From NCBI GenBank assembly GCA_022845895.1, contig AP025573.1, positions 2,142,501 to 2,206,500 of the forward strand: 64,000 nt of DNA, in the 5' to 3' direction. The position numbers and the translations under genes were made by a program. How positions within the stretch are numbered: the stretch's first letter is position 1; every line of letters starts with the position of its first letter. Shown here piece by piece: positions 1-64,000 of this stretch. This stretch comes from Lachnospiraceae bacterium. GTDB taxonomy: Bacteria > Bacillota > Clostridia > Lachnospirales > Lachnospiraceae. Under the pieces are notes generated by a model that saw nothing but the letters and a program-made list of their open reading frames with translations, did not search any database and was not told the origin of the DNA.

Positions 1-168
1 TATCCTGCCGTCGTCCAGAACAGGCACGATGGCAGCCGCCCCTACGTGATGGATATAGTCCCACCTGGCGCTGTTGCCGTTGGCAAATTCCATCGTATCC
101 TGATACACCTTAAGGATAGCCCCTTCATACACAAGTTCCCTCTTCGTCCTTCTGACTTCTCCGCTCAT
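1..168 (-). CDS. NUDIX hydrolase, ADP-ribose pyrophosphatase-like (N-terminal part only)
   Basis: The visible 56 codons run off the left edge of the window. They start at an ATG at 168 and read as the amino end of an ADP-ribose pyrophosphatase-type NUDIX protein: a basic start, the strand LVYEGAILKVYQDTMEFANG, then a WDYIHHVGAAAIVPVLDDGR segment, which in this family leads into the NUDIX box. The box itself lies outside the window, so catalysis cannot be checked. Such enzymes cleave ADP-ribose to AMP and ribose 5-phosphate in the cytoplasm. The gene begins 32 bases after the aminotransferase stop and is probably cotranscribed with it. Family assignment is by sequence memory of the N-terminal pattern; the exact substrate is inference. 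Confidence 0.75.
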   Translation of the reverse strand, partial: MSGEVRRTKRELVYEGAILKVYQDTMEFANGNSARWDYIHHVGAAAIVPVLDDGRI

Positions 169-200
169 AATACCGCCTGCCTCTTCACTTTCTATACAGC

Positions 201-1397
201 CTATAGAGAAGATACGAATTCCTCAATCCGGTTCAGCCCCTTCTCTATGCTTTCCATGGATATAGCATAGGACAGGCGCACAAAATTGTCAAATCCAAAA
301 TCCTGGCACGGAACGACGGCCACACGGTAATCTTCAATCAGAATTTCTGCCGCACGGGACGCTGTTCCGATACGGACGCCTTTGTAAGACTTCTCCAGAA
401 CATTTGTAAAGTCCACGAACGTATAGAATGCTCCCTCCGGCTCCAGACAGTCCAGCAGAGGCATGTTCTGGATGCGTCCATACATATATTTTCTTCTGGC
501 ATCAAATTCCTCACGCATAGCATCCACTGCGTCCTGAGGGCCTTCCAGCGCCTCAAGCGCCGCTTTCTGGGCGATAGAGTTCGGGTTGGATGTCTGATGG
601 CTCTGGATGCTTCCCATAAGCTTCGCAATCTCCACGCTGGAACCGGTATAGCCAATCCTCCATCCTGTCATAGAATAGCTCTTGGACAATCCGCTGCAAG
701 TGATCGTCCTTTTATAGATTTCTTCACCGAGTGATGCGATGCTCACATGCTTCTTCTCCCCGTAGATTAGATTCTCATACATCTCATCTGCAACCACATA
801 GATATCGTTTCTCACTGCCACGTCCGCGATGGCACGCAGCTCTGCCTCCGAATATACCATGCCGGTCGGGTTGTTCGGCGTATTCAATATGAGAGCCTTC
901 GTCTTATTCGTAATGGCTCCTTCAATCTGCTTTGCCGTCACCTTATACCCCGACTCTTTCGTGCCGTAGATGACAACCGGGATGCTGTCGCACAGCTTGA
1001 CAATCTCCGGGTATGTCAGCCAGTACGGCGCCGGAATGATGACTTCGTCTCCCGGATTCGTGATTGCCTGGAAAATGTTCGTAAGCGAATGTTTTCCCCC
1101 GTTGCTCACGACGATCTGGTTCGCTGCATAATCAAGACCGTTAAAGTCCTGGAATTTCCTGCTCACTGCTTTTTTCAGCTCCTCTGTCCCGGAGGCAGGG
1201 GTATATTTTGTAAATCCAGACCGGATGGCATCAATCGCAGCCTCATTAATATTATCCGGTGTATTAAAATCCGGTTCCCCAGCTCCAAATCCTACCACAT
1301 CAATGCCTTCTGCCTTCATCGCTTTCGCTTTCGCAGTAATCGCAAGTGTTGATGACGGCTTTACCCTAGCCGCCTTTTCTGATAATGTCAACGCCAT
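201..1397 (-). CDS. aspB: pyridoxal-phosphate aspartate aminotransferase (class I, AspB-like)
   Basis: This 398-residue protein has the normal length of a class I (subgroup Ib) aspartate aminotransferase, which interconverts aspartate and oxaloacetate with glutamate and 2-oxoglutarate. Visible signatures are GAGEPDFNTP near residue 40, SNGGKHSL near 100, the NTPNNPTG loop near 172 and the PLP-binding lysine in SGLSKSYSMTGWRIGY (K239). The open frame extends 31 codons further upstream, but a good sigma-A promoter lies inside that extension (1449-1477), and an AGGATGGA ribosome site stands just before the ATG at 1397, so the short start is chosen. An ATG at 1409 is the alternative. The NUDIX gene follows closely. 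Closely related aminotransferases may accept other substrates, so aspartate specificity is probable, not shown. Confidence 0.88.
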   Translation of the reverse strand: MALTLSEKAARVKPSSTLAITAKAKAMKAEGIDVVGFGAGEPDFNTPDNINEAAIDAIRSGFTKYTPASGTEELKKAVSRKFQDFNGLDYAANQIVVSNGGKHSLTNIFQAITNPGDEVIIPAPYWLTYPEIVKLCDSIPVVIYGTKESGYKVTAKQIEGAITNKTKALILNTPNNPTGMVYSEAELRAIADVAVRNDIYVVADEMYENLIYGEKKHVSIASLGEEIYKRTITCSGLSKSYSMTGWRIGYTGSSVEIAKLMGSIQSHQTSNPNSIAQKAALEALEGPQDAVDAMREEFDARRKYMYGRIQNMPLLDCLEPEGAFYTFVDFTNVLEKSYKGVRIGTASRAAEILIEDYRVAVVPCQDFGFDNFVRLSYAISMESIEKGLNRIEEFVSSL

Positions 1398-1448
1398 TGT
1401 TCCATCCATCCTATCTTTTTCATATTTTATTTCACATTCTAGTAAATC

Positions 1449-1477
1449 ATTATAGTATAAGATACGTCGATTTGCAA
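1449..1477 (-). promoter_or_regulatory. sigma-A promoter of the aspartate aminotransferase gene
   Basis: Minus strand -35 TTGCAA (1477-1472), 17 bp spacer, -10 TATAAT (1454-1449). The expected start of transcription near 1442 lies 45 bases before the chosen ATG at 1397. Confidence 0.7.
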
Positions 1478-1607
1478 GATTAATTTCCATAATATTCTTT
1501 TTGTCATTTACAACGGCATTATTCCAAGTCTCTCATGACGTTTTTGCAATTTTATCGTTCCAATCCTGCATTATGCGCATATTTCCCGCTAATATCCCTC
1601 TGTCCGG

Positions 1608-2999
1608 TCAGTCAAACCATGCATGGCCATAACGCTCCAGCATCCTGTCCGCCTCGTCCGGTCCTGCATTGCCGGGCTCATACGCATATACAGGAAGCCG
1701 CTGGCTAACGTACCGTTCCCGTAAGGCATCTACATAGTTCCAGCTCGTCTCGACCTGGTCCCACTGGGAAAACCAGGACCGCTCCCCGCGGATGCATGCG
1801 CCAATCAGCCTCTCATACGCCTCCGGCGTATTCATCTGGTTGATATACGAACAGCTCTGGCAGAAGTCCATCTTCGCCTGGATAATCTCATCCAGCTCGC
1901 CAGGCCTCTTTATATTGAACTGCAGATATACGCCTTCCGTCGGCTGAATCTTAATATTCAGGATGTTCTGCGGCACGCCCGGTACGGGACTCTTAAATAC
2001 GACTGCCACCTGCATCTCCCGCTTCGTAAGCTTCTTCCCCGTCCGGATATAGAACGGCATCCCTCTCCACCTGTCATTCTCCACGAAGAGACGAAGCGCG
2101 GCATATGTCTCTGTGGCAGAATGGGCAGCCACGGCCTTCTCGCTCCGGTATCCTCTGTACTGTCCGAGCACCGCGCTTTTGGTGGCATCTTCCGGCAGGG
2201 CGAGCGCTTGAAGCACTTTCATCTGCTCCCCGTGCATCTCTTCCACCCCAGGTCCCTGGGGACGATCCATCGCAACTATCGTGAGTATCTGGAACAGGTG
2301 GTTCTGCATCATATCTTTCAGCGCACCGCTGTGATCATAATAACCGCCCCGTGTCTCGACGCCGACCTCTTCAAGGGCAGATATCTGAATGCATTCAATA
2401 TGATCTGCATCCCATATATTGCTGAAGATAGGGTTGGCAAACCGAATCGTCTGGATATTCCTGACCATCTCCTTTCCAAGATAATGGTCAATCCTGTATA
2501 TGTGGTCCGGCTGGAAAAATGCTTCCATCATGATATTCAGCTCTTCTGCCGCCTTAAGATTCTCCCCGAACGGCTTCTCGATGACTACCTTGCCGCTGCC
2601 GGCGCCATGGACGGCCTTGAGCCCTTTTACTATCGTACCGAAGAAGCGGGGCGCCACGGCGAAATAAAAGATATGGCCGCCGGCACCTGATGCTCTGTAG
2701 AACTCGTCCAGCCCTTTATATTCCTCTTCATCCGTAAAGTCCATGCGGTAATAGACGATACGCTCTGCCAGCTCTTTGTAAATCTCCTCCCTGTAGGAAA
2801 GACGGGCAAATCTCTCAACCCATTCTCCCGCCAGCTTCCGGTACTCCTCGCTCGTATAGTCTCTTCTTCCTATAATGACAATCTGCCCGTTGAGCTGCTC
2901 ATTATCCGCAGCCGCCATATTATAGAGCGCCGGTATCAGCTTACGGAACGTCAGGTCCCCGGTACCGCCGAAAATGGTAAATGTCTGCTCCTTATTCAT
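1608..2999 (-). CDS. zwf: glucose-6-phosphate 1-dehydrogenase
   Basis: Catalyses NADP-dependent oxidation of glucose 6-phosphate to 6-phosphogluconolactone, the first step of the oxidative pentose phosphate pathway. The 463-residue protein is slightly short for the family (about 490) but carries the nucleotide-binding GGTGDLTFRK at 11-20, VVIEKPFGEN near 140 and the active-site RIDHYLGKE at 169-177 with its catalytic histidine. The start is the ATG at 2999, which overlaps the last 8 bases of gnd; the longer frame upstream would run deep into gnd and is rejected. It is the last gene of the pgl-gnd-zwf operon, so the three oxidative steps are transcribed together, here in the unusual order lactonase, second dehydrogenase, first dehydrogenase. 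No terminator was obvious between 1490 and 1607. Confidence 0.95.
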   Translation of the reverse strand: MNKEQTFTIFGGTGDLTFRKLIPALYNMAAADNEQLNGQIVIIGRRDYTSEEYRKLAGEWVERFARLSYREEIYKELAERIVYYRMDFTDEEEYKGLDEFYRASGAGGHIFYFAVAPRFFGTIVKGLKAVHGAGSGKVVIEKPFGENLKAAEELNIMMEAFFQPDHIYRIDHYLGKEMVRNIQTIRFANPIFSNIWDADHIECIQISALEEVGVETRGGYYDHSGALKDMMQNHLFQILTIVAMDRPQGPGVEEMHGEQMKVLQALALPEDATKSAVLGQYRGYRSEKAVAAHSATETYAALRLFVENDRWRGMPFYIRTGKKLTKREMQVAVVFKSPVPGVPQNILNIKIQPTEGVYLQFNIKRPGELDEIIQAKMDFCQSCSYINQMNTPEAYERLIGACIRGERSWFSQWDQVETSWNYVDALRERYVSQRLPVYAYEPGNAGPDEADRMLERYGHAWFD

Positions 3000-4407
3000 T
3001 GTCCTGCCCCCAGTCGTGATGGAAAATGCCTTCCCGGTCTGTTCTTTCGAATGTGTGGGCGCCAAAGCAATCCCTCTGGGCCTGGATGAGATTCGCCCCC
3101 ACCGGCATCCCTCTGAATGCATCGATGTAAGCTTCCGCCTGGCTCATAGCCGGCAGCGGGATCCCGTTCTGGATGCCAAGGCACAGGATATTCTGAAGGC
3201 CCTCCTTCCCCCGGTTGATACCTTCCAGAAAATAAGAATCCAGCATCAGGTTCGTAAGTTCCGAATCCTTGTCAAATGCTTTTGTTATCTCATCGAGGAA
3301 CTGGGCCTGTATAATGCACCCGGCACGGAATATGGACGCAATCCTTCCGTAATTGAGATTCCACCCATACTCCGCAGAGGCATGTCTGAGCAGGTCAAAC
3401 CCCTGGGCATATGCGACGATTTTCGCAGTATAGAGACCCTTCCTGACCATATCGGCAAATGTCCCTTTATCCACAGCAGGCCTGTTCTGAGAACCGTTAA
3501 TCAACGATTGCGCTGCCTTTCTCTCTTCTATCCTGTTGGACATGATCCTAGCGTTGCAGGCTGCCGTAATCATAGATACGTTCACTCCCTGCCTAAGCGA
3601 CTCCAGGCTGGTCCAACGGCCGGTACCCTTCTGCCCCGCGCTGTCAAGTATATGATCCACCAGCTCCCCTTGGGCATAATCATCTGCTTCCCGGAATATC
3701 CTGGCCGTAATCTCAATCAGGTAGCTCTTCAGCTCCCCTTCGTTCCACTCTTCAAAGATAGCCGCGAGCTCTTCATTCGTATGACCTCCGGCGTATTTCA
3801 GCAGCAGATAGGCTTCCGCTATGAGCTGCATATCCGCATACTCTATCCCGTTATGCACCATCTTTACATAATGACCGGCACCGTCCGGACCCATGTAAGC
3901 ACAGCATGGTTCCCCTTTGGCTTTGGCCGCGACCGCTTCCAGCACCGGGGCGATGTGGCTGTAGGCGGACTCCTCTCCCCCCGGCATGATGGAAGGGCCG
4001 AAACGCGCGCCGTGCTCTCCCCCTGATACGCCGGTGCCAAAGTAATAGATGCCCTTCGACTTCAGACTTCTTTCACGCCTTCTCGTATCCTCAAAAAATG
4101 AGTTCCCTCCGTCCAGTATCATGTCTCCTTCATCCAGCAGAGGAACGAGCTGTTCGATTACCATATCGACCGGCTTTCCTGCCTTCACCATAATCAGGAA
4201 CCGTCTCGGACGCTCCTGGGACGCGACGAGCGACTCCATATCATAAAAAGGTATAAAGTTCTCATGCGGGTACTCCTTAACCACCTCGTCCGTCACTTTG
4301 CCGCTCCTGTTATATCCGCCTACTTTAAATCCATGGTCCGCCATGTTTAGGGCAATACTTCTTCCCATAACCGCCAGGCCGATGACTCCTATCTCTGTTA
4401 TCTGCAT
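2992..4407 (-). CDS. gnd: 6-phosphogluconate dehydrogenase, decarboxylating
   Basis: Oxidises 6-phosphogluconate to ribulose 5-phosphate and CO2, normally with NADP. The 471-residue length is typical for the long, homodimeric form. Visible are the Rossmann motif GVIGLAVMGRSIALNMADHG at the start, the substrate-binding VSGGEHGARFGPSIMPGG around 128-145, KMVHNGIEYADMQLIAEAY around 184 and DSAGQKGTGRWT around 256. A GTG at 4410 precedes the ATG at 4407; the ATG is preferred because AGGAGG lies 7 bases ahead. The ATG shares one base with the TGA of pgl (TGATG), a translational coupling arrangement. Confidence 0.96.
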   Translation of the reverse strand: MQITEIGVIGLAVMGRSIALNMADHGFKVGGYNRSGKVTDEVVKEYPHENFIPFYDMESLVASQERPRRFLIMVKAGKPVDMVIEQLVPLLDEGDMILDGGNSFFEDTRRRERSLKSKGIYYFGTGVSGGEHGARFGPSIMPGGEESAYSHIAPVLEAVAAKAKGEPCCAYMGPDGAGHYVKMVHNGIEYADMQLIAEAYLLLKYAGGHTNEELAAIFEEWNEGELKSYLIEITARIFREADDYAQGELVDHILDSAGQKGTGRWTSLESLRQGVNVSMITAACNARIMSNRIEERKAAQSLINGSQNRPAVDKGTFADMVRKGLYTAKIVAYAQGFDLLRHASAEYGWNLNYGRIASIFRAGCIIQAQFLDEITKAFDKDSELTNLMLDSYFLEGINRGKEGLQNILCLGIQNGIPLPAMSQAEAYIDAFRGMPVGANLIQAQRDCFGAHTFERTDREGIFHHDWGQDNE

Positions 4408-5477
4408 CACATTTCCTCCTTCATCGATTCACTGCCTTGCCTTATCGCCAGAGCAACTCCCTCCGGCATGCTGATACGGCTTCGGATTCCAATGATCCTG
4501 CCGCTCATCCTGTCTCTTTCCAAACTGACTACCTCTCCCGAAAAACGGTTTGCAACGAGAAGAAACCTTTCGTCTTCCGTCAGGACAAAATCCCTTGGAT
4601 GATCTCCGCCACATGGCACATGTTGAAGCACCGCCGCGCTGCTCCCGCCGACATCCACCACAGCCAGAAGATTCAGCCCCCGAATGGATATATACAAAAA
4701 CCTTTCATCTTCCGTAAGACGTACTGCCGCGGCAGACGCAGCCTGCTTCCTTCTCCCGCTTTGTGTATCTTCGGGAAGTATCGTTAACTGTTGGCGTAAC
4801 AGAAACGTATCCTCCTTCACTTCAAATATGAACAGCTCATTGCTCCATTCGCTCACCACATACAGCAGCGTATGTGACGCGTTAAACACTCCGTGCCTCG
4901 GCCCGCTTCCATCCGGGAACCGGACAGCGCCGCACGAGCGGAAACCATCTGTCCGGTCAAACAGCCGGATGCGATGCTGCGTCAGACAGGGAACCATCAC
5001 ATATGGCCCATGTAACATAATCTGATGGCAGCCTGCCTCCTCTCCATTTTCAATCCTGCCTGCAGCTTCAGGTCCTTCCTGTCCCATATGGTATATCATG
5101 ACCGTGCCATCATGGTAGTTGGCCGTATATGCGAAGGCTCCCTCCTGCAGGATGAAGCACGGCGTGTCTTTCTCCTCCAGTATCTCTCCTACAAAGCTTG
5201 CCCCCTTATCCGTAAGGCTTGCAAAGCATGTTCCTGCCCTGTTTTGCCGCTCCGTAGGAAAAGCAAGCATATCCCCTGCCAGGGACACCCATTTTGCATT
5301 GTGTGCTTCATATAGCAGTTCCGGTTCTGTCATGCGTCCGTTATTGAGGTTGACCATAAAACGATATACCCCTCTGCTCTTGTCAGACGCGTAGGTTCCG
5401 ACATACCCCTCTCTCCAGACATCTGATGTCTTCTCCCCATATGCTTCATCTTGTAACTTCTTATTTCCTTTTTCCAT
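4407..5477 (-). CDS. pgl: 6-phosphogluconolactonase, beta-propeller (YbhE/Pgl) type
   Basis: Predicted seven-bladed lactonase of 356 residues, the usual length of the YbhE-type 6-phosphogluconolactonases (PF10282), which hydrolyse the zwf product to 6-phosphogluconate. The recognisable parts are the YVGTYASDKSRGVYRF opening blade and repeated blades such as HGPYVMVPCLTQHRIRLFD, RHGVFNASHTLLYVVSEWSN and HPRDFVLTEDERFLLVANR. The family has few invariant residues, so the position in front of gnd and zwf is strong supporting evidence. The ATG at 5477 is chosen because a GGAGG stands 5-6 bases ahead; that GGAGG overlaps the alternative ATG at 5489. First gene of the pentose phosphate operon. Confidence 0.88.
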   Translation of the reverse strand: MEKGNKKLQDEAYGEKTSDVWREGYVGTYASDKSRGVYRFMVNLNNGRMTEPELLYEAHNAKWVSLAGDMLAFPTERQNRAGTCFASLTDKGASFVGEILEEKDTPCFILQEGAFAYTANYHDGTVMIYHMGQEGPEAAGRIENGEEAGCHQIMLHGPYVMVPCLTQHRIRLFDRTDGFRSCGAVRFPDGSGPRHGVFNASHTLLYVVSEWSNELFIFEVKEDTFLLRQQLTILPEDTQSGRRKQAASAAAVRLTEDERFLYISIRGLNLLAVVDVGGSSAAVLQHVPCGGDHPRDFVLTEDERFLLVANRFSGEVVSLERDRMSGRIIGIRSRISMPEGVALAIRQGSESMKEEM

Positions 5478-5525
5478 CGCAGCCTCCATATCTTTGACTT
5501 ATATTGCAACGATTATGCCGCCGCA

Positions 5526-5550
5526 TACTGTAATTATAATTATTACAGTA
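5526..5550. promoter_or_regulatory. operator-like perfect inverted repeat in the pgl promoter
   Basis: Arms TACTGTAAT (5526-5534) and ATTACAGTA (5542-5550) with a 7 bp AT-only spacer. The repeat covers the -10, most of the spacer and the predicted start of the pgl-gnd-zwf transcript. It also lies in the shared region upstream of the divergent ABC transporter operon. The cognate repressor is not identifiable from this window. Confidence 0.65.
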
Positions 5551-5561
5551 TAGAATGTCAA
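5533..5561 (-). promoter_or_regulatory. consensus sigma-A promoter of pgl-gnd-zwf
   Basis: Minus strand -35 TTGACA (5561-5556), exactly 17 bp, -10 TATAAT (5538-5533): a full match to the vegetative consensus. A promoter this strong normally needs a repressor, and a perfect inverted repeat overlaps its spacer and -10. Confidence 0.85.
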
Positions 5562-5597
5562 ACGTTACTTTTTTAACGCTGATAATCCGGAACGTTA
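5561..5597 (+). promoter_or_regulatory. direct repeat AACGTTA x2, candidate response-regulator site
   Basis: AACGTTA occurs at 5561-5567 and 5591-5597, 30 bp apart (about three helical turns), with a TTAACG half at 5573-5578 between them. It lies 75-110 bases ahead of the ABC transporter ATG. Paired direct repeats are typical of OmpR-family binding sites, and such a regulator is encoded in the same operon; the link is inference. Confidence 0.35.
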
Positions 5598-5671
5598 TAG
5601 AAATGTTATTCTTTTGTGCTAGCATTCGATAAGCAGCAGAATTCAACTTATAAAAGAAAGGATGTTCAGAC

Positions 5672-6385
5672 ATGAAAGATTTCATTCTGGAAACAAAAAA
5701 TTTATCAAAAAGATATGGAAGCCAACAGGCCGTAAGCAATATTTCCCTGGAAATCGAGCGCGGCAGCATCTATGGGCTTCTCGGACCGAATGGCGCAGGA
5801 AAATCTACGACACTCAAAATGCTTGTCGGCCTCCTCCGGCCATCCGCCGGACAGATTCTCTTCAACAGGAAGCCCTGGGAAAGGGCTGTATTGGGGAGAA
5901 TCGGCTCTCTGATCGAATCCCCCGCCTTGTACGGCAACCTTACGGCAAAAGAAAACCTTCTTGTGCATACAAAGCTTCTTGGCATACCAAAGGAAAAAAT
6001 CGATGAAGTGCTGGATACCGTCCATCTAAAAGGTACAGGCAAAAAACGGGCCGCCCAATTTTCCATGGGAATGAAACAGCGGCTCGGATTGGCCGTAGCC
6101 CTGCTCAGTGAACCAGAGCTGCTCATTCTCGACGAACCTGCCAACGGGCTTGACCCTTTTGGTATCCAGGAACTGCGCGGGCTTATCGCCTCATTACCTG
6201 ATAAGGGCATTACCGTACTCTTATCCAGCCACATACTCTCAGAGGTCGCACAGATTACAGACACGATTGGAATCATCGACAAAGGGCGGCTCTTGTTCCA
6301 AGGCACACCGGCACCCGGCAGGAATCTCGAGCAATTCTTCACAGATGTCATTCTCAAAGGAGGACAGAAAAGATGCATGGACTGA
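5672..6385 (+). CDS. lantibiotic-immunity-type ABC transporter, ATP-binding subunit
   Basis: ATPase of 237 residues of the BcrA/LanF (bacitracin and lantibiotic self-protection) type. Motifs in order: Walker A GPNGAGKST at 38-46, Q-loop region SLIESPALYGNLTAKENL, a signature written FSMGMKQRLGLA instead of LSGGQ, Walker B LLILDEPANGLDP and the switch SSHILSEV. The altered signature is usual for this subfamily. It should energise the two following membrane proteins to expel or shed peptide antibiotics from the membrane. The next gene overlaps its end by 13 bases. The ATG at 5672 has an AAAGGA about 10 bases ahead. Divergent from the pentose phosphate operon. No lantibiotic precursor or modification gene is nearby, so it is probably a defence or sensing transporter and not producer immunity. 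Confidence 0.9.
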   Translation: MKDFILETKNLSKRYGSQQAVSNISLEIERGSIYGLLGPNGAGKSTTLKMLVGLLRPSAGQILFNRKPWERAVLGRIGSLIESPALYGNLTAKENLLVHTKLLGIPKEKIDEVLDTVHLKGTGKKRAAQFSMGMKQRLGLAVALLSEPELLILDEPANGLDPFGIQELRGLIASLPDKGITVLLSSHILSEVAQITDTIGIIDKGRLLFQGTPAPGRNLEQFFTDVILKGGQKRCMD

Positions 6386-7140
6386 AATCAGAAATGCTAA
6401 AGTACAAAAGAACATTTATGCGTAGGCTCGTTGTCTTTATTCCCTTATTTTTCACAGCATATGCGGTGATAATGCATGCTACGCTTATGAAAAACCCGCT
6501 GTCTGAGAACAGCCGCTGGATGTGGCAGAGCCTGCTCGCTCTCGTATACAACTGGTGGCCACTGGCATTTCTGCCTCTTGGGTTTGCGTTATTTGCCGCA
6601 CTGGCAGCCGCGCAGGAAAAAAAATCCGGCAATTACCGGTCCCTTCGTGCTCATGATGTACCGCCCGCGGCACTATGGGCAGATAAAATCGCTGCTATGT
6701 CCATCCACAGCTTGTTTTCTACACTCATATTGACCATTTCGGCCGTCATGGCGGGTGTGCTGTCCGGGTCCGGCTCTGTTCCTTTCGGCCAGATTATTGC
6801 AGCAGGCGCACTCTGCTGGATCACTTCACTTGTACTTATTCCGCTCCAGCTGTGGGCTGCTACAAAGGGAGGCATCTTCCTGAGCATGGGAATCGGATTT
6901 GCAGGAATGGCTGTAGGTATCCTGGCCGCACCGCAGCCATACTGGATTGCAGTGCCATGGAGCTGGGCAATGAGACTAATGTGCCCTGTCATCGGAGTAC
7001 ACCCGAACGGTATGGTATTGGAAAGGGGGAACCCTCTGCTGGATGCTTCCGTCATACCAGTTGGAATCGCAGTGTCAATCGCTGCATTTCTCGTCGTCTC
7101 GTTTCTGACTGCGGCATGGTTTAAAAGGAGGGAAGAATGA
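6373..7140 (+). CDS. lantibiotic immunity ABC transporter permease, MutE/EpiE-like
   Basis: A 255-residue hydrophobic protein with about six predicted membrane segments, starting after a short basic stretch MHGLKSEMLKYKRTFMRR. The pattern (first helix after the basic start, a conserved NWWPLAFLPLG-type segment near 58, EKKSGNYRSLRAHDVPP in the first cytoplasmic loop) is that of the LanE-type permeases. It overlaps the ATPase gene by 13 bases and the next permease gene by 4, so the three subunits are translationally coupled. The membrane pair with the following protein would form the transporter channel. Substrate is unknown; peptide antibiotics are inferred from the family. Confidence 0.85.
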   Translation: MHGLKSEMLKYKRTFMRRLVVFIPLFFTAYAVIMHATLMKNPLSENSRWMWQSLLALVYNWWPLAFLPLGFALFAALAAAQEKKSGNYRSLRAHDVPPAALWADKIAAMSIHSLFSTLILTISAVMAGVLSGSGSVPFGQIIAAGALCWITSLVLIPLQLWAATKGGIFLSMGIGFAGMAVGILAAPQPYWIAVPWSWAMRLMCPVIGVHPNGMVLERGNPLLDASVIPVGIAVSIAAFLVVSFLTAAWFKRREE

Positions 7141-7919
7141 TGTGGATGCTCTTATCATCAGAATGGCTTAAGACGAAACGGACCGCTATCCGCTGGTTTA
7201 CCTTTTGCATGCCTGTCGTATTCTCATCTTGCGCGGCTGTCTACCTTTCGGTTCGCTCCGGATTTACCCAGAAGTTTGCCTTTGAGGGCTTTTTTACGCT
7301 GTGGACGGTATTCATCATTCCAGTAGGCGCCGGCATCCTTTCAGGTGCTGTCGTCCACTCAGAAGAACTGGCCGGAGATTTTAATAGCTTTTTAGCGACA
7401 GGGATACCGAGAGCCAGGTTATATCTCGGAAAATTTCTTTTACTTCTTTTCTGCCTGTCTGCGTGTACACTTATCGCTGTGCTGACCTTCTGCGCAGGCA
7501 TGAATATAGCGTCGCCTGGCCATGTTTCGCCTGGCCTGTTCATAGCCGCGGCCGCCCTATCTATTGCCGGCTCACTTCCACTGCTGGCACTTCATCTGTG
7601 GGTCAGTTTCTTATGGGGTACGGGCGCGTCTGTCGGCATGAGCATATGCGGCCTCTTAATGGCGGCATTGCTCGGGCCCACACGTCTGGGCTTAGCAGCA
7701 TGGCCGCTCGTCCCGTGGACGTGGCCCGTTAAGCTCGGGATGCTGCCTGGAGCCTGTTTCCTCAAAGACGGGGGAATCATGCCGTCCTCGGCAGTCATAT
7801 CCGGGATGGCACGAACCGGGGCCGCCGGACTGGCTGCAGTCTCTGCCGGCCTCACATTATTCTTGATAGGGGGAATCATATGGTTTAACATATGGGAAGG
7901 AAGGAAAACATATGGGTAA
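7137..7919 (+). CDS. lantibiotic immunity ABC transporter permease, MutG-like
   Basis: Second membrane subunit, 260 residues, paralogous in layout to the previous permease: short basic start LLSSEWLKTKRTAIRW, about six hydrophobic segments, and a cytoplasmic loop EELAGDFNSFLATGIPRARL corresponding to the one in its partner. The ATGATG start overlaps the preceding TGA (ATGA type). The stop is followed by 45 bases before the response regulator. Two dissimilar permeases after one ATPase is the standard F-E-G layout of lantibiotic immunity transporters. Confidence 0.85.
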   Translation: MMWMLLSSEWLKTKRTAIRWFTFCMPVVFSSCAAVYLSVRSGFTQKFAFEGFFTLWTVFIIPVGAGILSGAVVHSEELAGDFNSFLATGIPRARLYLGKFLLLLFCLSACTLIAVLTFCAGMNIASPGHVSPGLFIAAAALSIAGSLPLLALHLWVSFLWGTGASVGMSICGLLMAALLGPTRLGLAAWPLVPWTWPVKLGMLPGACFLKDGGIMPSSAVISGMARTGAAGLAAVSAGLTLFLIGGIIWFNIWEGRKTYG

Positions 7920-7964
7920 GCAGATACCGTGGCATATGCCGCCCAGCAGGAAAGGAGTTCTGTT

Positions 7965-8681
7965 TTGAGTAAAATATTAATCATAGACGATGAAGTCGAC
8001 CTTGTAACGCTTCTTGAAGAAGAGCTGAAGGCCAAAGGCCATGAGGTGCTGGCTGCCTATGACGGGCAGACGGGGATAGCACTGTCCAAAATGCAGCCGG
8101 ATCTTATTATTCTCGATATTATGATGCCGGGAAGGGACGGCTTTGACGTCTGCAGGGCAATCCGTGATGACGTGCTCTGCCCGGTCATCTTTCTGAGCGC
8201 AAAGCAATCAGAAGCCGATAAGGTCAAAGGGCTGACCATCGGCGCAGATGACTATATCACAAAGCCCTTCGGACTGCGAGAACTGATGGCCCGAATCGAG
8301 GCCAGCCTGCGCAGGGAAGCGCGGTCCCAGTATATCAACACAGAGGGCAGACGTTCGAAGCTGTATTTCGGTAACCTGTGCATCTGCATAAAGGAACGTG
8401 AGGTCATCGTAGATGGAAATAGCGTGCCCCTTACGAAACGGGAGTATGATATCGTTGAACTTCTGGCCCTCCATGCAGGGCAGGTTTTTTCAAGAGAACA
8501 GATTTATGAAAAAGTCTGGGGGTTTGATTCCGATGGCGATTCTGCAACCGTTGTCGAACGGATCAAAAGAATCCGGTCAAAGCTTGCCACCGCCGCACCA
8601 GGCAGCGGGTATATTCAAACGGTCTGGGGAATCGGATATAAATGGAACAAAATGCATGACCAAGGAGGAGAATTAGGATGA
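7965..8681 (+). CDS. OmpR-family response regulator
   Basis: Two-domain DNA-binding regulator, 238 residues. The receiver begins MSKILIIDDEVDLV with the acidic pair at 8-10, the phosphorylated aspartate D51 in LIILDIMMPG and the signalling lysine K100 in DYITKPFG. The winged-helix domain follows (LTKREYDIVELLALHAGQVFS, then ATVVERIKRIRSKL). The start is a TTG at 7965: GGAG lies 7 bases before it and the first receiver strand follows directly. An in-frame ATG at 7929 lacks a ribosome site and would add 12 residues foreign to the family. It overlaps the kinase gene by ATGA. It probably controls the adjacent transporter, as in other antimicrobial-peptide sensing modules. Confidence 0.92.
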   Translation: MSKILIIDDEVDLVTLLEEELKAKGHEVLAAYDGQTGIALSKMQPDLIILDIMMPGRDGFDVCRAIRDDVLCPVIFLSAKQSEADKVKGLTIGADDYITKPFGLRELMARIEASLRREARSQYINTEGRRSKLYFGNLCICIKEREVIVDGNSVPLTKREYDIVELLALHAGQVFSREQIYEKVWGFDSDGDSATVVERIKRIRSKLATAAPGSGYIQTVWGIGYKWNKMHDQGGELG

Positions 8682-10105
8682 GAAACGAATCATTTGCCCC
8701 CCTCTTCCGGCGGACCCTCATCATGATCGTAGCTGCCAGCGCGGCAGCGTCCGCGCTTACCTGTGCCCTCGCTTATTACCTGTTCACGAAGTCGCTTGGT
8801 AAAGATATATACCCGGCCGATTACTATGAGCGGCAGATTCCCGGCATCGAAGCATATGTCCGGGAAAAGAGCACAGAGCTCCTGGTTCAGGAGGGCGGAG
8901 CTGATCTGGCAGGTGTCATAAGAGGGGAAGATATGTCCTATCAGGTCGTAGATAATGACGGCAATATCCTGTATGGTACCCATTCGCAAAAGCTGTTTGA
9001 TACGAGAGACGAATTATTTGACAGCTTCCTGAATACAACCATCTTCCGAGACGGATATTATATCCATACCGTCCCTATTACAGAGGCCGGCGGGAATATA
9101 GAAGGAGCTGTGCTTCTCTCCTATCAGATCAAGATGACGTTCGCCAATGACCGGGGACGTCTGACCGCTGTAGCTATAGGCATTGCTCTGTTTTCACCGT
9201 TTATGTATATTATCGGCTTTACATTTCTTTTTTCCAGGATACTGGCTGAGAAAATCAATTACCCGCTTCGGCTACTTACCGACGCTGCCAAGAACATACG
9301 GGAGAAGAACCTTGACTTTGAAATCGACTATCATTCAGATAATGAGCTGGGCAGGCTCTGCAGCGCATTTTCTGATATGAAAGAGGAATTGAAAAGCTCG
9401 TTGTCCGCCCAATGGCATATGGAACAGGAACGAGTCTTCATGACAGAGGCTCTGGCCCACGATTTGAAATCTCCTCTTTCTGTCATTCTGGCATATACGG
9501 ATGCGCTGCTGGACAGCACTCCCGACGACAGCGAAAAGTGGCACCGTTATCTTTCCGTCATAAAGGCCAACACAGAAAAAAGTGCCTCTCTCGTCCAGAG
9601 AATGCAGGATGCGGCGGATCTGGAGCGGCCGGATATCCAGCCACAGCCCACCGCCATAGATATACAGGAACTGCTGTCGCAAAAGGTACAGGATTATCGA
9701 TTACAGTCCTGCTGCAAAGACATCGAGCTGGCATTGGATATACACGGCGACTTGCTCTCCCCCGTCAGGACGGATGCGGAAATGCTGTCGCGTATCATTG
9801 ACAATATCATATCCAACAGCATGCAGTTTACACCCCGGGGCGGCAGGATTACGATAGATGTATCGCTTGAAAAGGAGCGGGTATGTTATCGAATCTGTGA
9901 TTCCGGACCTGGATTCGGCAGCCAGGATCTGCAGAAAGCGTTTGACAGATTTTACAGAGGCGATATCGCCCGCAGCACGAAAGGCGGACATTCGGGGCTT
10001 GGACTTTATATCGTAAAGCAGCTTGCAGAACAGCTTGGAGGCTCCGCCGAAATTGAAAATTCCAGTTCAGGCGGAGCGTGCGTGATATTTTGGCACAGCG
10101 TTTAA
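8678..10105 (+). CDS. sensor histidine kinase
   Basis: Membrane kinase of 475 residues. One membrane helix at about 12-37 and another at about 163-188 enclose an extracytoplasmic domain of roughly 125 residues, then HAMP, dimerisation domain with the phospho-accepting H261 in EALAHDLKSPLS, and the ATPase domain with N box IIDNIISNSMQFT, G1 DSGPGFG and G2 GGHSGLGLYIV. The sizeable outer domain suggests direct ligand sensing, unlike the intramembrane-sensing BceS kinases. Its start overlaps the response regulator stop (ATGA), so both are made together. Input signal unknown; the neighbouring transporter suggests a peptide antibiotic. Confidence 0.93.
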   Translation: MRNESFAPLFRRTLIMIVAASAAASALTCALAYYLFTKSLGKDIYPADYYERQIPGIEAYVREKSTELLVQEGGADLAGVIRGEDMSYQVVDNDGNILYGTHSQKLFDTRDELFDSFLNTTIFRDGYYIHTVPITEAGGNIEGAVLLSYQIKMTFANDRGRLTAVAIGIALFSPFMYIIGFTFLFSRILAEKINYPLRLLTDAAKNIREKNLDFEIDYHSDNELGRLCSAFSDMKEELKSSLSAQWHMEQERVFMTEALAHDLKSPLSVILAYTDALLDSTPDDSEKWHRYLSVIKANTEKSASLVQRMQDAADLERPDIQPQPTAIDIQELLSQKVQDYRLQSCCKDIELALDIHGDLLSPVRTDAEMLSRIIDNIISNSMQFTPRGGRITIDVSLEKERVCYRICDSGPGFGSQDLQKAFDRFYRGDIARSTKGGHSGLGLYIVKQLAEQLGGSAEIENSSSGGACVIFWHSV

Positions 10106-10146
10106 TTTCTAATGTTCTGCCAATACTAACTGTGGAGGTGATTCCC

Positions 10147-10278
10147 ATGGAACATGAATATGAGATTGCCCATATCTCGTCTGACTGTATAAAAGAAATC
10201 AACGAACTGCAGGAAAAGCTGAAGCAGCAGACAGAAGAAGACATCGTATTGATTGCATATGCACCGGCCGAAAAGTAG
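10147..10278 (+). CDS. small conserved-looking protein, 43 residues
   Basis: Short gene with an excellent ribosome site, GGAGGTGATT, 4 bases before the ATG at 10147. The product is acidic and helical-looking, beginning MEHEYEIAHISSDC, followed by a charged segment EINELQEKLKQQTEED and a hydrophobic strand IVLIAYAP. It has no membrane segment or signal peptide. It starts 41 bases after the kinase stop and is most likely the last gene of the transporter/two-component operon. Its function is unknown; small soluble proteins with a similar helix-then-IVLxAY layout are, from memory, common in Lachnospiraceae genomes. Confidence 0.7.
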   Translation: MEHEYEIAHISSDCIKEINELQEKLKQQTEEDIVLIAYAPAEK

Positions 10279-10320
10279 ATGCTCGAGGGTAGAACTAAGG
10301 GAACGAAGTTTCCTATGATA

Positions 10321-10362
10321 CAAAAAAAGAGCTGTCACGCTGATTGCTCAGCGTGACAGCTC
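10321..10362 (-). terminator. rho-independent terminator of rny
   Basis: Perfect 15 bp stem (10329-10343 with 10348-10362), loop of 4, followed on the minus strand by seven T (10328-10322). On the plus strand the hairpin may also block read-through from the transporter operon, but there is no T run on that side. Confidence 0.9.
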
Positions 10363-10379
10363 CCTTCAACATTTATCTT

Positions 10380-11933
10380 CTACTTGGCATAGTCAGTAAC
10401 ACGTGACTCACGGATTACATTGACTTTAATCTGCCCAGGATATTCTAGCTCATACTCTATCTGCTTTGCTATATCTCTGGCCATCAATACCATGTCTGCA
10501 TCAGATACCTGCTCTGGAACTACCATTACACGAATCTCTCTACCCGCCTGAATTGCAAAAGATTTCTCAACACCTTTAAACTGATTGGTGATATCTTCTA
10601 ATTGTTTTAACCTGTTTGTATATGTTTCAATTGTTTCTCTTCTTGCACCTGGTCTTGCCGCCGATATCGTATCAGCTGCCTGTACTACACATGCAATTAA
10701 AGTTTCCGGTTCTACATCGCCGTGATGAGCCTCTACCGCATTGATGACCGTCGCAGATTCCTTGTATTTCCTACAGAGATCCACTCCAATCTGAATATGT
10801 GAGCCTTCCACATCATGATCAATAGATTTTCCTACATCGTGCAGAAGACCTGCCCTTTTCGCCACTCTGACGTCAAGGCCGATTTCTCCCGCCAGAAGGC
10901 CTGACAGCTGCGCAACTTCGATAGAATGCTTGAGTGCATTCTGCCCATAGCTCGTTCTGAATTTCATCCGTCCTAAAAGCCTGATGAGCTCAGGATGAAT
11001 TCCATGTACGCCTACTTCAAGAGCTGCCGCCTCTCCTTCTTCACGAATCATCGTCTCTACTTCTTTCTGCGCTTTCTCTACCATCTCCTCAATTCTTGCC
11101 GGATGAATACGTCCGTCAACAATCAGCTTCTCAAGCGCTATCCTTGCGACCTCTCTCCTGATTGGATCGAAGCCTGACAAGACGACGGCTTCCGGGGTAT
11201 CATCGATAATAAGCTCTACGCCCGTAAGCGTTTCGAGGGTGCGGATATTACGTCCTTCCCTTCCGATGATCCTTCCTTTCATTTCATCACTTGGAAGCTG
11301 TACAACCGAAATTGTAGTTTCCGCCACATGATCTGCGGCGCATCTCTGGATAGCGGTGACAACATATTCCTTCGCCTTCTTGTCCGCCTCTTCCTTCGCC
11401 TGCGTCTCCAATTCTTTGATCATCTTAGCGGTATCATGTTTAACATCTTCTTCAACAGTTTTTAACAAATATTCTTTTGCTTGTTCGGAGGTAAGTCCTG
11501 AGATTCTTTCTAGTTCCTGTACTCGCTGCTTACTCAGCTCTTCCACTTTCGTTTCGCGCTGCTTAAGCTGTTCTTCTTTTGCTGCAAACCCTGACTCACG
11601 CTTCTCGATAGCCTCTGACTTCTTATCCAGTGCCTCTTCTTTGGAAAGGACTCTTTTCTCGTAACGCTGCAATTCTGCCCTGCGTTCTTTTGTCTCTTTT
11701 TCAAGCTCGTTCTTATTCTTGATAGACTCTTCCTTAATTTCCAAGAGAGACTCCTTTTTCTTGGCCTCGGCTGTCTTCACCGCGTCGTCAATAATTTCTC
11801 TGGCCTTGCTTTCCGCATTTCCAATCTTAGATTCTGCATTCTTCTTCAGATTGGAGACCGTAACAAAATGACTGACTGCCGCTGTTACTATAACAAGCAC
11901 CACGGCTACAGCAATTACTATTCCTATCGGCAC
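10380..11933 (-). CDS. rny: ribonuclease Y
   Basis: Membrane-anchored endoribonuclease that starts mRNA decay in Firmicutes. The 517-residue protein has the standard order: one N-terminal membrane helix (about 3-24), a long charged coiled coil to about 190, a KH domain with [15 protein letters not shown], then the HD domain with [17 protein letters not shown] and [14 protein letters not shown] carrying the metal-binding HD pair. The start codon is GTG at 11933, with AGGAGG 7 bases ahead. It has its own promoter in the 3' end of recX and its own terminator, so it is a separate unit from recA-recX. Confidence 0.97.
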
Positions 11934-11980
11934 AGGAGCACCTCCTTATTAAATTTTCATTGTACAAATACAACACTTAA

Positions 11981-12009
11981 ATTTTATACTGTTTTCACAA
12001 AGATGTCAA
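11981..12009 (-). promoter_or_regulatory. promoter of rny, overlapping the recX stop codon
   Basis: Minus strand -35 TTGACA (12009-12004), 17 bp, -10 TAAAAT (11986-11981). The TGA inside the -35 hexamer is the recX stop. Confidence 0.65.
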
Positions 12010-12620
12010 GCATTCCACTCAGAAACTTGTATTACATGACGGATGTCATCATAGCTGAATCCTTTGCGTGTCAGATAGCCCATGATTCTGCGCTTTTCGG
12101 CGTCTTGCGCGGTGGCGGGGTCATACTTTTTCTTTTCCAGTATCTTCCGTATGGCCGCCTGGGAATCCTCTTGTCCATAGCACTCTTCCATGGCGGCATC
12201 GATCTGTTCCTTCGGGATACCTTTCTGGCTGAGCGCCGCTTTGATCTCCCGTCTGCTCTTTCTCTCTTTTCTGCCCATTATGAATCTTCTCACATAGGCG
12301 TCGTCATTGATATATCCAAAAGCCTTGACATAGTCTATGGCAGCGTCAATCATATCTTCCGTATAGCCGCCCTGCCCGAGCTTCGTCCTGAGCTGTCCCT
12401 CCGTGCGGTCCATGTCGTTCAGCAGATGCATGGCCTTAAGCTTGACCCGCTTTAAGATCACTTCCGTCCGGATCGTCTCGTATGTCTCTTCTGTGATTTC
12501 CTCATCTTCCGCGATATGATAACGGGACAGTTCGCCTTTATATAATATAAAGGCGAACTGTCCGTCCACATATATCCGGTATCTCGTCTTCGTCACAGGC
12601 TCTATCTTCGTGACTGTCAT
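12006..12620 (-). CDS. recX: RecA regulatory protein RecX
   Basis: RecX modulates RecA filaments. This 204-residue protein shows the three tandem three-helix repeats of the family, for example the central AIDYVKAFGYINDDAYVRRF and RKSRREIKAALSQKGIPKEQ. Its ATG shares one base with the recA TAA (TAATG), so the two are translationally coupled and RecX is made under SOS control with RecA. A long N-terminal extension (about 60 residues before the first repeat, YRIYVDGQFAFILYKGEL) is typical of the Firmicute form. Confidence 0.94.
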   Translation of the reverse strand: MTVTKIEPVTKTRYRIYVDGQFAFILYKGELSRYHIAEDEEITEETYETIRTEVILKRVKLKAMHLLNDMDRTEGQLRTKLGQGGYTEDMIDAAIDYVKAFGYINDDAYVRRFIMGRKERKSRREIKAALSQKGIPKEQIDAAMEECYGQEDSQAAIRKILEKKKYDPATAQDAEKRRIMGYLTRKGFSYDDIRHVIQVSEWNA

Positions 12621-13699
12621 TATTGCTTGTCCTCATCCTTTTTCCTGGATTCTTTCTTCTTGCTTTCCTGCGGGACGGCCTCTTCCGCCGTCGCGGCGGC
12701 ATCCGCTCCCAGATGATAATGCGCCCGTATCCTGGCCTCTACTTCTTCCAGCATATCCGGATGCTCCGCCAGATACATCTTGGCATTTTCACGTCCCTGT
12801 CCGATCTTATCGCCGTTGTAAGCATACCACGCGCCGCTCTTATTGATTACATTGATGCCTGCGGCCAGATCCAGGATATCGCCTTCGCGGGAGATTCCTT
12901 TCCCGAACATGATGTCAAACTCTGCTTCTTTAAACGGAGGCGCAATCTTATTCTTTACGATCTTGACCCGCGTCCGGTTGCCGACCATCTCTCCGCCCTG
13001 CTTCAGCGTCTCTATCCTTCTGACATCCATACGGATAGAAGCATAGAACTTAAGGGCACGGCCGCCGGTAGTCGTCTCCGGATTGCCGAACATGATTCCC
13101 ACCTTCTCCCTCAGCTGATTGATGAAGATTACGACACAGTTTGACTTGCTGATTACAGGTGTCAGCTTCCTCAGCGCCTGGGACATAAGCCTCGCCTGAA
13201 GCCCTACATGGCTGTCGCCCATATCGCCTTCAATCTCCTGCCTGGGCACGAGCGCGGCCACTGAATCGACGACAACGATATCCATCGCGCCGGAGCGCAC
13301 CATCGTCTCGGTAATCTCGAGCGCCTGGTCTCCGCTGTCCGGCTGTGATATGTACAGCTCATCAATATCGACGCCTATATTGCCCGCGTATACAGGATCC
13401 AGCGCGTGCTCTGCATCGATAAAGCCTGCTATCCCCCCGCGCTTCTGCACCTCGGCTATCATGTGGAGCGCCACCGTCGTCTTACCGCTTGACTCAGGTC
13501 CATATATCTCGATTACACGCCCCTTCGGGACGCCGCCGAGCCCCAGAGCAAGGTCAAGGCTGAGGGAACCAGTCGGCACCGTCTCTACCTGTACCTGGGC
13601 TGCCGGATCACCCAATTTCATGACCGTGCCTTTTCCAAAATCTTTCTCTAGTTTCGATATCGCCGCATCGAGCGCTTTCTTCTTATCATCACTTACCAT
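12620..13699 (-). CDS. recA: recombinase RecA
   Basis: Central homologous recombination ATPase and SOS coprotease, 359 residues. Walker A GPESSGKT at 67-74, the DNA-binding L1/L2 regions ([20 protein letters not shown], then [20 protein letters not shown]) and a basic, lysine-rich C-terminal tail are all present. The ATG at 13699 follows AAGGAGAG by 6-7 bases. A LexA box and a near-consensus promoter lie directly upstream. Confidence 0.98.
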
Positions 13700-13721
13700 A
13701 ATATGCTCTCCTTCTCATTGT

Positions 13722-13735
13722 CGAACGAATGTTCG
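13722..13735. promoter_or_regulatory. LexA (Cheo/SOS) box of recA
   Basis: CGAACGAATGTTCG matches the Gram-positive SOS box CGAACRNRYGTTCG at every fixed position. It lies just downstream of the -10, where bound LexA would block the transcript start region. Confidence 0.9.
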
Positions 13736-13748
13736 TTCCTCGATTAAT

Positions 13749-13777
13749 ATAGTATTATACTTACCGGGAAATGTCAA
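13749..13777 (-). promoter_or_regulatory. promoter of recA-recX
   Basis: Minus strand -35 TTGACA (13777-13772), 17 bp, -10 TACTAT (13754-13749). The start point should fall near 13742, next to the LexA box. Confidence 0.8.
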
Positions 13778-14091
13778 TATTAAAATCAACAAAATATCGG
13801 TAAAAGACGGAAAGAATATTCCTGCTTTTCTCTCTCCAAGAATTTAATTGTGGATTCTGCCAGAAGCGGCTGCGATTCCATCAGAAAAGGCCTGTCGCCT
13901 TATCCGGACAGCGGTGCAGATGCACTGCTTTGGTACGTCAGAATTGATTGGACCAACTGTTCCCTCCCTTCGTCAAGTTATATGCCATATGAAGAAAATG
14001 CCAGCTTTTAAAATACTCTTCCTGTAAGCTATTATAAAAGAATCCCTGACATTTTGCAATGATGGCATATGTCTTTTTCAGAGGCCGCCTC
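13778..14091. other. gene-poor interval between recA and the YbaK gene
   Basis: No gene with a convincing start was found in these 314 bases. The part from about 13850 to 13960 is richer in GC than its surroundings and contains short inverted repeats, for example GTGCA/TGCAC around 13911-13922 and CTGTC/GACAG around 13891-13910. On the minus strand an 18-codon frame opens at a TTG after GGGAGGG near 13960 and closes after a serine-rich stretch. It could be gene debris or a small RNA; neither can be shown from sequence alone. Confidence 0.4.
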
Positions 14092-14559
14092 TCAGCGCTC
14101 TCTGCACACATCGACCCATCCGCTGCTGCCTCCGTACTGCTCCAGCTCATCTATGCTGAGCTCAATCATGCTGTTCCCGCTTCCGGCCGCAGGAAATACG
14201 GTGTCAAACCTTTTCAGCGACACATCCATGTACACGTCTATTCCGTCATTAATGCCAAAGGGACATACTCCCCCTACGCCATGGCCCACGATGGGTTCTA
14301 CTTCTTCTGCCTTCAGCATCTGTGCCTTGCAGCCGAACCGTGCTTTGTACTTCTTATTGTCTATCTTCCTATCACCTGCAGCTACTATTAGGATAATATC
14401 TTCCCCCGCACAAAACGACAGCGTCTTGGCAATACGCTTCGGCTCGCATCCAAGGGCAGCGGCAGCCGTCTCCACCGTAGCGCTGGATGCATCTACCTCT
14501 CTGATCCGTCCTTCCATGCCATACTGCCGAAAATAATCTCTGACTCTTTCTATAGACAT
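14092..14559 (-). CDS. YbaK/EbsC-family aminoacyl-tRNA deacylase
   Basis: Editing-domain protein of 155 residues that belongs to the YbaK/ProX superfamily (PF04073), which hydrolyses mischarged tRNAs such as Cys-tRNA-Pro. Visible features are TVETAAAALGCEPKRIAKTL with the conserved lysine, FCAGEDIILIVAAGDRKID, and VGHGVGGVCPFGINDGIDVY near the C-terminus, a hallmark of the YbaK-like subgroup. The ATG at 14559 has GGAGGAGAAG directly ahead; the longer frame upstream lacks a ribosome site. A second member of the superfamily lies at 25430-25966. Divergent from the LysR gene. Confidence 0.88.
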   Translation of the reverse strand: MSIERVRDYFRQYGMEGRIREVDASSATVETAAAALGCEPKRIAKTLSFCAGEDIILIVAAGDRKIDNKKYKARFGCKAQMLKAEEVEPIVGHGVGGVCPFGINDGIDVYMDVSLKRFDTVFPAAGSGNSMIELSIDELEQYGGSSGWVDVCRER

Positions 14560-14733
14560 CTTCTCTCCTCCTTCATCCCCGACGGGCGGGGCATATATCT
14601 TTTTACGTATACTGTAGATTATACATGCATCCGGAGAAAAATCCACCCTTAAAACTTTCTTTTCCGGTCCCATCTGTTATATAATTAAATCAGGCACATA
14701 ACAACGGAAGAAAAAAGAAAGGAAAAAGGGCTT

Positions 14734-15600
14734 ATGGATCTGAAAAAATGTGAAGTGCTGCTGACCGCCATCCATCTCGGCAGCTTTACAAAGGCGGGTG
14801 AAAAGCTTGGCTATACACAGTCCGGAATCACGCAAATGATGAAGTCGCTTGAGGCCGAGGTCGGCTTCCCGCTGTTCTACAAAGGCCACAAAGGCGTATC
14901 CCTTACGCCGGAGGGCGAGGCCCTGCTCCCGTCTATCCGGGCGCTGCTCTTTTCCAACGAGACCGTCAATCAGGAAATCTCTTTTCTGAAGGGCCTGAAA
15001 AAAGGTACGTTACGCGTCGGAACTTATGTCAGCTGTTCGATACGCTGGCTTCCTGATATCATCCGCCGGTTCCAGGCCGACTACCCGGGTATCGTATTTC
15101 AGATTATGGAAGGAAGCGGCGGGGAGATTGCCAGATGGCTGGAAGATTTCACCGTAGATATCGGCCTTACAAGCTTTCAAAAGGATAAAACCTATGATTT
15201 CATCCACGTAGAGCAGGACCCCCTCCTTGCGGTCCTTCCGAAGGGGCACCCTTTTGCGGAGCTTGAGAAAGTGCCGATCGAGCTGTTTGAAAGCCAGCCG
15301 TTTATCATATACGACCGGGTCAATGACGCGGATATACATCCGCTGCTTGAAAAGGCAGGAATTACGCCAGACATTAAATTTACCGGCAAGAACGATTATT
15401 CTATCGCATCGATGGTGGAACACGGACTTGGCATCAGCATCATGCCTCAGCTTTTTCTGTCACTATACCACGGAGATTATGTGACCCGGCCGCTTGTACC
15501 TAAGTCGTACCGCAACTTAGGAATCGCCCTGCGTTCGTCCAAAGACCTTTCCCCGGCCATGAAGCTTTTCCTCCAGTACGTCAGGAAGAACCTCCTCTGA
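14734..15600 (+). CDS. LysR-family transcriptional regulator
   Basis: Regulator of 288 residues with an N-terminal winged helix-turn-helix (MDLKKCEVLLTAIHLGSFTK, then AGEKLGYTQSGITQMMKSLE) and a periplasmic-binding-like effector domain from about residue 90 (KGTLRVGTYVSCSIRWLPDI). The start ATG follows GAAAGGAAAAAGGG. LysR proteins usually control a divergent neighbour; here that is the YbaK-type gene, 174 bases away start to start, which may or may not be the target. Effector unknown. Confidence 0.92.
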   Translation: MDLKKCEVLLTAIHLGSFTKAGEKLGYTQSGITQMMKSLEAEVGFPLFYKGHKGVSLTPEGEALLPSIRALLFSNETVNQEISFLKGLKKGTLRVGTYVSCSIRWLPDIIRRFQADYPGIVFQIMEGSGGEIARWLEDFTVDIGLTSFQKDKTYDFIHVEQDPLLAVLPKGHPFAELEKVPIELFESQPFIIYDRVNDADIHPLLEKAGITPDIKFTGKNDYSIASMVEHGLGISIMPQLFLSLYHGDYVTRPLVPKSYRNLGIALRSSKDLSPAMKLFLQYVRKNLL

Positions 15601-15604
15601 ATAT

Positions 15605-15660
15605 ACAGGGGCCGCATACTGTCTGCCTATAGTAATCAGCATACAGTTTGCAGCCCCTGT
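15605..15660 (+). terminator. stem-loop after the LysR gene
   Basis: Interrupted stem: ACAGGGGC/GCCCCTGT outer arms (15605-15612, 15653-15660) with a further ACTGT/ACAGT pairing inside and a loop of about 20. It begins 5 bases after the LysR stop. There is no T run on either side, so it is at best a weak terminator or a folded 3' end. Confidence 0.4.
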
Positions 15661-15688
15661 TCCCGTCATTTCCGCCGTCTGTTTCCGC

Positions 15689-15778
15689 CTAGAAGTGCCT
15701 TTTTCTGTCAGATACTACAATATATATTCCATACAGCGCCGCTACAGCTACGACAGCCCATCCTATAATGTTTCCCAT
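15689..15778 (-). CDS. 29-residue single-pass membrane peptide
   Basis: A short reading frame with a strong ribosome site: AGGAGG stands 8 bases before the ATG at 15778. The product begins MGNIIGW, crosses the membrane once with a stretch of alanine, valine, isoleucine and tyrosine (about residues 4-22) and ends in a basic SDRKRHF tail, giving a positive-inside orientation with the C-terminus in the cytoplasm. It stands alone on the minus strand, between the LysR gene and the carboxypeptidase, with only AT-rich sequence ahead of it. It resembles regulatory or toxin-like membrane peptides in size and layout, but no specific family is recognised. Confidence 0.6.
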   Translation of the reverse strand: MGNIIGWAVVAVAALYGIYIVVSDRKRHF

Positions 15779-15899
15779 AATGACACCTCCTAATCGTGAA
15801 CTTCATTCCTCTTTCTTCACTTATATAGTATCATTCCTGCGGAAGATTGTGAAATTACCGTTCGTTATGGGGATATAAGATTTCGTAATGGATAGCTGC

Positions 15900-17117
15900 C
15901 TATTGCATCAGAAGTTTCTTCACAAGAACCTCTGCACACCATCCGGCATCTTTTCTGTCTGCAGATTCCGTAGTTATGACCGGGAATTCCCTCAACAGCT
16001 CGCCGTCCAGCATATAGGTGACCGTGCCGACTTTTTTCCCTTCCTTGACCGGTGCGGCAAGCGCCTCGCTTACATCACAGGCCACGTCTACTTTCTCTCC
16101 TTCTTTGAGCAGCACTTTGAAGTCTTTATCTGCATCCGCAACCTTGACCGGAATCTTCGCATCGCCCCCAAATTCATCTCCTTTTTTTATTCCCTTTTCT
16201 GCCTTTATGTCTTTGAGCTCCATATCCTGCCAGACCGTCCGGTACTGGTAATTGGCGATGCCGTACTCCATCAGCTTCCTCGTGTCTTGCCATTTATATC
16301 CTTTATTGTTCGGCCATCCGCAGGCCAGGAGGGCTACGATGAATGTCCGGCCGTCCCGTTCAAGGGCTCCTACGTAGCAGTATCCGGCGTCGGCCGTGAA
16401 TCCTGTCTTTCCCGACAGGGCTCCGTCCATCATCGTCAGGAACGAATTGTGGTTGCTGCACGAAAAGCTCCTGTCTCCTTTTACATTTGTAAAGCTGTAC
16501 TCCTTCGTGCGCGTCACTTCAAGGAACGCGTCCTTCTTCGGCGATTCCCTGATGCAGTACCTCATGATTGCCGCCAGATCTCTCGCAGTCGTCGAGTGCG
16601 TCCCCCCATCGTCATAACCGTCCAGCCCGTTCGGGGTGACAAAATATGTATTGCTGCATCCAAGCTCTGCCGCCTTCTCATTCATCATGACGGCAAATTC
16701 CTCCACCGATCCTGCAATCCCTTCCGCAATCACTACCGCACTGTCATTATGGGATTCCAGCATAAGCGAGTATAGGAGGTCCTTCATCCGGAACTCCTCT
16801 TTCCCCTTCACCCCAAGCCGGACTTTTGGCTGGCTCGCAGCATAATCCGATGCCGCCGTCACCTCATCTTCCTGCATGTTCTCCAGCGCAAGGATACAAG
16901 TCATGATCTTCGTGGTGCTGGCCATCGGCCTTACCACATCTTCCTCTTTGCCAAATAAAACACGCCCGCTGTCAGCATCCATAAGAACTGCGGACCGGGC
17001 GTATAGCTGTGACAGCTCTTCCGGGACGTCCTCATCCCCGGCATGTGTGCCGAAGGAGGGAAAGCCAGAGAGAACTATCATCATAATCATACCTATCATA
17101 CAGTATTTCTTTTTCAT
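15900..17117 (-). CDS. D-alanyl-D-alanine carboxypeptidase (class C low-molecular-mass PBP, DacF-like)
   Basis: Secreted or membrane-anchored serine peptidase that trims the terminal D-Ala of peptidoglycan stem peptides. The 405-residue protein has a signal peptide (MKKKYCMIGM and a hydrophobic core to about 26), then the penicilloyl-serine motifs S67-TTK70, SHN at 122-124 and KTG at 237-239, followed by a C-terminal beta domain (about 295-390) and a short end helix. The ATG at 17117 is chosen over a GTG at 17126; neither has a clear ribosome site, the best being GCGGTG, so translation may depend on coupling with scpB, whose stop is 87 bases upstream. The same strand and order suggest an scpA-scpB-dac transcript. 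A paralogue lies at 22340-23611. Confidence 0.92.
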   Translation of the reverse strand: MKKKYCMIGMIMMIVLSGFPSFGTHAGDEDVPEELSQLYARSAVLMDADSGRVLFGKEEDVVRPMASTTKIMTCILALENMQEDEVTAASDYAASQPKVRLGVKGKEEFRMKDLLYSLMLESHNDSAVVIAEGIAGSVEEFAVMMNEKAAELGCSNTYFVTPNGLDGYDDGGTHSTTARDLAAIMRYCIRESPKKDAFLEVTRTKEYSFTNVKGDRSFSCSNHNSFLTMMDGALSGKTGFTADAGYCYVGALERDGRTFIVALLACGWPNNKGYKWQDTRKLMEYGIANYQYRTVWQDMELKDIKAEKGIKKGDEFGGDAKIPVKVADADKDFKVLLKEGEKVDVACDVSEALAAPVKEGKKVGTVTYMLDGELLREFPVITTESADRKDAGWCAEVLVKKLLMQ

Positions 17118-17204
17118 ATACAGCACCGCATATAATCTGTGTTACTGTAATCTATGTTCTGTACACGGATACTATGAACATTTTTCATCCTGAGGCAGCG
17201 GCTG

Positions 17205-17783
17205 TCATACGTCCAGCTTGAGCTGTATCTCTTCCTCCGCCTCTGTCTTGAAGTTCTCCATCTGTTCCGGATTAAGGCTTGGAAGCTCTTCCACCGACTG
17301 GATGCTGAACCTGCGCAGGAACTCTTCCGTCGTCCCGAACAGCAGCGGACGTCCCGGAGCATCCAGCCTGCCCACTTCGCAGACAAGGTTATACTCTACG
17401 AGCTTATTTACCGCATGGTCTGATTTGACCCCTCTGATCTTCTCAATCTCCAGCTTCGTGACCGGCTGCTTGTACGCTACAATCGACAGCGTCTCAAGCA
17501 GGACATCCGTCAGGACGAATTTGCGCGGCTGCTTTGCTATCTTGATCAGGTATTCGTACATCTCCTTCTTCGTACACATCTGGAAGCAGCCTTCCAGTTC
17601 AATGATGCGGACGCCCCGGTCCTCCTCGTCATACCTGACCATCATCTGCCGGATAATCTTTCTCGTCGTATCTTCATCATGTTCGATGGCAGAAGCTATC
17701 TTGCCAAGCTCCACCGACTCTCCCATGGTAAATAAAATGGCTTCTATCACGCCTTCTAACTTACGAATCTCCACTTCTTCCAT
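17205..17783 (-). CDS. scpB: segregation and condensation protein B
   Basis: Winged-helix partner of ScpA in the SMC condensin complex, which compacts and segregates the chromosome. The 192-residue length is normal. Family features visible: the N-terminal LEGVIEAILFTMGESVELGK, central KFVLTDVLLETLSIVAYKQP and VTKLEIEKIRGVKSDHAVNK, and C-terminal LDAPGRPLLFGTTEEFLRRF. The ATG at 17783 has an AAAGG ribosome site. It follows scpA by 20 bases and is in the same operon. Confidence 0.95.
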   Translation of the reverse strand: MEEVEIRKLEGVIEAILFTMGESVELGKIASAIEHDEDTTRKIIRQMMVRYDEEDRGVRIIELEGCFQMCTKKEMYEYLIKIAKQPRKFVLTDVLLETLSIVAYKQPVTKLEIEKIRGVKSDHAVNKLVEYNLVCEVGRLDAPGRPLLFGTTEEFLRRFSIQSVEELPSLNPEQMENFKTEAEEEIQLKLDV

Positions 17784-17803
17784 ACTACCTTTCCCACTCT
17801 CAT

Positions 17804-18547
17804 CTATAACACGGATGTAATGATAATGTCATCAAACTGCTGCTCCTGCTCGATGAAGACCGTTCCGACTTTCATCAGTTCCAGGACCGCTAGAAATGTC
17901 ACGATAAGCTGCACTTTGGAACATTGCTTCTCCAGAAGCTCACGAAAGCTGAACTTCTTATGTATCTTTGCATAATCCGTCACATAATCCAGTTTCTCAG
18001 GCAGCGTGACTTCTTCTTTTTCAATCTTCCCGAACGTGCTGCGGACCGGATCTATCTTGTCTGCCTGCCTGCGCATCACATCTTTGAAGATACGGTTCAG
18101 CTTCAGAAGCGTCAGATCCCCGAGCAATGCATCCATATCGACCGGCTCTACATATTCCAGAACTTCTTCCGGTATCGTCGGGTCTTTATAAAGTACCATC
18201 TCGCCGTCGACCTGCCTGTCCTTCAGCTCATAGGACATATACTTGTACATTTTGTATTCCAGCAGCTGTTCGACGAGCTCCTGCCTCGGGTCCTCTTCTT
18301 CGCCTTCCTCATTCAATTCTTTGGGAAGCAGCATCCGGCACTTGATATCAAGGAGCGTTGCCGCCATCAGGAGGAATTCGCTCATCACATTCAGGTCTTC
18401 CTTCTCCATGGCCCGGATATATTCCATATACTGGTTTGTTATCTCTACTATCGGAATATCATATATATCGATTTTATTCTTGTCAATCAGATGCAGCAGA
18501 AGGTCCAACGGCCCCTCGAACACCTGAAGCTTAACTGGTATACCCAT
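17804..18547 (-). CDS. scpA: segregation and condensation protein A
   Basis: Kleisin subunit of the SMC condensin, 247 residues. Diagnostic are the opening VKLQVFEGPLDLLLHLIDKN, then KIDIYDIPIVEITNQYMEYI, and a C-terminal winged helix (QCSKVQLIVTFLAVLELMKV). The ATG at 18547 follows AAAGGAG. Its promoter overlaps the stop of the metallophosphoesterase gene upstream. First gene of the scpA-scpB unit. Confidence 0.95.
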   Translation of the reverse strand: MGIPVKLQVFEGPLDLLLHLIDKNKIDIYDIPIVEITNQYMEYIRAMEKEDLNVMSEFLLMAATLLDIKCRMLLPKELNEEGEEEDPRQELVEQLLEYKMYKYMSYELKDRQVDGEMVLYKDPTIPEEVLEYVEPVDMDALLGDLTLLKLNRIFKDVMRRQADKIDPVRSTFGKIEKEEVTLPEKLDYVTDYAKIHKKFSFRELLEKQCSKVQLIVTFLAVLELMKVGTVFIEQEQQFDDIIITSVL

Positions 18548-18584
18548 ATATGCTCCTTTTGTCTTATTCAGTCACAACTAATTT

Positions 18585-18613
18585 ATTATACCGTCTGGGG
18601 AACGTTTTCACAA
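18585..18613 (-). promoter_or_regulatory. promoter of scpA-scpB, overlapping the upstream stop codon
   Basis: Minus strand -35 TTGTGA (18613-18608), 17 bp, -10 TATAAT (18590-18585). The TGA of the -35 is the stop of the metallophosphoesterase gene. Confidence 0.65.
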
Positions 18614-19480
18614 GTTTTCTTTGTGAAATTCCAGGACGACTGCCTCAGCAGGATTAAAAAGCCTGACCGGCAGCGTATGGCTGCCAACCCCTTTGCTCAC
18701 TATGATTGTCGCATCCCCTTCTGTATATTTCCCGCCCGAGTGCTTCGGAAAGAGAAAAAAGCCGGGGGCGATGATTCCTCCCAGACCTGGAATGCGCACG
18801 ATGCCTCCGTGATAGTGTCCTGACAGTATGAGGTCTGCCCCCCACGCTTTGTATACATCGGCGTAGCAGGGATTATGTGCAAGCAGGATATTATAGCATC
18901 CCTCTTTACGCGTCCCGATTAAGTTTGCGATGTCTTCCGCCCGAAGCGCTGCCCTTTTGAATCGACCATAGCAGCGATTGGGCAGGGAGAGGCCATATAT
19001 GCGGATCGGTATGCCTTCCGGCTCCATGCAGGCGAATGCATTGTCCAGGAAATGCACTCCCGCTTTCCGAAGTTCTTCTACATATACGTCCATGTCCATG
19101 CCATATTCCCCGGGCTTCTCCTTTATACGCTGTTCATGGTTGCCGTCGGCATAGTAGACTGGGCAGATATCGGCAAGCCGTGTTACGAATTGTAGCGCCG
19201 GGCGGAAGCTGTGCCCTTTTTTGCCGACCAGCATGTCGCCTCCTATGAGTATCAGATCCGGATGTTCCTTGCGCACCGCGTCCAGAAGCCTGCTGTTGCC
19301 CGGTCCATATGTCTTGTTGTGCATATCGCTCAGGAATATCACTTTGAAAACTTTCGACATGCCGCTGAACACCGGCGGATCCATAGGATACCTTGTCATT
19401 CTGAACGTATGCGTTTCCCGCCGGATTTCCAGCAGGATACCCAGCAGTATAGCGATTCCTGTAATTATAATGGCAGTCAC
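18608..19480 (-). CDS. metallophosphoesterase, membrane-anchored YkuE-like
   Basis: Calcineurin-like phosphoesterase, 290 residues, with one N-terminal membrane helix (MTAIIITGIAILLGILLEIR). Metal-ligand motifs occur in the standard order: LSDMHN near 50, LIGGDM near 80, DGNHE near 112, LLAHNP near 200 and SGHYHGG near 220. Family members hydrolyse phosphomonoesters or phosphodiesters; the YkuE-type, membrane-linked ones act at the envelope, but the substrate here is unknown. It lies 15 bases after the NagD-type phosphatase gene and is likely cotranscribed with it. Confidence 0.88.
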   Translation of the reverse strand: MTAIIITGIAILLGILLEIRRETHTFRMTRYPMDPPVFSGMSKVFKVIFLSDMHNKTYGPGNSRLLDAVRKEHPDLILIGGDMLVGKKGHSFRPALQFVTRLADICPVYYADGNHEQRIKEKPGEYGMDMDVYVEELRKAGVHFLDNAFACMEPEGIPIRIYGLSLPNRCYGRFKRAALRAEDIANLIGTRKEGCYNILLAHNPCYADVYKAWGADLILSGHYHGGIVRIPGLGGIIAPGFFLFPKHSGGKYTEGDATIIVSKGVGSHTLPVRLFNPAEAVVLEFHKENL

Positions 19481-19495
19481 TTATGTCGTTCTCCT

Positions 19496-20287
19496 TTACC
19501 CGATGAAGTCTTCATATAGCTGCCGGATATCCCTGTATACATAATCCGGTCTGAATTCTGTGCCGTCGAGGTCTTTTTCCCGGGCTTCGCCTGTGAGCAC
19601 GAGAGCAGTCTCTACCCCTGCCCGGATGCCGCAGGCGATGTCGGTGTAGAGCCTGTCGCCTACGACAAGGACCTCCTCCGGCTTTGCGCCCACCTGTTCC
19701 ATGCACATGGCCACAATCTCCTTGTTTGGTTTTCCGGCGTAATAAGGCTTTCTGTCCACCGTCACATTGAGCATCTCGCAGATTCCCCCGCAGTCCGGGA
19801 CGAACCCGAAGGACGCAGGGCACCGGTAATCAGGATTCGTGCCGACATAATCCACTTCAGGCCGGAACAGCAGCCTGCAGGCCTCTTCCACCTTTTCATA
19901 CCTAAGCGTCCTGTCAAATCCGACCACTACACATGCAACGTCTTCCTCCGCCTGTTCTGTAACGGCAAATCCACAGCCTTTTACCTCTTCTATAAAGGAC
20001 GGAGTCCCCATGACAAAGAGCTTCTTTCCGGAATAATGTTCCTTCAGATATCGGCAGGTGGCATAGGATGCCGTGATAAACTGGCCTTCCTCTGTCGAGA
20101 TGTCCCACCGCCTGAAGCCAGCCATATAATCTCTTCTGCTTTTTGTAGAATTGTTCGTAATGTAGAAGGAACGGCCGCCGATGGATGAAATATGATCAAT
20201 GAGTTCCCTGCTCCCGTCAAACAGTACGTCATCTACGGCGAGTGTTCCGTCTATATCAAATAAAAAATATTTTTTATCTTTTAACAT
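19496..20287 (-). CDS. HAD-IIA family phosphatase, NagD-like
   Basis: Cytoplasmic HAD phosphatase of 263 residues. Motif I is FDIDGTLAVDD (nucleophile at 11, DxD), motif II the threonine-type FYITNNSTKSRRD, motif III lysine in YAGKPNKEI and motif IV VVGDRLYTDI. The inserted C2 cap between motifs II and III places it in subclass IIA, with NagD, AraL and 4-nitrophenylphosphatase; these remove phosphate from sugar phosphates and related metabolites. The gene is divergent from the Xaa-Pro aminopeptidase and leads the metallophosphoesterase gene. Substrate not predictable. Confidence 0.9.
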   Translation of the reverse strand: MLKDKKYFLFDIDGTLAVDDVLFDGSRELIDHISSIGGRSFYITNNSTKSRRDYMAGFRRWDISTEEGQFITASYATCRYLKEHYSGKKLFVMGTPSFIEEVKGCGFAVTEQAEEDVACVVVGFDRTLRYEKVEEACRLLFRPEVDYVGTNPDYRCPASFGFVPDCGGICEMLNVTVDRKPYYAGKPNKEIVAMCMEQVGAKPEEVLVVGDRLYTDIACGIRAGVETALVLTGEAREKDLDGTEFRPDYVYRDIRQLYEDFIG

Positions 20288-20337
20288 AATCTGCTCCTTT
20301 TATATCGTGATAATTATATAATTATTCCTTTGAATTT

Positions 20338-20367
20338 GCAAACATATATGTTAGAATTTTATATTAG
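20338..20367 (+). promoter_or_regulatory. possible promoter of the Xaa-Pro aminopeptidase gene
   Basis: -35 TTGCAA (20338-20343), 18 bp, -10 TATATT (20362-20367), 30 bases before the ATG, in an AT-rich divergent region. Spacing is one base off the optimum. Confidence 0.4.
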
Positions 20368-20396
20368 AGACATTTATAAAAAAGGGAGGTTTTAAC

Positions 20397-22184
20397 ATGA
20401 ATATACGAGAAAGGCTCACTGCTCTGCGTGCACTGATGGCAGAAAAAGGCTTCGACATCTACATGGTGCCGACGGACGATTGCCATCAGAGCGAATATGT
20501 TGGGGAACATTTCAAGGCGAGAGCATTTATCACAGGCTTTACAGGTTCCGCCGGGACGGCTGTCATCACACCGACCGAGGCGGGCCTGTGGACGGATGGC
20601 AGATACTTTATCCAGGCTGAAAAACAGCTGGAAGGAAGCGGCGTCAGGCTGTTCAAGATGGGGAATCCCGGCGTTCCTTCTGTAGAAGAATTTATCACAG
20701 AAGCACTGCCTGAAAATGGGACATTGGGATTTGACGGCCGTGTCGTTGCTATGGGAGAAGGACAGGCTCTTGAAGCTGCCGTCGCTCCTAAGAACGGAAA
20801 GATTGATTATTCCGAGGATCTTGTCGACAGGATATGGGAAGACCGTCCGCCGCTTTCGGAAGAGCCCGCATTCGCGCTTGAAGAAGCTTATACGGGAGCC
20901 TCTACCGCGTCCAAGCTCGCCCGCATCCGCGAAGCCATGAAATCCGCGGGGGCTGACATCCACGTTATCGGGGCACTGGATGACGTGTGCTGGACGACGA
21001 ATCTGCGCGGCAATGATATCGAATATTTTCCACTTCTTCTCTCCTACGCCGTCATCACGATGGAGGACATGAAGCTTTATATCGATGAGAGAAAGCTGAC
21101 GGAAGAGATGAAGGCAAAGCTGGCGGCAGACAATATCTCCATCCATCCTTACAATGCGGTATATGAGGATGTGAAGTCGTTTAAAGAGAGCGATACCGTG
21201 CTTGTGGACCCGTCCAGGTTAAACTATGCTTTGTATAACAACCTTCCAAAGGGCACTAAGGTTGTGGAGCAGATCAACCCGACGATTCTTATGAAAGCCA
21301 TGAAAAATGATACGGAGCTTCAGAATATTGTCAATGCACACGTAAAAGATGGCGTGGCTGTCACAAAGTTCATGTACTGGCTGAAGAAACAGGTCGGCAA
21401 GATCGAGATTACCGAACTCAGCGCGGCCGAGAAGCTGGAAGAGTTCCGAAAGGAGCAGGAAGGCTACCTGTGGCAGAGCTTTGAGCCAATCTGCGGATTC
21501 GGCGAACACGGGGCCATCGTACACTATACATCGACGCCTGAGACGAACGTGCCGCTGAAGGAAGGTTCTCTTTTCCTGACGGACACGGGCGGTGGATATT
21601 ACGAAGGTTCCACCGACATCACTAGAACCTTTGCCCTTGGCAATATTCCGGATAACATGAAGGAGGACTTTACGGCAGTCCTCAAGTGCAACCTGCACCT
21701 GGCCGCAGCAGTGTTCCTCTATGGTACCACGGGCTATAACCTGGATGTGCTCGCAAGGCAGCCGCTCTGGGAACGGGGTCAGAACTTCAATCATGGAACC
21801 GGCCATGGCGTTGGATATCTGATGAACATCCATGAAGCCCCTACCGGCTTTCGCTGTGCTATCCGGGAGAAGGAAAAGCATCCGCTGGAACCAGGCATGG
21901 TAATCACGAATGAGCCAGGACTGTATATCGAAGGCTCCCACGGTATCCGCACGGAGAACGAGATGGTCGTAAGAAAAGGCGACTGTACGGAATACGGACA
22001 GTTCCTGTATTTTGAACCTATCACCTATGTACCGATAGATTTGGACGCCATCAAGCCGGAACTGCTGTCACAGGCAGACAAAGACCAGCTGAACGCATAC
22101 CATGCCAAAGTATACGACATCGTCTCACCACATCTTAACGAAGACGAAAAAGAATGGTTGAAAGAATACACAAGAGCAATTTAA
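20397..22184 (+). CDS. Xaa-Pro aminopeptidase (M24B, three-domain type)
   Basis: Metallopeptidase of 595 residues that removes the N-terminal residue ahead of proline. The length shows the long, three-domain form related to eukaryotic aminopeptidase P1 (two creatinase-like N-terminal domains, then the pita-bread catalytic domain), not the shorter E. coli PepP form. Metal-site motifs: FLTDTGGGYYEGSTDITRTF, GTGHGVGYLMNIHE, ITNEPGLY and RTENEMVV. The ATG has GGGAGG 9 bases ahead. Followed after 12 bases by a long palindrome. Probably acts in peptide nutrition or turnover in the cytoplasm. Confidence 0.93.
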   Translation: MNIRERLTALRALMAEKGFDIYMVPTDDCHQSEYVGEHFKARAFITGFTGSAGTAVITPTEAGLWTDGRYFIQAEKQLEGSGVRLFKMGNPGVPSVEEFITEALPENGTLGFDGRVVAMGEGQALEAAVAPKNGKIDYSEDLVDRIWEDRPPLSEEPAFALEEAYTGASTASKLARIREAMKSAGADIHVIGALDDVCWTTNLRGNDIEYFPLLLSYAVITMEDMKLYIDERKLTEEMKAKLAADNISIHPYNAVYEDVKSFKESDTVLVDPSRLNYALYNNLPKGTKVVEQINPTILMKAMKNDTELQNIVNAHVKDGVAVTKFMYWLKKQVGKIEITELSAAEKLEEFRKEQEGYLWQSFEPICGFGEHGAIVHYTSTPETNVPLKEGSLFLTDTGGGYYEGSTDITRTFALGNIPDNMKEDFTAVLKCNLHLAAAVFLYGTTGYNLDVLARQPLWERGQNFNHGTGHGVGYLMNIHEAPTGFRCAIREKEKHPLEPGMVITNEPGLYIEGSHGIRTENEMVVRKGDCTEYGQFLYFEPITYVPIDLDAIKPELLSQADKDQLNAYHAKVYDIVSPHLNEDEKEWLKEYTRAI

Positions 22185-22190
22185 TATTCT

Positions 22191-22271
22191 CAGGGTAATT
22201 GGGGACGGAGGTTTTTTAAAAAACCTCCGTCCCCAATTCATTTTAACGTGTCCCTTTTTATTTTTACCCTG
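22191..22271. repeat. intergenic palindrome, family A copy 1
   Basis: Perfect 42 bp palindrome (22197-22238) with arms containing GGGGACGGAGGTTTTTT and centre at the T6/A6 junction. Outer arms CAGGGTA (22191-22197) and TACCCTG (22265-22271) enclose it, but the right side carries an extra segment with TTTTAACGTGTCCC, a sequence also found at the edge of copy 2. It lies after the aminopeptidase stop and may act as a terminator. Confidence 0.85.
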
Positions 22272-22339
22272 TCCCAGGTTATATTTTCCCTCCTTTTCCA
22301 CTACACTGGTAATAATAGAATCTATATGGAGAGTTGCCA

Positions 22340-23611
22340 ATGAAGCGATTCTTTGCTCTACTAATATGCGTATTTTTATGTACCCAGTCTGTCGCTCTTG
22401 CCGCGCCGCCGGACAACATTCTCCTCTATGAAGAGGACACCGGACAGAGCCAGGAACAAGACAGCGATGCCGGCGCGGAAGAAAGCACGGACACCGAATC
22501 GGATTCCGGTGCCAGACAGGATGCTGCCACCGGCCTGGACGTCTCCGCGCCATCGGCCATCCTGATGGAAGCCTCCACCGGACAGGTAATCTACGAGAAA
22601 GAAGCCGATGAGCAGCGCCCGCCTGCCAGCGTGACGAAGATTATGACGCTGCTACTCATATTTGACGCTCTGAAGGACGGGAAGATCAAGCTCGAAGATT
22701 CTGTATCCACCTCGGAATTTGCCGCTTCTATGGGCGGCTCACAGGTATTCCTGGAGCCTGGCGAGACCCAGACCGTAGATACGATGATCAAATGTATCGC
22801 CGTGGCGTCGGCCAACGATGCCTGTGTTGCGATGGCGGAATACATATGCGGAAACGAAGAAGAATTCGTGAAAAATATGAATGAACGCGCCAAAGGGCTT
22901 GGCATGGACAATACACATTTCGTGAACTGCAACGGCCTGGATACAGACGGACATCTCACGACAGCCAGGGATATCGCGCTGATGTCCCGCGAACTAATCA
23001 CTACATACCCGCAGATCCGGGACTATTCCATGATATGGATGGAAGACATAACACATACGACCAAAAAGGGGACTACCGAATTCGGGCTTACGAACACAAA
23101 CAAGCTGGTACGCCAGTATGAATATGCGACAGGCCTGAAGACAGGTTCCACAGACAAAGCCAAATACTGCGTCTCCGCCACAGCAGAAAAAAACGGCATG
23201 GAACTGATTGCCGTCATAATGGCGGCGCCCGACCATAAAGCCCGCTTCAGCGACGCCACCACGCTGCTAAACTATGGATTCGGCAAGTGCAACAAATACG
23301 AAGAAGAAAAAACAGCCTACATCAAGCCTGTCGCACTCACCAGAGGAGTGAAAAAGACAATCAAGGCAGAACAGACAGAACCTTTTGCCTACATAGACAC
23401 GACCGGAGCCGACCTGAACAGCATAGAAAAGAAAAAAGTATTGAAAAAGAATCTGAAGGCTCCGATTAAAAAAGGGACTAAAATCGGAGAAATGAAATAC
23501 TATCTGGCAGGAAAAGAAATCGGCAGCAAGGATATCATCGCCGGAGAAACCGTTGATGAAGTAAGTTATCAGAGCGCATTGAAAGATGCCCTCAACGATC
23601 TGCTGCTATAG
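22340..23611 (+). CDS. D-alanyl-D-alanine carboxypeptidase (DacF-like), second copy
   Basis: Exported penicillin-binding peptidase of 423 residues. Signal peptide MKRFFALLICVFLCTQSVAL and an acidic, low-complexity linker (about 30-65, rich in D, E, S, Q) precede the catalytic domain: S97-VTK100, SAN at 157-159 and KTGS at 267-270. The C-terminal beta domain and a final amphipathic helix (about 405-423) would hold it on the membrane. The acidic linker is absent from the paralogue at 15900-17117. The ATG at 22340 is preferred because GGAGAG lies 6 bases ahead; a TTG at 22334 is the alternative. It is convergent with the ABC-class ATPase gene, with a palindrome between. Confidence 0.93.
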   Translation: MKRFFALLICVFLCTQSVALAAPPDNILLYEEDTGQSQEQDSDAGAEESTDTESDSGARQDAATGLDVSAPSAILMEASTGQVIYEKEADEQRPPASVTKIMTLLLIFDALKDGKIKLEDSVSTSEFAASMGGSQVFLEPGETQTVDTMIKCIAVASANDACVAMAEYICGNEEEFVKNMNERAKGLGMDNTHFVNCNGLDTDGHLTTARDIALMSRELITTYPQIRDYSMIWMEDITHTTKKGTTEFGLTNTNKLVRQYEYATGLKTGSTDKAKYCVSATAEKNGMELIAVIMAAPDHKARFSDATTLLNYGFGKCNKYEEEKTAYIKPVALTRGVKKTIKAEQTEPFAYIDTTGADLNSIEKKKVLKKNLKAPIKKGTKIGEMKYYLAGKEIGSKDIIAGETVDEVSYQSALKDALNDLLL

Positions 23612-23616
23612 GCGGC

Positions 23617-23692
23617 GGGGACACGTTAAAACGAAATGGGGACGGAGGTTTTTTAAAAAACCTCCGTCCCCATTTCGTTTTAACGTGTCCCC
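23617..23692. repeat. intergenic palindrome, family A copy 2 (76 bp, perfect)
   Basis: Every base pairs about the centre between 23654 and 23655. Arms run from GGGGACACGTTAAAACG through AAATGGGGACGGAGG to the T6/A6 centre. It starts 6 bases after the carboxypeptidase stop and contains the last codons and stop of the convergent ABC-class ATPase gene. Confidence 0.95.
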
Positions 23693-25386
23693 AACCGTCT
23701 GTAACGGTTCAGGCAAGCGTAGATCTCCTGTTTTCTCGGCAGCGCCAGATTGCCCGGAAGGTAAGAGTCGCCGCAGACTGTTTTGAATCCCATTTTATCC
23801 AAATCAGATGTCAGCGTTTCTACAAGCTGCCGTATCGTCATTTTTCCGTCCATCATGTGCTCTTCCATATGCTTTACGATGTAGCCGAGACAGGTGAGCT
23901 GTTCTGCGTCAGCCAGCTGTTCCACATAACGCAGGTCAATCGTGTCATGGTTCAGCTGCACGCCGTCTTTCCCAAGCGTCTTTATCTTGATGCGCCCTTT
24001 CTGCTTCAGTCCCGGATTATTCTTGGCAATTCTTCTGAATTCCGGCATCTTGGGCTTGTCCGCCGGCAGTTCCAGCCTCGGATACGCTTCGGCTGCCTCT
24101 TTTGCCGCCTGCGTAATCACTTTCGGCACATACCGGTCCATCTGGATAATGTCATCCGCCACCTGGAAATATGCCCCGGAACTTCCCGCTACGATGACAG
24201 TAGAGATGCCATACATCTCATACAGGTCCCTTACCCTCTCAATAAACGGCGTGATCGGTTCCATATCGCGGTGGATGACCTGCTGCATCAGTTCGTCCCG
24301 GACCATAAAGTTCGTGGCGCTCGTATCTTCATCTATGAAGAATACTTTTGCCCCCGCCTCCAGGCTCTCTACCACATTGGCGGCCTGGGACGTACTGCCG
24401 CTTGCATCTTCCGTGTAAAATGCTCTCGTGTCTTTCCCGTTCGGAAGGTCATTGATGAACATGGAGATATCCGTGTGCCTGATGCTCCTTCCATCCTCTG
24501 CCCTGAGCTTTACCGCAGAGCTGTCCGTCACGACATACTCCCTGCCGTCTCCTGCTATATGCGGATATACCCCAGATTCCAGCGCCTTAAGGAGCGTGGA
24601 TTTGCCGTGATAGCCTCCGCCTACGATAAGCGTGATTCCTCTCTTGACTCCCATGCCGGTAAGCGTTCCCTTAAAAGGCAGCTCAAGAGTGACCTCCATC
24701 TGCTCCGGCGAGACGAATGCGACCGCTTCCTTCATCGGCTTCTGCGACACGCCTGACTCTCTTGGCAGTATGGAGCCGTTCGCGACAAACGCCGCAAGCC
24801 CGAGGCGGTCCAGTTCGCCAAGGATGAATTCCCGGTCCACGCTGAGTTCCATGACCTTTTCTACCGTCCGGGCATTCAGATTCCCATAAAGCATTGATTT
24901 TTCCACGCAAGCCGGCAGATAATCATATAGTATCTTAATCAGCTCTTTCGCATTGATGGTCCGCCCGTTGGCCGGGAAGCCGACCTCAAAACGCACAGTA
25001 ACATCCCCAGTCTGCCCGTCTATCGTACAGGCCGTGCGTTCCAGAACTTCCTGGCCGCAGCGAGTCACCGAGATAATTCCACTTTTTCCAGAGCCTTTGG
25101 CCTGAAACGTATAACGGGCCGCCTGGGCCGCAAACTGCCTGGTCACATAGTCCTGCAGTGCAATGCGTTTGTACTTTTCATCATACAGCCTTATAGGAAA
25201 TCCTGCCGTACGTCCATGCACTCTGACACTCAGCCTGGACGGAGCCGCAAAGGGGTCTCCCTGGACATGGTCTATCGATAATTCATACGTCCCAAACCGG
25301 TAGCTTCCTTTCGTCCCCTTATACGCCGGATATCCCTTATGGTCTATACTATATAGCAACTGTCTTAAATCTGATTCTGACTTCAT
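23680..25386 (-). CDS. predicted ATPase of the ABC class (PF09818-type)
   Basis: A 568-residue soluble protein of the ABC_ATPase family (PF09818), whose function is unknown. It has a long N-terminal domain (about 1-235), a Walker A GGGYHGKST at 256-264, a Walker B-like KVFFIDEDTSATNFM and the AGSSGAYFQVADDIIQMD segment. The start is uncertain: the ATG at 25386 has AAGGAA about 9 bases ahead, while one at 25407 has none; the open frame runs into the upstream deacylase gene. Its last three codons (G, T, R) and stop lie within a 76 bp palindrome, so the natural C-terminus may have been replaced when the repeat was acquired. It follows the deacylase gene by 43 bases. Confidence 0.85.
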   Translation of the reverse strand: MKSESDLRQLLYSIDHKGYPAYKGTKGSYRFGTYELSIDHVQGDPFAAPSRLSVRVHGRTAGFPIRLYDEKYKRIALQDYVTRQFAAQAARYTFQAKGSGKSGIISVTRCGQEVLERTACTIDGQTGDVTVRFEVGFPANGRTINAKELIKILYDYLPACVEKSMLYGNLNARTVEKVMELSVDREFILGELDRLGLAAFVANGSILPRESGVSQKPMKEAVAFVSPEQMEVTLELPFKGTLTGMGVKRGITLIVGGGYHGKSTLLKALESGVYPHIAGDGREYVVTDSSAVKLRAEDGRSIRHTDISMFINDLPNGKDTRAFYTEDASGSTSQAANVVESLEAGAKVFFIDEDTSATNFMVRDELMQQVIHRDMEPITPFIERVRDLYEMYGISTVIVAGSSGAYFQVADDIIQMDRYVPKVITQAAKEAAEAYPRLELPADKPKMPEFRRIAKNNPGLKQKGRIKIKTLGKDGVQLNHDTIDLRYVEQLADAEQLTCLGYIVKHMEEHMMDGKMTIRQLVETLTSDLDKMGFKTVCGDSYLPGNLALPRKQEIYACLNRYRRLGTR

Positions 25387-25429
25387 ATTCTTCTGTTCCT
25401 TATCCATATTATTGACCGGCCCGCAGCCT

Positions 25430-25966
25430 CTACAGCTCAACGATTCTTGCCCTGTGATGCACGTGGGGCAGGAATTTCGTGAGCAGATCCTTCGTCTTGA
25501 ACTTCAGATGGCTCGTATTGATGCCGGGGTTGCAGCCGAACCATTCGCTTTCCGCCACTTCCTTATCCACAATCACCTGCACATAGTCATCCTCGTCGTT
25601 GAGAAGCCCTGCCACGCTTGCGGAACCTGGGGTCGTGCCCAGATGTTCCATCATCTTTTCCGGCGGTGCAAACGACATATGCGACACGCCGAGCTTCTTG
25701 CTGAATGATGCCGTGTCGAACGCTTTATCAGCCGGCATGACAAGAAGGAAAAATGTCGTCTTCTTCTGGTTGCATAGGAATACGTTCTTACGGATCTCCG
25801 TGCCGATCGCCTTGTCCACAGCCGCACATTCTTCCATAGACGCAGCCGGGTCATTATCCACACGCTCATACGGAATCTTCAACTTATCAAGCGTTTCATA
25901 CATTTTGCGTTCCAGCGGCATCCTCTCGTCGTCCGGCGCCGTCGTCGTAATCTCACTGATGTACAT
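25430..25966 (-). CDS. ProX/PrdX-like prolyl-tRNA deacylase (YbaK superfamily)
   Basis: A free-standing editing domain of 178 residues, of the ProX/PrdX type that removes alanine from Ala-tRNA-Pro. Signatures are the N-terminal YETLDKLKIPYERVDNDPAA, the conserved lysine in GTEIRKNVFLCNQKKTTFFL, the GVSHMSFAPPEKMMEHLGTT segment with the GSASVAGLLND loop, and the C-terminal NPGINTSHLKFKTKDL. The ATG follows GGAGGAACGA. It differs clearly from the YbaK-type protein at 14092-14559, so the two paralogues probably edit different mischarged tRNAs. Confidence 0.88.
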   Translation of the reverse strand: MYISEITTTAPDDERMPLERKMYETLDKLKIPYERVDNDPAASMEECAAVDKAIGTEIRKNVFLCNQKKTTFFLLVMPADKAFDTASFSKKLGVSHMSFAPPEKMMEHLGTTPGSASVAGLLNDEDDYVQVIVDKEVAESEWFGCNPGINTSHLKFKTKDLLTKFLPHVHHRARIVEL

Positions 25967-26056
25967 AGTATCGTTCCTCCATTATTTCTATTCTCTTTCA
26001 GATTGTCATCACGAGTTACATTATAGAGCAAATCTGTTAAAAAATAAACCCGTATT

Positions 26057-26065
26057 GTGATATAA
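26057..26065 (+). promoter_or_regulatory. extended -10 promoter of maf
   Basis: TG, one base, then TATAAT (26060-26065), with no good -35; extended -10 promoters can do without one. It lies 38 bases ahead of the GTG start. Confidence 0.5.
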
Positions 26066-26103
26066 TAGATGCAAATTCAGATTTTAAAGAGGAGGAATAC
26101 GTT

Positions 26104-26685
26104 GTGAAATATATTCTTGCTTCGGCTTCGCCACGCAGAAAAGAATTATTAACGCAGGCCGGCTTCGACTTTGATGTCATGCCGGCTGATATAGAAGAAA
26201 TAATGGCCGGGAATAATCCCCCGGAGATTGTCATGAACCTGGCCCGCCAGAAAGCGCTGCACGTATTCAAGACGCTGCCGGGGGAGTCGTGCACTATTAT
26301 CGGCGCAGACACGGTTGTCGTATACAATGGCGAGATACTTGGAAAGCCTTCCGGTGCTAAGGAAGCCTATGACATGCTTTCCCTGCTGGCGGACCGTACC
26401 CATCAGGTTTATACCGGCGTATCTCTCGTAACGGGCAGCGCCAAGGCACCGGATATCCGAACTTTTTATGAAAAGACAGATGTAACGTTCTATCCTGTTA
26501 CCCGCCAGGATCTGCAGTCCTACATCGCGACAGGAGATCCTTTTGACAAAGCAGGAGCCTATGGCATCCAGGGGCCCTTTGCCATCCATGTAAAATGTAT
26601 AAAAGGTGACTATAACAATGTGGTCGGTCTTCCGATAGCACGTCTGTACCACGAATTAGACAGGGGTATATGCCATGAGCAATAA
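26104..26685 (+). CDS. maf: Maf-like nucleoside triphosphate pyrophosphatase
   Basis: House-cleaning pyrophosphatase of 193 residues that hydrolyses dTTP/UTP and modified nucleotides, and is linked to septum control in Bacillus. Family motifs: the opening ILASASPRRKELLTQAGFDF, IIGADTVVVYNGEILGKP, and GAYGIQGPFAIHVKCIKGDY with NNVVGLPIARLY at the end. The start is a GTG at 26104, 8 bases after GAGGAGG. The next gene overlaps its 3' end by 11 bases. Confidence 0.94.
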   Translation: MKYILASASPRRKELLTQAGFDFDVMPADIEEIMAGNNPPEIVMNLARQKALHVFKTLPGESCTIIGADTVVVYNGEILGKPSGAKEAYDMLSLLADRTHQVYTGVSLVTGSAKAPDIRTFYEKTDVTFYPVTRQDLQSYIATGDPFDKAGAYGIQGPFAIHVKCIKGDYNNVVGLPIARLYHELDRGICHEQ

Positions 26686-27604
26686 TCTGCACAGGCAGAA
26701 ACATGAAAAATCAGCGTTGAAAATCTCACTGGCCGGCGGAACCGTCTTTGTCATACTGGAGTTCATCATGGCTGTGTACACAAGTTCACAGGCGGTTCTT
26801 CTTGACGCGCTTTATGACGGCGTCGAGCTGCTTATGATATTCTTCTCTCTGTTCCTCGTACCGCTGCTTTATAAGCCGTCAAGTGAAAAGAGGCCATTCG
26901 GCTATATGCAGATAGAGTCTTTGTTCATGGCTGTAAAGGGCACCATCATGGCCTCGGTAACCGTAGGCCTGATTGTCAACAATATACAGATTATGCTGCA
27001 CGGGGGACGACATGTCAGCTTTTCCACTATTGCATATTTTGAACTGTTTGCCTCAGTCCTGAGCGTCGCTGTCATCGTCCTGCTGCGCCGTATGAATGCC
27101 AGGCTTTCTTCTCCGATTGTCAGCATGGAGATTCAGGAATGGAAAATCGATGCGGCTGCTTCGCTCGGAATGACAGTTGCCTTCTTCCTGCCTGCGGTTA
27201 TCACCTCAGACTCCTTTGCAGCGTTCACCCCTTATCTGGATCAAATCATAGCAGTCGTACTTTCCCTCTTCATGCTCCCTGTGCCTGTCCGCACTGTCAT
27301 AACAGGGCTCAGAGACTTGTTCCTGCTTCCCCCCGAGGAAGAGACAGTCTGCCGCATCAAGGCGATTATCACACCGATTCTGGACGCGTACGGATATGAC
27401 AGGCTGTACTTTGATATCGTCCGGACAGGCAGAAAACTGTGGATTAGCGTATATATTACATTTGACCGGGACGAGATATCCATCTCCCGCTTTAAGATTG
27501 TGCAAAATCTTATCAATCAGGCACTTGCAAAAGAATTTCAGGACTTCTATTTTGAACTGCTTCCAGATATTGAAATTACAGAGGACAGAGGGCATGTCAT
27601 CTAG
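26675..27604 (+). CDS. cation diffusion facilitator family transporter
   Basis: Membrane protein of 309 residues with about six helices and a C-terminal cytoplasmic ferredoxin-like domain (about 220-300), as in CDF metal exporters. The metal site of helix 2 is D44-ALY-D48; in helix 5 the pair is E155-WKI-D159, where most CDF proteins have HxxxD or DxxxD. The substitution suggests a specificity other than zinc, perhaps iron, manganese or a non-metal cation, but this is inference. It overlaps maf by 11 bases and is cotranscribed with it. It is convergent with argD, with 4 bases between stops. Confidence 0.85.
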   Translation: MSNNLHRQKHEKSALKISLAGGTVFVILEFIMAVYTSSQAVLLDALYDGVELLMIFFSLFLVPLLYKPSSEKRPFGYMQIESLFMAVKGTIMASVTVGLIVNNIQIMLHGGRHVSFSTIAYFELFASVLSVAVIVLLRRMNARLSSPIVSMEIQEWKIDAAASLGMTVAFFLPAVITSDSFAAFTPYLDQIIAVVLSLFMLPVPVRTVITGLRDLFLLPPEEETVCRIKAIITPILDAYGYDRLYFDIVRTGRKLWISVYITFDRDEISISRFKIVQNLINQALAKEFQDFYFELLPDIEITEDRGHVI

Positions 27605-27608
27605 CTGC

Positions 27609-28844
27609 TTAACCCGCTTTGGCCGTCTGTCCTCCTGCCACCTCTTCAATGGCTTCACTCATAATGCCCATGAGTTTATCCACGTCCCTCTTTGTGGCTG
27701 TCAACGGCGGAATCATCCTGTTGACACTGTCACCGATAGCTGTAATCAATGCCCTTCTTTTCAGGGCTGCACGTTTTACTTCTCCGGCAATCGGAATATC
27801 GTATTCACACCCTGTCAGCAGTCCCCGCCCCCTCGTTTCTATTACATGCGGCAGGGCTGCAAGCTTCTTCTGCAGGTATTTTCCTACCTTTTCCGCATTT
27901 GCGCTCAGGTCCTTATCCAGAATCTCCGATGTGGACGCCAGCGCGGCTGCGCATGCGAGCGCATTTCCCCCATAAGTGGACCCATGGCTTCCTGCACCGA
28001 GCGCCTCCGCTACTTCCTTCCGTGCGCAGCATGCTCCGATAGGCATGCCGCCTCCCATGGCCTTTGCCATGGACACTGCATCCGGCCTGACACCATACCC
28101 CATATATGCCATCACTGTCCCTGTGCGTCCCCAGCCTGTCTGCACCTCATCGAACAGCAGAAGCATCTCATGGTCGTCGCAGAGCTTCCTAAGCCCGGTC
28201 ATGAATTCCTGTGTCGCAGGATACACGCCTCCTTCTCCCTGTACAGGCTCTATCATGACAGCTATCGTGTCTGGAGTCACCTTAGATGCAAAATCGTCCA
28301 GATTGTTGAATTCTGCGTAGGTAAAACCAGGTACCACAGGCATGAACCCCTGCTGTATGGCACTGCCGGGCTGTCCGGTCGCCGACATGGCCCCATACGT
28401 CCTCCCGTGGAATCCATTTTTTGCGGTGATGATATGATAACGGTTCTTACCATATCTGTCCGTACCGTATTTTCTTGCCATCTTGATCATACACTCATTC
28501 GCTTCCGTACCCGAATTCTGGTAAAATATCTTATCCATTCCTATCGCGTCGCATATCTTCCTGGCAAGCAGCGCCTGGGGCACCGTATACGGATAGTTAA
28601 ACGTATGTACGATATCGTCCGCCTGCTCCTTGATTGCCTGTATGACCTTCTCGTTTCTGTTGCCGGCGCTGTTGACTGCCACTCCTCCGTAAAAGTCAAG
28701 GTAAGCATTCCCTTTCTCGTCATAGAGGTACATCCCTTCTGCCCGCTCTGCGACAAAATCATATCTTGGATAAGTCTCCACCATGTACTTGTCTGTCAGC
28801 GCTTTCAGCTCTCTGGCCGTAAGTCCCGTATCCTTAAGTCTCAT
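27609..28844 (-). CDS. argD: class III aminotransferase, probable acetylornithine aminotransferase
   Basis: PLP enzyme of 411 residues. Motifs: QNSGTEANECMIKMARKYG near 109, GFHGRTYGAMSATGQ near 144, FDEVQTGWGRTG at 231-242 and the cofactor lysine K261 in VSMAKAMGGGMPIGA. The best family match is ArgD, which makes N-acetylornithine in arginine synthesis, but related omega-aminotransferases share these motifs and no other arginine synthesis gene is adjacent. The ATG at 28844 is chosen because GAGGAG lies 6 bases ahead; the frame stays open for 63 further codons but those span a terminator and a promoter, so they are not coding. Confidence 0.8.
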   Translation of the reverse strand: MRLKDTGLTARELKALTDKYMVETYPRYDFVAERAEGMYLYDEKGNAYLDFYGGVAVNSAGNRNEKVIQAIKEQADDIVHTFNYPYTVPQALLARKICDAIGMDKIFYQNSGTEANECMIKMARKYGTDRYGKNRYHIITAKNGFHGRTYGAMSATGQPGSAIQQGFMPVVPGFTYAEFNNLDDFASKVTPDTIAVMIEPVQGEGGVYPATQEFMTGLRKLCDDHEMLLLFDEVQTGWGRTGTVMAYMGYGVRPDAVSMAKAMGGGMPIGACCARKEVAEALGAGSHGSTYGGNALACAAALASTSEILDKDLSANAEKVGKYLQKKLAALPHVIETRGRGLLTGCEYDIPIAGEVKRAALKRRALITAIGDSVNRMIPPLTATKRDVDKLMGIMSEAIEEVAGGQTAKAG

Positions 28845-28911
28845 ACTAATCTCCTCACTTTCTCTACTGCCTGACTTTTTGCCGTCTACCTTATTCACAG
28901 ATCCTGCAATG

Positions 28912-28945
28912 AAAAAAGGACGCCGTATATAAAATACGACGTCCT
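28912..28945 (-). terminator. terminator of the CmpB-type membrane protein gene
   Basis: Twelve-base stem with one mismatch (28934-28945 with 28917-28928), loop of 5, then a T run (28917-28912) on the minus strand. It lies about 90 bases downstream of the membrane protein stop and 68 bases before the argD ATG. Confidence 0.75.
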
Positions 28946-28961
28946 CGTCTGTGACATTTAC

Positions 28962-28990
28962 AGTATAAACCTTCCCCGGGTCCTCGTCAA
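28962..28990 (-). promoter_or_regulatory. promoter-like sequence ahead of argD
   Basis: Minus strand -35 TTGACG (28990-28985), 17 bp, -10 TATACT (28967-28962). Transcription would begin near 28955, about 10 bases before the hairpin of the terminator at 28912-28945. Confidence 0.55.
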
Positions 28991-29034
28991 CAACTGTTTC
29001 TAAAACTTTTGCGCGGGCTGGGAAATTGTACATA

Positions 29035-29628
29035 TCATTCTTTAGACAGCTTGTCCATCAGCTTATCTTTTACCTGCCACACACGGTCAGGTATATCTTC
29101 TTTCTTCTCCCGGTATAAGGTGATGAAGAAATCTGTCGCATAGACGACAATAACGACAGTTCCGCCTATTTTTCCTATCATGACAGGGATTACATCCACA
29201 ATCCCGACTATCATATTCTGGAGGAACGCAAATAACGCAAGCGTGTAGAACCCCCAGGCGATAGAACTTTCCAGACATATGATTCCTTTATAATTAAATG
29301 GTTTCCTGCGGTAATCCCACCATATCTCGCCGAATATCTTGTTCATGATACCTGCTGTTATAAATTCTATGGATGTTGCAAGCAGCATTCCCATGAAAAA
29401 CAACTTCACCGGATGCTCGCTGTATGGCTGCAGCATGAAAAAGACGGTCAGCGCACCGACGCCATAGATAGGGCAGACCGGGCATCTTGCAAATCCGCGG
29501 TTAGTAATCTTACGGTTGCACAATGACATATAGACCGATTCTACAAACCATCCGAGTATACTGTACACGAGGAACCACAGCACGACATGATACGCACTCC
29601 AGCCGAATATCACTTTGTTCCACCACAT
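29035..29628 (-). CDS. CmpB-type putative ABC transporter permease (PF06541)
   Basis: Integral membrane protein of 197 residues with about five helices. The family is recognised from the opening FLVYSILGWFVESVYMSLCN, followed by RKITNRGFARCPVCPIYGVG and the later NYKGIICLESSIAWGFYTL; the RGF...CPIYG block is the family hallmark. Despite the database name, no ATPase partner is adjacent and the role is unknown. The ATG at 29628 is chosen because GAGGTGG lies 5 bases ahead; the frame has 17 more codons without a ribosome site. It lies between the rpsU terminator and argD. Confidence 0.8.
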   Translation of the reverse strand: MWWNKVIFGWSAYHVVLWFLVYSILGWFVESVYMSLCNRKITNRGFARCPVCPIYGVGALTVFFMLQPYSEHPVKLFFMGMLLATSIEFITAGIMNKIFGEIWWDYRRKPFNYKGIICLESSIAWGFYTLALFAFLQNMIVGIVDVIPVMIGKIGGTVVIVVYATDFFITLYREKKEDIPDRVWQVKDKLMDKLSKE

Positions 29629-29681
29629 CTTTACCACCTCTTCGTTCTTCCTGAGTATTCTGCCGACATGTTCCATCAACG

Positions 29682-29715
29682 TAAAAATAGAGTGTTGTAC
29701 CCCAACACTCTATTT
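29682..29715 (-). terminator. terminator of rpsU
   Basis: Perfect 13 bp stem (29703-29715 with 29685-29697), 5-base loop, then TTTTT on the minus strand. Confidence 0.9.
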
Positions 29716-29726
29716 ATCTGCACATA

Positions 29727-29903
29727 TTAGTTATACTTACGTTTTCTAGCAGCTTCAGACTTTTTCTTACGTCTTACACTTGGCTTTTCGTAATGTTCTC
29801 TTTTACGAATTTCCTGCTGAATGCCAGCTTTGGCGCAGTTTCTTTTGAATCTGCGTAAAGCGCTATCTAACGTCTCGTTTTCTTTAACGATTACATTTGA
29901 CAT
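29727..29903 (-). CDS. rpsU: 30S ribosomal protein S21
   Basis: Small basic ribosomal protein, 58 residues, as usual for Firmicute S21. It begins [20 protein letters not shown], continues with [20 protein letters not shown] and ends in an arginine/lysine-rich tail [14 protein letters not shown]21 sits near the 3' end of 16S rRNA on the 30S subunit and assists initiation. It has its own promoter and terminator here and so is a single-gene unit. Confidence 0.97.
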
Positions 29904-29981
29904 AGACTCACACCTAACCTCCCTCCAGTCCTATATTGTGCACCATACGACTGTTCGGGTATATTTATTGCACTACATAAG

Positions 29982-30009
29982 ATTATATCACATATTTCTA
30001 CTACGTCAA
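29982..30009 (-). promoter_or_regulatory. promoter of rpsU
   Basis: Minus strand -35 TTGACG (30009-30004), 16 bp, -10 TATAAT (29987-29982) with an upstream TG one base before the -10. The -35 abuts the TAG stop of the amino acid permease gene. Confidence 0.7.
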
Positions 30010-31365
30010 TATTTTTTCAGTATTTGCTGTAGTTTTTTTCTGATCTTTCTTTTTCTTGACTACCGTATATACCGGAAGTCCCACCAGCATGATGATGATA
30101 CTGCCCACCGAAAGTACCGTAGACTGCAGGCCTGACATGAACAGCTGGTTGACGATGACGTACACTCCGCTGACAACCGCGATAATCGGTACGACTGGAT
30201 ATAGCGGGACCTTGTAGGTCCTCACCGCATCCGGGCGGTCCTTTCTGAGCTTCATTACGCCGATGAAGGTCAAGGTGTAGAACGTCCAGCTTGAGAATAC
30301 CGCAAGGTCCGTGAGCAGGTTGAACTGCCCGCTGATAGCATAGATACAGCCGATCCCCCCGACAAGGATGATGGAATTCGTAGGAACCTGTGCGTTGTTC
30401 AGCCTTGCAAGATTTCTGCTGAATGGGAAATTGCCTTCCGCCGCCAGGGAATACGCCACCCTGGATCCAGACAGGACAAAACCGTTGCAGGCGCCGAATA
30501 CGGATATCATGATGCCGACCGATATGATCTTCCCGCCGATGTCTCCGAATACCTTCAGCGCCACCGCTGACGCAGGCGCCGTAAGGGACGCCAGTTCGCT
30601 TGCGGGAAGCACCCACAGGTACGCGATGTTGATGATAAAGTATACGCCCATGATTACAGATACTCCTCCGACAATCGCAATCGGAAGGTCTCTACTCGGA
30701 TTCTTCATCTCTCCGGCAATCGCGCCGACACCGGTCCAGCCCTCAAAGGCAAATAATATGGCAACCATCAGCTGTCCAAGTACCACTGCCGGACTCAGTC
30801 CGTCTCCTACCATGGGGCTGAAAATCGGGTTGGCACCACTGCCCTTTACAAATCCAAAGACCATCAGCAGAACGAGTGGAATCAATTTACATACCGTAAA
30901 AATGACCTGTATGCTCCCGCCGACTTTGGAACCAAGATTGTTCAAGAATATAATCAGGATGATGATACCTATCGCAAGCGGAACCGTAAAGCCCTCCCCG
31001 ATAAAAAGCCCTGCCTGCTGGGCACATACGACCGCAAGTGCCGATATCATGGCCGGATAGAATAGTATCGTCTGCACCCATCCCGCCAGAAAGCCGACAA
31101 CCGGATTATAAATCTCTTCCAGATACGCCACCATGCCTCCTGTCTTCGGTATCATGATAGCCACTTCCGCAAAGGTAAGGGCAGCTGCAATGCTCGCAAG
31201 CCCCGTAATGACCCAGGCAATCATGCCAAGCCCCGGCGCTCCTCCTGTAGCAGTATAAATCGCCTGCGGCTTAAAGAACACGCCGGACCCGATAACACAG
31301 CCAACAACCAAAGCCATGGCAGTCGCCACACCCAAGTTCCTCTTCAATTCCTTTTTCTGCTCCAT
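30001..31365 (-). CDS. APC-superfamily amino acid permease
   Basis: Twelve-helix amino acid transporter, 454 residues, closest in pattern to the LAT/SteT branch (serine-threonine exchangers). The first helix carries the unwound substrate-binding motif GCVIGSGVFFKP, followed by GMIAWVITGLASIAAALTFA and ILFAFEGWTGVGAIAGEMKN in helix 6. The ATG at 31365 follows AAGGAGA by 6-7 bases. The leader carries a tandem glycine riboswitch with its terminator and a palindrome next to the ribosome site. The riboswitch argues that the substrate is glycine or a closely linked amino acid such as serine, alanine or threonine; direction of transport is not shown. Confidence 0.9.
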   Translation of the reverse strand: MEQKKELKRNLGVATAMALVVGCVIGSGVFFKPQAIYTATGGAPGLGMIAWVITGLASIAAALTFAEVAIMIPKTGGMVAYLEEIYNPVVGFLAGWVQTILFYPAMISALAVVCAQQAGLFIGEGFTVPLAIGIIILIIFLNNLGSKVGGSIQVIFTVCKLIPLVLLMVFGFVKGSGANPIFSPMVGDGLSPAVVLGQLMVAILFAFEGWTGVGAIAGEMKNPSRDLPIAIVGGVSVIMGVYFIINIAYLWVLPASELASLTAPASAVALKVFGDIGGKIISVGIMISVFGACNGFVLSGSRVAYSLAAEGNFPFSRNLARLNNAQVPTNSIILVGGIGCIYAISGQFNLLTDLAVFSSWTFYTLTFIGVMKLRKDRPDAVRTYKVPLYPVVPIIAVVSGVYVIVNQLFMSGLQSTVLSVGSIIIMLVGLPVYTVVKKKKDQKKTTANTEKILT

Positions 31366-31383
31366 AATCATTCTCCTTAAATT

Positions 31384-31431
31384 TTCATAGGGGTCAGACC
31401 CCTTTGTCCACAGGGGTCTGACCCCTATGAA
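31384..31431. repeat. palindrome in the permease leader, family B copy 1
   Basis: Stem of 20 bp (31384-31403 with 31412-31431) and an 8-base loop. Each arm is itself a palindrome, AGGGGTCAGACCCCT and AGGGGTCTGACCCCT. In the transcript it would form a very stable hairpin a few bases upstream of the permease ribosome site. Confidence 0.92.
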
Positions 31432-31455
31432 GATTTCCAAACTATTCAGACAATA

Positions 31456-31499
31456 CAAAAGAGGGTATAGGCATACTTATAGCGTATCCTATACCCTCT
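31456..31499 (-). terminator. terminator of the glycine riboswitch expression platform
   Basis: A 12 bp stem (31488-31499 with 31460-31471), extended by GTATCC/GGCATAC-like pairing inside, then CTTTTGTATT on the minus strand. It follows the second aptamer at once, so pairing in the aptamer can compete with it. Confidence 0.8.
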
Positions 31500-31665
31500 G
31501 TATTTTTACCTGAAAGCTTTACTTCTACGGTGGCCTTTAAAGGCTCTTTCCAGAGTTCCATCCGCGGCGGGTACCTGAACCTGAAAGTTTCTTGGAAAGA
31601 TTAGGTGCCTCTCCAATTGCTTCATCGGTTTTCTGCTGAGAATCAGACAGAAATCTTCCTCGCCG
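31500..31665 (-). ncRNA. glycine riboswitch, two tandem aptamers
   Basis: Read on the minus strand, aptamer 1 has CCGATGAAGCAA and GAAACTTTCAGGTTCAGGTA, and aptamer 2 has GGAACTCTGGAAAGAGCC, CCACCGTAGAAG and AAGCTTTCAGGTAAAAAT. These match the conserved core of the gcvT-type glycine riboswitch (GCCGAAGGAGCAA, AAACTCTCAGG.AAAAGGAC) with P1 strands around CGGCG near 31665 and CGCCG near 31566. It lies between a strong promoter and a terminator ahead of the permease gene. In most such switches with a terminator, glycine turns the gene on. Confidence 0.88.
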
Positions 31666-31690
31666 TTTCACTTGGCTTTATTCTTTTCTT

Positions 31691-31719
31691 AGTATATGTG
31701 TCCCATGTAAATTTGTCAA
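31691..31719 (-). promoter_or_regulatory. promoter of the riboswitch/permease transcript
   Basis: Minus strand -35 TTGACA (31719-31714), 17 bp, -10 TATACT (31696-31691); start expected near 31684, about 20 bases before the first aptamer. Confidence 0.8.
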
Positions 31720-31767
31720 CCATAGTTATTTTTATGACGTTAATCTTCTGACAATGAAGTCTGTAAT

Positions 31768-34407
31768 TTATGATAACTGCCCTTCTAGCACTTCACCTGC
31801 TTTGGCAATGGCATCATCGATGCCGTCCGGATTCTTGCCTCCGGCCTGCGCCATATTCGGGCGACCGCCTCCGCCTCCGCCTACGAGTCCTGCGATTGCC
31901 TTGATGAGATTGCCTGCATGGGCCCCTTTGTCTATGGCTCCTTTTGTCGCGGTGGCCATGAGATTCACCTTTCCACCACTGGCGGATGCTATCACTATCA
32001 CCCCGTCTCCAAGCTTCTCTTTCAGCTGGTCACCCAGGTCGCGGAGCCCGTTCATATCCACCCCTTCTACTTTTGTCGCAAGGAGCTTCACTCCGTTCAC
32101 TTCTACAACCTGATTCATCACATCTCCCATGGCATCCTGGGCCAATCTGCTCTTAAGACTTTCCACTTCGCTGTGAAGCGTTTTATTTTCCGCCTGGAGA
32201 TGTGTAATCTTCTCCGCCAGCTTATCCGGTGCGGCCTTGACAAGCTTTGCCGCCTCCACAAGTCTTCTCTCCAGTTCATCATAGTAGTTCAGCAGCCCCT
32301 TGGATGTCAATGCCTCAATCCTTCGTACGCCCGCTGCAACCCCTGTCTCAGAAATGATTTTGAATGCGGTGATGACACCGGTATTCTCCACATGTGTTCC
32401 ACCACAGAACTCTACAGAAAAGTCTCCCATGCTTACGACACGGACAATGTCACCGTATTTCTCCCCGAAGAGTGCCGCAGCACCTGTCTTCCTTGCCTCT
32501 TCAATCGGCAGGTTCTGCACTTTGACTGAAAGCGCGGCCATTATCTGACTGTTGACAATATCTTCTACCTGTTTCAATTCTTCTTTTGACAATGCGGAGA
32601 AATGGGTGAAGTCAAAACGGAGCCGCTCTGCATTTACAGAAGAGCCTGCCTGCTCTACATGCGTTCCAAGAACCGTACGAAGCGCCTTATGGAGCAGATG
32701 TGTCGCGCTGTGGTTTCTTGCAGACAATGCCCTGACTTCCTTATCGACCTCAAGTGTAACCGTATCGCCCGTTTTAATCATTCCCTTTTCCACATAGCCG
32801 ACATGCCCTATTTTTCCGCCGAGCAGCTTTACCACATCCTCAACACGGAACTCCCCGTCTGCAGTCCGTATATAACCTTTATCGGCTTCCTGTCCGCCGC
32901 TCGTGGCATAGAAAGGTGTCTTCTCTGTAAATACAGTTCCCCTCTCTCCGTCAGACAATGCGTCTACCACTTCCGTCTCTGTCGTGAGAACGGTCACGCC
33001 GGACGTATACGACAGATTGTCATAGCCGACAAACTCCGAAGAGACACCTGGGTCGATGGACTCATACACTGTTGCATCCGCCCCCATATAGTTTGTCACT
33101 TCTCTTGCCTCTCTCGCTGTCCTACGCTGCACTTCCATCGATGCCCTGAAGCCGTCTTCATCGACAGACAGCCCCTTTTCTTCCAGAATCTCCTTTGTAA
33201 GATCCAGCGGGAATCCATACGTATCATACAGCTTGAAGGCATGGCTGCCGGTCAGTGTCTTTTCACCCTTTTTATCCATCTCGGCCTCCATCTCGGCAAG
33301 GATGGTCAGCCCCTGGTCTATCGTCTTATTGAACTGTTCCTCTTCTTTGGCAATCACCTTGAAGATAAAGTCTTTCTTCTCTTCCAGTTCCGGATATCCG
33401 TCTTTGGAACCATCGATAACTGTCTGTGCGAGCTCAACGAGAAATTCTCCTTCCACACCAAGCAGCCTTCCATGGCGGCATGCACGGCGCAGCAGACGGC
33501 GCAGCACATATCCTCTTCCTTCATTGGACGGCATGATTCCGTCTGAAATCATAAAGGTCACGGAACGTACATGATCCGTGATAACACGCAGAGACACATC
33601 CGTCTCATCGTCCTGCCCGTATTCCGTCTTCGTGATGCGGCAGACATGGTCTCTCAGCGCTTTGATTGTATCGATATCGAACATGGAGTCTACGCCCTGT
33701 ACGACACAGGCCAGACGCTCCAGACCCATGCCGGTATCGATATTCTTCTGCTCCAGCTCGGTATAATTATTGTTGCCGTCATTGTCGAACTGGGTAAATA
33801 CATTGTTCCATATCTCCATATAACGGTCACATTCACATCCCACCGTACAATCCGGACTGCCGCAGCCATATTCAGGCCCCCGGTCATAGTACACCTCCGA
33901 ACACGGTCCACACGGCCCGGAACCGTGCTCCCAGAAGTTGTCTTCTTTTCCAAAACGGAAGATCCGCTCCGGTGTGATTCCTATATCTTTATTCCAGATT
34001 TCCCATGCCTCATCATCGTCCAGGTAGACGGACGGATACAGCCTGTCCGGTTCAAGCCCGACCACTTCTGTGAGGAACTCCCATGTCCATCGGATAGACT
34101 CCTTTTTGAAATAATCACCGAACGAGAAGTTTCCAAGCATCTCGAAAAATGTTCCGTGTCTGGCGGTCTTGCCTACATTCTCTATATCGCCGGTACGGAT
34201 ACACTTCTGACATGTGGTGACTCTTTTTCTCGGCGGAATCTCCTGCCCTGTAAAATATGGCTTGAGCGGCGCCATGCCCGAATTGATCAGCAATAAGCTC
34301 TTGTCATTGTGAGGTACGAGCGAAAAACTCTTCATTATCAGATGTCCCTTGCTCTCAAAATACTCCAGGAACATTTTCCTCAATTCATTTACTCCGTATT
34401 TCTGCAT
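31768..34407 (-). CDS. alaS: alanine--tRNA ligase
   Basis: Class II synthetase of 879 residues, the normal length. Catalytic domain: motif 1-region MQKYGVNELRKMFLEYFESK, motif 2 RVTTCQKCIRTGDIENVGKT and RHGTFFEMLGNFSFGDYFKK, motif 3 DTGMGLERLACVVQG. The editing domain has the zinc site NHSATHLLHKALR and SVEFCGGTHVENTG, and the C-Ala domain ends in a glycine-rich VGGGGGGRPNMAQAGG. The start is the ATG at 34407 after GGAGGG; 19 codons further upstream lack a site. No T-box leader is present, only a consensus promoter and a short hairpin, so regulation is not by uncharged tRNA. Confidence 0.97.
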   Translation of the reverse strand: MQKYGVNELRKMFLEYFESKGHLIMKSFSLVPHNDKSLLLINSGMAPLKPYFTGQEIPPRKRVTTCQKCIRTGDIENVGKTARHGTFFEMLGNFSFGDYFKKESIRWTWEFLTEVVGLEPDRLYPSVYLDDDEAWEIWNKDIGITPERIFRFGKEDNFWEHGSGPCGPCSEVYYDRGPEYGCGSPDCTVGCECDRYMEIWNNVFTQFDNDGNNNYTELEQKNIDTGMGLERLACVVQGVDSMFDIDTIKALRDHVCRITKTEYGQDDETDVSLRVITDHVRSVTFMISDGIMPSNEGRGYVLRRLLRRACRHGRLLGVEGEFLVELAQTVIDGSKDGYPELEEKKDFIFKVIAKEEEQFNKTIDQGLTILAEMEAEMDKKGEKTLTGSHAFKLYDTYGFPLDLTKEILEEKGLSVDEDGFRASMEVQRRTAREAREVTNYMGADATVYESIDPGVSSEFVGYDNLSYTSGVTVLTTETEVVDALSDGERGTVFTEKTPFYATSGGQEADKGYIRTADGEFRVEDVVKLLGGKIGHVGYVEKGMIKTGDTVTLEVDKEVRALSARNHSATHLLHKALRTVLGTHVEQAGSSVNAERLRFDFTHFSALSKEELKQVEDIVNSQIMAALSVKVQNLPIEEARKTGAAALFGEKYGDIVRVVSMGDFSVEFCGGTHVENTGVITAFKIISETGVAAGVRRIEALTSKGLLNYYDELERRLVEAAKLVKAAPDKLAEKITHLQAENKTLHSEVESLKSRLAQDAMGDVMNQVVEVNGVKLLATKVEGVDMNGLRDLGDQLKEKLGDGVIVIASASGGKVNLMATATKGAIDKGAHAGNLIKAIAGLVGGGGGGRPNMAQAGGKNPDGIDDAIAKAGEVLEGQLS

Positions 34408-34482
34408 ATTTGCCCTCCTGCTTCTATATCCAAAATACCCGGCAGCCACAGGCATCCGGGACAATTTGATACTTAAGTCTTA

Positions 34483-34511
34483 ATTATAAAGAGAACCCGG
34501 CTGTTTGTCAA
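34483..34511 (-). promoter_or_regulatory. consensus promoter of alaS
   Basis: Minus strand -35 TTGACA (34511-34506), 17 bp, -10 TATAAT (34488-34483): a full match to consensus. A family A palindrome begins 6 bases upstream of the -35. The leader between start and ATG can form a CCCGG/CCGGG hairpin (about 34439-34463). Confidence 0.85.
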
Positions 34512-34517
34512 CGGGCG

Positions 34518-34594
34518 GGGACAGGGCAAAATAAGTTTGGGACGGGGGAAAATCAATTTTCCCCCGTCCCAAACTCATTTTTTTGCCCTGTCCC
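34518..34594. repeat. palindrome between the hydrogenase gene and alaS, family A copy 3
   Basis: Outer arms GGGACAGGGCAAA/TTTGCCCTGTCCC and inner arms GTTTGGGACGGGGGAAAAT with its complement; one small bulge (extra T residues on the right) separates them. The plan, an outer GGGACA arm and an inner GGGACGG arm, matches copies 1 and 2, though the sequence is diverged. The hydrogenase stop codon is immediately to its right. Confidence 0.85.
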
Positions 34595-36106
34595 TTATTT
34601 CAGCTCTATCTCTTCTAATTCCTTCGGCGGCAGCTGTTTTGACGATGCTGACACGAATTCTTTTATCTTTTTCTGTGCCTTCGCGACCTGGATATTGGTT
34701 CCGGCTCCGGCCACGCATCCGCCCGGACAGCCCATCCCCTCGATGAGGCAGCCATTCATCTTGCCGGCCTTGGCAAGCGCCAGCGTCTTCTTGCACTCTG
34801 CCAGTCCTTCTGCGTGTTCGATGCTCACGTCCACGCCCGGATAATATTCTTTCACGCATTTTTCGATTGCTTCTGCCACGCCCCCGGCCACCGCATAACC
34901 GCGCCCGGCTCCGGTCGCGTTGTGAAAGGACGATTCCGCTTCGTATTTGGACAGGTCAATGTCCCTCGCATCAAACATTGCCTGAAGCTCCTCAAAGGTG
35001 ACGACAAAGTCTACGTCACTGCGAACGGTCCTTCGCATCGCCTCCAGCTTCTTCGCCGCGCACGGGCCGATAAATACCACCCTCGCTTCTGGATGTTCCT
35101 GCTTTATCGTCCGGGCGGTCGCGACCATCGGCGTCAGTTCCTGGGACACCTGGTCTATCAGGTCCGGAAAATACTTCTTCGCAAGCATGGCCCAGGACGG
35201 ACAGCAGGAAGTGAGAAGAAACGGAAGTTCGCCTGTCGTCACTTTATTGACATAGTGGTGCGCCTCTGCCACCGCGCCGATATCAGCTCCGAGCGCCACC
35301 TCATACACCTCTGAGAATCCCAGTTCCTGGAGTGCAGCCTTAAGATTTCTCGGCGTGATATTGTCACCGAACTGCCCGGCAAACGCAGGGGCAATCTCGG
35401 CCACAATCTCATCACCTTCCGTCAAAGCCCGGGCAAGCTGGAATATCTGCGACTTGTCGGATATGGCGCCGAATGGACAGCTTACCATACACATGCCGCA
35501 GGATACGCATTTGTCATTGTTGATACGGGCACGCCCGCAGCTGTCCGACTCAATCGCTCCGACTCCACAGGCTTTCTGGCATGGACGCTCCTTCTTCGAG
35601 ATGGCATCGTACGGGCAGACGGACTTGCATTTTCCGCATTTGATGCATTTATCCTGGTCTATGTAAGAACGGCCTTTTATCATGGAGATGGCATCCTTCG
35701 GACAGACTTCCATGCACGGATGTGCCAGACAGCCCTTGCACATATTGCTGACCTCATATCCCCGCTCCTCGCACGCCTCGCATGCGGAAGGTATCACCTG
35801 CATGAGAGGCGGTTCATAATACTTGTCCGAGATATTGCTCGATTCCACGCCCGCAGTCAGATGGACCGGCTTATTTTCCGGACGCAGCGAAAGCCCCATA
35901 GCCAGCCGCAGCCTTTCCCTGACTACTGCCCGGGCCCTGTATACGCTCTCCCTGTACTTTGCCGTATCCTCGTTCACCATCTTATATGGAATCGCTTCCA
36001 TGTCATCATTCAGCGTCCCGGCATTCGCCTTAAACCCAAGCCTGGCAACCTCCTCGAATACTTTTCTTCTCAGCTTCCTGACCGTCGTATCCAGCCCTCT
36101 CATCAT
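34595..36106 (-). CDS. [FeFe]-hydrogenase-like protein, group B type
   Basis: Cytoplasmic iron-sulfur protein of 503 residues. After a helical start come cysteine clusters: CEAC with CKGCLAHPCMEVCP (109-135), CIKCGKCKSVCP (154-165), CQKACGVG (176-183) and CVSCGMCMVSCP (200-211). The H-cluster domain follows with L1 TSCCPSW (299-305), L2 GPCAAKKLE (347-355) and L3 EGMGCPGGCVAG (456-467); the four H-cluster cysteines C302, C349, C460 and C464 are present. The G in place of M before the L2 cysteine and the GMGCPGGC L3 place it in the group B branch, common in Clostridia but poorly characterised. No maturation genes or redox partners are adjacent. It has its own strong promoter. Confidence 0.87.
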   Translation of the reverse strand: MMRGLDTTVRKLRRKVFEEVARLGFKANAGTLNDDMEAIPYKMVNEDTAKYRESVYRARAVVRERLRLAMGLSLRPENKPVHLTAGVESSNISDKYYEPPLMQVIPSACEACEERGYEVSNMCKGCLAHPCMEVCPKDAISMIKGRSYIDQDKCIKCGKCKSVCPYDAISKKERPCQKACGVGAIESDSCGRARINNDKCVSCGMCMVSCPFGAISDKSQIFQLARALTEGDEIVAEIAPAFAGQFGDNITPRNLKAALQELGFSEVYEVALGADIGAVAEAHHYVNKVTTGELPFLLTSCCPSWAMLAKKYFPDLIDQVSQELTPMVATARTIKQEHPEARVVFIGPCAAKKLEAMRRTVRSDVDFVVTFEELQAMFDARDIDLSKYEAESSFHNATGAGRGYAVAGGVAEAIEKCVKEYYPGVDVSIEHAEGLAECKKTLALAKAGKMNGCLIEGMGCPGGCVAGAGTNIQVAKAQKKIKEFVSASSKQLPPKELEEIELK

Positions 36107-36153
36107 ATGGCAGTTTCCTCCTGATTATCTTTCACTAATTTGTTCCTGCCAAC

Positions 36154-36182
36154 ACTATACTGAATCGTTAAAATACTGTCAA
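36154..36182 (-). promoter_or_regulatory. promoter of the [FeFe]-hydrogenase-like gene
   Basis: Minus strand -35 TTGACA (36182-36177), 17 bp, -10 TATAGT (36159-36154). It separates this gene from the methionine genes upstream. Confidence 0.8.
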
Positions 36183-36214
36183 TATGCAGACATGTATTTA
36201 ATCAGAAACATTCG

Positions 36215-38608
36215 TCACTTCGCTGTGTGCAGGACGTCCTGCGCATAATATACAGACTGCATCGCGTCTTTTCCATAATAGTCGGCTCCAATCATATCCG
36301 CATATTCCTCGTTTAATACAGCACCGCCCACCATGACCTTGCAGTCCGGCTTTTCCTGTCTGAGCTGCCGAATCGTCTCCTCCATGCTGACGACCGTCGT
36401 GGTCATAAGTGCACTTAAACCCACGAGACGCACGTCTTCTGCAACTGCCCGTTGGACTATCACCTCCGGCGCCACATCTTTGCCAAGATCGATTACATCA
36501 AAGCTGTAGTTCTCTAGCAGTACTTTCACAATGTTTTTGCCGATGTCGTGGATATCTCCCTTGACGGTAGCCAGAAGCACCTTCTCCTTCTTCTGTGCCG
36601 CTTCACCGCTTTTGGCCAGCTCATCTTTAAGCACCGCGAATGCGAGCTTCGCCGCATCTGCACTCATAAGCAGCTGCGGAAGGAAGATGGTTCCCTTTTC
36701 AAACCCTTTCCCCACCGCGTCAAGAGCCGGTATGAGGTGTTCGTTGATGATGGCAAGCGGTGCCTTTTCTATCACAAGCCGGGCCGCCGCCTGATACGCC
36801 TCTTCCTTCAACCCTTTCTCTATGGCGTCTTTGAGCGGCATCTCTCCCGAAGGCTGCACGGATGGGGCAGGCGCTTTCTGACTGCCATACTGCACAATAT
36901 ACTGTTCACAGTTCTTGTCATGGTTCATGAGTGCGCAGAAGGAGTAATAAGACCGCATCATATCTTCTGAAGACGGATTGATAATCCCCGCGCTGAGTCC
37001 GCACTGCATCGCCATCGTATAGAAATTGGCATTGATTGCAGGGCGGTAAGGCAGGCCGAAAGATATGTTCGAGACACCGAGCACCGTGCGGACACCATAG
37101 TGTTCGGTCACCTTCCGAAGCGCGTCCAGCGTAATCTTTGCACCTTCCGGCTCTGAACTGATTGTCATGGCAAGCACATCGATGACAATATCTTTCCGGT
37201 CGATGCCGTACTTTTTCGCTTCGTCGATTATCCTGCCGGCAACCTTAAGCCTTCCATCCGCCGTGTCCGGAATGCCGTCCTCATCAATCGTCAGTCCGAT
37301 GACTACTCCGCCGTATTTCTTTATGAGCGGAAATACGGTGTCCATGGATTCCTGCTTCCCATTTACAGAGTTCACCATCGGCTTTCCGTTATATATGCGC
37401 ATAGCCGCTTCCATGGCAGTTATGTCTACCGTGTCAATCTGGAGCGGAAGGCTTGTGACGCTCTGCAGCTCACATACCACCTCTTTCATCATGGATACTT
37501 CATCTATATCAGGAAGCCCCACGTTGACATCCAGTATATGTGCCCCTTTATCCTGCTGCGTGATTCCTTCCCGCAGAATGTAATCCAGGTTATGATCCTT
37601 CAGCGCCTGCTTGAACTTGCTCTTTCCCGTCGGATTGATCCGCTCGCCTATGATGACCGGCCGGTCTCCGATAACGACACCCTGCCCATAGGAAGATACG
37701 ATGGTATCTCCTTTTTCTACCGGCGACTTTGGCCGCATTCCCTTACATCTGCCTGCCATAGCCTTGATATGCGCAGGTGTCGTTCCGCAGCATCCCCCGA
37801 TAACGCAGGCGCCTGCTTGTACGACCTGGTGCATCGCCTCTGCAAAATGCCCGGGATCCACGTCATAAAACACCTCCCCATCCTTCTGTTTCGGAAGCCC
37901 CGCGTTCGGCTTCACGATAACAGGTATGGAGGCGTATCTCATAATCTCATACAGTACGGGCATCATCTGCTTTGGCCCCATCCCACAGTTGATTCCGAGG
38001 GCGTCTACCCTAAGCCCCTCCAGCAGGGCCACGACAGACAACACATCTCCACCTGTCAGGAGCTTGCCTCTCTCGTCAAAAATCATCGTTGCAAATACCG
38101 GAAGATCCGTGTTCTCTTTTACTGCCAGAACGGCCGCCTTCACCTCATACGTGTCGCTCATCGTCTCGATATGGACAAGATCTGCTCCAGCCTCCTCCCC
38201 ATAGCAGACGACCTCTTTAAAGGCTTCATAGGCATCCTCAAATGCCAGATCCCCCATCGGCCTAAGCAGCTTGCCCGTAGGTCCGATATCAAGTGCAGTA
38301 TAGGTCTCGCGCCCGTCAGCCACACCAAGCTTCGCAGCTTTCTTGACGTTTCTGACGGCAGCGGATACGATGTCCTTTAGATGGTACTCTGTATCATGGA
38401 ACTTCAGAGCGTTAGCACCAAATGTATTCGTCAGCACGATATCACTGCCGGCTTCAAAATACTGCCGGTGGATGTCGATGACCTCTTCCGTGCGTATCAG
38501 GTTCCACGTCTCCGGCAGTTCCCCCGGCCCAAGCCCCTTTGACTGGAGCAGGGTGCCCATGCCTCCGTCAAAATATAATAGTTCTTTTCCAAGTCTCTGT
38601 GATAACAT
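36215..38608 (-). CDS. metH: cobalamin-dependent methionine synthase without the activation domain
   Basis: Transfers methyl from methyltetrahydrofolate to homocysteine through cobalamin. The 797 residues hold three modules: homocysteine-binding barrel with zinc ligands C208, C273 and C274 (GINCG, GGCCGTTP); pterin-binding barrel from about 315 to 560 (PVIIGERINPTGKSKFKQAL); and cobalamin cap plus Rossmann domain from about 585 with the axial-ligand motif DIHDIGKN (H687). The C-terminal AdoMet-binding reactivation domain of the 1200-residue enzyme is missing and is encoded by the gene immediately upstream. The start at 38608 follows AAGGAG. Confidence 0.95.
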   Translation of the reverse strand: MLSQRLGKELLYFDGGMGTLLQSKGLGPGELPETWNLIRTEEVIDIHRQYFEAGSDIVLTNTFGANALKFHDTEYHLKDIVSAAVRNVKKAAKLGVADGRETYTALDIGPTGKLLRPMGDLAFEDAYEAFKEVVCYGEEAGADLVHIETMSDTYEVKAAVLAVKENTDLPVFATMIFDERGKLLTGGDVLSVVALLEGLRVDALGINCGMGPKQMMPVLYEIMRYASIPVIVKPNAGLPKQKDGEVFYDVDPGHFAEAMHQVVQAGACVIGGCCGTTPAHIKAMAGRCKGMRPKSPVEKGDTIVSSYGQGVVIGDRPVIIGERINPTGKSKFKQALKDHNLDYILREGITQQDKGAHILDVNVGLPDIDEVSMMKEVVCELQSVTSLPLQIDTVDITAMEAAMRIYNGKPMVNSVNGKQESMDTVFPLIKKYGGVVIGLTIDEDGIPDTADGRLKVAGRIIDEAKKYGIDRKDIVIDVLAMTISSEPEGAKITLDALRKVTEHYGVRTVLGVSNISFGLPYRPAINANFYTMAMQCGLSAGIINPSSEDMMRSYYSFCALMNHDKNCEQYIVQYGSQKAPAPSVQPSGEMPLKDAIEKGLKEEAYQAAARLVIEKAPLAIINEHLIPALDAVGKGFEKGTIFLPQLLMSADAAKLAFAVLKDELAKSGEAAQKKEKVLLATVKGDIHDIGKNIVKVLLENYSFDVIDLGKDVAPEVIVQRAVAEDVRLVGLSALMTTTVVSMEETIRQLRQEKPDCKVMVGGAVLNEEYADMIGADYYGKDAMQSVYYAQDVLHTAK

Positions 38609-38636
38609 CTACTTTCTCCTTTGCCATTGTCTTCCT

Positions 38637-39278
38637 TCATCTTCTGTAAGGACAATCTGTCATCTTGCACACCTCACAGCCTTTTCTGTGGCACGGTTCC
38701 TTCCTCCTGCTCATCCCTATGATTGCCGTGACAGACTTCATCGGCGTCAGCATGCTGCTTCCGGTCATCGTCAGTCCAATCTTCTTGGCTGTGTCAAGCA
38801 TCCGCAGAATCTCTTCCTGATGTTCTATCGGAAAGTCTCCGTAACCCGGGCTGAACCGTGGGCGGAGATACAGGCCCTGCCGGGCCGCCTCCTGCTCTAT
38901 CTCAAGCTGGCAGCTGTCCAGATATTCTTCCAGCAGGGCGGCGGCACACGACTGTACGACAACAGCCTTGGCCATATTCGTGATACTCAGTTTCTTCATA
39001 TACCTGTCTATCTCGATGCCAAGCGTCGCCCCGAGCACGGCTGCCTTACTGCAGCCATTTATATTTCTGCCAAGGCTTCTGCTTCTGATGCATATATTCC
39101 CTATCTCTATGCAGTCCTGCCCTTTCATCGTCAAGTCAAAAATGCGGTAGACGATTCTCCTGGCTGCCAGCAGGTCCAGCTCTTCAAATGCTTCCCCGAT
39201 CAGCGCAAGTGTATAATCATCTACCGCATGTCTGCCATAACCCAAGTAACGAACTGCTTCCTTCGTCCTTGTATCCAT
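38637..39278 (-). CDS. methionine synthase reactivation domain protein (separate MetH activation subunit)
   Basis: A 213-residue protein matching the vitamin B12-dependent methionine synthase activation domain (PF02965), which binds AdoMet and helps remethylate oxidised cobalamin. The hallmark segments are RFSPGYGDFPIEHQ near 161 and TMTGSSMLTPMKSVTAIIGM near 190, followed by a cysteine-rich end (KEPCHRKGCEVCKMTDCPYR) that is not part of the classical domain. It lies between metF (20 bases) and metH (28 bases) in one operon, so the two-protein form restores the complete enzyme. The four to five clustered cysteines could bind a metal; this is inference. Confidence 0.9.
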   Translation of the reverse strand: MDTRTKEAVRYLGYGRHAVDDYTLALIGEAFEELDLLAARRIVYRIFDLTMKGQDCIEIGNICIRSRSLGRNINGCSKAAVLGATLGIEIDRYMKKLSITNMAKAVVVQSCAAALLEEYLDSCQLEIEQEAARQGLYLRPRFSPGYGDFPIEHQEEILRMLDTAKKIGLTMTGSSMLTPMKSVTAIIGMSRRKEPCHRKGCEVCKMTDCPYRR

Positions 39279-39298
39279 GTCTTCCCCTTATGCTTCGC

Positions 39299-40168
39299 TT
39301 ATACTTTTACTATTTCCGACAGATTATACATGATTGCCTCTGCGACTTCCGGCTTGTTCATGGAATAGATATGTATGTTATTAATCCCATTGGCAATCAA
39401 ATCAATTATCTGGTCGGTCGCATATGCGATTCCGGCCTGCTGCATCGCCTTCGGATCGTCTCCAAAGCGGTCTACGATGGCACGGAACCTCTCCGGCAGC
39501 GCTGTTCCTGATAAAGAGCATATTCTCTTCATCTGTTTGGAATTCGTCACCGGCATGATGCCCGGGAGCACTGGTACAGTAATTCCCTTTTCCCGGATAC
39601 GGTAAAGAAAGTTATACAGGATATTGTTGTCAAAGAACATCTGCGTCGTGAGAAAGTCAACCCCGCATTCCACCTTGTTCTTCAGATTCTCAATATCGTC
39701 TTTCTTATGTTCCGTCTCCACATGCCCCTCAGGATAGCAGGCCGCTCCTACGCAGAAGCTGCCCTGGGACTTTATATCCTGAATCAGTTCATATGCGTAT
39801 TTGTACTGGTTTGATACAGGGAACTGCACGTCATCGGGTATATCGCCGCGAAGACCCAGTACATTTTCAATTCCCTCTTCTTTCAGCTTTCCAATCACCT
39901 GCCGTACTTCATCCTTAGTGGACGATGCGCATGTCAGATGTGCCAGGCTTACCACTCCCAGATCATTTTGTATATGGGATGCAATGTTGACTGTATTCTT
40001 GCTCGTGCCGCCGCCTGCACCATAGGTTACACTTATAAATGACGGTTTTAATGCTGCTATTTTTTCTGTCGCAGACAGCACACTTTCATATCCTGCATCC
40101 GTTTTTGGAGGAAACACCTCAAACGAAATGTGTGGTTCCTTATCCTTCAGTATCTCTTTTATCTTCAT
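39299..40168 (-). CDS. metF: 5,10-methylenetetrahydrofolate reductase
   Basis: Supplies methyltetrahydrofolate to MetH. The barrel of 289 residues has the expected ISFEVFPPKTDAGYESVL start, FISVTYGAGGGTSKNTVNIA, LGLRGDIPDD and the FAD-site DFLTTQMFFDNNILYNFLYR. The ATG at 40168 is preceded by AGAGGAG. It opens the metF-activation protein-metH operon. The 35-base gap behind glgA has no clear promoter, and no SAM riboswitch or T-box was found, so control of this module is not visible. Confidence 0.95.
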   Translation of the reverse strand: MKIKEILKDKEPHISFEVFPPKTDAGYESVLSATEKIAALKPSFISVTYGAGGGTSKNTVNIASHIQNDLGVVSLAHLTCASSTKDEVRQVIGKLKEEGIENVLGLRGDIPDDVQFPVSNQYKYAYELIQDIKSQGSFCVGAACYPEGHVETEHKKDDIENLKNKVECGVDFLTTQMFFDNNILYNFLYRIREKGITVPVLPGIMPVTNSKQMKRICSLSGTALPERFRAIVDRFGDDPKAMQQAGIAYATDQIIDLIANGINNIHIYSMNKPEVAEAIMYNLSEIVKV

Positions 40169-40203
40169 CTGTTCTCCTCTTGATGTAATCTTCCCCACTG
40201 CTG

Positions 40204-41646
40204 CTAACAGAGTATGCTTTCGTATAAATCTTCATATTGCTTTGCAGAATTCTTCCAGGAGAAATCCTTCTGCATGCCTCTTTCCACTATCTTGTTCCAG
40301 TCTCTCTTCTTATCGTAATAGATACGTTCTGCATAGCGGATCGTACCGAGCATCTCATGGGCATTGTAGTTCATGAAGCTGAATCCGGTACCCGTCTTTT
40401 CAAACTCATTATATGCCTCCACCGTGTCTTTCAGGCCGCCCGTCTCTCTTACAACCGGAACCGTCCCGTATCGCAGGCTCATGAGCTGGCTCAGTCCGCA
40501 AGGTTCAAACAGTGACGGCATCAGGAACGCATCGCAGGAAGCGTATATCTTATGGGACATCGGCTCTGAATAGAATATATTTGCAGATACCTTATCCGAA
40601 TACTTCCAGGCATAGTGCCGGAACATGTTTTCATACTGCTCTGCACCCGTGCCAAGTACCACGAGCTGTACTGCATCCTGGCACAGTTCATCCATGACAT
40701 AAGATATCAGGTCGAATCCCTTCTGGTCTGTCAGCCTTGACACGACTCCGATCATCATCACGCGGTGGTCGGCTTCCAGACCCAGCTCCTTCTGAAGCGC
40801 AATCTTATTTTTCACCTTTTCCTTTCGGAAATTGTCTACCGTATAATTCCTCTCAATGTGCGGGTCGTCCGCTGGATTATAGTCTTCATAGTCAATACCG
40901 TTCACGATACCGGACAGGCTGTTGGCTCTCGCATTCATGAGCCCGTCCAGCTTCTCTCCGTAAAACGGTGTCTTAATCTCTTCTGCATAAGAGCTGCTCA
41001 CTGTCGTAATCCGGTCAGCGTATACGATGCCGCCCTTGAGATAATTGGCATCTTTATACGCTTCCAGCTTATCTGGTGCAAAGTAATATCTCGGCAGCCC
41101 GGTTATATCCATTACTCTCTTCGTATCCCATGTTCCCTGAAACTTCAGGTTATGTATGGTCATGATTGTCTTTATGCCCCTGTAGAATTCATTTCCATAT
41201 CGGAAATTATCCAGGTATACCGGGACGAGACCGCTCTGCCAGTCATGGCAGTGCAAAATGTCAGGTCTGAAATCGATCAGCGGCAGTGCGCTGAGAACTG
41301 CTTTTGAAAAGAATGCAAACTTTTCAATATCCGAATACATATCCCCATATGGTGTAAATCCATTAAAGTAGTATTCATTATCTATAAAATAGAACGTAAT
41401 TCCATCGTATTCTAATTCCAGTATCCCAACGTATTGTGTCCTCCAGTTCAGATCCATATAGAAGTGGGTACAGTACGTCAGTTTTTCTTTCCATTCATCC
41501 TTCATGCACATATACTTCGGTAACATCACTCGTACGTCATACTTTTCTTTATCAAAGTACTTTGGCAAAGAACCGACTACATCGGCCAGCCCCCCGGTCT
41601 TTATAAAAGGTACTGACTCAGAAGCCGCAAATAATATTTTTTCCAT
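40204..41646 (-). CDS. glgA: glycogen synthase (ADP-glucose type)
   Basis: GT5 glycosyltransferase of 480 residues that extends alpha-1,4-glucan from ADP-glucose. The diagnostic substrate loop KTGGLADVVGSLP is at 16-28, and the C-terminal domain has the EPCGLSQLMSLRYGTVPVVR active-site motif. A TATAAT-like -10 lies about 25-30 bases before the ribosome site region upstream, with a poor -35. The gene stands apart from other glycogen genes; it separates spo0A from metF. Confidence 0.95.
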   Translation of the reverse strand: MEKILFAASESVPFIKTGGLADVVGSLPKYFDKEKYDVRVMLPKYMCMKDEWKEKLTYCTHFYMDLNWRTQYVGILELEYDGITFYFIDNEYYFNGFTPYGDMYSDIEKFAFFSKAVLSALPLIDFRPDILHCHDWQSGLVPVYLDNFRYGNEFYRGIKTIMTIHNLKFQGTWDTKRVMDITGLPRYYFAPDKLEAYKDANYLKGGIVYADRITTVSSSYAEEIKTPFYGEKLDGLMNARANSLSGIVNGIDYEDYNPADDPHIERNYTVDNFRKEKVKNKIALQKELGLEADHRVMMIGVVSRLTDQKGFDLISYVMDELCQDAVQLVVLGTGAEQYENMFRHYAWKYSDKVSANIFYSEPMSHKIYASCDAFLMPSLFEPCGLSQLMSLRYGTVPVVRETGGLKDTVEAYNEFEKTGTGFSFMNYNAHEMLGTIRYAERIYYDKKRDWNKIVERGMQKDFSWKNSAKQYEDLYESILC

Positions 41647-41710
41647 CAGAATTTCCTCCCAACCTCACGATATGTATTATTATACCGTATTTTTTTTCAG
41701 AAGGAAAGTC

Positions 41711-42502
41711 TTATCTGTTTTTATATTCCAAGCGAATTGTATCCGCAATCAATGCGATAAACTCTGAATTCGTTGGTTTTCCCTTTCCGTTGCTTACTGT
41801 ATACCCGAACAAGTCGTCGAGCGTATCCAGCTTTCCTCTGCTCCACGCAACCTCGATCGCATGGCGTATCGCTCTTTCTACCCTGCTTGCTGTCGTCTGG
41901 TGCATCTTAGCTACTGTTGGATACAGAACTTTCGTTATGGCGTTCAACACATCCATATCTTCCACTGCCATAATGATTGCATCCCTCAGATAATGGTATC
42001 CTTTGATATGGGCCGGTATACCAATCTCATGTATCATGTCTGTTACTCTCGTTTCCAGATTAACTTCCGGCTGACGGTTTAAAGTTGTTTCGCCCGGAGA
42101 CATCTGCTTCATCTCATGTCTTATTACATGGTTCGCATGTTTTATCCTGTTCAGTACCATATCGTTGTTAAACGGTTTCATGATATAGTAATTCGCGCCT
42201 TTCTTAAAGGCATCTTCTGTAATTCTTTCCTGTCCTACCGCTGTTACGACAATAAAATCCGGGTGTTTCTTAATTTCCTTATCTTCGTTGACAAGATCCA
42301 TGACACTCAGACCGTCCATTTTCGGCATTATCAGGTCCAACAGGACAACATCCGGCTGTTTCTGCCTAATAAGCTCATACATGTCCTCCCCATTATTCGC
42401 CTTACCGACAAGCGTAAGCTCCTTGTCATTGCTTATGATATCGCCAAGCAAATCCAAGATTCTCTCATTGTCGTCGGCTATCGCTACGTTTATCTCTCCC
42501 AT
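41711..42502 (-). CDS. spo0A: sporulation master regulator Spo0A
   Basis: Response regulator of 263 residues. The receiver has acidic residues at D10 and D11, the phosphorylation site D56 in [13 protein letters not shown] and K109 in YYIMKPF. The C-terminal domain contains the highly conserved recognition region [20 protein letters not shown], unique to Spo0A, which binds the 0A box. Phosphorylated Spo0A commits the cell to sporulation. The gene is 118 bases downstream of spoIVB in the conserved recN-spoIVB-spo0A order, with its own promoter and 0A-like boxes. Confidence 0.98.
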
Positions 42503-42546
42503 TTGGCGTAAAGCCTCCCTTCCTCATATAAAAACCGTCAGAATTT

Positions 42547-42575
42547 ATTATATATTTCGCCATATAGCAAAGCAA
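42547..42575 (-). promoter_or_regulatory. promoter of spo0A
   Basis: Minus strand -35 TTGCTT (42575-42570), 17 bp, -10 TATAAT (42552-42547), 45 bases before the ATG. Confidence 0.55.
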
Positions 42576-42583
42576 GAAATTAC

Positions 42584-42611
42584 TGTCGTAAAAACTTGAC
42601 ACCAATCGACA
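42584..42611 (-). promoter_or_regulatory. two 0A-like boxes upstream of spo0A
   Basis: TGTCGTA reads on the plus strand at 42584-42590 and TGTCGAT on the minus strand at 42611-42605; each differs from the 0A box TGTCGAA by one or two bases. They lie just upstream of the promoter, consistent with Spo0A autoregulation. Confidence 0.45.
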
Positions 42612-42620
42612 GTTTACAGA

Positions 42621-43685
42621 CTAATCTACATAATCCAACATATTCTCTATGAAAATGCCATACCCTTTCGTAGAATCCTGAACGAACACATGGGTAACCG
42701 CCCCGATTAATTTGTTATTCTGGATTATCGGGCTTCCGCTCATGCCTTGTACGATTCCTCCCGTTAATTTAAGGAGCTCCGAATCTGTAACTTCGATGAC
42801 AATTCCCTTGTTCACTTCTTTGGCGTTTTTGTCGATTTTTGTAATACGAATATCATAATCTTTTACTTTGCCGTCAACAGAACATCGTATGACAGCATCT
42901 CCCTCTTTGATGTCGTCTTTATTCCCGACTTCAATCGGCGTCTGATCCGAAAAAAGCGCATCAATCCGCTCAATACGCCCGAATATTCCAGATTCTGTAT
43001 TTTTCTCTATGCTGCCGAGCACGTTATAGTTATTGTAGATGATAATGCCTTCCATGCCTCCCGGAACGCCGTTCTCACCCTTTTGTATGTCTTTGATGCT
43101 CGTCGTGTAAAGTGTTCCGTCATTGATTTCCAGAAGTTCGTTCGTATCCACATCGTGGATCCCGTGCCCAAGGGCTCCAAACTGGCTGTCCGTGTTCAGG
43201 AAGGTAATCGTGCCGAGCCCCTGTGCATTGTCGCGTACCCATATGCCGAGCTTATAATCCCTCGTGCCGCACTGAACCGGCTTCAGCTTGATATCGATGT
43301 ACTTGTCCGTCCGGCGCACCTTCAGCACGACCTCGTCCTCATCCAGCTTCTTCATCGCTGCTATCAGTTCTGATTTGCTGCCTATCTCTTCGTCGTCCAG
43401 GCCCACGATATAATCGCCTGATTTCACAAGATGGGCCGCCGGCTCATAATCCATTCCGTCTACGGAAGTGACCGCATCCGTGCCGAGAACCATCACCCCT
43501 TCCGTCTCCAGATAGATGCCGATGGGCATCCCACCGGGAATCACCATACGCTTGGACTCAGCGCTGGCGCTCACCTCCTGCCTCAGCTGGCTGTGCTGGT
43601 CCTCGATAAGATAATAGCTTCCGCCCACCGCAATCGTGAAAGTAACAATAATGATAAGTATTTTCTTGTACCAGTATCTCCGCAT
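42621..43685 (-). CDS. spoIVB: SpoIVB serine peptidase
   Basis: Forespore-secreted S55 peptidase of 354 residues that triggers pro-sigma-K processing in Bacillus. It has an N-terminal membrane/signal segment (about 8-27), a PDZ domain (about 75-140, with HLVKSGDYIVGLDDEEI), and the peptidase domain with the histidine in FGALGHGIHD and the serine in VQGMSGSPIIQNNKLIGAVT. The ATG follows AGGAGGG. A 54 bp palindrome sits 26 bases ahead of the ATG and the recN terminator beyond it, so the promoter must lie in or next to that palindrome, unless read-through from recN is used. Confidence 0.96.
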   Translation of the reverse strand: MRRYWYKKILIIIVTFTIAVGGSYYLIEDQHSQLRQEVSASAESKRMVIPGGMPIGIYLETEGVMVLGTDAVTSVDGMDYEPAAHLVKSGDYIVGLDDEEIGSKSELIAAMKKLDEDEVVLKVRRTDKYIDIKLKPVQCGTRDYKLGIWVRDNAQGLGTITFLNTDSQFGALGHGIHDVDTNELLEINDGTLYTTSIKDIQKGENGVPGGMEGIIIYNNYNVLGSIEKNTESGIFGRIERIDALFSDQTPIEVGNKDDIKEGDAVIRCSVDGKVKDYDIRITKIDKNAKEVNKGIVIEVTDSELLKLTGGIVQGMSGSPIIQNNKLIGAVTHVFVQDSTKGYGIFIENMLDYVD

Positions 43686-43711
43686 ACCAAACCCTCCTGA
43701 AATTGTATAGA

Positions 43712-43765
43712 ATTGTCATAGGGGTCAGACCCCTGTCGCGACAGGGGTCTGACCCCTATGACAAT
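43712..43765. repeat. palindrome upstream of spoIVB, family B copy 2 (54 bp, perfect)
   Basis: Complete symmetry about 43738/43739: ATTGTCAT, then AGGGGTCAGACCCCT, then the GTCGCGAC centre and the mirror image. The core AGGGGTCWGACCCCT blocks are shared with the permease leader palindrome and the element at 63251-63338. Confidence 0.95.
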
Positions 43766-43769
43766 ATCG

Positions 43770-43799
43770 AAAAAAGACAGACACTTTCATGTCTGTCTT
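43770..43799 (-). terminator. terminator of recN
   Basis: Perfect 10 bp stem (43790-43799 with 43774-43783), 6-base loop, T run (43775-43770) on the minus strand, 14 bases after the recN stop. Confidence 0.9.
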
Positions 43800-43813
43800 A
43801 GTATATGAGTTTT

Positions 43814-45505
43814 TCAGGATTTCACTCTGGATTTTTTTGTCTGTTTTGCAAGTTCCCGCATTTCTCTGGCATTTTCCATTACGGTTTCTGTTATTTTGGC
43901 CCCGCCGAGTATTCTTGCCAGCTCGTTTACTGACGCTTCCTCTGTCAGCGGCCGGATATCTGTCCTGGTGCTTTCTTTGGTGGCCGTCTTTTCGATGACG
44001 AAGTGGCAGTCCGCCATTGCAGCTATCTGCGCGAGATGGGTGATGCAGATTACCTGATGCTTCCTGCCTATGACTGCCATCTTCTCGGACACCTTCTGTG
44101 CGGTGCGTCCGCTGATTCCGACATCAATCTCGTCAAAAATCAACGTCTCTATATCGTCCCTGTCCGCCATCACGGTCTTAATCGCCAGCATGATTCTGGA
44201 CAGCTCGCCGCCTGAGGCCACGTTGATGAGCGGCTTCACGGGCTGTCCCGGATTGAGCGATATCATGAATTCCACCTCATCCGTACCCTGGACCGTATAG
44301 TCAGACAGCTCCTCAAAATGAATTGCAAAACTGACATCTTCAAAGTTCAGTTCCAGCAGACCTTCTTGAATCGCCCTCTCCAGAATCGCCGCCTGTTCTT
44401 TCCTCAGGCGGCTCAGCCTGCCTGCCTGCTTCTTCAGCTCTTTTTCCGCCCTGTCGCAAGATTTTTTTAACGTATCGATATACTGTTCGTAATCCTCAAG
44501 CTTCTGAATCTTGTCCTGCTGTTCCCTGCCGTAAGCCAGAATATCATCTATAGTATTCCCGTATTTTTGTTTTAAATGATTGATTTCATTCAGACGGTTC
44601 TCCGCCTCTATGAATTCTTCTTCAGAAAATTCGCACGATTTGCTGTAATCGGACAACTCTCTGTTGAAATCGTTCAACAGGCTGTCCACTTCCACAAGCT
44701 GGTTATAGAGCTCCTGCGCACGCCCGTCATACTCAGACGCCTCGGAGAGCGCACGTATGGCCCTGCTGAGCGCTTCGCTCGCGCTGGATTCCCCTTCGCT
44801 TGTAAAGGTATATGCCTCGGCGACACCATCGGCAATCTTCCTGCCGTTTGCCATGCGGCGGTACAAAGCCTCCAGCTCCTCATCTTCCCCCGGCTTAAGC
44901 TCCGCCTTCTCTATCTCGTCCGCCTCGAACTTAAGGAAGGCAAGCTCCTTGGCACGCTGTGCCTCATCCATATCCGCCTCTTCCAGCTCTTTTCTGCGCG
45001 CCTTGTAAGTATGATACGCCCGGGCCGTCTCGTCCTTCACAGAGCCGATATAGTCTCTTGCAAATGCGTCTACAATCTCCAGGTGATTCTTCTTGTAGAG
45101 CAGCGACTGGTGCTCGTGCTGCCCATGGATATCAATCAGGATAGAGGACACTTCCTTTAGAAGTCCCATCTGCACGGTCTCACCGTTGATTCTGCTCACG
45201 CTTCTCCCCGCCATGAGACGCCTGCTCAGCACGACCATTCCCTCCTCCGGAACTATGTCAAGCGCTTTCAGCTTTTCTGCCTGCCGCTCATTCTCCACAA
45301 CAAACGCAAGCTCTACAAATCCATAATCCGCACCCGCACGTATGATGTCTTTCGTGTACCGGCCGCCGAGCGCAAGGCTTACAGACCCGAGAATAATAGA
45401 CTTTCCGGCCCCAGTCTCTCCTGTAAGTATATTAAGCCCCTCTTTGAAGTCCACTTCAATCTCATCAATGAGGGCAAGGTTTTTCACATGTAAATTCTGT
45501 AACAT
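43814..45505 (-). CDS. recN: DNA repair protein RecN
   Basis: SMC-like ATPase of 563 residues used in double-strand break repair. Walker A GETGAGKS lies at 28-35 after LHVKNLALIDEIEVDF. Two coiled-coil stretches (about 150-370) flank a short hinge, and the C-terminal half has the ABC signature ASGGELSRIMLAIKTV and Walker B TLIFDEIDVGISG. The gene lies 8 bases after argR, as in Bacillus. No LexA box was seen near it, since it is inside an operon. Confidence 0.97.
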   Translation of the reverse strand: MLQNLHVKNLALIDEIEVDFKEGLNILTGETGAGKSIILGSVSLALGGRYTKDIIRAGADYGFVELAFVVENERQAEKLKALDIVPEEGMVVLSRRLMAGRSVSRINGETVQMGLLKEVSSILIDIHGQHEHQSLLYKKNHLEIVDAFARDYIGSVKDETARAYHTYKARRKELEEADMDEAQRAKELAFLKFEADEIEKAELKPGEDEELEALYRRMANGRKIADGVAEAYTFTSEGESSASEALSRAIRALSEASEYDGRAQELYNQLVEVDSLLNDFNRELSDYSKSCEFSEEEFIEAENRLNEINHLKQKYGNTIDDILAYGREQQDKIQKLEDYEQYIDTLKKSCDRAEKELKKQAGRLSRLRKEQAAILERAIQEGLLELNFEDVSFAIHFEELSDYTVQGTDEVEFMISLNPGQPVKPLINVASGGELSRIMLAIKTVMADRDDIETLIFDEIDVGISGRTAQKVSEKMAVIGRKHQVICITHLAQIAAMADCHFVIEKTATKESTRTDIRPLTEEASVNELARILGGAKITETVMENAREMRELAKQTKKSRVKS

Positions 45506-45513
45506 ACTGCCTC

Positions 45514-45963
45514 CTACAAGACAATCTTGCTTATTTTGTCCATAACACGGACCGTATCATCCACACTGCGGATTGCGCACATAATCGTGTCGTCTCCCGC
45601 GATGCTTCCCACCACCTCATTCCACTTCATCGCGTCAATGGCGGCACACACGGCCATCGCCATGCCGGCCACCGTCTTGATGACTAGAATGTTCTGTGCC
45701 ATATCCATAGAGACATAGCCGTCTTTGAGCACACGCATATATTTTTCACTCATGCCGCTCTGGGCGCTCTGGTGGATTGCATAGCGCTGCTTTCCGTTCT
45801 CGGAGGGAACCTTGGTAAGCTTAAGGTCACGTATATCCCTGGAAACGGTAGCCTGCGTAACCTTGAAGCCCTCGTTCGTGAGGTAATCCGCCAGCTCTTC
45901 CTGTGTCTCGATATGGTATTTGTTGATAAGTTCAATAATCTTCGCATGTCTGTTTACTTTCAT
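45514..45963 (-). CDS. argR: arginine repressor ArgR/AhrC
   Basis: Arginine-responsive hexameric regulator, 149 residues. The N-terminal winged helix has IETQEELADYLTNEGFKVTQ and ATVSRDIRDLKLTKVP; the C-terminal oligomerisation and arginine-binding domain has GSIAGDDTIMCAIRS, including the double aspartate that contacts arginine. It sits between nadK and recN, the conserved Firmicute position, and may regulate arginine genes such as argD, though no clear ARG box was found at argD. Confidence 0.95.
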   Translation of the reverse strand: MKVNRHAKIIELINKYHIETQEELADYLTNEGFKVTQATVSRDIRDLKLTKVPSENGKQRYAIHQSAQSGMSEKYMRVLKDGYVSMDMAQNILVIKTVAGMAMAVCAAIDAMKWNEVVGSIAGDDTIMCAIRSVDDTVRVMDKISKIVL

Positions 45964-45967
45964 GATG

Positions 45968-46801
45968 TTAGTTTCCTTTCATCTTTCTGCGCAGCGTTTC
46001 TAAAAAACTCACCTGGCTCAGCTTTACAATCTGCGTGACAGCTTCCGACTTCCTGATTGTAACGCTGCTTCCTGTATCCAGATTCACCGTGTCCGCCCCG
46101 TCGAACGTGACGAACACTTCCTCTGTCGTATCATGCCTGCCCTTGCCGATCTCAATCACGATCTCATCTTCAGCGGACAGCACGATGCTTCTCGTATTAA
46201 GCGCGTGCGAGCATATCGGCGTAATCACGATCATAGAAGCCGTCGGCTCTACGATAGGCCCGCCGGCCGACAGATTATACGCAGTGGACCCCGTCGGCGT
46301 GGAGATAATCACACCGTCCGCCTCATAGGCATTGAGCAGCTCTCCGTTCACATACAACCTGAAATGGATGACCCTGAGCTCCCCTTTTCTGGATACGACA
46401 ATATCATTGAGGGAGACATCGCTGCTCCCATCTTCAAATATTCCCTCCAGCATCATTCGTTCTTCTTTGGCATAGTCGCCCCGCAGAATCTGCCGCATCG
46501 CATCGTCCAGATGGCAGAGCTCTACTTCGGTAAGATATCCGAGCGTCCCCATGTTGATGCCGAGAACCGGTACATTCCGGTCTCTGAGTAGCCTCGCGAC
46601 CTCAATGAGGCTTCCGTCTCCACCTATGACGACCGCACAGTCAATGGCATCCGGCACACTCTCCGGAATAATCACTTTCTGCTCATCTTTCTCACACAAT
46701 ATACAAGTCTTGCCGCCAGCTTCCAAAAGCCGTTTTACTTTTCCTGTAACATGGCGGTCCGGATCCTTTCCATCGTTCGTCACTATATAAAATCTGTCCA
46801 T
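45968..46801 (-). CDS. nadK: NAD kinase
   Basis: Phosphorylates NAD to NADP. The 277-residue protein shows the GGDG motif at 60-63 with GGDGSLIEVARL, the loop GINMGTLGYLTEV, NDIVVSRKG and the ADGVIISTPTGSTAYNLSAGG signature at 161-181. The start at 46801 has GAGGG 5-6 bases ahead; a TTG at 46813 also opens the frame, but overlaps that site. NADP supplied here is used by the pentose phosphate enzymes at the left end. Lies 23 bases after tlyA. Confidence 0.95.
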   Translation of the reverse strand: MDRFYIVTNDGKDPDRHVTGKVKRLLEAGGKTCILCEKDEQKVIIPESVPDAIDCAVVIGGDGSLIEVARLLRDRNVPVLGINMGTLGYLTEVELCHLDDAMRQILRGDYAKEERMMLEGIFEDGSSDVSLNDIVVSRKGELRVIHFRLYVNGELLNAYEADGVIISTPTGSTAYNLSAGGPIVEPTASMIVITPICSHALNTRSIVLSAEDEIVIEIGKGRHDTTEEVFVTFDGADTVNLDTGSSVTIRKSEAVTQIVKLSQVSFLETLRRKMKGN

Positions 46802-46824
46802 ACGTACCCTCAAGTATTCTTATA

Positions 46825-47634
46825 TTAACCTTTGGCCAGCAGGTCAAAAGCCTGTCCCACCGTCTTTTCAATATCTATCGTATCAGAAATCCGGTCTGTT
46901 TCCCCACACTTTTCCAGATGGACAAGATATTCAATATTGCCCTCCGGCCCCTTGATTGGAGAGAATTCCAGATTCAGCACTGCAAATCCTATGGCCATTG
47001 CATACCGGATTACTTTTCCAATCACCTCGATGTGCGTGTCAGGGTCTCTCACAACTCCCTTTTTCCCCACCTTATCTCTTCCCGCCTCAAACTGAGGCTT
47101 GATGAGGGCGACAATCTGCCCGTCATCCGTCAGATAATTACGAATCGGCTCCAGCACCTTTGTCAGAGAGATAAAAGACACATCGATGGAGGAGAACTCT
47201 ACCGGCTCCCCGATGTCTTCCGGCGTTACATACCGGATGTTCGTCTTCTCCATGCATACGACCCTCGTATCCTGTCTGAGCTTCCAGTCGAGCTGCCCCC
47301 TTCCGACATCGATGGCATATACCTTCACCGCACCGTTTTGAAGCATGCAGTCTGTGAAGCCGCCTGTGGAGGACCCCACATCCGTACAGACCTTGCCGTC
47401 CACACTTACCTCAAAGTTCTGAAGCGCCTTCTCAAGCTTCAGCCCGCCCCTGCTCACATACGGAAGCGTGCTGCCCCTCACCTCTATCTGAACCTCTTCC
47501 GGAAATGTAGTGCCGGCCTTGTCTTCCCGCTGGCCCTCCACGAACACGCTGCCAGACATGATGACTGCCTTGGCCTTCTCCCTGGATGCCGCCAGATTCC
47601 TCTTTACAAGTAATACATCCAACCGTTCTTTCAT
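46825..47634 (-). CDS. tlyA: TlyA-family rRNA 2'-O-methyltransferase
   Basis: A 269-residue protein with an S4 RNA-binding domain (about 1-60, RLDVLLVKRNLAASREKAKA) and an FtsJ-like methyltransferase domain with the AdoMet loop TDVGSSTGGFTDCMLQNGA and the catalytic K-D-K-E type residues in CMEKTNIR, IDVSFISL and IKPQFEAGRDKVGKKGVVRD. Mycobacterial TlyA methylates 16S and 23S rRNA; in Firmicutes (YqxC) the gene lies after dxs as here. Its start overlaps the dxs stop by 4 bases. Confidence 0.92.
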   Translation of the reverse strand: MKERLDVLLVKRNLAASREKAKAVIMSGSVFVEGQREDKAGTTFPEEVQIEVRGSTLPYVSRGGLKLEKALQNFEVSVDGKVCTDVGSSTGGFTDCMLQNGAVKVYAIDVGRGQLDWKLRQDTRVVCMEKTNIRYVTPEDIGEPVEFSSIDVSFISLTKVLEPIRNYLTDDGQIVALIKPQFEAGRDKVGKKGVVRDPDTHIEVIGKVIRYAMAIGFAVLNLEFSPIKGPEGNIEYLVHLEKCGETDRISDTIDIEKTVGQAFDLLAKG

Positions 47635-49505
47635 ATGCCTTCCACAACTTTCGTGTATGTTTCTATAATGCGTTCCGTTATCGACTGCCGGTCGATTCCC
47701 GTCTCTTTGCGCAGTACGTCTATATTGCCATGTTCCACATAATCGTCCGGCAGCGCAGCCGTCAGCACGTGAAGCGGAACCTTTCTTCTCGATACGTACT
47801 CGAGGACATGCTCGCCAAAGCCTCCGCTCTGCACATTTTCTTCTATCGTGACAAGCAGGCGGTGATTTCTGCCGAGCCGCTCCACCATCTCTTCATCCAG
47901 AGGCTTCACGAACCTGGCATTGGCAAGGGTGCACCGGTACCCCTTCTCTTTCAGCGACTTCCACACGCCCACCGCTTCCTCGAACATATGCCCCACGCTC
48001 AAGACTGCGATATCCTCTTCTTCATATATCATCTCACTCCTGCCATATACGACAGGCGCACGGAATTCTTCGTACCGGTCATAGGCTGTCCCCCGTGGGT
48101 AACGTACGGCTACAGGGCCGTCATATGCCACCGCAAAGCGCAGCATATCAGCCAGCTCCCACTTATGCTTCGGAGACATGACCACCATATTCGGTATGCT
48201 GCTCAGATAAGAAAGGTCAAATATCCCCTGATGCGTCTCACCGTCATTGCCGACCAGCCCCGCCCTGTCTACCGCAAATACGACCGGCAGGTTCTGGAGC
48301 GCGACATCGTGGATAATCTGGTCATAAGCTCTCTGAAGGAAGGAAGAATATACGGCAAATACCGGCTTTACCCCTCCCGCGGCCAAGCCAGCGGCAAATG
48401 TCACACCATGAGCTTCTGCGATACCCACGTCGAAGAACCTTTTCCGGAACATTCTCCGGAACCGGTCAAGCCCGGTGCCATCCGCCATGGCGGCCGTTAT
48501 GGCAGCTACATCCGGATTATGTGCCGCTATGTCACAGATCACCTTTCCAAAGACATCCGTGTACGTATCTTTCCCCTTTTTCGACAGTGCATCTCCCGTC
48601 TCGATATCAAAAGGCCCGATTCCATGGAATTTCTCCGGAAATTCCTCTGCGGGACCATATCCCTTCCCCTTTTCCGTCAGGACGTGGAGCAGTACCGGGC
48701 CGTTAATCTTACCTGCTTCCTTAAACGCCTTGCACAAAAGAGGCAGGTTATGTCCCGGCACCGGCCCCAGATATGTAATCCCCATATCTTCAAAGAACAT
48801 CCCCGGAACGACGAGCTGCTTGATGCTGCTCTTCGTCCTGCGGATCTTTTCAATCACAGAGTCCCCAACGACGGGCACTTTGTGAAGCGTGTTCGTAACC
48901 CCTCTCTTCAGTCCGGTATAGAAATCTGCCGTGCGCAGCTTGGCCAGATACTTGGACATGCCTCCGACATTTTCTGATATGGACATATGGTTGTCATTGA
49001 GCACGATAATAAAGTTCGTCTTCAGGTGGGACGCGTTGTTCAGCGCCTCATAGGCCATGCCCCCGGTAAGAGAGCCATCGCCGATAACAGATATGACGCT
49101 GTAGTCCTCCCCTCTGATATCCCTCGCCTCCACATAGCCGAGGCCCGCAGAGATGGACGTGGAGCTGTGGCCTGTGTCAAAGGCGTCACATTCACTTTCC
49201 TTCCGCTTCGGAAAACCGCTCATCCCGCCATATTTGCGCAAATCTTCAAAGCCGGCCTTCCGCCCGGTGAGAAGCTTATGCGTATAGGACTGGTGGCCGA
49301 CATCCCAGATAATCTTGTCTTTTGGAAGGTCGAACATCAGATGCATGGCCATCGTAAGCTCCACCACCCCGAGATTGGACGCAAGATGTCCGCCCGTCTT
49401 GCTGATCTTCTCTATGAGAAACCGGCGGATCTCGCCGGACAGCTCATATAGTTCCTCTATATCAAGCTCTTTGATATCATTTTCTCTCTGTATGCGTTCT
49501 AACAT
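47631..49505 (-). CDS. dxs: 1-deoxy-D-xylulose-5-phosphate synthase
   Basis: First enzyme of the non-mevalonate isoprenoid pathway, joining pyruvate and glyceraldehyde 3-phosphate. The 624 residues carry the thiamine diphosphate motif GDGSLTGGMAYEALNNASHL, HLASNLGVVELTMAMH at the start, the DRAGLVGNDGETHQGIFDLS loop and the C-terminal transketolase domain. It lies 15 bases after ispA, so the first pathway step and a prenyl transferase step are coexpressed. Confidence 0.97.
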   Translation of the reverse strand: MLERIQRENDIKELDIEELYELSGEIRRFLIEKISKTGGHLASNLGVVELTMAMHLMFDLPKDKIIWDVGHQSYTHKLLTGRKAGFEDLRKYGGMSGFPKRKESECDAFDTGHSSTSISAGLGYVEARDIRGEDYSVISVIGDGSLTGGMAYEALNNASHLKTNFIIVLNDNHMSISENVGGMSKYLAKLRTADFYTGLKRGVTNTLHKVPVVGDSVIEKIRRTKSSIKQLVVPGMFFEDMGITYLGPVPGHNLPLLCKAFKEAGKINGPVLLHVLTEKGKGYGPAEEFPEKFHGIGPFDIETGDALSKKGKDTYTDVFGKVICDIAAHNPDVAAITAAMADGTGLDRFRRMFRKRFFDVGIAEAHGVTFAAGLAAGGVKPVFAVYSSFLQRAYDQIIHDVALQNLPVVFAVDRAGLVGNDGETHQGIFDLSYLSSIPNMVVMSPKHKWELADMLRFAVAYDGPVAVRYPRGTAYDRYEEFRAPVVYGRSEMIYEEEDIAVLSVGHMFEEAVGVWKSLKEKGYRCTLANARFVKPLDEEMVERLGRNHRLLVTIEENVQSGGFGEHVLEYVSRRKVPLHVLTAALPDDYVEHGNIDVLRKETGIDRQSITERIIETYTKVVEGI

Positions 49506-49520
49506 AATCAGGCACCCTCT

Positions 49521-50423
49521 CTATTTGTCCCTGTGGATCAGCTGCATGAGCAGCTGCTCCAGATAGGCATTCTCGCCCGGAAGCTGATGCAGCAGGCCCA
49601 CCGCCTTCTGTGACAGCTCTTCCACCGTCTTCGCCGCCTCCTTGATTCCAAGCAGCGTGACATACGTCGTCTTTTCATTCTTTTCATCACTGTGCACCGG
49701 CTTGCCGAGCACCTCGGATGAACTCACCACATCCAGGATATCGTCCTGAATCTGGAACGCGATTCCGACATTCCTCGCAATCTGTTCTACCGCTTTTACT
49801 TCTTCTTCCGAAGCTCCCCCCAGTATAGCGCCAATCATCATGGCGCTTTCGATCAGGGCGGCAGTCTTAAGCTCATATATCGTGTCGAGCACCTCTTTGG
49901 AGATCGCATGCCCCGTCTCTTTGACATCAATCACCTGTCCGCCGATCATCCCGTAGATGCCGGCCTTCTCCCCGAGCACGCCAAGCGCCCTTCCTATGAG
50001 CAGGCTGTCCTCCGGCTCTGTGACGAAAGCCTTGAATGCTGTCTCAAATGCGTAGTTGAGCAGAGCATCACCTGCCAGGATACCCATATCTTCCCCGTAG
50101 ACTACATGGGTCGTCCTGCGTCCTCTCCGGTACTCGTCATTGTCCATGGCCGGCAGATCGTCATGCACGAGAGAATACGTGTGGATCATCTCGATCGATG
50201 CCATGAACGGCTCCAGCGCCTTCGACTTGCCGTCAAACAAGTCGTACGTCTCTTTCATGAGCATCGGACGGAGCCGTTTGCCACCCGCCAGAAGGCTGTA
50301 GGACATAGCCTCCATGATGATGCTCTGATACCCTTTCTGCTTCGGAAGGAAGTTCTGAAGCATCGTCTCTATCTCCTGCACCTTGCGTGTACTCTGTATA
50401 TTAAAATCATTTTTAGAATTCAT
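49521..50423 (-). CDS. ispA: polyprenyl synthetase, probable farnesyl/geranylgeranyl diphosphate synthase
   Basis: Short-chain trans-prenyltransferase of 300 residues. First aspartate-rich motif HDDLPAMDND at 87-96, preceded by GGKRLRPML; second motif QIQDDILD around 224-231. The ATG at 50423 is chosen, with GAGGGAGAG just ahead; it overlaps xseB by 11 bases. Product chain length is set by residues ahead of the first motif (MIHTYSLVHDD) and looks like the C15 class, though that is inference. Confidence 0.92.
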   Translation of the reverse strand: MNSKNDFNIQSTRKVQEIETMLQNFLPKQKGYQSIIMEAMSYSLLAGGKRLRPMLMKETYDLFDGKSKALEPFMASIEMIHTYSLVHDDLPAMDNDEYRRGRRTTHVVYGEDMGILAGDALLNYAFETAFKAFVTEPEDSLLIGRALGVLGEKAGIYGMIGGQVIDVKETGHAISKEVLDTIYELKTAALIESAMMIGAILGGASEEEVKAVEQIARNVGIAFQIQDDILDVVSSSEVLGKPVHSDEKNEKTTYVTLLGIKEAAKTVEELSQKAVGLLHQLPGENAYLEQLLMQLIHRDK

Positions 50424-50637
50424 GCGTCTCTCCCTCTTCATCCAGTACGAGCATCTCTTTCTCAATCTTATCTACCTTGTCGCTGCACTTTCTGAGCATA
50501 TCTATGCCGCTGTGATACAGGTGGAAGGAATCCTCAAGCGATACGTCTTCTGCTTCCAGACCTTTTATCACTTCTTCCAGCTCCCCGAAGATATCATTCA
50601 GCGACCGCTCCTTTGTCTCATTCTCTGCTTTAGCCAT
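50413..50637 (-). CDS. xseB: exodeoxyribonuclease VII small subunit
   Basis: 74 residues of highly charged helix, the usual size: SLNDIFGELEEVIKGLEAED and VSLEDSFHLYHSGIDMLRKC are the family core. It forms a complex with several copies per XseA to degrade single-stranded DNA. Overlaps xseA by 8 bases and ispA by 11. Confidence 0.94.
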   Translation of the reverse strand: MAKAENETKERSLNDIFGELEEVIKGLEAEDVSLEDSFHLYHSGIDMLRKCSDKVDKIEKEMLVLDEEGETHEF

Positions 50638-51838
50638 GTTCTTCCTCCTTCATCCCTTCTACCACCGCATATACGATTCCGTCCGTCACATAGACAGACA
50701 GCCTGTCCTCCTCTTCTACATCCCGGATACTCTTTACCGCCCTGCCTGATGCTCCCTGGACATACGAATAGCCCTGGTTCAGCTTACCGACAGGCGACAG
50801 TCCCTTCATCATCTCCACATATACGGCCAGCTTGTGCCGGGCGTCCATAAGCTTTCCTTCCATCCCCCCGCGAAGCCTGTCTTCCATATCAGAAAGCCTC
50901 TGCCTGAGATCTCTGAGCTTATGTTCCGGGTGCAGATACTTAAGCTTTGTCTGATATTCCCTCATCCGCAGCCTTTCCAACTGGATTTTCTGCCTCATAA
51001 GCCGGGACAGCCGCACCTTTGCCTCTGCAAGTTCCCCGCTCAGCTTCCCGTAATCATATACCGCAAGCTCTGCCGCGGCCGACGGGGTTGGTGCCCGCAG
51101 GTCCGCCACATAATCCGCAATCGTCGTATCCGTCTCATGCCCTACCGCAGATATGACCGGCACAGTGCAGTCGAAGATCGCCCGTGCCACTTCTTCTTCG
51201 TTGAATGCCCACAAGTCCTCGATAGAACCGCCGCCCCGGCCGACAATCATCACGTCCACTTCCGCCTGCTGCAGCATCCGGATGCCGCGCACGATGCTCT
51301 CCTTCGCTCCTTCTCCCTGCACCCTGGCAGGGTACAGGATAAGCTGTACGTATGGATTGCGCCGCCTGGCAATATTCATGATGTCCCTCACCGCAGCGCC
51401 GGTGGGCGCAGTGACGACGCCGATCCTCTGTGCATAGGCCGGAATCGGCTTCTTATATTCCAAAGCGAACATCCCCATCTCTTCCAGCTCACGCTTCAGC
51501 ATCTGGAACTTCTCATACAGGACGCCCTCCCCGTCAAGCCGGATTTCCTTCGCATAGAGCTGATAGGAGCCGCTCCTCTCGTACACGTTCACGGCCCCCA
51601 TCACGATAACCTGCTGACCTTCGCCCATACGAAAAGAGAGCCCGCCTCGCTGCCCTGCAAACATGACACAGGCAATCGTTCCAGACTCATCCTTTAACGA
51701 AAAATATATATGTCCCGAAGTGTGATATTTACAATTAGAGACTTCGCCCTTCACGTAGATGCGGCCGAGCATGTAGTCCTGGGTAAACATATTTTTAATG
51801 TATGCGTTCACTTGCTTTACTGTATATACATTCTGCAT
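50630..51838 (-). CDS. xseA: exodeoxyribonuclease VII large subunit
   Basis: Catalytic subunit, 402 residues. N-terminal OB domain (YTVKQVNAYIKNMF, GEVSNCKYHTSGHIYFSLKD), catalytic domain with RIGVVTAPTGAAVRDIMNIA, IVGRGGGSIEDLWAFNEEEV and VGHETDTTIADYVADLRAPT, then a long coiled coil (about 260-345) and the C-terminal segment LNQGYSYV. It follows nusB by 17 bases. Confidence 0.97.
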   Translation of the reverse strand: MQNVYTVKQVNAYIKNMFTQDYMLGRIYVKGEVSNCKYHTSGHIYFSLKDESGTIACVMFAGQRGGLSFRMGEGQQVIVMGAVNVYERSGSYQLYAKEIRLDGEGVLYEKFQMLKRELEEMGMFALEYKKPIPAYAQRIGVVTAPTGAAVRDIMNIARRRNPYVQLILYPARVQGEGAKESIVRGIRMLQQAEVDVMIVGRGGGSIEDLWAFNEEEVARAIFDCTVPVISAVGHETDTTIADYVADLRAPTPSAAAELAVYDYGKLSGELAEAKVRLSRLMRQKIQLERLRMREYQTKLKYLHPEHKLRDLRQRLSDMEDRLRGGMEGKLMDARHKLAVYVEMMKGLSPVGKLNQGYSYVQGASGRAVKSIRDVEEEDRLSVYVTDGIVYAVVEGMKEEEHG

Positions 51839-51855
51839 CGTCCACTTACTCCCGG

Positions 51856-52254
51856 TTAATCAGCCAGCTTCGCAAGCACGCCATTGACAAATGCGGGCCC
51901 ATCTTCGCTGCTGTATTTCTTCGCAAGCTCTACTGCCTCATCGATGGCAACTCCAGTCGGTACATCCTCATCCCATTTCATCTCATATACGGCGAGACGG
52001 AGAATGGTAAGGTCAACCTTGTTCATCCTGCCCGTCTTCCAGCCCGTGGCATGCTCATTGATAAGCCTGTCGATCTCTTCTGTCCTTGCCGCAATCTTCT
52101 TCGATTTGCCACTGATGTATTCCAAGTCTTCCTCTCCGGCACTCTCAAGCTGCCCCGTATAGAGCGCAAGCTGTTCCGGCATCTCCTCTTCCGGGCAGAA
52201 ATCCATACAGAACACCATCTTGAAGATATGCTCTCTCAACTGTGTTCTCTTCAC
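51856..52254 (-). CDS. nusB: transcription antitermination protein NusB
   Basis: Antitermination factor of 132 residues acting with NusE/S10 at rRNA operons. Family segments: KRTQLREHIFKMVFCMDFCP at the start and NKVDLTILRLAVYEMKWDED with AIDEAVELAKKYSSEDGPAF and VNGVLAKLA at the end. The start is a GTG at 52254 that follows the Asp23 stop TAA with no gap; the ribosome site would lie inside the preceding gene. Confidence 0.94.
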   Translation of the reverse strand: MKRTQLREHIFKMVFCMDFCPEEEMPEQLALYTGQLESAGEEDLEYISGKSKKIAARTEEIDRLINEHATGWKTGRMNKVDLTILRLAVYEMKWDEDVPTGVAIDEAVELAKKYSSEDGPAFVNGVLAKLAD

Positions 52255-52638
52255 TTATGCTTCCTCCGGCATCTGTACTCCGGCCACGCGGATATTCACA
52301 TCAGCCACGTCAAGGCCTGTCATGTTTTCGATTGCGGTCTTAACCTTGTCCTGTACCTTGCCTGTAACATCTTTGATGCTGTAGCCGTACTTCAGGTTCA
52401 AGGCAAGGCTGACCGTCACGATGCCTTCCAGCACATCCACCTTCACACCTTTGGAAAGGGACTTCATGCCAAGCTTCCCTATCAGCTCTCTCGTGGCATT
52501 GCCCGCCATAGACGCCACGCCTTCCACTTCCATCGCTGCGAGGCCGGCGATGATAGCCACTACCTCGTCGGCAATCTTCACTTCGCCCAGATTCTCATCT
52601 GCTTTTATCGTATATGCATCTCTCTCTTCTTTTCCCAT
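52255..52638 (-). CDS. Asp23/Gls24 family envelope-stress protein
   Basis: A 127-residue alkaline-shock-like protein (PF03780). The core is EVKIADEVVAIIAGLAAMEV with EGVASMAG and the later VKVDVLEGIVTVSLALNLKY plus VQDKVKTAIENMTGLDVADV. In Firmicutes this copy (YqhY) precedes nusB and has been tied to control of acetyl-CoA carboxylase activity in Bacillus. AGGAGG lies 10 bases before the ATG. It starts the operon running through nusB and xseA toward dxs. Confidence 0.9.
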   Translation of the reverse strand: MGKEERDAYTIKADENLGEVKIADEVVAIIAGLAAMEVEGVASMAGNATRELIGKLGMKSLSKGVKVDVLEGIVTVSLALNLKYGYSIKDVTGKVQDKVKTAIENMTGLDVADVNIRVAGVQMPEEA

Positions 52639-52676
52639 AATCCATAAACCTCCTGTCTGGTTTTACGCTTCTTTTT

Positions 52677-52704
52677 ATTATAACAAATTTGCACTTATTT
52701 GCAA
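52677..52704 (-). promoter_or_regulatory. promoter of the Asp23-nusB-xseA operon
   Basis: Minus strand -35 TTGCAA (52704-52699), 16 bp, -10 TATAAT (52682-52677). No other good promoter was seen before recN, so it may serve the whole series of ten genes. Confidence 0.6.
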
Positions 52705-52738
52705 ACTATATTGAACATTTACAGACGAACAAGTGAGT

Positions 52739-54340
52739 TTAGCGGCCAAATTCGGAAAGTACCAGCCCTTCGTTGCGCTCCTGTGTCATGCGGATGCTCC
52801 ATTCATTGACGAACAGAAGCAGCGGCCGGTCTCTTAAGTCCTTGACTTTCTTCATGTCAGACGTTCCCGTAAGCTTCGCCATATCTATATCCTCATTTTC
52901 TATCCAGCGGATATATTCATATGGCAGGCTGTCCATGCGGATTTCTACATTGTACTCGTTCTCCAGCCTGTACTTGAGCACATCGAACTGCAGCACTCCA
53001 ACGACCCCGACGATGATTTCTTCCATGCCCGTATTATATTCCTGGAATATCTGGATAGCGCCTTCCTGGGCTATCTGGCTGATTCCCTTGATAAACTGCT
53101 TGCGCTTCATTGTATCCACCTGCCGCACCCGTGCAAAATGTTCCGGCGCGAAGGTCGGTATGCCTTCATATGCAAACCGTTTTGCGGATGTAGTCAGCGT
53201 ATCTCCGATAGAGAAGATACCCGGATCGAACACACCTATGATATCTCCCCCGTATGCTTTATCGATTATCTTGCGTTCGCTTGCCATCATCTGCTGTGGC
53301 TGGGACAGACGGACCTTCCGGCCTCCCTGCATATGGTATACTTCCATGCCTGCCTCGAACTCCCCGGAGCAGATACGCATAAATGCAATCCTGTCACGGT
53401 GCGCTTTATTCATATTCGCCTGGATCTTAAAGACAAACGCTGAGAAATCCGGCTCCTCCATCGGGTCTATCTCACCTTTGTCCGCATTCCTCGGAAGCGG
53501 AGATGATGTCATCTTCAGAAAATGCTGAAGAAATGTCTCGACACCGAAGTTCGTAAGGGCAGAACCGAAAAACACGGGGGAAAGCTCCCCCCGGCTTACA
53601 AGCTCCTGGTCAAATTCCGCGCCGGCACCGTCCTGCAGTTCCATCTCCTCTTCCAGCTGCACCCTCTGGGAATCTTCTATAAGCCATGCAATCTCTGGGT
53701 CATTGAACTTTACCTTCCGCACTTCCCCCTGTGTCGTCCCCTTCTTCGTGTCAGAGAACAGCTCCACTTCCTTTTCTGCGCGGTCATACACCCCTTTGAA
53801 GTTCTTTCCCGAGCCTATCGGCCAGTTGACCGGACATGTGGCGATTCCAAGCTCCTGCTCGATATCGTCCAGAAGCTCAAACGTATCCATGGCCTCCCGG
53901 TCCATCTTATTGATAAATGTAAATATCGGGATATGGCGCATCGTACAGACTTTGAACAGCTTTCTCGTCTGTGCCTCCACACCCTTTGACGCATCGATGA
54001 CCATGACGGCCGAATCGGCGGCCATAAGCGTCCGGTAAGTGTCCTCGGAGAAATCCTGATGCCCCGGCGTATCAAGTATATTGATGCAGTACCCGTCGTA
54101 ATTGAACTGGAGTACGGATGAGGTGACCGAGATTCCTCTCTCCTTCTCGATTTCCATCCAGTCAGAAACCGCATGTTTCGAGGTCGCTTTGCCTTTTACG
54201 CTCCCCGCCGTGTTAATTGCCCCGCCATACAGGAGGAACTTCTCCGTAAGCGTAGTCTTGCCCGCATCCGGATGTGAGATGATAGCGAACGTCCGCCTCT
54301 TCTTTATCTCGTTTTTGATTTCATTATTCATCTGTGGCAT
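52739..54340 (-). CDS. prfC: peptide chain release factor 3
   Basis: Translational GTPase of 533 residues that recycles RF1/RF2. G1 is SHPDAGKTT at 22-30, followed by GITVTS-type switch I ERGISVTSSVLQFNYDGYCI, G3 DTPGHQDF and G4 NKMDRE. The sequence KHAVSDWMEIEKERGISVTS separates RF3 from EF-G. The ATG at 54340 has AGGAG 7 bases ahead; the 20 extra codons of the open frame contain no site. It is a single-gene unit between the Asp23 and spoIIIA operons. Confidence 0.95.
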   Translation of the reverse strand: MPQMNNEIKNEIKKRRTFAIISHPDAGKTTLTEKFLLYGGAINTAGSVKGKATSKHAVSDWMEIEKERGISVTSSVLQFNYDGYCINILDTPGHQDFSEDTYRTLMAADSAVMVIDASKGVEAQTRKLFKVCTMRHIPIFTFINKMDREAMDTFELLDDIEQELGIATCPVNWPIGSGKNFKGVYDRAEKEVELFSDTKKGTTQGEVRKVKFNDPEIAWLIEDSQRVQLEEEMELQDGAGAEFDQELVSRGELSPVFFGSALTNFGVETFLQHFLKMTSSPLPRNADKGEIDPMEEPDFSAFVFKIQANMNKAHRDRIAFMRICSGEFEAGMEVYHMQGGRKVRLSQPQQMMASERKIIDKAYGGDIIGVFDPGIFSIGDTLTTSAKRFAYEGIPTFAPEHFARVRQVDTMKRKQFIKGISQIAQEGAIQIFQEYNTGMEEIIVGVVGVLQFDVLKYRLENEYNVEIRMDSLPYEYIRWIENEDIDMAKLTGTSDMKKVKDLRDRPLLLFVNEWSIRMTQERNEGLVLSEFGR

Positions 54341-54412
54341 ATCTACACTCCTAATTTTAATCCGTTCCAAATGGATATATCGTAAGTATATCCCAATCAA
54401 ACACCATTAGTC

Positions 54413-54441
54413 AGTATAACATACCCGCTTTTGATCTACAA
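54413..54441 (-). promoter_or_regulatory. promoter of prfC
   Basis: Minus strand -35 TTGTAG (54441-54436), 17 bp, -10 TATACT (54418-54413). Confidence 0.55.
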
Positions 54442-54480
54442 TTGAAATTTTCCGCTGCTTTGCCGAAGATACGGACAGCA

Positions 54481-54508
54481 AAATGGCATAGTCATGGCCG
54501 ACTATGCC
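54481..54508 (-). terminator. terminator of the spoIIIA operon
   Basis: Perfect 9 bp stem GGCATAGTC/GACTATGCC (54485-54493 and 54500-54508), 6-base loop, short ATTTT on the minus strand, 38 bases after the spoIIIAH stop. Confidence 0.7.
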
Positions 54509-54546
54509 TCATGCTGCAGCAATACTTCTTCTTACCATGCCACCGG

Positions 54547-55185
54547 CTATTTACCGTCAGAGCGTACCGGTGTAATCACTATGTTCTGCGCGTCTATTCC
54601 CGTCTTGCGGGATACTATGTCTTCAATCTGTGCCCTGTTCGCGTCGCTTAATTCTTCCGCATTGACGACGACATCAGCGCTTTCTGCCGTAAGGCTCACG
54701 ACCGCCTCGTTGAAGCCTTTGGATGCCAGAAGGGTTTCTGCTGCCGCTTCTTTTTCTGTCAGGTCCGTCATCTGAACCATCTGGTTCACGGCATCTTTTT
54801 TCTGCTCGTCGCTCAGCTTGTCATTGTCGATAATCTCCATGAGAGATTCCTTGTTTTTGGCACGCACCTGTTCTCTTGTCACTTTTGCCTCGGCAACTAC
54901 CGCGCTGGCATCTCCGTTTGTGAGTACAGCCTCGCCGGGAGTGCCGTCTACGCTGCCGTCTTTCCCTTCGCTGTCACTGTCCTGGCTTTGGATGTCTCCC
55001 GACGCGCTTGCCAGGTCCTCATCTGAGATGTCCAGAAGCTCTTTATTAGCCAGCTCTCCGCTCGTCTCAGTGGTCTTATCCTTGTCATTGAATAATCTGC
55101 CGGAATAGTTCAGATATCCCGCAGCGGCAATCATAACAGCAAGAGCAGCAATAATCACCTGGTTTTTCCTAAATATTCGTTTCAC
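54547..55185 (-). CDS. spoIIIAH: stage III sporulation protein AH
   Basis: Forms the mother-cell side of the SpoIIQ-SpoIIIAH channel joining mother cell and forespore. The 212-residue protein has a membrane helix at about 9-27, a long acidic serine-rich linker (35-95), then the YscJ/FliF-like domain (about 105-212) with KESLMEIIDNDKLSDEQKKD and AETLLASKGFNEAVVSL. The domain order and size match the clostridial form. Last gene of the operon. Confidence 0.94.
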   Translation of the reverse strand: MKRIFRKNQVIIAALAVMIAAAGYLNYSGRLFNDKDKTTETSGELANKELLDISDEDLASASGDIQSQDSDSEGKDGSVDGTPGEAVLTNGDASAVVAEAKVTREQVRAKNKESLMEIIDNDKLSDEQKKDAVNQMVQMTDLTEKEAAAETLLASKGFNEAVVSLTAESADVVVNAEELSDANRAQIEDIVSRKTGIDAQNIVITPVRSDGK

Positions 55186-55213
55186 TGTTCACCCTCCTAA
55201 TTCACCACTTCTT

Positions 55214-55819
55214 TTAATTCTTCTTCATTATCTTAATTTTATGCGTGTCTACGCCAAATAATGCTTGAACTGCCTCAGTTATATTCTGAACGACGACCGC
55301 ATTATTCCCGCCGGATGCCAGCACCACCACCCCCTCCACCTGCGGGCTTATCTCTTTGCTTATATAAGGAGACCCGTCCTGGGCGCTGCCACCGTCATAT
55401 ACGGTCGTCTCACCGCGGGTCGAATTCTGCGTCGTCCTGCTGCCGCCCTGGCTGTCCGACTCTGTCACCGACTCTGACTCTCCCTCTACATCCTTCTCCA
55501 CCACCTTCTCGGAAGATGATTTGAGCGTTATCATCACCGTCACATCGCCTACCCCCGCCATCTGCGACAGCACTTCCTCCAGGTGCGCCTCCATTTCGCG
55601 CGCGTAGGAATCTCGCGCGGCATCCGAACCGTACGATGCCGAATCTGCGCTTCCCGACCGGCTGCTGCTTTTGCCCGTGCTTCCCGAGCCGGACGGAATA
55701 GCGATGACGAGCAGCAGTATGCCGGCCAGGAGTATGATGAGAATCTGGTCTTTCTTAAGCTTCCCTCCTGGAATCAGTTCCTTGATCTTCACCATCCATT
55801 TCTTTTTATCTTCCAACAT
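55214..55819 (-). CDS. spoIIIAG: stage III sporulation protein AG
   Basis: Ring-forming component of the feeding-tube apparatus, 201 residues. Membrane helix at about 25-42 after a basic start, an S/G-rich linker (43-68), then the ring-building motif region LEEVLSQMAGVGDVTVMITL followed by an insertion rich in E, S and G (about 108-145) that corresponds to the beta-triangle domain, and VVVQNITEAVQALFGVDTHK. Overlaps spoIIIAF by 14 bases. Confidence 0.93.
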   Translation of the reverse strand: MLEDKKKWMVKIKELIPGGKLKKDQILIILLAGILLLVIAIPSGSGSTGKSSSRSGSADSASYGSDAARDSYAREMEAHLEEVLSQMAGVGDVTVMITLKSSSEKVVEKDVEGESESVTESDSQGGSRTTQNSTRGETTVYDGGSAQDGSPYISKEISPQVEGVVVLASGGNNAVVVQNITEAVQALFGVDTHKIKIMKKN

Positions 55820-56165
55820 GAATCTCCTCCACTTCTACCGTCCCCTTTCCGGTCTCCTCGTCTTCATCCTCTTCCTCCCCAGTGCCAAGATACTCGGATG
55901 CATCCACGTCATTAAGATATGTTGTAGAATCTTCTATCCGCTCTATCTCTTCTTTATAGGCTTCATTGTCATATACGTCTGCCAGCCTCCCATCCATTCC
56001 AAAAAGCTTGAATATCGGTGTCGCAAGCATCAGTATGAGCACCAACCCTGTAAAGAACCGTATGTATTTTTTGTAGCCCGTATTAGGGAGCACCTGTACG
56101 GCTGCCATGACAAGCACCATATAAAAAGCGATATTCTGGATCCATTCATATAGATATTGAAACAT
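55806..56165 (-). CDS. spoIIIAF: stage III sporulation protein AF, short form
   Basis: Recognised from position and from the N-terminal pair of membrane helices (about 9-26 and 35-52: NIAFYMVLVMAAVQVLPNTG, then YIRFFTGLVLILMLATPIF). At 119 residues it is far shorter than Bacillus SpoIIIAF (about 200): the soluble ring-building domain is missing and replaced by a short acidic tail. No frameshift is evident because the next gene starts within its 3' end. The short version may be common in this lineage, which was not checked. Confidence 0.85.
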   Translation of the reverse strand: MFQYLYEWIQNIAFYMVLVMAAVQVLPNTGYKKYIRFFTGLVLILMLATPIFKLFGMDGRLADVYDNEAYKEEIERIEDSTTYLNDVDASEYLGTGEEEDEDEETGKGTVEVEEIHVGR

Positions 56166-56174
56166 AATGCCTCC

Positions 56175-57392
56175 TTACACTCCACTCGTCACTGCCGATA
56201 CGATGGCTATCGTCAGAAGGAACAGAAGTCCGACCGTGAACACGACGCGCATCAGAATCTGGCACCCGTCCCCCACGCTCTCTACACACCCCACGATCCG
56301 TTTGTCGGACACCGGCTGGATCAGAGCCGCCACAAGCTTATACATGATGACGACGATGCCGGTCTGGATCAGAGGAGCGACGCAGAGCGCAATGCAGATG
56401 ACTGCCCCTGTCATGCCGATGCCGTTCTTTACGAGGACTGCCGTTCCGAGCACGACTTCTGTCACGCCCCCTATGGCGTCTCCTATCCCGGGGATTGCCT
56501 CGGCTCCCCGCGTGACGACGCTCCTTTTTACCGTGTCGATGGCCGGGCTTATAAGTCCCTGTATCACATTCAGCCCTATGATGCACGCAAGCAATGTCTT
56601 GAGCGTCCACACGATGACAACCTGCAGCAGTTCTGCCAGCCTGCTCAGATAATCTTCGGAAGACAGATAATTTATTACCTTGACCATGATATATATATGG
56701 ACTGCCGGCAGCAGAAAATTCACAATCACCATCTCAACGAGATATATGAGGAACAGGACAAGGTTGAAAAATGCGATGGACGTCACGCTCCCTTTGGCGA
56801 TTGCGACCGCCAGAAAGTAAAGCGGACAGAATACGCCCATGAACGAGGTCAGATTATCGATGCCCCCCTCTACCCAGTCGATGACAATTTCAAACGAGTT
56901 CAGGCAGAGCGCGATTAACAGCAGATACAGCATATAAAAGCTCACCTCTGATATCTGCCTGTTCTGGAATACGTTAGAAAAGTTCGTGAACACGGCTGCG
57001 ATAATGGCAATGAGCAGTATATGTATGAGATTCGACTTGTTGCTGCGCACTACATAGGTAAGCTGATCTGACACGAGCCTGTTCAGCAGGTCTGCCGACA
57101 GGGACATGTCCCCGGAGATGACAGCCATAAGCGTCTCTTTAAAGTCGAGCCGCTCTTCCGGAAACAGTTCTTTTAGGGAATCATCGATATCATCAAAATC
57201 AAACTGGCTGATAATCTGCTTCTCGACCGCACCCGGGTCATCCTGCCCCCCGCTGCCGTCCTCTTCCTTTTCCTTCTGATCCGTGCCTTCCTGGCTTTCC
57301 TGGGCCTGTACTTCTTTTATGCTGCCGGTGCCGGCAAGGCCGCAAGCTGACAGCAGCAGCACGGCGAAAACTATATATATACATTTTTTCAT
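56175..57392 (-). CDS. spoIIIAE: stage III sporulation protein AE
   Basis: Polytopic membrane protein of 405 residues: signal peptide MKKCIYIVFAVLLLSACGLA, an acidic linker, and about eight helices from residue 105 on (SNLIHILLIAIIAAVFTNFS, KVINYLSSEDYLSRLAELLQ, EAIPGIGDAIGGVTEVVLGT). The LSACG at the end of the signal looks like a lipobox, so the N-terminus may be lipid-modified. Probably the transport core of the SpoIIIA complex. Overlaps spoIIIAD by 4 bases. Confidence 0.93.
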   Translation of the reverse strand: MKKCIYIVFAVLLLSACGLAGTGSIKEVQAQESQEGTDQKEKEEDGSGGQDDPGAVEKQIISQFDFDDIDDSLKELFPEERLDFKETLMAVISGDMSLSADLLNRLVSDQLTYVVRSNKSNLIHILLIAIIAAVFTNFSNVFQNRQISEVSFYMLYLLLIALCLNSFEIVIDWVEGGIDNLTSFMGVFCPLYFLAVAIAKGSVTSIAFFNLVLFLIYLVEMVIVNFLLPAVHIYIMVKVINYLSSEDYLSRLAELLQVVIVWTLKTLLACIIGLNVIQGLISPAIDTVKRSVVTRGAEAIPGIGDAIGGVTEVVLGTAVLVKNGIGMTGAVICIALCVAPLIQTGIVVIMYKLVAALIQPVSDKRIVGCVESVGDGCQILMRVVFTVGLLFLLTIAIVSAVTSGV

Positions 57393-57775
57393 GACAGAAA
57401 TTCCTTTATCGTCTCCAGAAGAGCCATCAGAACCGGCATGCTCAGCACGAGCACCGCCAGCTTCCCGAATATCTCAATCTGCACCGCAATCGTCTGGTAA
57501 CCTGCATCCTTGCATATGCCGGAGGAAAACTCCGCTACATATGTGATGCCGAGCATCTTGATCAGCGTCCCGATATAGGCAGTGTCCATATTGATATAGC
57601 TGCTGATCGTGCGCATCATATCTACGATGATGTTCAGCCTGCTGATGATGCAGAAAAAGATGAACAGGCTCAGCACCACGCTGATATAGATGCCATATTC
57701 TGATTTGCCGCTTTTGAACTGTATGGCAAGCAGCGTCCCTACTACCCCTATGACTCCTATCTGAATCATATTCAT
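57389..57775 (-). CDS. spoIIIAD: stage III sporulation protein AD
   Basis: 128-residue membrane protein with about four helices, similar to SpoIIIAC in its first half: IQIGVIGVVGTLLAIQFKSG and YIGTLIKMLGITYVAEFSSG with ICKDAGYQTIAVQIEIFGKL. Starts at an ATG 7 bases after GAGGGG. Confidence 0.93.
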   Translation of the reverse strand: MNMIQIGVIGVVGTLLAIQFKSGKSEYGIYISVVLSLFIFFCIISRLNIIVDMMRTISSYINMDTAYIGTLIKMLGITYVAEFSSGICKDAGYQTIAVQIEIFGKLAVLVLSMPVLMALLETIKEFLS

Positions 57776-57796
57776 ATGGCAACCCCTCTTATATAT

Positions 57797-57991
57797 TTAA
57801 AGTGAAAACAGCTTCTTGATCGACTCGAACAGGTCATAGATATACGGTATGATCCAGAACAGTACGAGAAGCAGTCCTGCCAGGCTTGTCAGAAAAGCCT
57901 GCTCTTCCCTTCCGCTGTGCTTCAATACCTGGCTCAGTACCGATACCAGTATCCCGACAGCCGCAATTTTAAATATCAGATTAACACTCAT
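57797..57991 (-). CDS. spoIIIAC: stage III sporulation protein AC
   Basis: 64 residues, two membrane helices: MSVNLIFKIAAVGILVSVLS and AFLTSLAGLLLVLFWIIPYI. The frame is open far upstream, but the ATG at 57991 follows GAGGAGG and gives the family length, so the extension inside spoIIIAB is rejected. Confidence 0.93.
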   Translation of the reverse strand: MSVNLIFKIAAVGILVSVLSQVLKHSGREEQAFLTSLAGLLLVLFWIIPYIYDLFESIKKLFSL

Positions 57992-58002
57992 ACACGCCTC
58001 CT

Positions 58003-58521
58003 CTATATAAGCAGGACTGTCAGAAATATGCCGCTCATGACTCCAAGGCAGCGGCATAATCTCATCTTCGTCCTCATTCCTTCTCTTTTTTCCGACATGG
58101 AGACAGCCAACTGTTCCTGATACAGTTCCAGCGTCTTGACCTGCATATCCATGTCTGCCGCCCCAAGCCTTCCCCCCAGGGCCGCCAGCCGTCTTCTCTC
58201 CTCCTGCGGAAGCCCGGATACCGACAGATATGCCTCCGTCTCCGTCTCCCATATATCGGAGAACATTCCGCCTTCTCTTTTGTCCATGCTCCGGCTCATC
58301 TGGAAAAGCCAGCCCGCGTACGGTTCCCGGACCTGTTCCTTGATATGGAGGAACGCCTCACCGAGATAAGCTCTGCTGTAACGTATCTCGCTCTGCAGCA
58401 TATAGATGATCTGCTGCAGATACTGCATCTGCCTGTACTCATCCTGAATTCCGGACGCCGCTCTCATCCCCATCAGCGTCGTCCCCGCAATGAGCAGCAG
58501 CCCGCCAGCTATCTTCAACAT
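58003..58521 (-). CDS. spoIIIAB: stage III sporulation protein AB
   Basis: 172 residues with membrane helices at both ends (about 3-20 and 155-171) and a helical middle domain related to type II secretion GspF proteins (LQQIIYMLQSEIRYSRAYLG, then RRRLAALGGRLGAADMDMQV). Thought to be the membrane platform for the SpoIIIAA ATPase. The start is 6 bases after the spoIIIAA stop. Confidence 0.93.
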   Translation of the reverse strand: MLKIAGGLLLIAGTTLMGMRAASGIQDEYRQMQYLQQIIYMLQSEIRYSRAYLGEAFLHIKEQVREPYAGWLFQMSRSMDKREGGMFSDIWETETEAYLSVSGLPQEERRRLAALGGRLGAADMDMQVKTLELYQEQLAVSMSEKREGMRTKMRLCRCLGVMSGIFLTVLLI

Positions 58522-58527
58522 ATCCGC

Positions 58528-59478
58528 CTACACCCCTTGTCCCGCCGGCTGCTCTTCATACAGAAGGGACCCCCGGCCGTCATATATTCCTTCTATCTGT
58601 CCGGGATGCAGGTGGCTGCCAAGCACGATGTACCGCTCAAACCTTTTTTCCTGTACGAGCCTGCCAAGCAGCGGCTTCTTCCTTATCTCCTCCATAGACG
58701 CGCCGTGTATGCTGGCAAGCATCTTGCATCCGCAGTGCATGGCATATTCGACAGCATGTACATCTTCCGCGGCCCCGATCTCATCCACCGCCAGCACCTC
58801 CGGGCTCATGGACCGTATGAGCATTATCATGCCTTCTGCCTTTGGACAGCAGTCCAGTACGTCCGTGCGCATCCCGAGATGGTTCTGGGCCACCCCCATA
58901 TAGCATCCCCCGATTTCAGAGCGTTCGTCCACCACTCCGACCGACATCCCCCTCACCCATGCATTTCCGTCCGATATCTGGCGTATCATATCTCTGAGAA
59001 GCGTCGTCTTGCCACACCTGGGCGGCGATATGACGAGCGTATGGCATAGCTGCCTGTTACAAGAGACATAAGGGAATACTGCATCCGCACATCCCAGCAC
59101 TTCATGAGCGATCCGCAGGTTCACGGAAGATACGTATTTTATATTTTTTACTTTACCGTCTTCTATGATTGCCTGTCCGGTCATTCCCACCCTGTGTCCT
59201 CCTTCGATCGTTATGAATCCCTGTTTCATCTCCTGTTCATATGCATACAGCGAGTAATTGCTGATATATCCCATCATTTCCCTGATATCCTCCTTTGTAA
59301 CGATGTAGGGTCTGCCACGTCCCGGCCCTGCCATAAGCTCATCTCCCCGGTAAACCATAAGAAGCGGCTTGCCTGTCCTCAGTCTGATCTCCTGCAGATA
59401 GTCGAACTGGAGCTGTTCTTCATCGATGAGCCGGCGCACCTTCATGGGCAGCACCTTCAATATCCTGTCTCTTTGCAT
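58528..59478 (-). CDS. spoIIIAA: stage III sporulation protein AA (secretion-type ATPase)
   Basis: Mother-cell ATPase of 316 residues, related to type II/IV secretion ATPases. N-terminal domain with YDYLQEIRLRTGKPL-type segment and GGHRVGMTGQAI; Walker A SPPRCGKTT at 151-159; Walker B region GMIMLIRSMSPEVLAVDEIG and the HGASMEEI segment. First gene of the eight-gene operon, expressed under sigma-E in Bacillus. Confidence 0.94.
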   Translation of the reverse strand: MQRDRILKVLPMKVRRLIDEEQLQFDYLQEIRLRTGKPLLMVYRGDELMAGPGRGRPYIVTKEDIREMMGYISNYSLYAYEQEMKQGFITIEGGHRVGMTGQAIIEDGKVKNIKYVSSVNLRIAHEVLGCADAVFPYVSCNRQLCHTLVISPPRCGKTTLLRDMIRQISDGNAWVRGMSVGVVDERSEIGGCYMGVAQNHLGMRTDVLDCCPKAEGMIMLIRSMSPEVLAVDEIGAAEDVHAVEYAMHCGCKMLASIHGASMEEIRKKPLLGRLVQEKRFERYIVLGSHLHPGQIEGIYDGRGSLLYEEQPAGQGV

Positions 59479-59498
59479 CTTTGTCCACCTCTTTACAC

Positions 59499-59526
59499 AA
59501 TATATGTACAGCCTTTCAATTTATTC
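59499..59526 (-). promoter_or_regulatory. possible sigma-E promoter of the spoIIIA operon
   Basis: Minus strand GAATAAA (59526-59520), 13 bp, CATATATT (59506-59499), a partial match to the sigma-E consensus (about KMATATT, 14 bp, CATACAHT). Position ahead of spoIIIAA supports it; the sequence match alone is weak. Confidence 0.3.
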
Positions 59527-59545
59527 CCAAATATGTTACAATCTT

Positions 59546-59594
59546 AATGCCCTCAGATGGCAGAGTATCCGTACCCTTGCCGGCTGAGGGCATT
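59546..59594. other. structured element between spoIIIAA and the metallophosphoesterase gene
   Basis: Perfect 11 bp outer stem AATGCCCTCAG/CTGAGGGCATT (59546-59556, 59584-59594) with an inner GGCA/TGCC pairing (59559-59562, 59579-59582 region). There is no T run, so it is unlikely to be a terminator. It lies 15-40 bases ahead of the plus-strand gene and could be a leader structure. Confidence 0.6.
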
Positions 59595-59632
59595 CAGCGA
59601 AAGATAAAATGAGAAAGAGAGGTACGCATATC

Positions 59633-60811
59633 ATGATTGCTGTTTTTCTTGCTCCGGTCTATATACTTCTGAACATATATGTATTTTGCTGGCTCATCCG
59701 CTGGATGGGTGCCTGCACCCGCCATTTCAAGAAACGTCCGGTCCGGGCGGCCGTGCTTGTCGTCTACAGCTTCTTTGCCCTTTCCATCCTCCTTTCCTTT
59801 TTCTGGCCCGTGAGATGGCTCAAGACGCTCACGAACATCTGGTTCGGAACCGTGTGCTACATCCTGCTGACCGTAGCGGCCGCCGATCTTATCCGCATCA
59901 TTCTGAAATATGTTGTCAAGGTTGACCGGCAGCGGCTCTCATCCCGCCGCACCTTTGTCACGGCGGGTACCGTCTGCATCGCGGTCATACTGTCTGTCAG
60001 CGTATACGGCTTCTTAAATGGGAAACATATCCGTACGACGGAATATGACGTGGCGATTGATAAAGATGCCGGAGATATCCATTCCATGAAAGTCGTGCTG
60101 ACCGCCGACCTGCATCTTGGATACAACACCGGTAATTATGAGATGGAGCAGATGGTGAAAAAGATAAACGCGCAAGATCCAGACCTCGTCGTCATTGCCG
60201 GCGACTTCTTCGACAATGACTTCGATGCCCTGGACGACCCGGATAAAATCGCTACGACACTACGGGGCATCAAAAGCTCTTATGGCGTATATGCCTGCTA
60301 CGGGAATCACGATGTACAGGAGAAGATCCTCGCCGGCTTTACGTTCAACCATGACGAAAAGAAAGTGAGCGACCCCCGTATGGACCAGTTCCTGGCCGAT
60401 TCTAACATCACCCTGCTCCGGGACGAAGGGGTGCTTGTCGAGGATTCCTTCTATCTGTATGGCAGGGCGGATGAAGAGCGGCCCGGCAGGGGAATTGACG
60501 AGCGCAGGACTGCCGTGGAACTGACAGAAGGCATGGATATGGACAAGCCCGTCATCGTCATCGATCATGAGCCGAAGGAGCTGGATGAGCTTGCACAGGC
60601 AGGGGTGGATCTGGATCTGTGCGGCCACACCCACGACGGACAGATGTTCCCCGGCAACGTGACGATAAAGCTTATGTGGGAAAATGCATATGGATACTTG
60701 AAGAAAGGGAAGATGCACAATTTCGTCACCTCCGGTGTCGGCGTATTCGGCCCGAATATGAGGGTCGGTACGAAAAGTGAGATATGTGCCATTGATGTGT
60801 CCTTCCGATAA
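59633..60811 (+). CDS. membrane metallophosphoesterase
   Basis: 392 residues: about four N-terminal membrane helices (MIAVFLAPVYILLNIYVFCW, AAVLVVYSFFALSILLSFFW, IWFGTVCYILLTVAAADLI, then 119-138), followed by an extracellular or cytoplasmic calcineurin-like domain with VLTADLHLGYN, VIAGDFFDND, CYGNHD, VIDHEPKE and CGHTHDGQMFPG. The fold follows the YkuE/TMEM62-like membrane phosphoesterases; the substrate is unknown. The ATG at 59633 is preferred: GAGAGG lies about 10 bases ahead and the first helix follows at once; an ATG at 59609 has no site. It is convergent with the ABC permease gene. Confidence 0.88.
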   Translation: MIAVFLAPVYILLNIYVFCWLIRWMGACTRHFKKRPVRAAVLVVYSFFALSILLSFFWPVRWLKTLTNIWFGTVCYILLTVAAADLIRIILKYVVKVDRQRLSSRRTFVTAGTVCIAVILSVSVYGFLNGKHIRTTEYDVAIDKDAGDIHSMKVVLTADLHLGYNTGNYEMEQMVKKINAQDPDLVVIAGDFFDNDFDALDDPDKIATTLRGIKSSYGVYACYGNHDVQEKILAGFTFNHDEKKVSDPRMDQFLADSNITLLRDEGVLVEDSFYLYGRADEERPGRGIDERRTAVELTEGMDMDKPVIVIDHEPKELDELAQAGVDLDLCGHTHDGQMFPGNVTIKLMWENAYGYLKKGKMHNFVTSGVGVFGPNMRVGTKSEICAIDVSFR

Positions 60812-60812
60812 C

Positions 60813-60843
60813 AGAGACCTGCCGCTTAAAGCGGCAGGTCTCT
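60813..60843 (+). terminator. hairpin shared by two convergent genes
   Basis: Perfect 14 bp stem (60813-60826 with 60830-60843) and 3-base loop; it starts just after the metallophosphoesterase stop. The other arm encodes the last residues of the ABC permease, whose stop lies at the loop. There is only a short T-rich stretch after it (TTCTGCTG), so termination is probable but not textbook. Confidence 0.7.
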
Positions 60844-61623
60844 TCTGCTGAATCTAGCTATGCCGGCGGTCATCAGTACGATTCCCGCCACATACAGGGC
60901 AGCACACATCAGCCATGCCTCGCCGTCACCGGCGCTCAGCCCGTCGATATCGAACAGTGTCAATGGGGTGGCATATTTCAGGCTTTCAAACTTCTCTCCC
61001 ACCCTGGATATCATCTGCAGCAGAAGGGAATATACTACGACAGCCGTGCTTATGGCGGAAGCATTCTTCGATTCATTACAGAAGCAGGAAGCGCACATCC
61101 CCGCCCCGCCGAAGAATACGAGCAGGCCCAGGAGGCCCGTATTGAGCCGCAGGAATGCTTTCATATCCATCTCGCCGGGAAACAGTACTTCGCTGACTAT
61201 AAGAATCAGCCCGGTCGCAAAGCCGACCATGATGACAAGGCACAGCAGAAGGAACAGCGCCTGTGTCAGCATAATCTTCCACCTTTTCACCGGTGCCGCC
61301 AGCAGGTATGCCATGGAGCCGTTGTCTACATAGCGTGCTGCCAGCCTGTTTGCCAGGATTATGATAAAGACGCCCGGAAAAGCGACATACAGTACGCCGT
61401 ACAGATAGCTTGCCACGAACTCGAGCAGGGTGGCTCCCACATTCGTCATTCCGAATGCCGCGAACATGCCCGGCATACTGTCTGCCATCGCACGAAGGCC
61501 GTCTCCCATCTTCGGGTCGAACATCATGGTAATCATGCTGCCATACATGCTGAGCACCGCCAGAAAGATGACGAGAAGTATCCAGTTAGACTTTATTTCT
61601 TTTTTAAATAACGTTGTATTCAT
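60826..61623 (-). CDS. ABC-2 type transporter permease
   Basis: Membrane subunit of 265 residues with about six helices: a short start MNTTLFKKEIKSNW, first helix at about 14-33, an outer loop rich in M and G (MADSMPGMFAAFGMTN), then helices around 70-92, 112-140, 160-180, 190-205 and 240-258. The architecture (FKKEIKSNW start, LAAPVKRWKIMLTQ coupling region) fits ABC-2 export permeases. It overlaps the ATPase gene by 4 bases. Substrate unknown. Confidence 0.87.
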   Translation of the reverse strand: MNTTLFKKEIKSNWILLVIFLAVLSMYGSMITMMFDPKMGDGLRAMADSMPGMFAAFGMTNVGATLLEFVASYLYGVLYVAFPGVFIIILANRLAARYVDNGSMAYLLAAPVKRWKIMLTQALFLLLCLVIMVGFATGLILIVSEVLFPGEMDMKAFLRLNTGLLGLLVFFGGAGMCASCFCNESKNASAISTAVVVYSLLLQMISRVGEKFESLKYATPLTLFDIDGLSAGDGEAWLMCAALYVAGIVLMTAGIARFSRRDLPL

Positions 61624-62519
61624 GATTCCATATCCCCCTCTCCGTAGAAATGCAGGAAGAATTCTTCCAGGCTCTGCGTACGCACGTTCAGGTCGGTCAC
61701 CGTATACATGCCGGCCTTTTTTATAAAGGTATCCAGATTCCGGCCGACTCTCGCGGTCACTGTCCTGGATCCGTCCTGACAGGCGGCCTTTGGAAAACCG
61801 GACGCGAATTCTGCCGCCATCACTGGTTCCAGAAAGGTGATTTCCACCGTCTTCTGCCTGCCCTCTCTCAGCTTCTCCATATCTTCCACCGCGACGAGCC
61901 TGCCGTCCCGGATGATTGCCGCCCGGTCACAGGTACGCTCAACTTCCTCGAACATATGAGAAGACATGAGAATCGTCCTGCCCCGTTTCTTTTCGGCGAG
62001 TATCAGCTCCACGAACCGGTTCTGCATGAGCGGATCCAGCCCGCTCGTCGGCTCATCAAGAATCAGGATGTCTGCCTTCGTGTCCATGAAGGCGCAGACG
62101 ATTCCTATCTTCTGCTTCATCCCCTTGGACATCTTTTTCAGCTTTCCCGACGCGTTCAGCTCGAACAGCTCCATCAGTTCGTGTGCCCGGTCCAGCCCTT
62201 TCATCTTTTTCATCTTCGCCACAAACCTTATGAACTCCATGCCGTTCATAGAATCTATGAATGCAATCTCTCCCGGAAGATATCCGATTGATTTCTGAAT
62301 CTTATCTGCCTTTTTAAAACAGTCCATCCCCTGGATTGACAGGCTTCCGCTGTCAGGTTTGATGAACCCCATGAGCTGGCGGATCGTCGTAGTCTTGCCT
62401 GCCCCGTTAGGACCGAGAAAGCCGAGGACTTCACCTTTTTCTACGGAAAAGCTCACATCGAAGACGCCCCGCCCTTTTCCATAGTCTTTTGTTATATTGC
62501 TGATTTCAATCACGCCCAT
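61620..62519 (-). CDS. ABC transporter ATP-binding protein
   Basis: Export ATPase of 299 residues: Walker A GPNGAGKTT at 36-44, signature KLKKMSKGMKQKIGIV, Walker B ILILDEPTSGLDP, switch SSHMFEEVERTCD, and a C-terminal domain of about 80 residues as in DrrA/CcmA-type exporters. It overlaps the TetR gene by 14 bases and the permease gene by 4, so regulator, ATPase and permease form one operon that the regulator probably represses. Confidence 0.92.
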   Translation of the reverse strand: MGVIEISNITKDYGKGRGVFDVSFSVEKGEVLGFLGPNGAGKTTTIRQLMGFIKPDSGSLSIQGMDCFKKADKIQKSIGYLPGEIAFIDSMNGMEFIRFVAKMKKMKGLDRAHELMELFELNASGKLKKMSKGMKQKIGIVCAFMDTKADILILDEPTSGLDPLMQNRFVELILAEKKRGRTILMSSHMFEEVERTCDRAAIIRDGRLVAVEDMEKLREGRQKTVEITFLEPVMAAEFASGFPKAACQDGSRTVTARVGRNLDTFIKKAGMYTVTDLNVRTQSLEEFFLHFYGEGDMES

Positions 62520-63138
62520 CCAAGTATTCCTCCTTATATACGAGCTTTTTAAACATATCCATCCATCGGTCGAACTCTTCTAGCAGCATATCTACATCCA
62601 TCGGTTTCCCCGACATCCTAAGGTCGTGCAGGTAGCCATCCGCCATCCATATGAGCATCTTCATGACCGTGTACGGCTCTGCATCGTCTTTGAACTTATA
62701 GGCGTCGATATTGCCGAAATACATTTGATACATTACCTCTATCTGAGATAAGTTGATCTGCTTCAGGTCATCCGACACATCTTCCTTCTCTGAATAAAAT
62801 GCACGCATGGCAAAGTCTGTTATGTACGGATTCTTGCGCAGCACTTTGACCTTCTTTTCGGACGCATAGGAAAGCAGCCCAAAGAAATCCGTTATCTCTT
62901 TAAACTTCTTATCTACGACTTGTTCTTTCATCACTTCCATCACATAGTCATACAAGTATAAGTACAGCTCTTTCTTATTATGGAAATAATAAAACAGCAA
63001 CCCTTTGGACACGCCCGCCTTGGATGCAATCAGATCCGTCGACGCCCGTTTGTACTCATTCTGGGAGAACACTTCCATAGCCGCATTGATGATACTCTGC
63101 TGCTTTTCCTCTGGAAGCGTATAGAACTTCTCATTCAT
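62506..63138 (-). CDS. TetR-family transcriptional regulator
   Basis: 210 residues. The N-terminal helix-turn-helix is typical: QQSIINAAMEVFSQNEYKRA, STDLIASKAGVSKGLLFYYF, HNKKELYLYLYDYVMEVM. The C-terminal ligand domain is unassigned. It is the first gene of the exporter operon, and a 15 bp palindrome stands 32-46 bases ahead of its ATG, so it probably represses its own operon until a toxic substrate is bound. Confidence 0.93.
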   Translation of the reverse strand: MNEKFYTLPEEKQQSIINAAMEVFSQNEYKRASTDLIASKAGVSKGLLFYYFHNKKELYLYLYDYVMEVMKEQVVDKKFKEITDFFGLLSYASEKKVKVLRKNPYITDFAMRAFYSEKEDVSDDLKQINLSQIEVMYQMYFGNIDAYKFKDDAEPYTVMKMLIWMADGYLHDLRMSGKPMDVDMLLEEFDRWMDMFKKLVYKEEYLDGRD

Positions 63139-63169
63139 CGTCTCACCCCTTACATTATTCAGACCGGTT

Positions 63170-63184
63170 TGACCACATCGGTCA
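63170..63184. promoter_or_regulatory. candidate TetR operator
   Basis: TGACCACATCGGTCA: perfect 5 bp arms TGACC/GGTCA around a 5 bp centre. A further ACCGGT lies directly to its left (63162-63167), possibly a second half-site. Confidence 0.55.
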
Positions 63185-63250
63185 TCCCTTATCTATACAA
63201 TACCTGATTGACTATTTTTTACAACCCCCCTGCCGCAAAAGTTTCCAGAT

Positions 63251-63351
63251 AAAGCAAGGGGGCCAGACCCCTGAGGTCTGTCCCCTTTGCTTTGGAGGGT
63301 CTGGCCCTTTTCGACAGGGGTCTGACCCCTATGCGATGCGCCTATGCGATG
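63251..63351. repeat. compound palindromic element, family B copy 3 and degenerate hairpin
   Basis: Left part: imperfect hairpin AAAGCAAGGGG.../...CCCCTTTGCTTT (63251-63293) with CCAGACC/GGTCTG inside. Right part: GGGTCTGGCCC and then ACAGGGGTCTGACCCCTATG (63315-63334), identical over 20 bases to one half of the palindrome at 43712-43765. The 11-mer CCTATGCGATG occurs twice, at 63328-63338 and 63341-63351, the second covering the stop codon of the phosphonatase gene. Confidence 0.8.
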
Positions 63352-64000
63352 ATATCGAGCAGCCCTCGTATATCTTTTATGACATAGTCTGCTCCTGCCT
63401 CTTCATATATGGCTTCCGCTCTTCTGCAGCGTTTAAGTCTTTCGCCGTCATCCAGCGCTTCGTACTCGTTCCGTGAGAGTCCCATGATGGAGCTCCCTTC
63501 CACGATGCCGACCGTCGTTACGCCTGCATTTTTCCCTTCTCTGATATCCGCCACCGTATCTCCTACTTTGATGACGCCGCATACAGATGATGCCTTGAGC
63601 ATCTCCATATTGCGGAAAATCATATATGGGTACGGCCTTCCCATATTGTTGACGGAATTGGGACTCACCCACGTATCAGGCGCATAACCGCCTGATCTGG
63701 CCGCCGGGACGACGATTTCCATCATCTCGTCGGTATAGCCTGTCGTGGATCCGATCTTGATGCCTTGCGCCCTGAGCTCTCCCACTACCTCCGGAACGTA
63801 TGGTTTGATATCGGAAAATTGAGGCAGGATTTCCAGCGTCCGGCGTTCCATGTTCTTGTAGATAGCCTCAACGTCCTCTTCGTTCCATCCCCGCCCCTGG
63901 CTTTCTTGGAAGAGTCCGCCTATCCTCGGCATCTCAAGCATCGTACGGATATGGTCTATCTTGAGCATTCCCATCGGCTTTCTCACTTCTTCCATCGTAG
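63342..64000 (-). CDS. phnX: phosphonoacetaldehyde hydrolase (N-terminus outside window)
   Basis: HAD-family phosphonatase that splits phosphonoacetaldehyde into acetaldehyde and phosphate in 2-aminoethylphosphonate use. The 219 visible codons begin within the cap domain (TMEEVRKPMGMLKIDHIRTM); the first roughly 50 residues with the nucleophile aspartate lie beyond 64000. Family parts visible: IKIGSTTGYTDEMMEIVVPA (motif II), GYAPDTWVSPNSVNNMGRPY with PYMIFRNME, and GVIKVGDTVADIREGKNAGV (motif IV). The apparent ATG at 63995 is internal. The last codons and stop lie in a direct repeat attached to a palindromic element. Phosphonate uptake genes should lie to the right. Confidence 0.88.
   Translation of the reverse strand, partial: TMEEVRKPMGMLKIDHIRTMLEMPRIGGLFQESQGRGWNEEDVEAIYKNMERRTLEILPQFSDIKPYVPEVVGELRAQGIKIGSTTGYTDEMMEIVVPAARSGGYAPDTWVSPNSVNNMGRPYPYMIFRNMEMLKASSVCGVIKVGDTVADIREGKNAGVTTVGIVEGSSIMGLSRNEYEALDDGERLKRCRRAEAIYEEAGADYVIKDIRGLLDIIA

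Follow-up and report, generated by a model that had tools for sequence, protein, structure and literature searches.

In Escherichia coli, zwf is under the redox control of SoxRS, and the supply of NADPH is raised under redox stress. Staphylococcus aureus HypR belongs to the Rrf2 family; the Bacillus subtilis protein of the same name is a member of another family. According to the excerpts of the literature used here, HypR of S. aureus senses HOCl via a C33-C99' disulfide and controls merA, the product of which is an NADPH-dependent HOSCN reductase (PMC10715087, PMC6299908). It binds TGTAA-x9-TTACA, and the core TGTAA-N9-TTACA is likewise given for SifR of Streptococcus pneumoniae (PMC9218516, excerpts). 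In SifR a single cysteine reacts with quinones, a CPV motif is quoted for B. subtilis YwnA, and the connector of Fe-S-type Rrf2 proteins carries the three-cysteine motif C-X5-C-X5-C (PMC9218516, excerpts).

Here we describe an operator upstream of the oxidative pentose phosphate genes pgl-gnd-zwf in a stretch of 64,000 nucleotides from a Lachnospiraceae genome (hereafter the window). The window genome, G000, is referred to together with G001, G002 and G003 under the genus label Extibacter. In all likelihood, judging from the comparisons below, the repeat in front of pgl is the operator of a HypR-like thiol-switch Rrf2 repressor, from which oxidants would release pgl-gnd-zwf as an NADPH supply for oxidant defence. 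Whereas SoxRS of E. coli is an activator of another family, here a putative Rrf2 repressor would act on the whole pgl-gnd-zwf operon. The system resembles HypR-merA of S. aureus in its operator core, in the best NCBIfam match of the repressor, in cysteines at the C33/C99 positions and in an RclA/MerA-like reductase behind the site. The site in the window has this core and longer arms, a comparison with the hypR operator (known from the excerpts of PMC9218516) that does not extend base by base to the outer ACTG/CAGT. Compared with the S. aureus HypR regulon, given as hypR-merA in the excerpted sources, the putative regulon here is wider and additionally comprises pgl-gnd-zwf, TlpA-like and rhodanese lipoproteins and a NapH-like protein. 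With SifR and YwnA the system shares the operator core and the Rrf2 fold; unlike HypR, these are monothiol regulators, with catE, ywnB, yhdA and fre as targets (PMC9218516, excerpts).

The pgl-gnd-zwf operon and its promoter

The genes and regulatory elements of the locus are as follows.

1608..3122, minus strand: zwf, glucose-6-phosphate dehydrogenase, divergent type (TIGR00871, 465.9 bits, cut-off 400.6)
2992..4410, minus strand: gnd, NADP-dependent 6-phosphogluconate dehydrogenase (TIGR00873, 646.5 bits, cut-off 426.7)
4407..5489, minus strand: pgl, 6-phosphogluconolactonase, beta-propeller type (PF10282, E 5.9e-55)
5525..5551, no strand: operator, perfect inverted repeat ATACTGTAAT-N7-ATTACAGTAT with core TGTAA-N9-TTACA (from the sequence)
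5533..5538, minus strand: -10 box TATAAT, within the operator (exact)
5556..5561, minus strand: -35 box TTGACA (exact)

The start of pgl is probably 5477, an ATG located 5 nt downstream of GGAGG, with which the first ATG, at 5489, overlaps. The zwf ORF is longer than its domain, which begins at residue 45. A divergent operon (5672-10105) encodes an ABC transporter of the lantibiotic-immunity type, for which the galliderm_ABC, MutE and MutG models score over cut-off, together with a response regulator and a histidine kinase. This operon is absent at that place in G002, and in G003 apparently only a short remnant ORF is left, in which ends of kinase and ATPase are fused.

On the minus strand, TTGACA (5561-5556) and TATAAT (5538-5533) are separated by 17 bp and both match exactly, forming a promoter that reads leftwards into pgl-gnd-zwf. 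Its -10 box lies inside the repeat, in the right-hand part. A preliminary description had noted this exact promoter and the inverted repeat over its -10, with 9-bp arms (TACTGTAAT-TATAATT-ATTACAGTA, 5526-5550). Both are present; the perfect arms measure 10 bp rather than 9, giving a 10-7-10 arrangement at 5525-5551. For the 9-7-9 pattern with up to three mismatches, 0.02 occurrences per window are expected by chance. An exact TTGACA-17-TATAAT is found twice in the window, at 5561 and at 34511 on the same strand, and in none of 30 dinucleotide shuffles. Perfect repeats with arms of at least 9 bp occur in 59 frames of the real window, as against a mean of 3.6 and a maximum of 9 overlapping frames per shuffled window, most of the 59 being other palindromes elsewhere. 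A 9-bp palindrome by itself is thus unremarkable, but the combination of repeat and promoter is far beyond chance in the window. Among the other palindromes, a perfect one of 30 bp (GGACGGAGG...CCTCCGTCC) is present twice, at 22203-22232 and 23640-23669, 1.4 kb apart, and a further pair of palindromes, related to each other (GTCAGACCCC...), lies at 31393 and 43724.

The perfect operator is unique in the single-contig genome of 4.16 Mb, with two more places at three mismatches. Genome-wide there is no excess of the motif over a reversed-pattern control: at two mismatches, G000 to G003 hold 6, 7, 7 and 10 matches against 14, 6, 5 and 8, and at three mismatches G000 holds 25 against 39. Copy number as an argument for a regulon was therefore rejected, and the significance of the operator lies in its position and conservation. 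At repressor promoters, and at some targets, the site is commonly accompanied by a second copy in tandem, at a distance of 26-29 bp; the window's site has none.

Conservation of the operator at pgl

Lack of conservation at pgl in relatives had been set beforehand as a result that would refute the reading of the repeat. It was not borne out: the site is kept at 10 of 11 pgl operons. In the four Extibacter genomes the operator arms at pgl are identical, the site also being present in G002, where the gene order of the pgl operon is normal. The more distant operons of G018, G049, G194, G260, G296 and G345 likewise carry it over the -10 box, the Pgl proteins of G018 and G049 being 44-45% identical to that of the window. 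In G345 (Clostridium transplantifaecale) the site precedes rpiA-pgl-gnd; at locus L040 it stands before rpiA, the first gene of the pgl operon there. TTGACA-17-TATAAT is exact at seven of the 10 sites and departs by one or two changes at the remaining three, and the register of operator and promoter is the same at all 10.

The single miss is G225, which has the repressor described below and a divergent zwf, and no operator at its pgl operon. Its pgl-gnd-zwf (L190:6714-8220) has a near-consensus promoter and would make a natural experiment on constitutive expression.

The register extends beyond pgl. A promoter matching at least 10 of 12 positions, with its -10 at operator positions 13-18, accompanies 34 of 43 sites (32 of these with exact TTGACA), a count that is biased because the 43 sites were chosen as promoter-placed; three of them (L126, L158 and L167) belong to tandem pairs and were oriented by the distal copy. 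In a less biased control, comprising all 30 loci retrieved from a family-wide search, a -35 box of at least 5/6 in register was found for 6 of the 11 sites from repressor-bearing genomes and for 1 of 19 from others.

A HypR-like Rrf2 gene carries the same site

The family-wide pattern search, allowing one mismatch, matched 41 of 299 genomes, many of the matches lying inside long ORFs. The matches placed in promoters preceded redox genes and, in the case of G278, a gene of the Rrf2 family. With the G278 protein as query, close matches (E 1.5e-38 or better) were obtained in 9 of 116 relatives, all four Extibacter genomes among them, the next match being at 6e-16. The G000 protein gave a bimodal result in the 299 family genomes: 17 at E 1.4e-43 or better and one more at 2.5e-13.

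The candidate repressor gene of the window genome (G000:C1:3143793-3144212, 140 aa) lies 1.0 Mb away, and no regulator of the operon is encoded in the window, as the preliminary description had held. It is the last gene of an operon TlpA-like - NapH-like - Rrf2, which is preceded by the second-best site in the genome. The gene type that recurs beside the sites is Rrf2; the earlier suggestion of a GntR or BlaI regulator is not supported, no gene of these types recurring there. In the preliminary description, control of the pathway could not be matched to a known regulator; a known type can now be named, the core having been published as the operator bound by Rrf2 repressors of the HypR/SifR type (PMC9218516, excerpts). 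Overall, the earlier interpretation is partly supported.

A site with up to two mismatches precedes the gene or its presumed operon in 18 of 20 orthologs, at 15 bp to 3.0 kb upstream of the repressor gene, and also in G345, making 19 of 21; for distant sites, intervening genes on the same strand were assumed to form an operon. In G345 the order is sites, RclA/MerA-like, CcdA-TlpA-like, Rrf2. No site within two mismatches was found at the ortholog of G194 (L163) and at the second copy of G260 (L159). Both lie beside a GTPase gene that we take to be HflX-like, and they possibly form a separate branch. In the Extibacter genomes, an AraC-family gene (L117:6164-7060), with a helix-turn-helix domain near the SoxS/Rob models, is divergent from TlpA-NapH-Rrf2 and has the site-bearing intergenic region in common with it.

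As a control, loci of 21 Rrf2 paralogs were screened. One of them (L100), a YwnA-like gene with the CPV motif, has such a site directly upstream, so the operator core is not specific to the HypR-like subgroup. With up to one mismatch, the motif is found in 13 of 17 repressor-bearing and 28 of 282 other family genomes (Fisher p 1.5e-9), and exact ACTGTAAYN7RTTACAGT in 9 of 17 and 3 of 282, respectively (p 1.1e-10; counted by eye), p-values that overstate independence because the genomes are related.

An order-wide exact search yielded a match in 5 of 392 genomes and controls in 2; its new loci (L113-L116) are outside the present analysis. A class-wide profile search gave matches in 16 of 391 genomes. 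Among the 11 loci considered (L201-L211, a count that leaves out five further matches), five have a site within two mismatches and eight within three; L206, in which the operon starts beyond the locus, L210 and L211 have none at up to three. At five of the 11, the repressor gene is directly followed by an RclA/MerA-like gene.

Other operons with the site and co-occurrence with zwf

Conserved sites in Extibacter stand before three operons: pgl-gnd-zwf, TlpA-NapH-Rrf2 and an RclA/MerA-like reductase gene, the last in 4 of 4 genomes. This reductase scores best with two NCBIfam models, reaching 564.5 bits with RclA (cut-off 740) and 535.9 bits with MerA, the hypothiocyanous acid reductase (cut-off 650), both scores being under cut-off. 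In G003 (E. muris; L198:3543-4605) the gene seems to be split into two ORFs; it is intact in G000, G001 and G002. In relatives, the genes behind sites encode thioredoxin and thioredoxin reductase, rhodanese lipoproteins, CcdA-TlpA-like proteins, MsrAB and, in G040, a desulfoferrodoxin operon. Tandem sites in G049 (L173:2735-4389) are flanked on one side by the end of an rnf-type operon (RnfB, 4589-5377) and on the other by a 507-aa ORF that reads away from it; their target is probably this ORF and not rnf.

At an E-value cut-off of 1e-60, zwf is present in 12 of the 299 family genomes and was not found in the other 287. Two types can be told apart. Divergent zwf (466-491 bits) occurs in eight genomes, all of which carry the repressor, and classic zwf (591-606 bits) in four, none of which does (hypergeometric p 1.7e-11, ignoring kinship). 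No site with up to three mismatches precedes the four classic zwf operons; one three-mismatch match lies inside a zwf ORF (L194).

The candidate repressor protein and alternative regulators

The candidate repressor matches PF02082 (Rrf2) with 83.3 bits, over the cut-off of 30, and TIGR00738 with 59.7 bits, under the cut-off of 73.3. Its best NCBIfam match is HypR (NF041852), model positions 1-134 aligning to residues 1-136. Because the score of 85.8 bits is below the curated cut-off of 180, we refer to the protein as HypR-like and not as HypR. The AlphaFold2 model (pLDDT 87.6, confident) is a winged helix with the long dimer helix of solved Rrf2 proteins. The best 36 PDB matches in Foldseek (E up to 3.6e-4) bear the names of Rrf2-type proteins or of putative regulators of this type; the closest are 1YLF, RsrR, 3K69 and IscR-type structures, and 1XD7 (YwnA) is among the matches by both sequence and fold.

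The G000 repressor has cysteines at positions 32, 76, 97, 118 and 137, a pattern in which the C-X5-C-X5-C cluster motif of Fe-S Rrf2 proteins of the IscR/NsrR type is not found. C32 and C97 are present in all 20 copies and C118 in 19; C32 and C97 were matched to C33 and C99 of HypR by position and model span, not by alignment to a HypR sequence. The invariance of C32, as in the dithiol HypR, speaks against a reading that keeps both repressor and operator and exchanges the signal, namely a quinone or other electrophile sensed through a single thiol in the manner of SifR and YwnA, or low-level oxygen, in place of HOCl/HOSCN. So does the recurrent partner of the repressor, which is RclA/MerA-like and not a catechol dioxygenase. 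We consider such a signal rather unlikely, although some observations favour it: HypR and the quinone-reactive SifR have a common operator core, C97 aligns with a conserved cysteine of 1YLF and, according to the excerpts of PMC9218516, of YwnA and SifR, and the regulon of relatives includes desulfoferrodoxin, thioredoxin and MsrAB.

Another Rrf2 paralog, for instance the iscR-like gene about 9 kb away, is a very improbable regulator. The four Rrf2 genes found in G000 include a site only at the HypR-like operon; the iscR-like gene and two genes beside enzyme genes of the cysteine/methionine type have none at their own promoters. Moreover, the HypR-like gene tracks the motif and the iscR-like gene does not, despite lying close to the operon in this genus and belonging to the same superfamily.

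An operator of the Fur family (PerR-like), hardly credible on the present data, was rejected. The sequence does parse into hexamers, TGTAAT-TATAAT-T-ATTACA, four PF01475 matches are present in the genome, and it would be reasonable for peroxide to govern the supply of NADPH. The middle hexamer, however, is merely the -10 box, the seven central positions vary among the 43 sites whereas the outer arms do not, and none of the four Fur-family loci (L004-L007) has a site within two mismatches.

Finally, a chance palindrome in an AT-rich promoter can be dismissed as practically negligible, for although perfect 9-bp arms do arise by chance in 64 kb and the motif shows no genome-wide excess, the arms are kept in fixed register at 10 of 11 pgl operons, including those of the 44-45% identical orthologs, and recur at the repressor operons.

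Discussion

Operator, promoter register, conservation, the sites at repressor operons, regulon content and cysteine conservation are read from the sequences, and from these we infer binding, repression, inducer and induction. According to the proposed HypR-like model, a reduced repressor dimer would bind TGTAA-N9-TTACA, covering the -10 box and probably +1, and would thereby block RNA polymerase and keep pgl-gnd-zwf off; from the geometry of operator and promoter, the tight repression assumed in the preliminary description is plausible. Oxidation or modification of C32/C97 by thiol-reactive oxidants (HOCl, HOSCN, disulfide or electrophile stress) would release the repressor. This release would also open expression of the RclA/MerA-like flavoprotein reductase, the TlpA-like lipoprotein, the NapH-like ferredoxin membrane protein and the repressor gene itself, and the oxidative pentose phosphate pathway would then furnish NADPH for the reductase and for thioredoxin-type repair. 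Because the same site stands before a repressor gene of the thiol-sensing type and a reductase of the oxidant-resistance type, the pathway is probably turned on as a means of surviving oxidants.

Operator and candidate regulator belong to a known kind, for which the pentose phosphate target seems new. Among the full-text literature matches listed, which do not extend to subscription papers or RegPrecise, none places a repressor of the Rrf2/HypR type on pgl, gnd or zwf, and the words pentose and zwf are absent from PMC10715087, PMC6299908 and PMC9218516. An anonymous operator has become a testable regulon, with a named candidate repressor gene, three putative target operons in the window's genome and a chemical hypothesis, and repressor and operator could, if the model is true, serve as a candidate biosensor pair.

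The proposed regulon would connect central carbon metabolism in gut Clostridia with a defence against oxidants that react with thiols. More tentatively, and with the case for it not quite evenly balanced, the oxidative pentose phosphate pathway may here be an inducible accessory of oxidant defence and not a housekeeping route, the divergent pgl-gnd-zwf travelling with the HypR-like repressor, whose regulon would supply both the source of NADPH and the reductase that uses it. Many bacteria of epithelial surfaces possess RclA (PMC7527725, excerpts). If this is true, commensal anaerobes could meet the oxidants of host peroxidases (HOCl/HOSCN) with a dedicated sugar shunt, and the pentose phosphate branch in Lachnospiraceae would best be seen as stress equipment.
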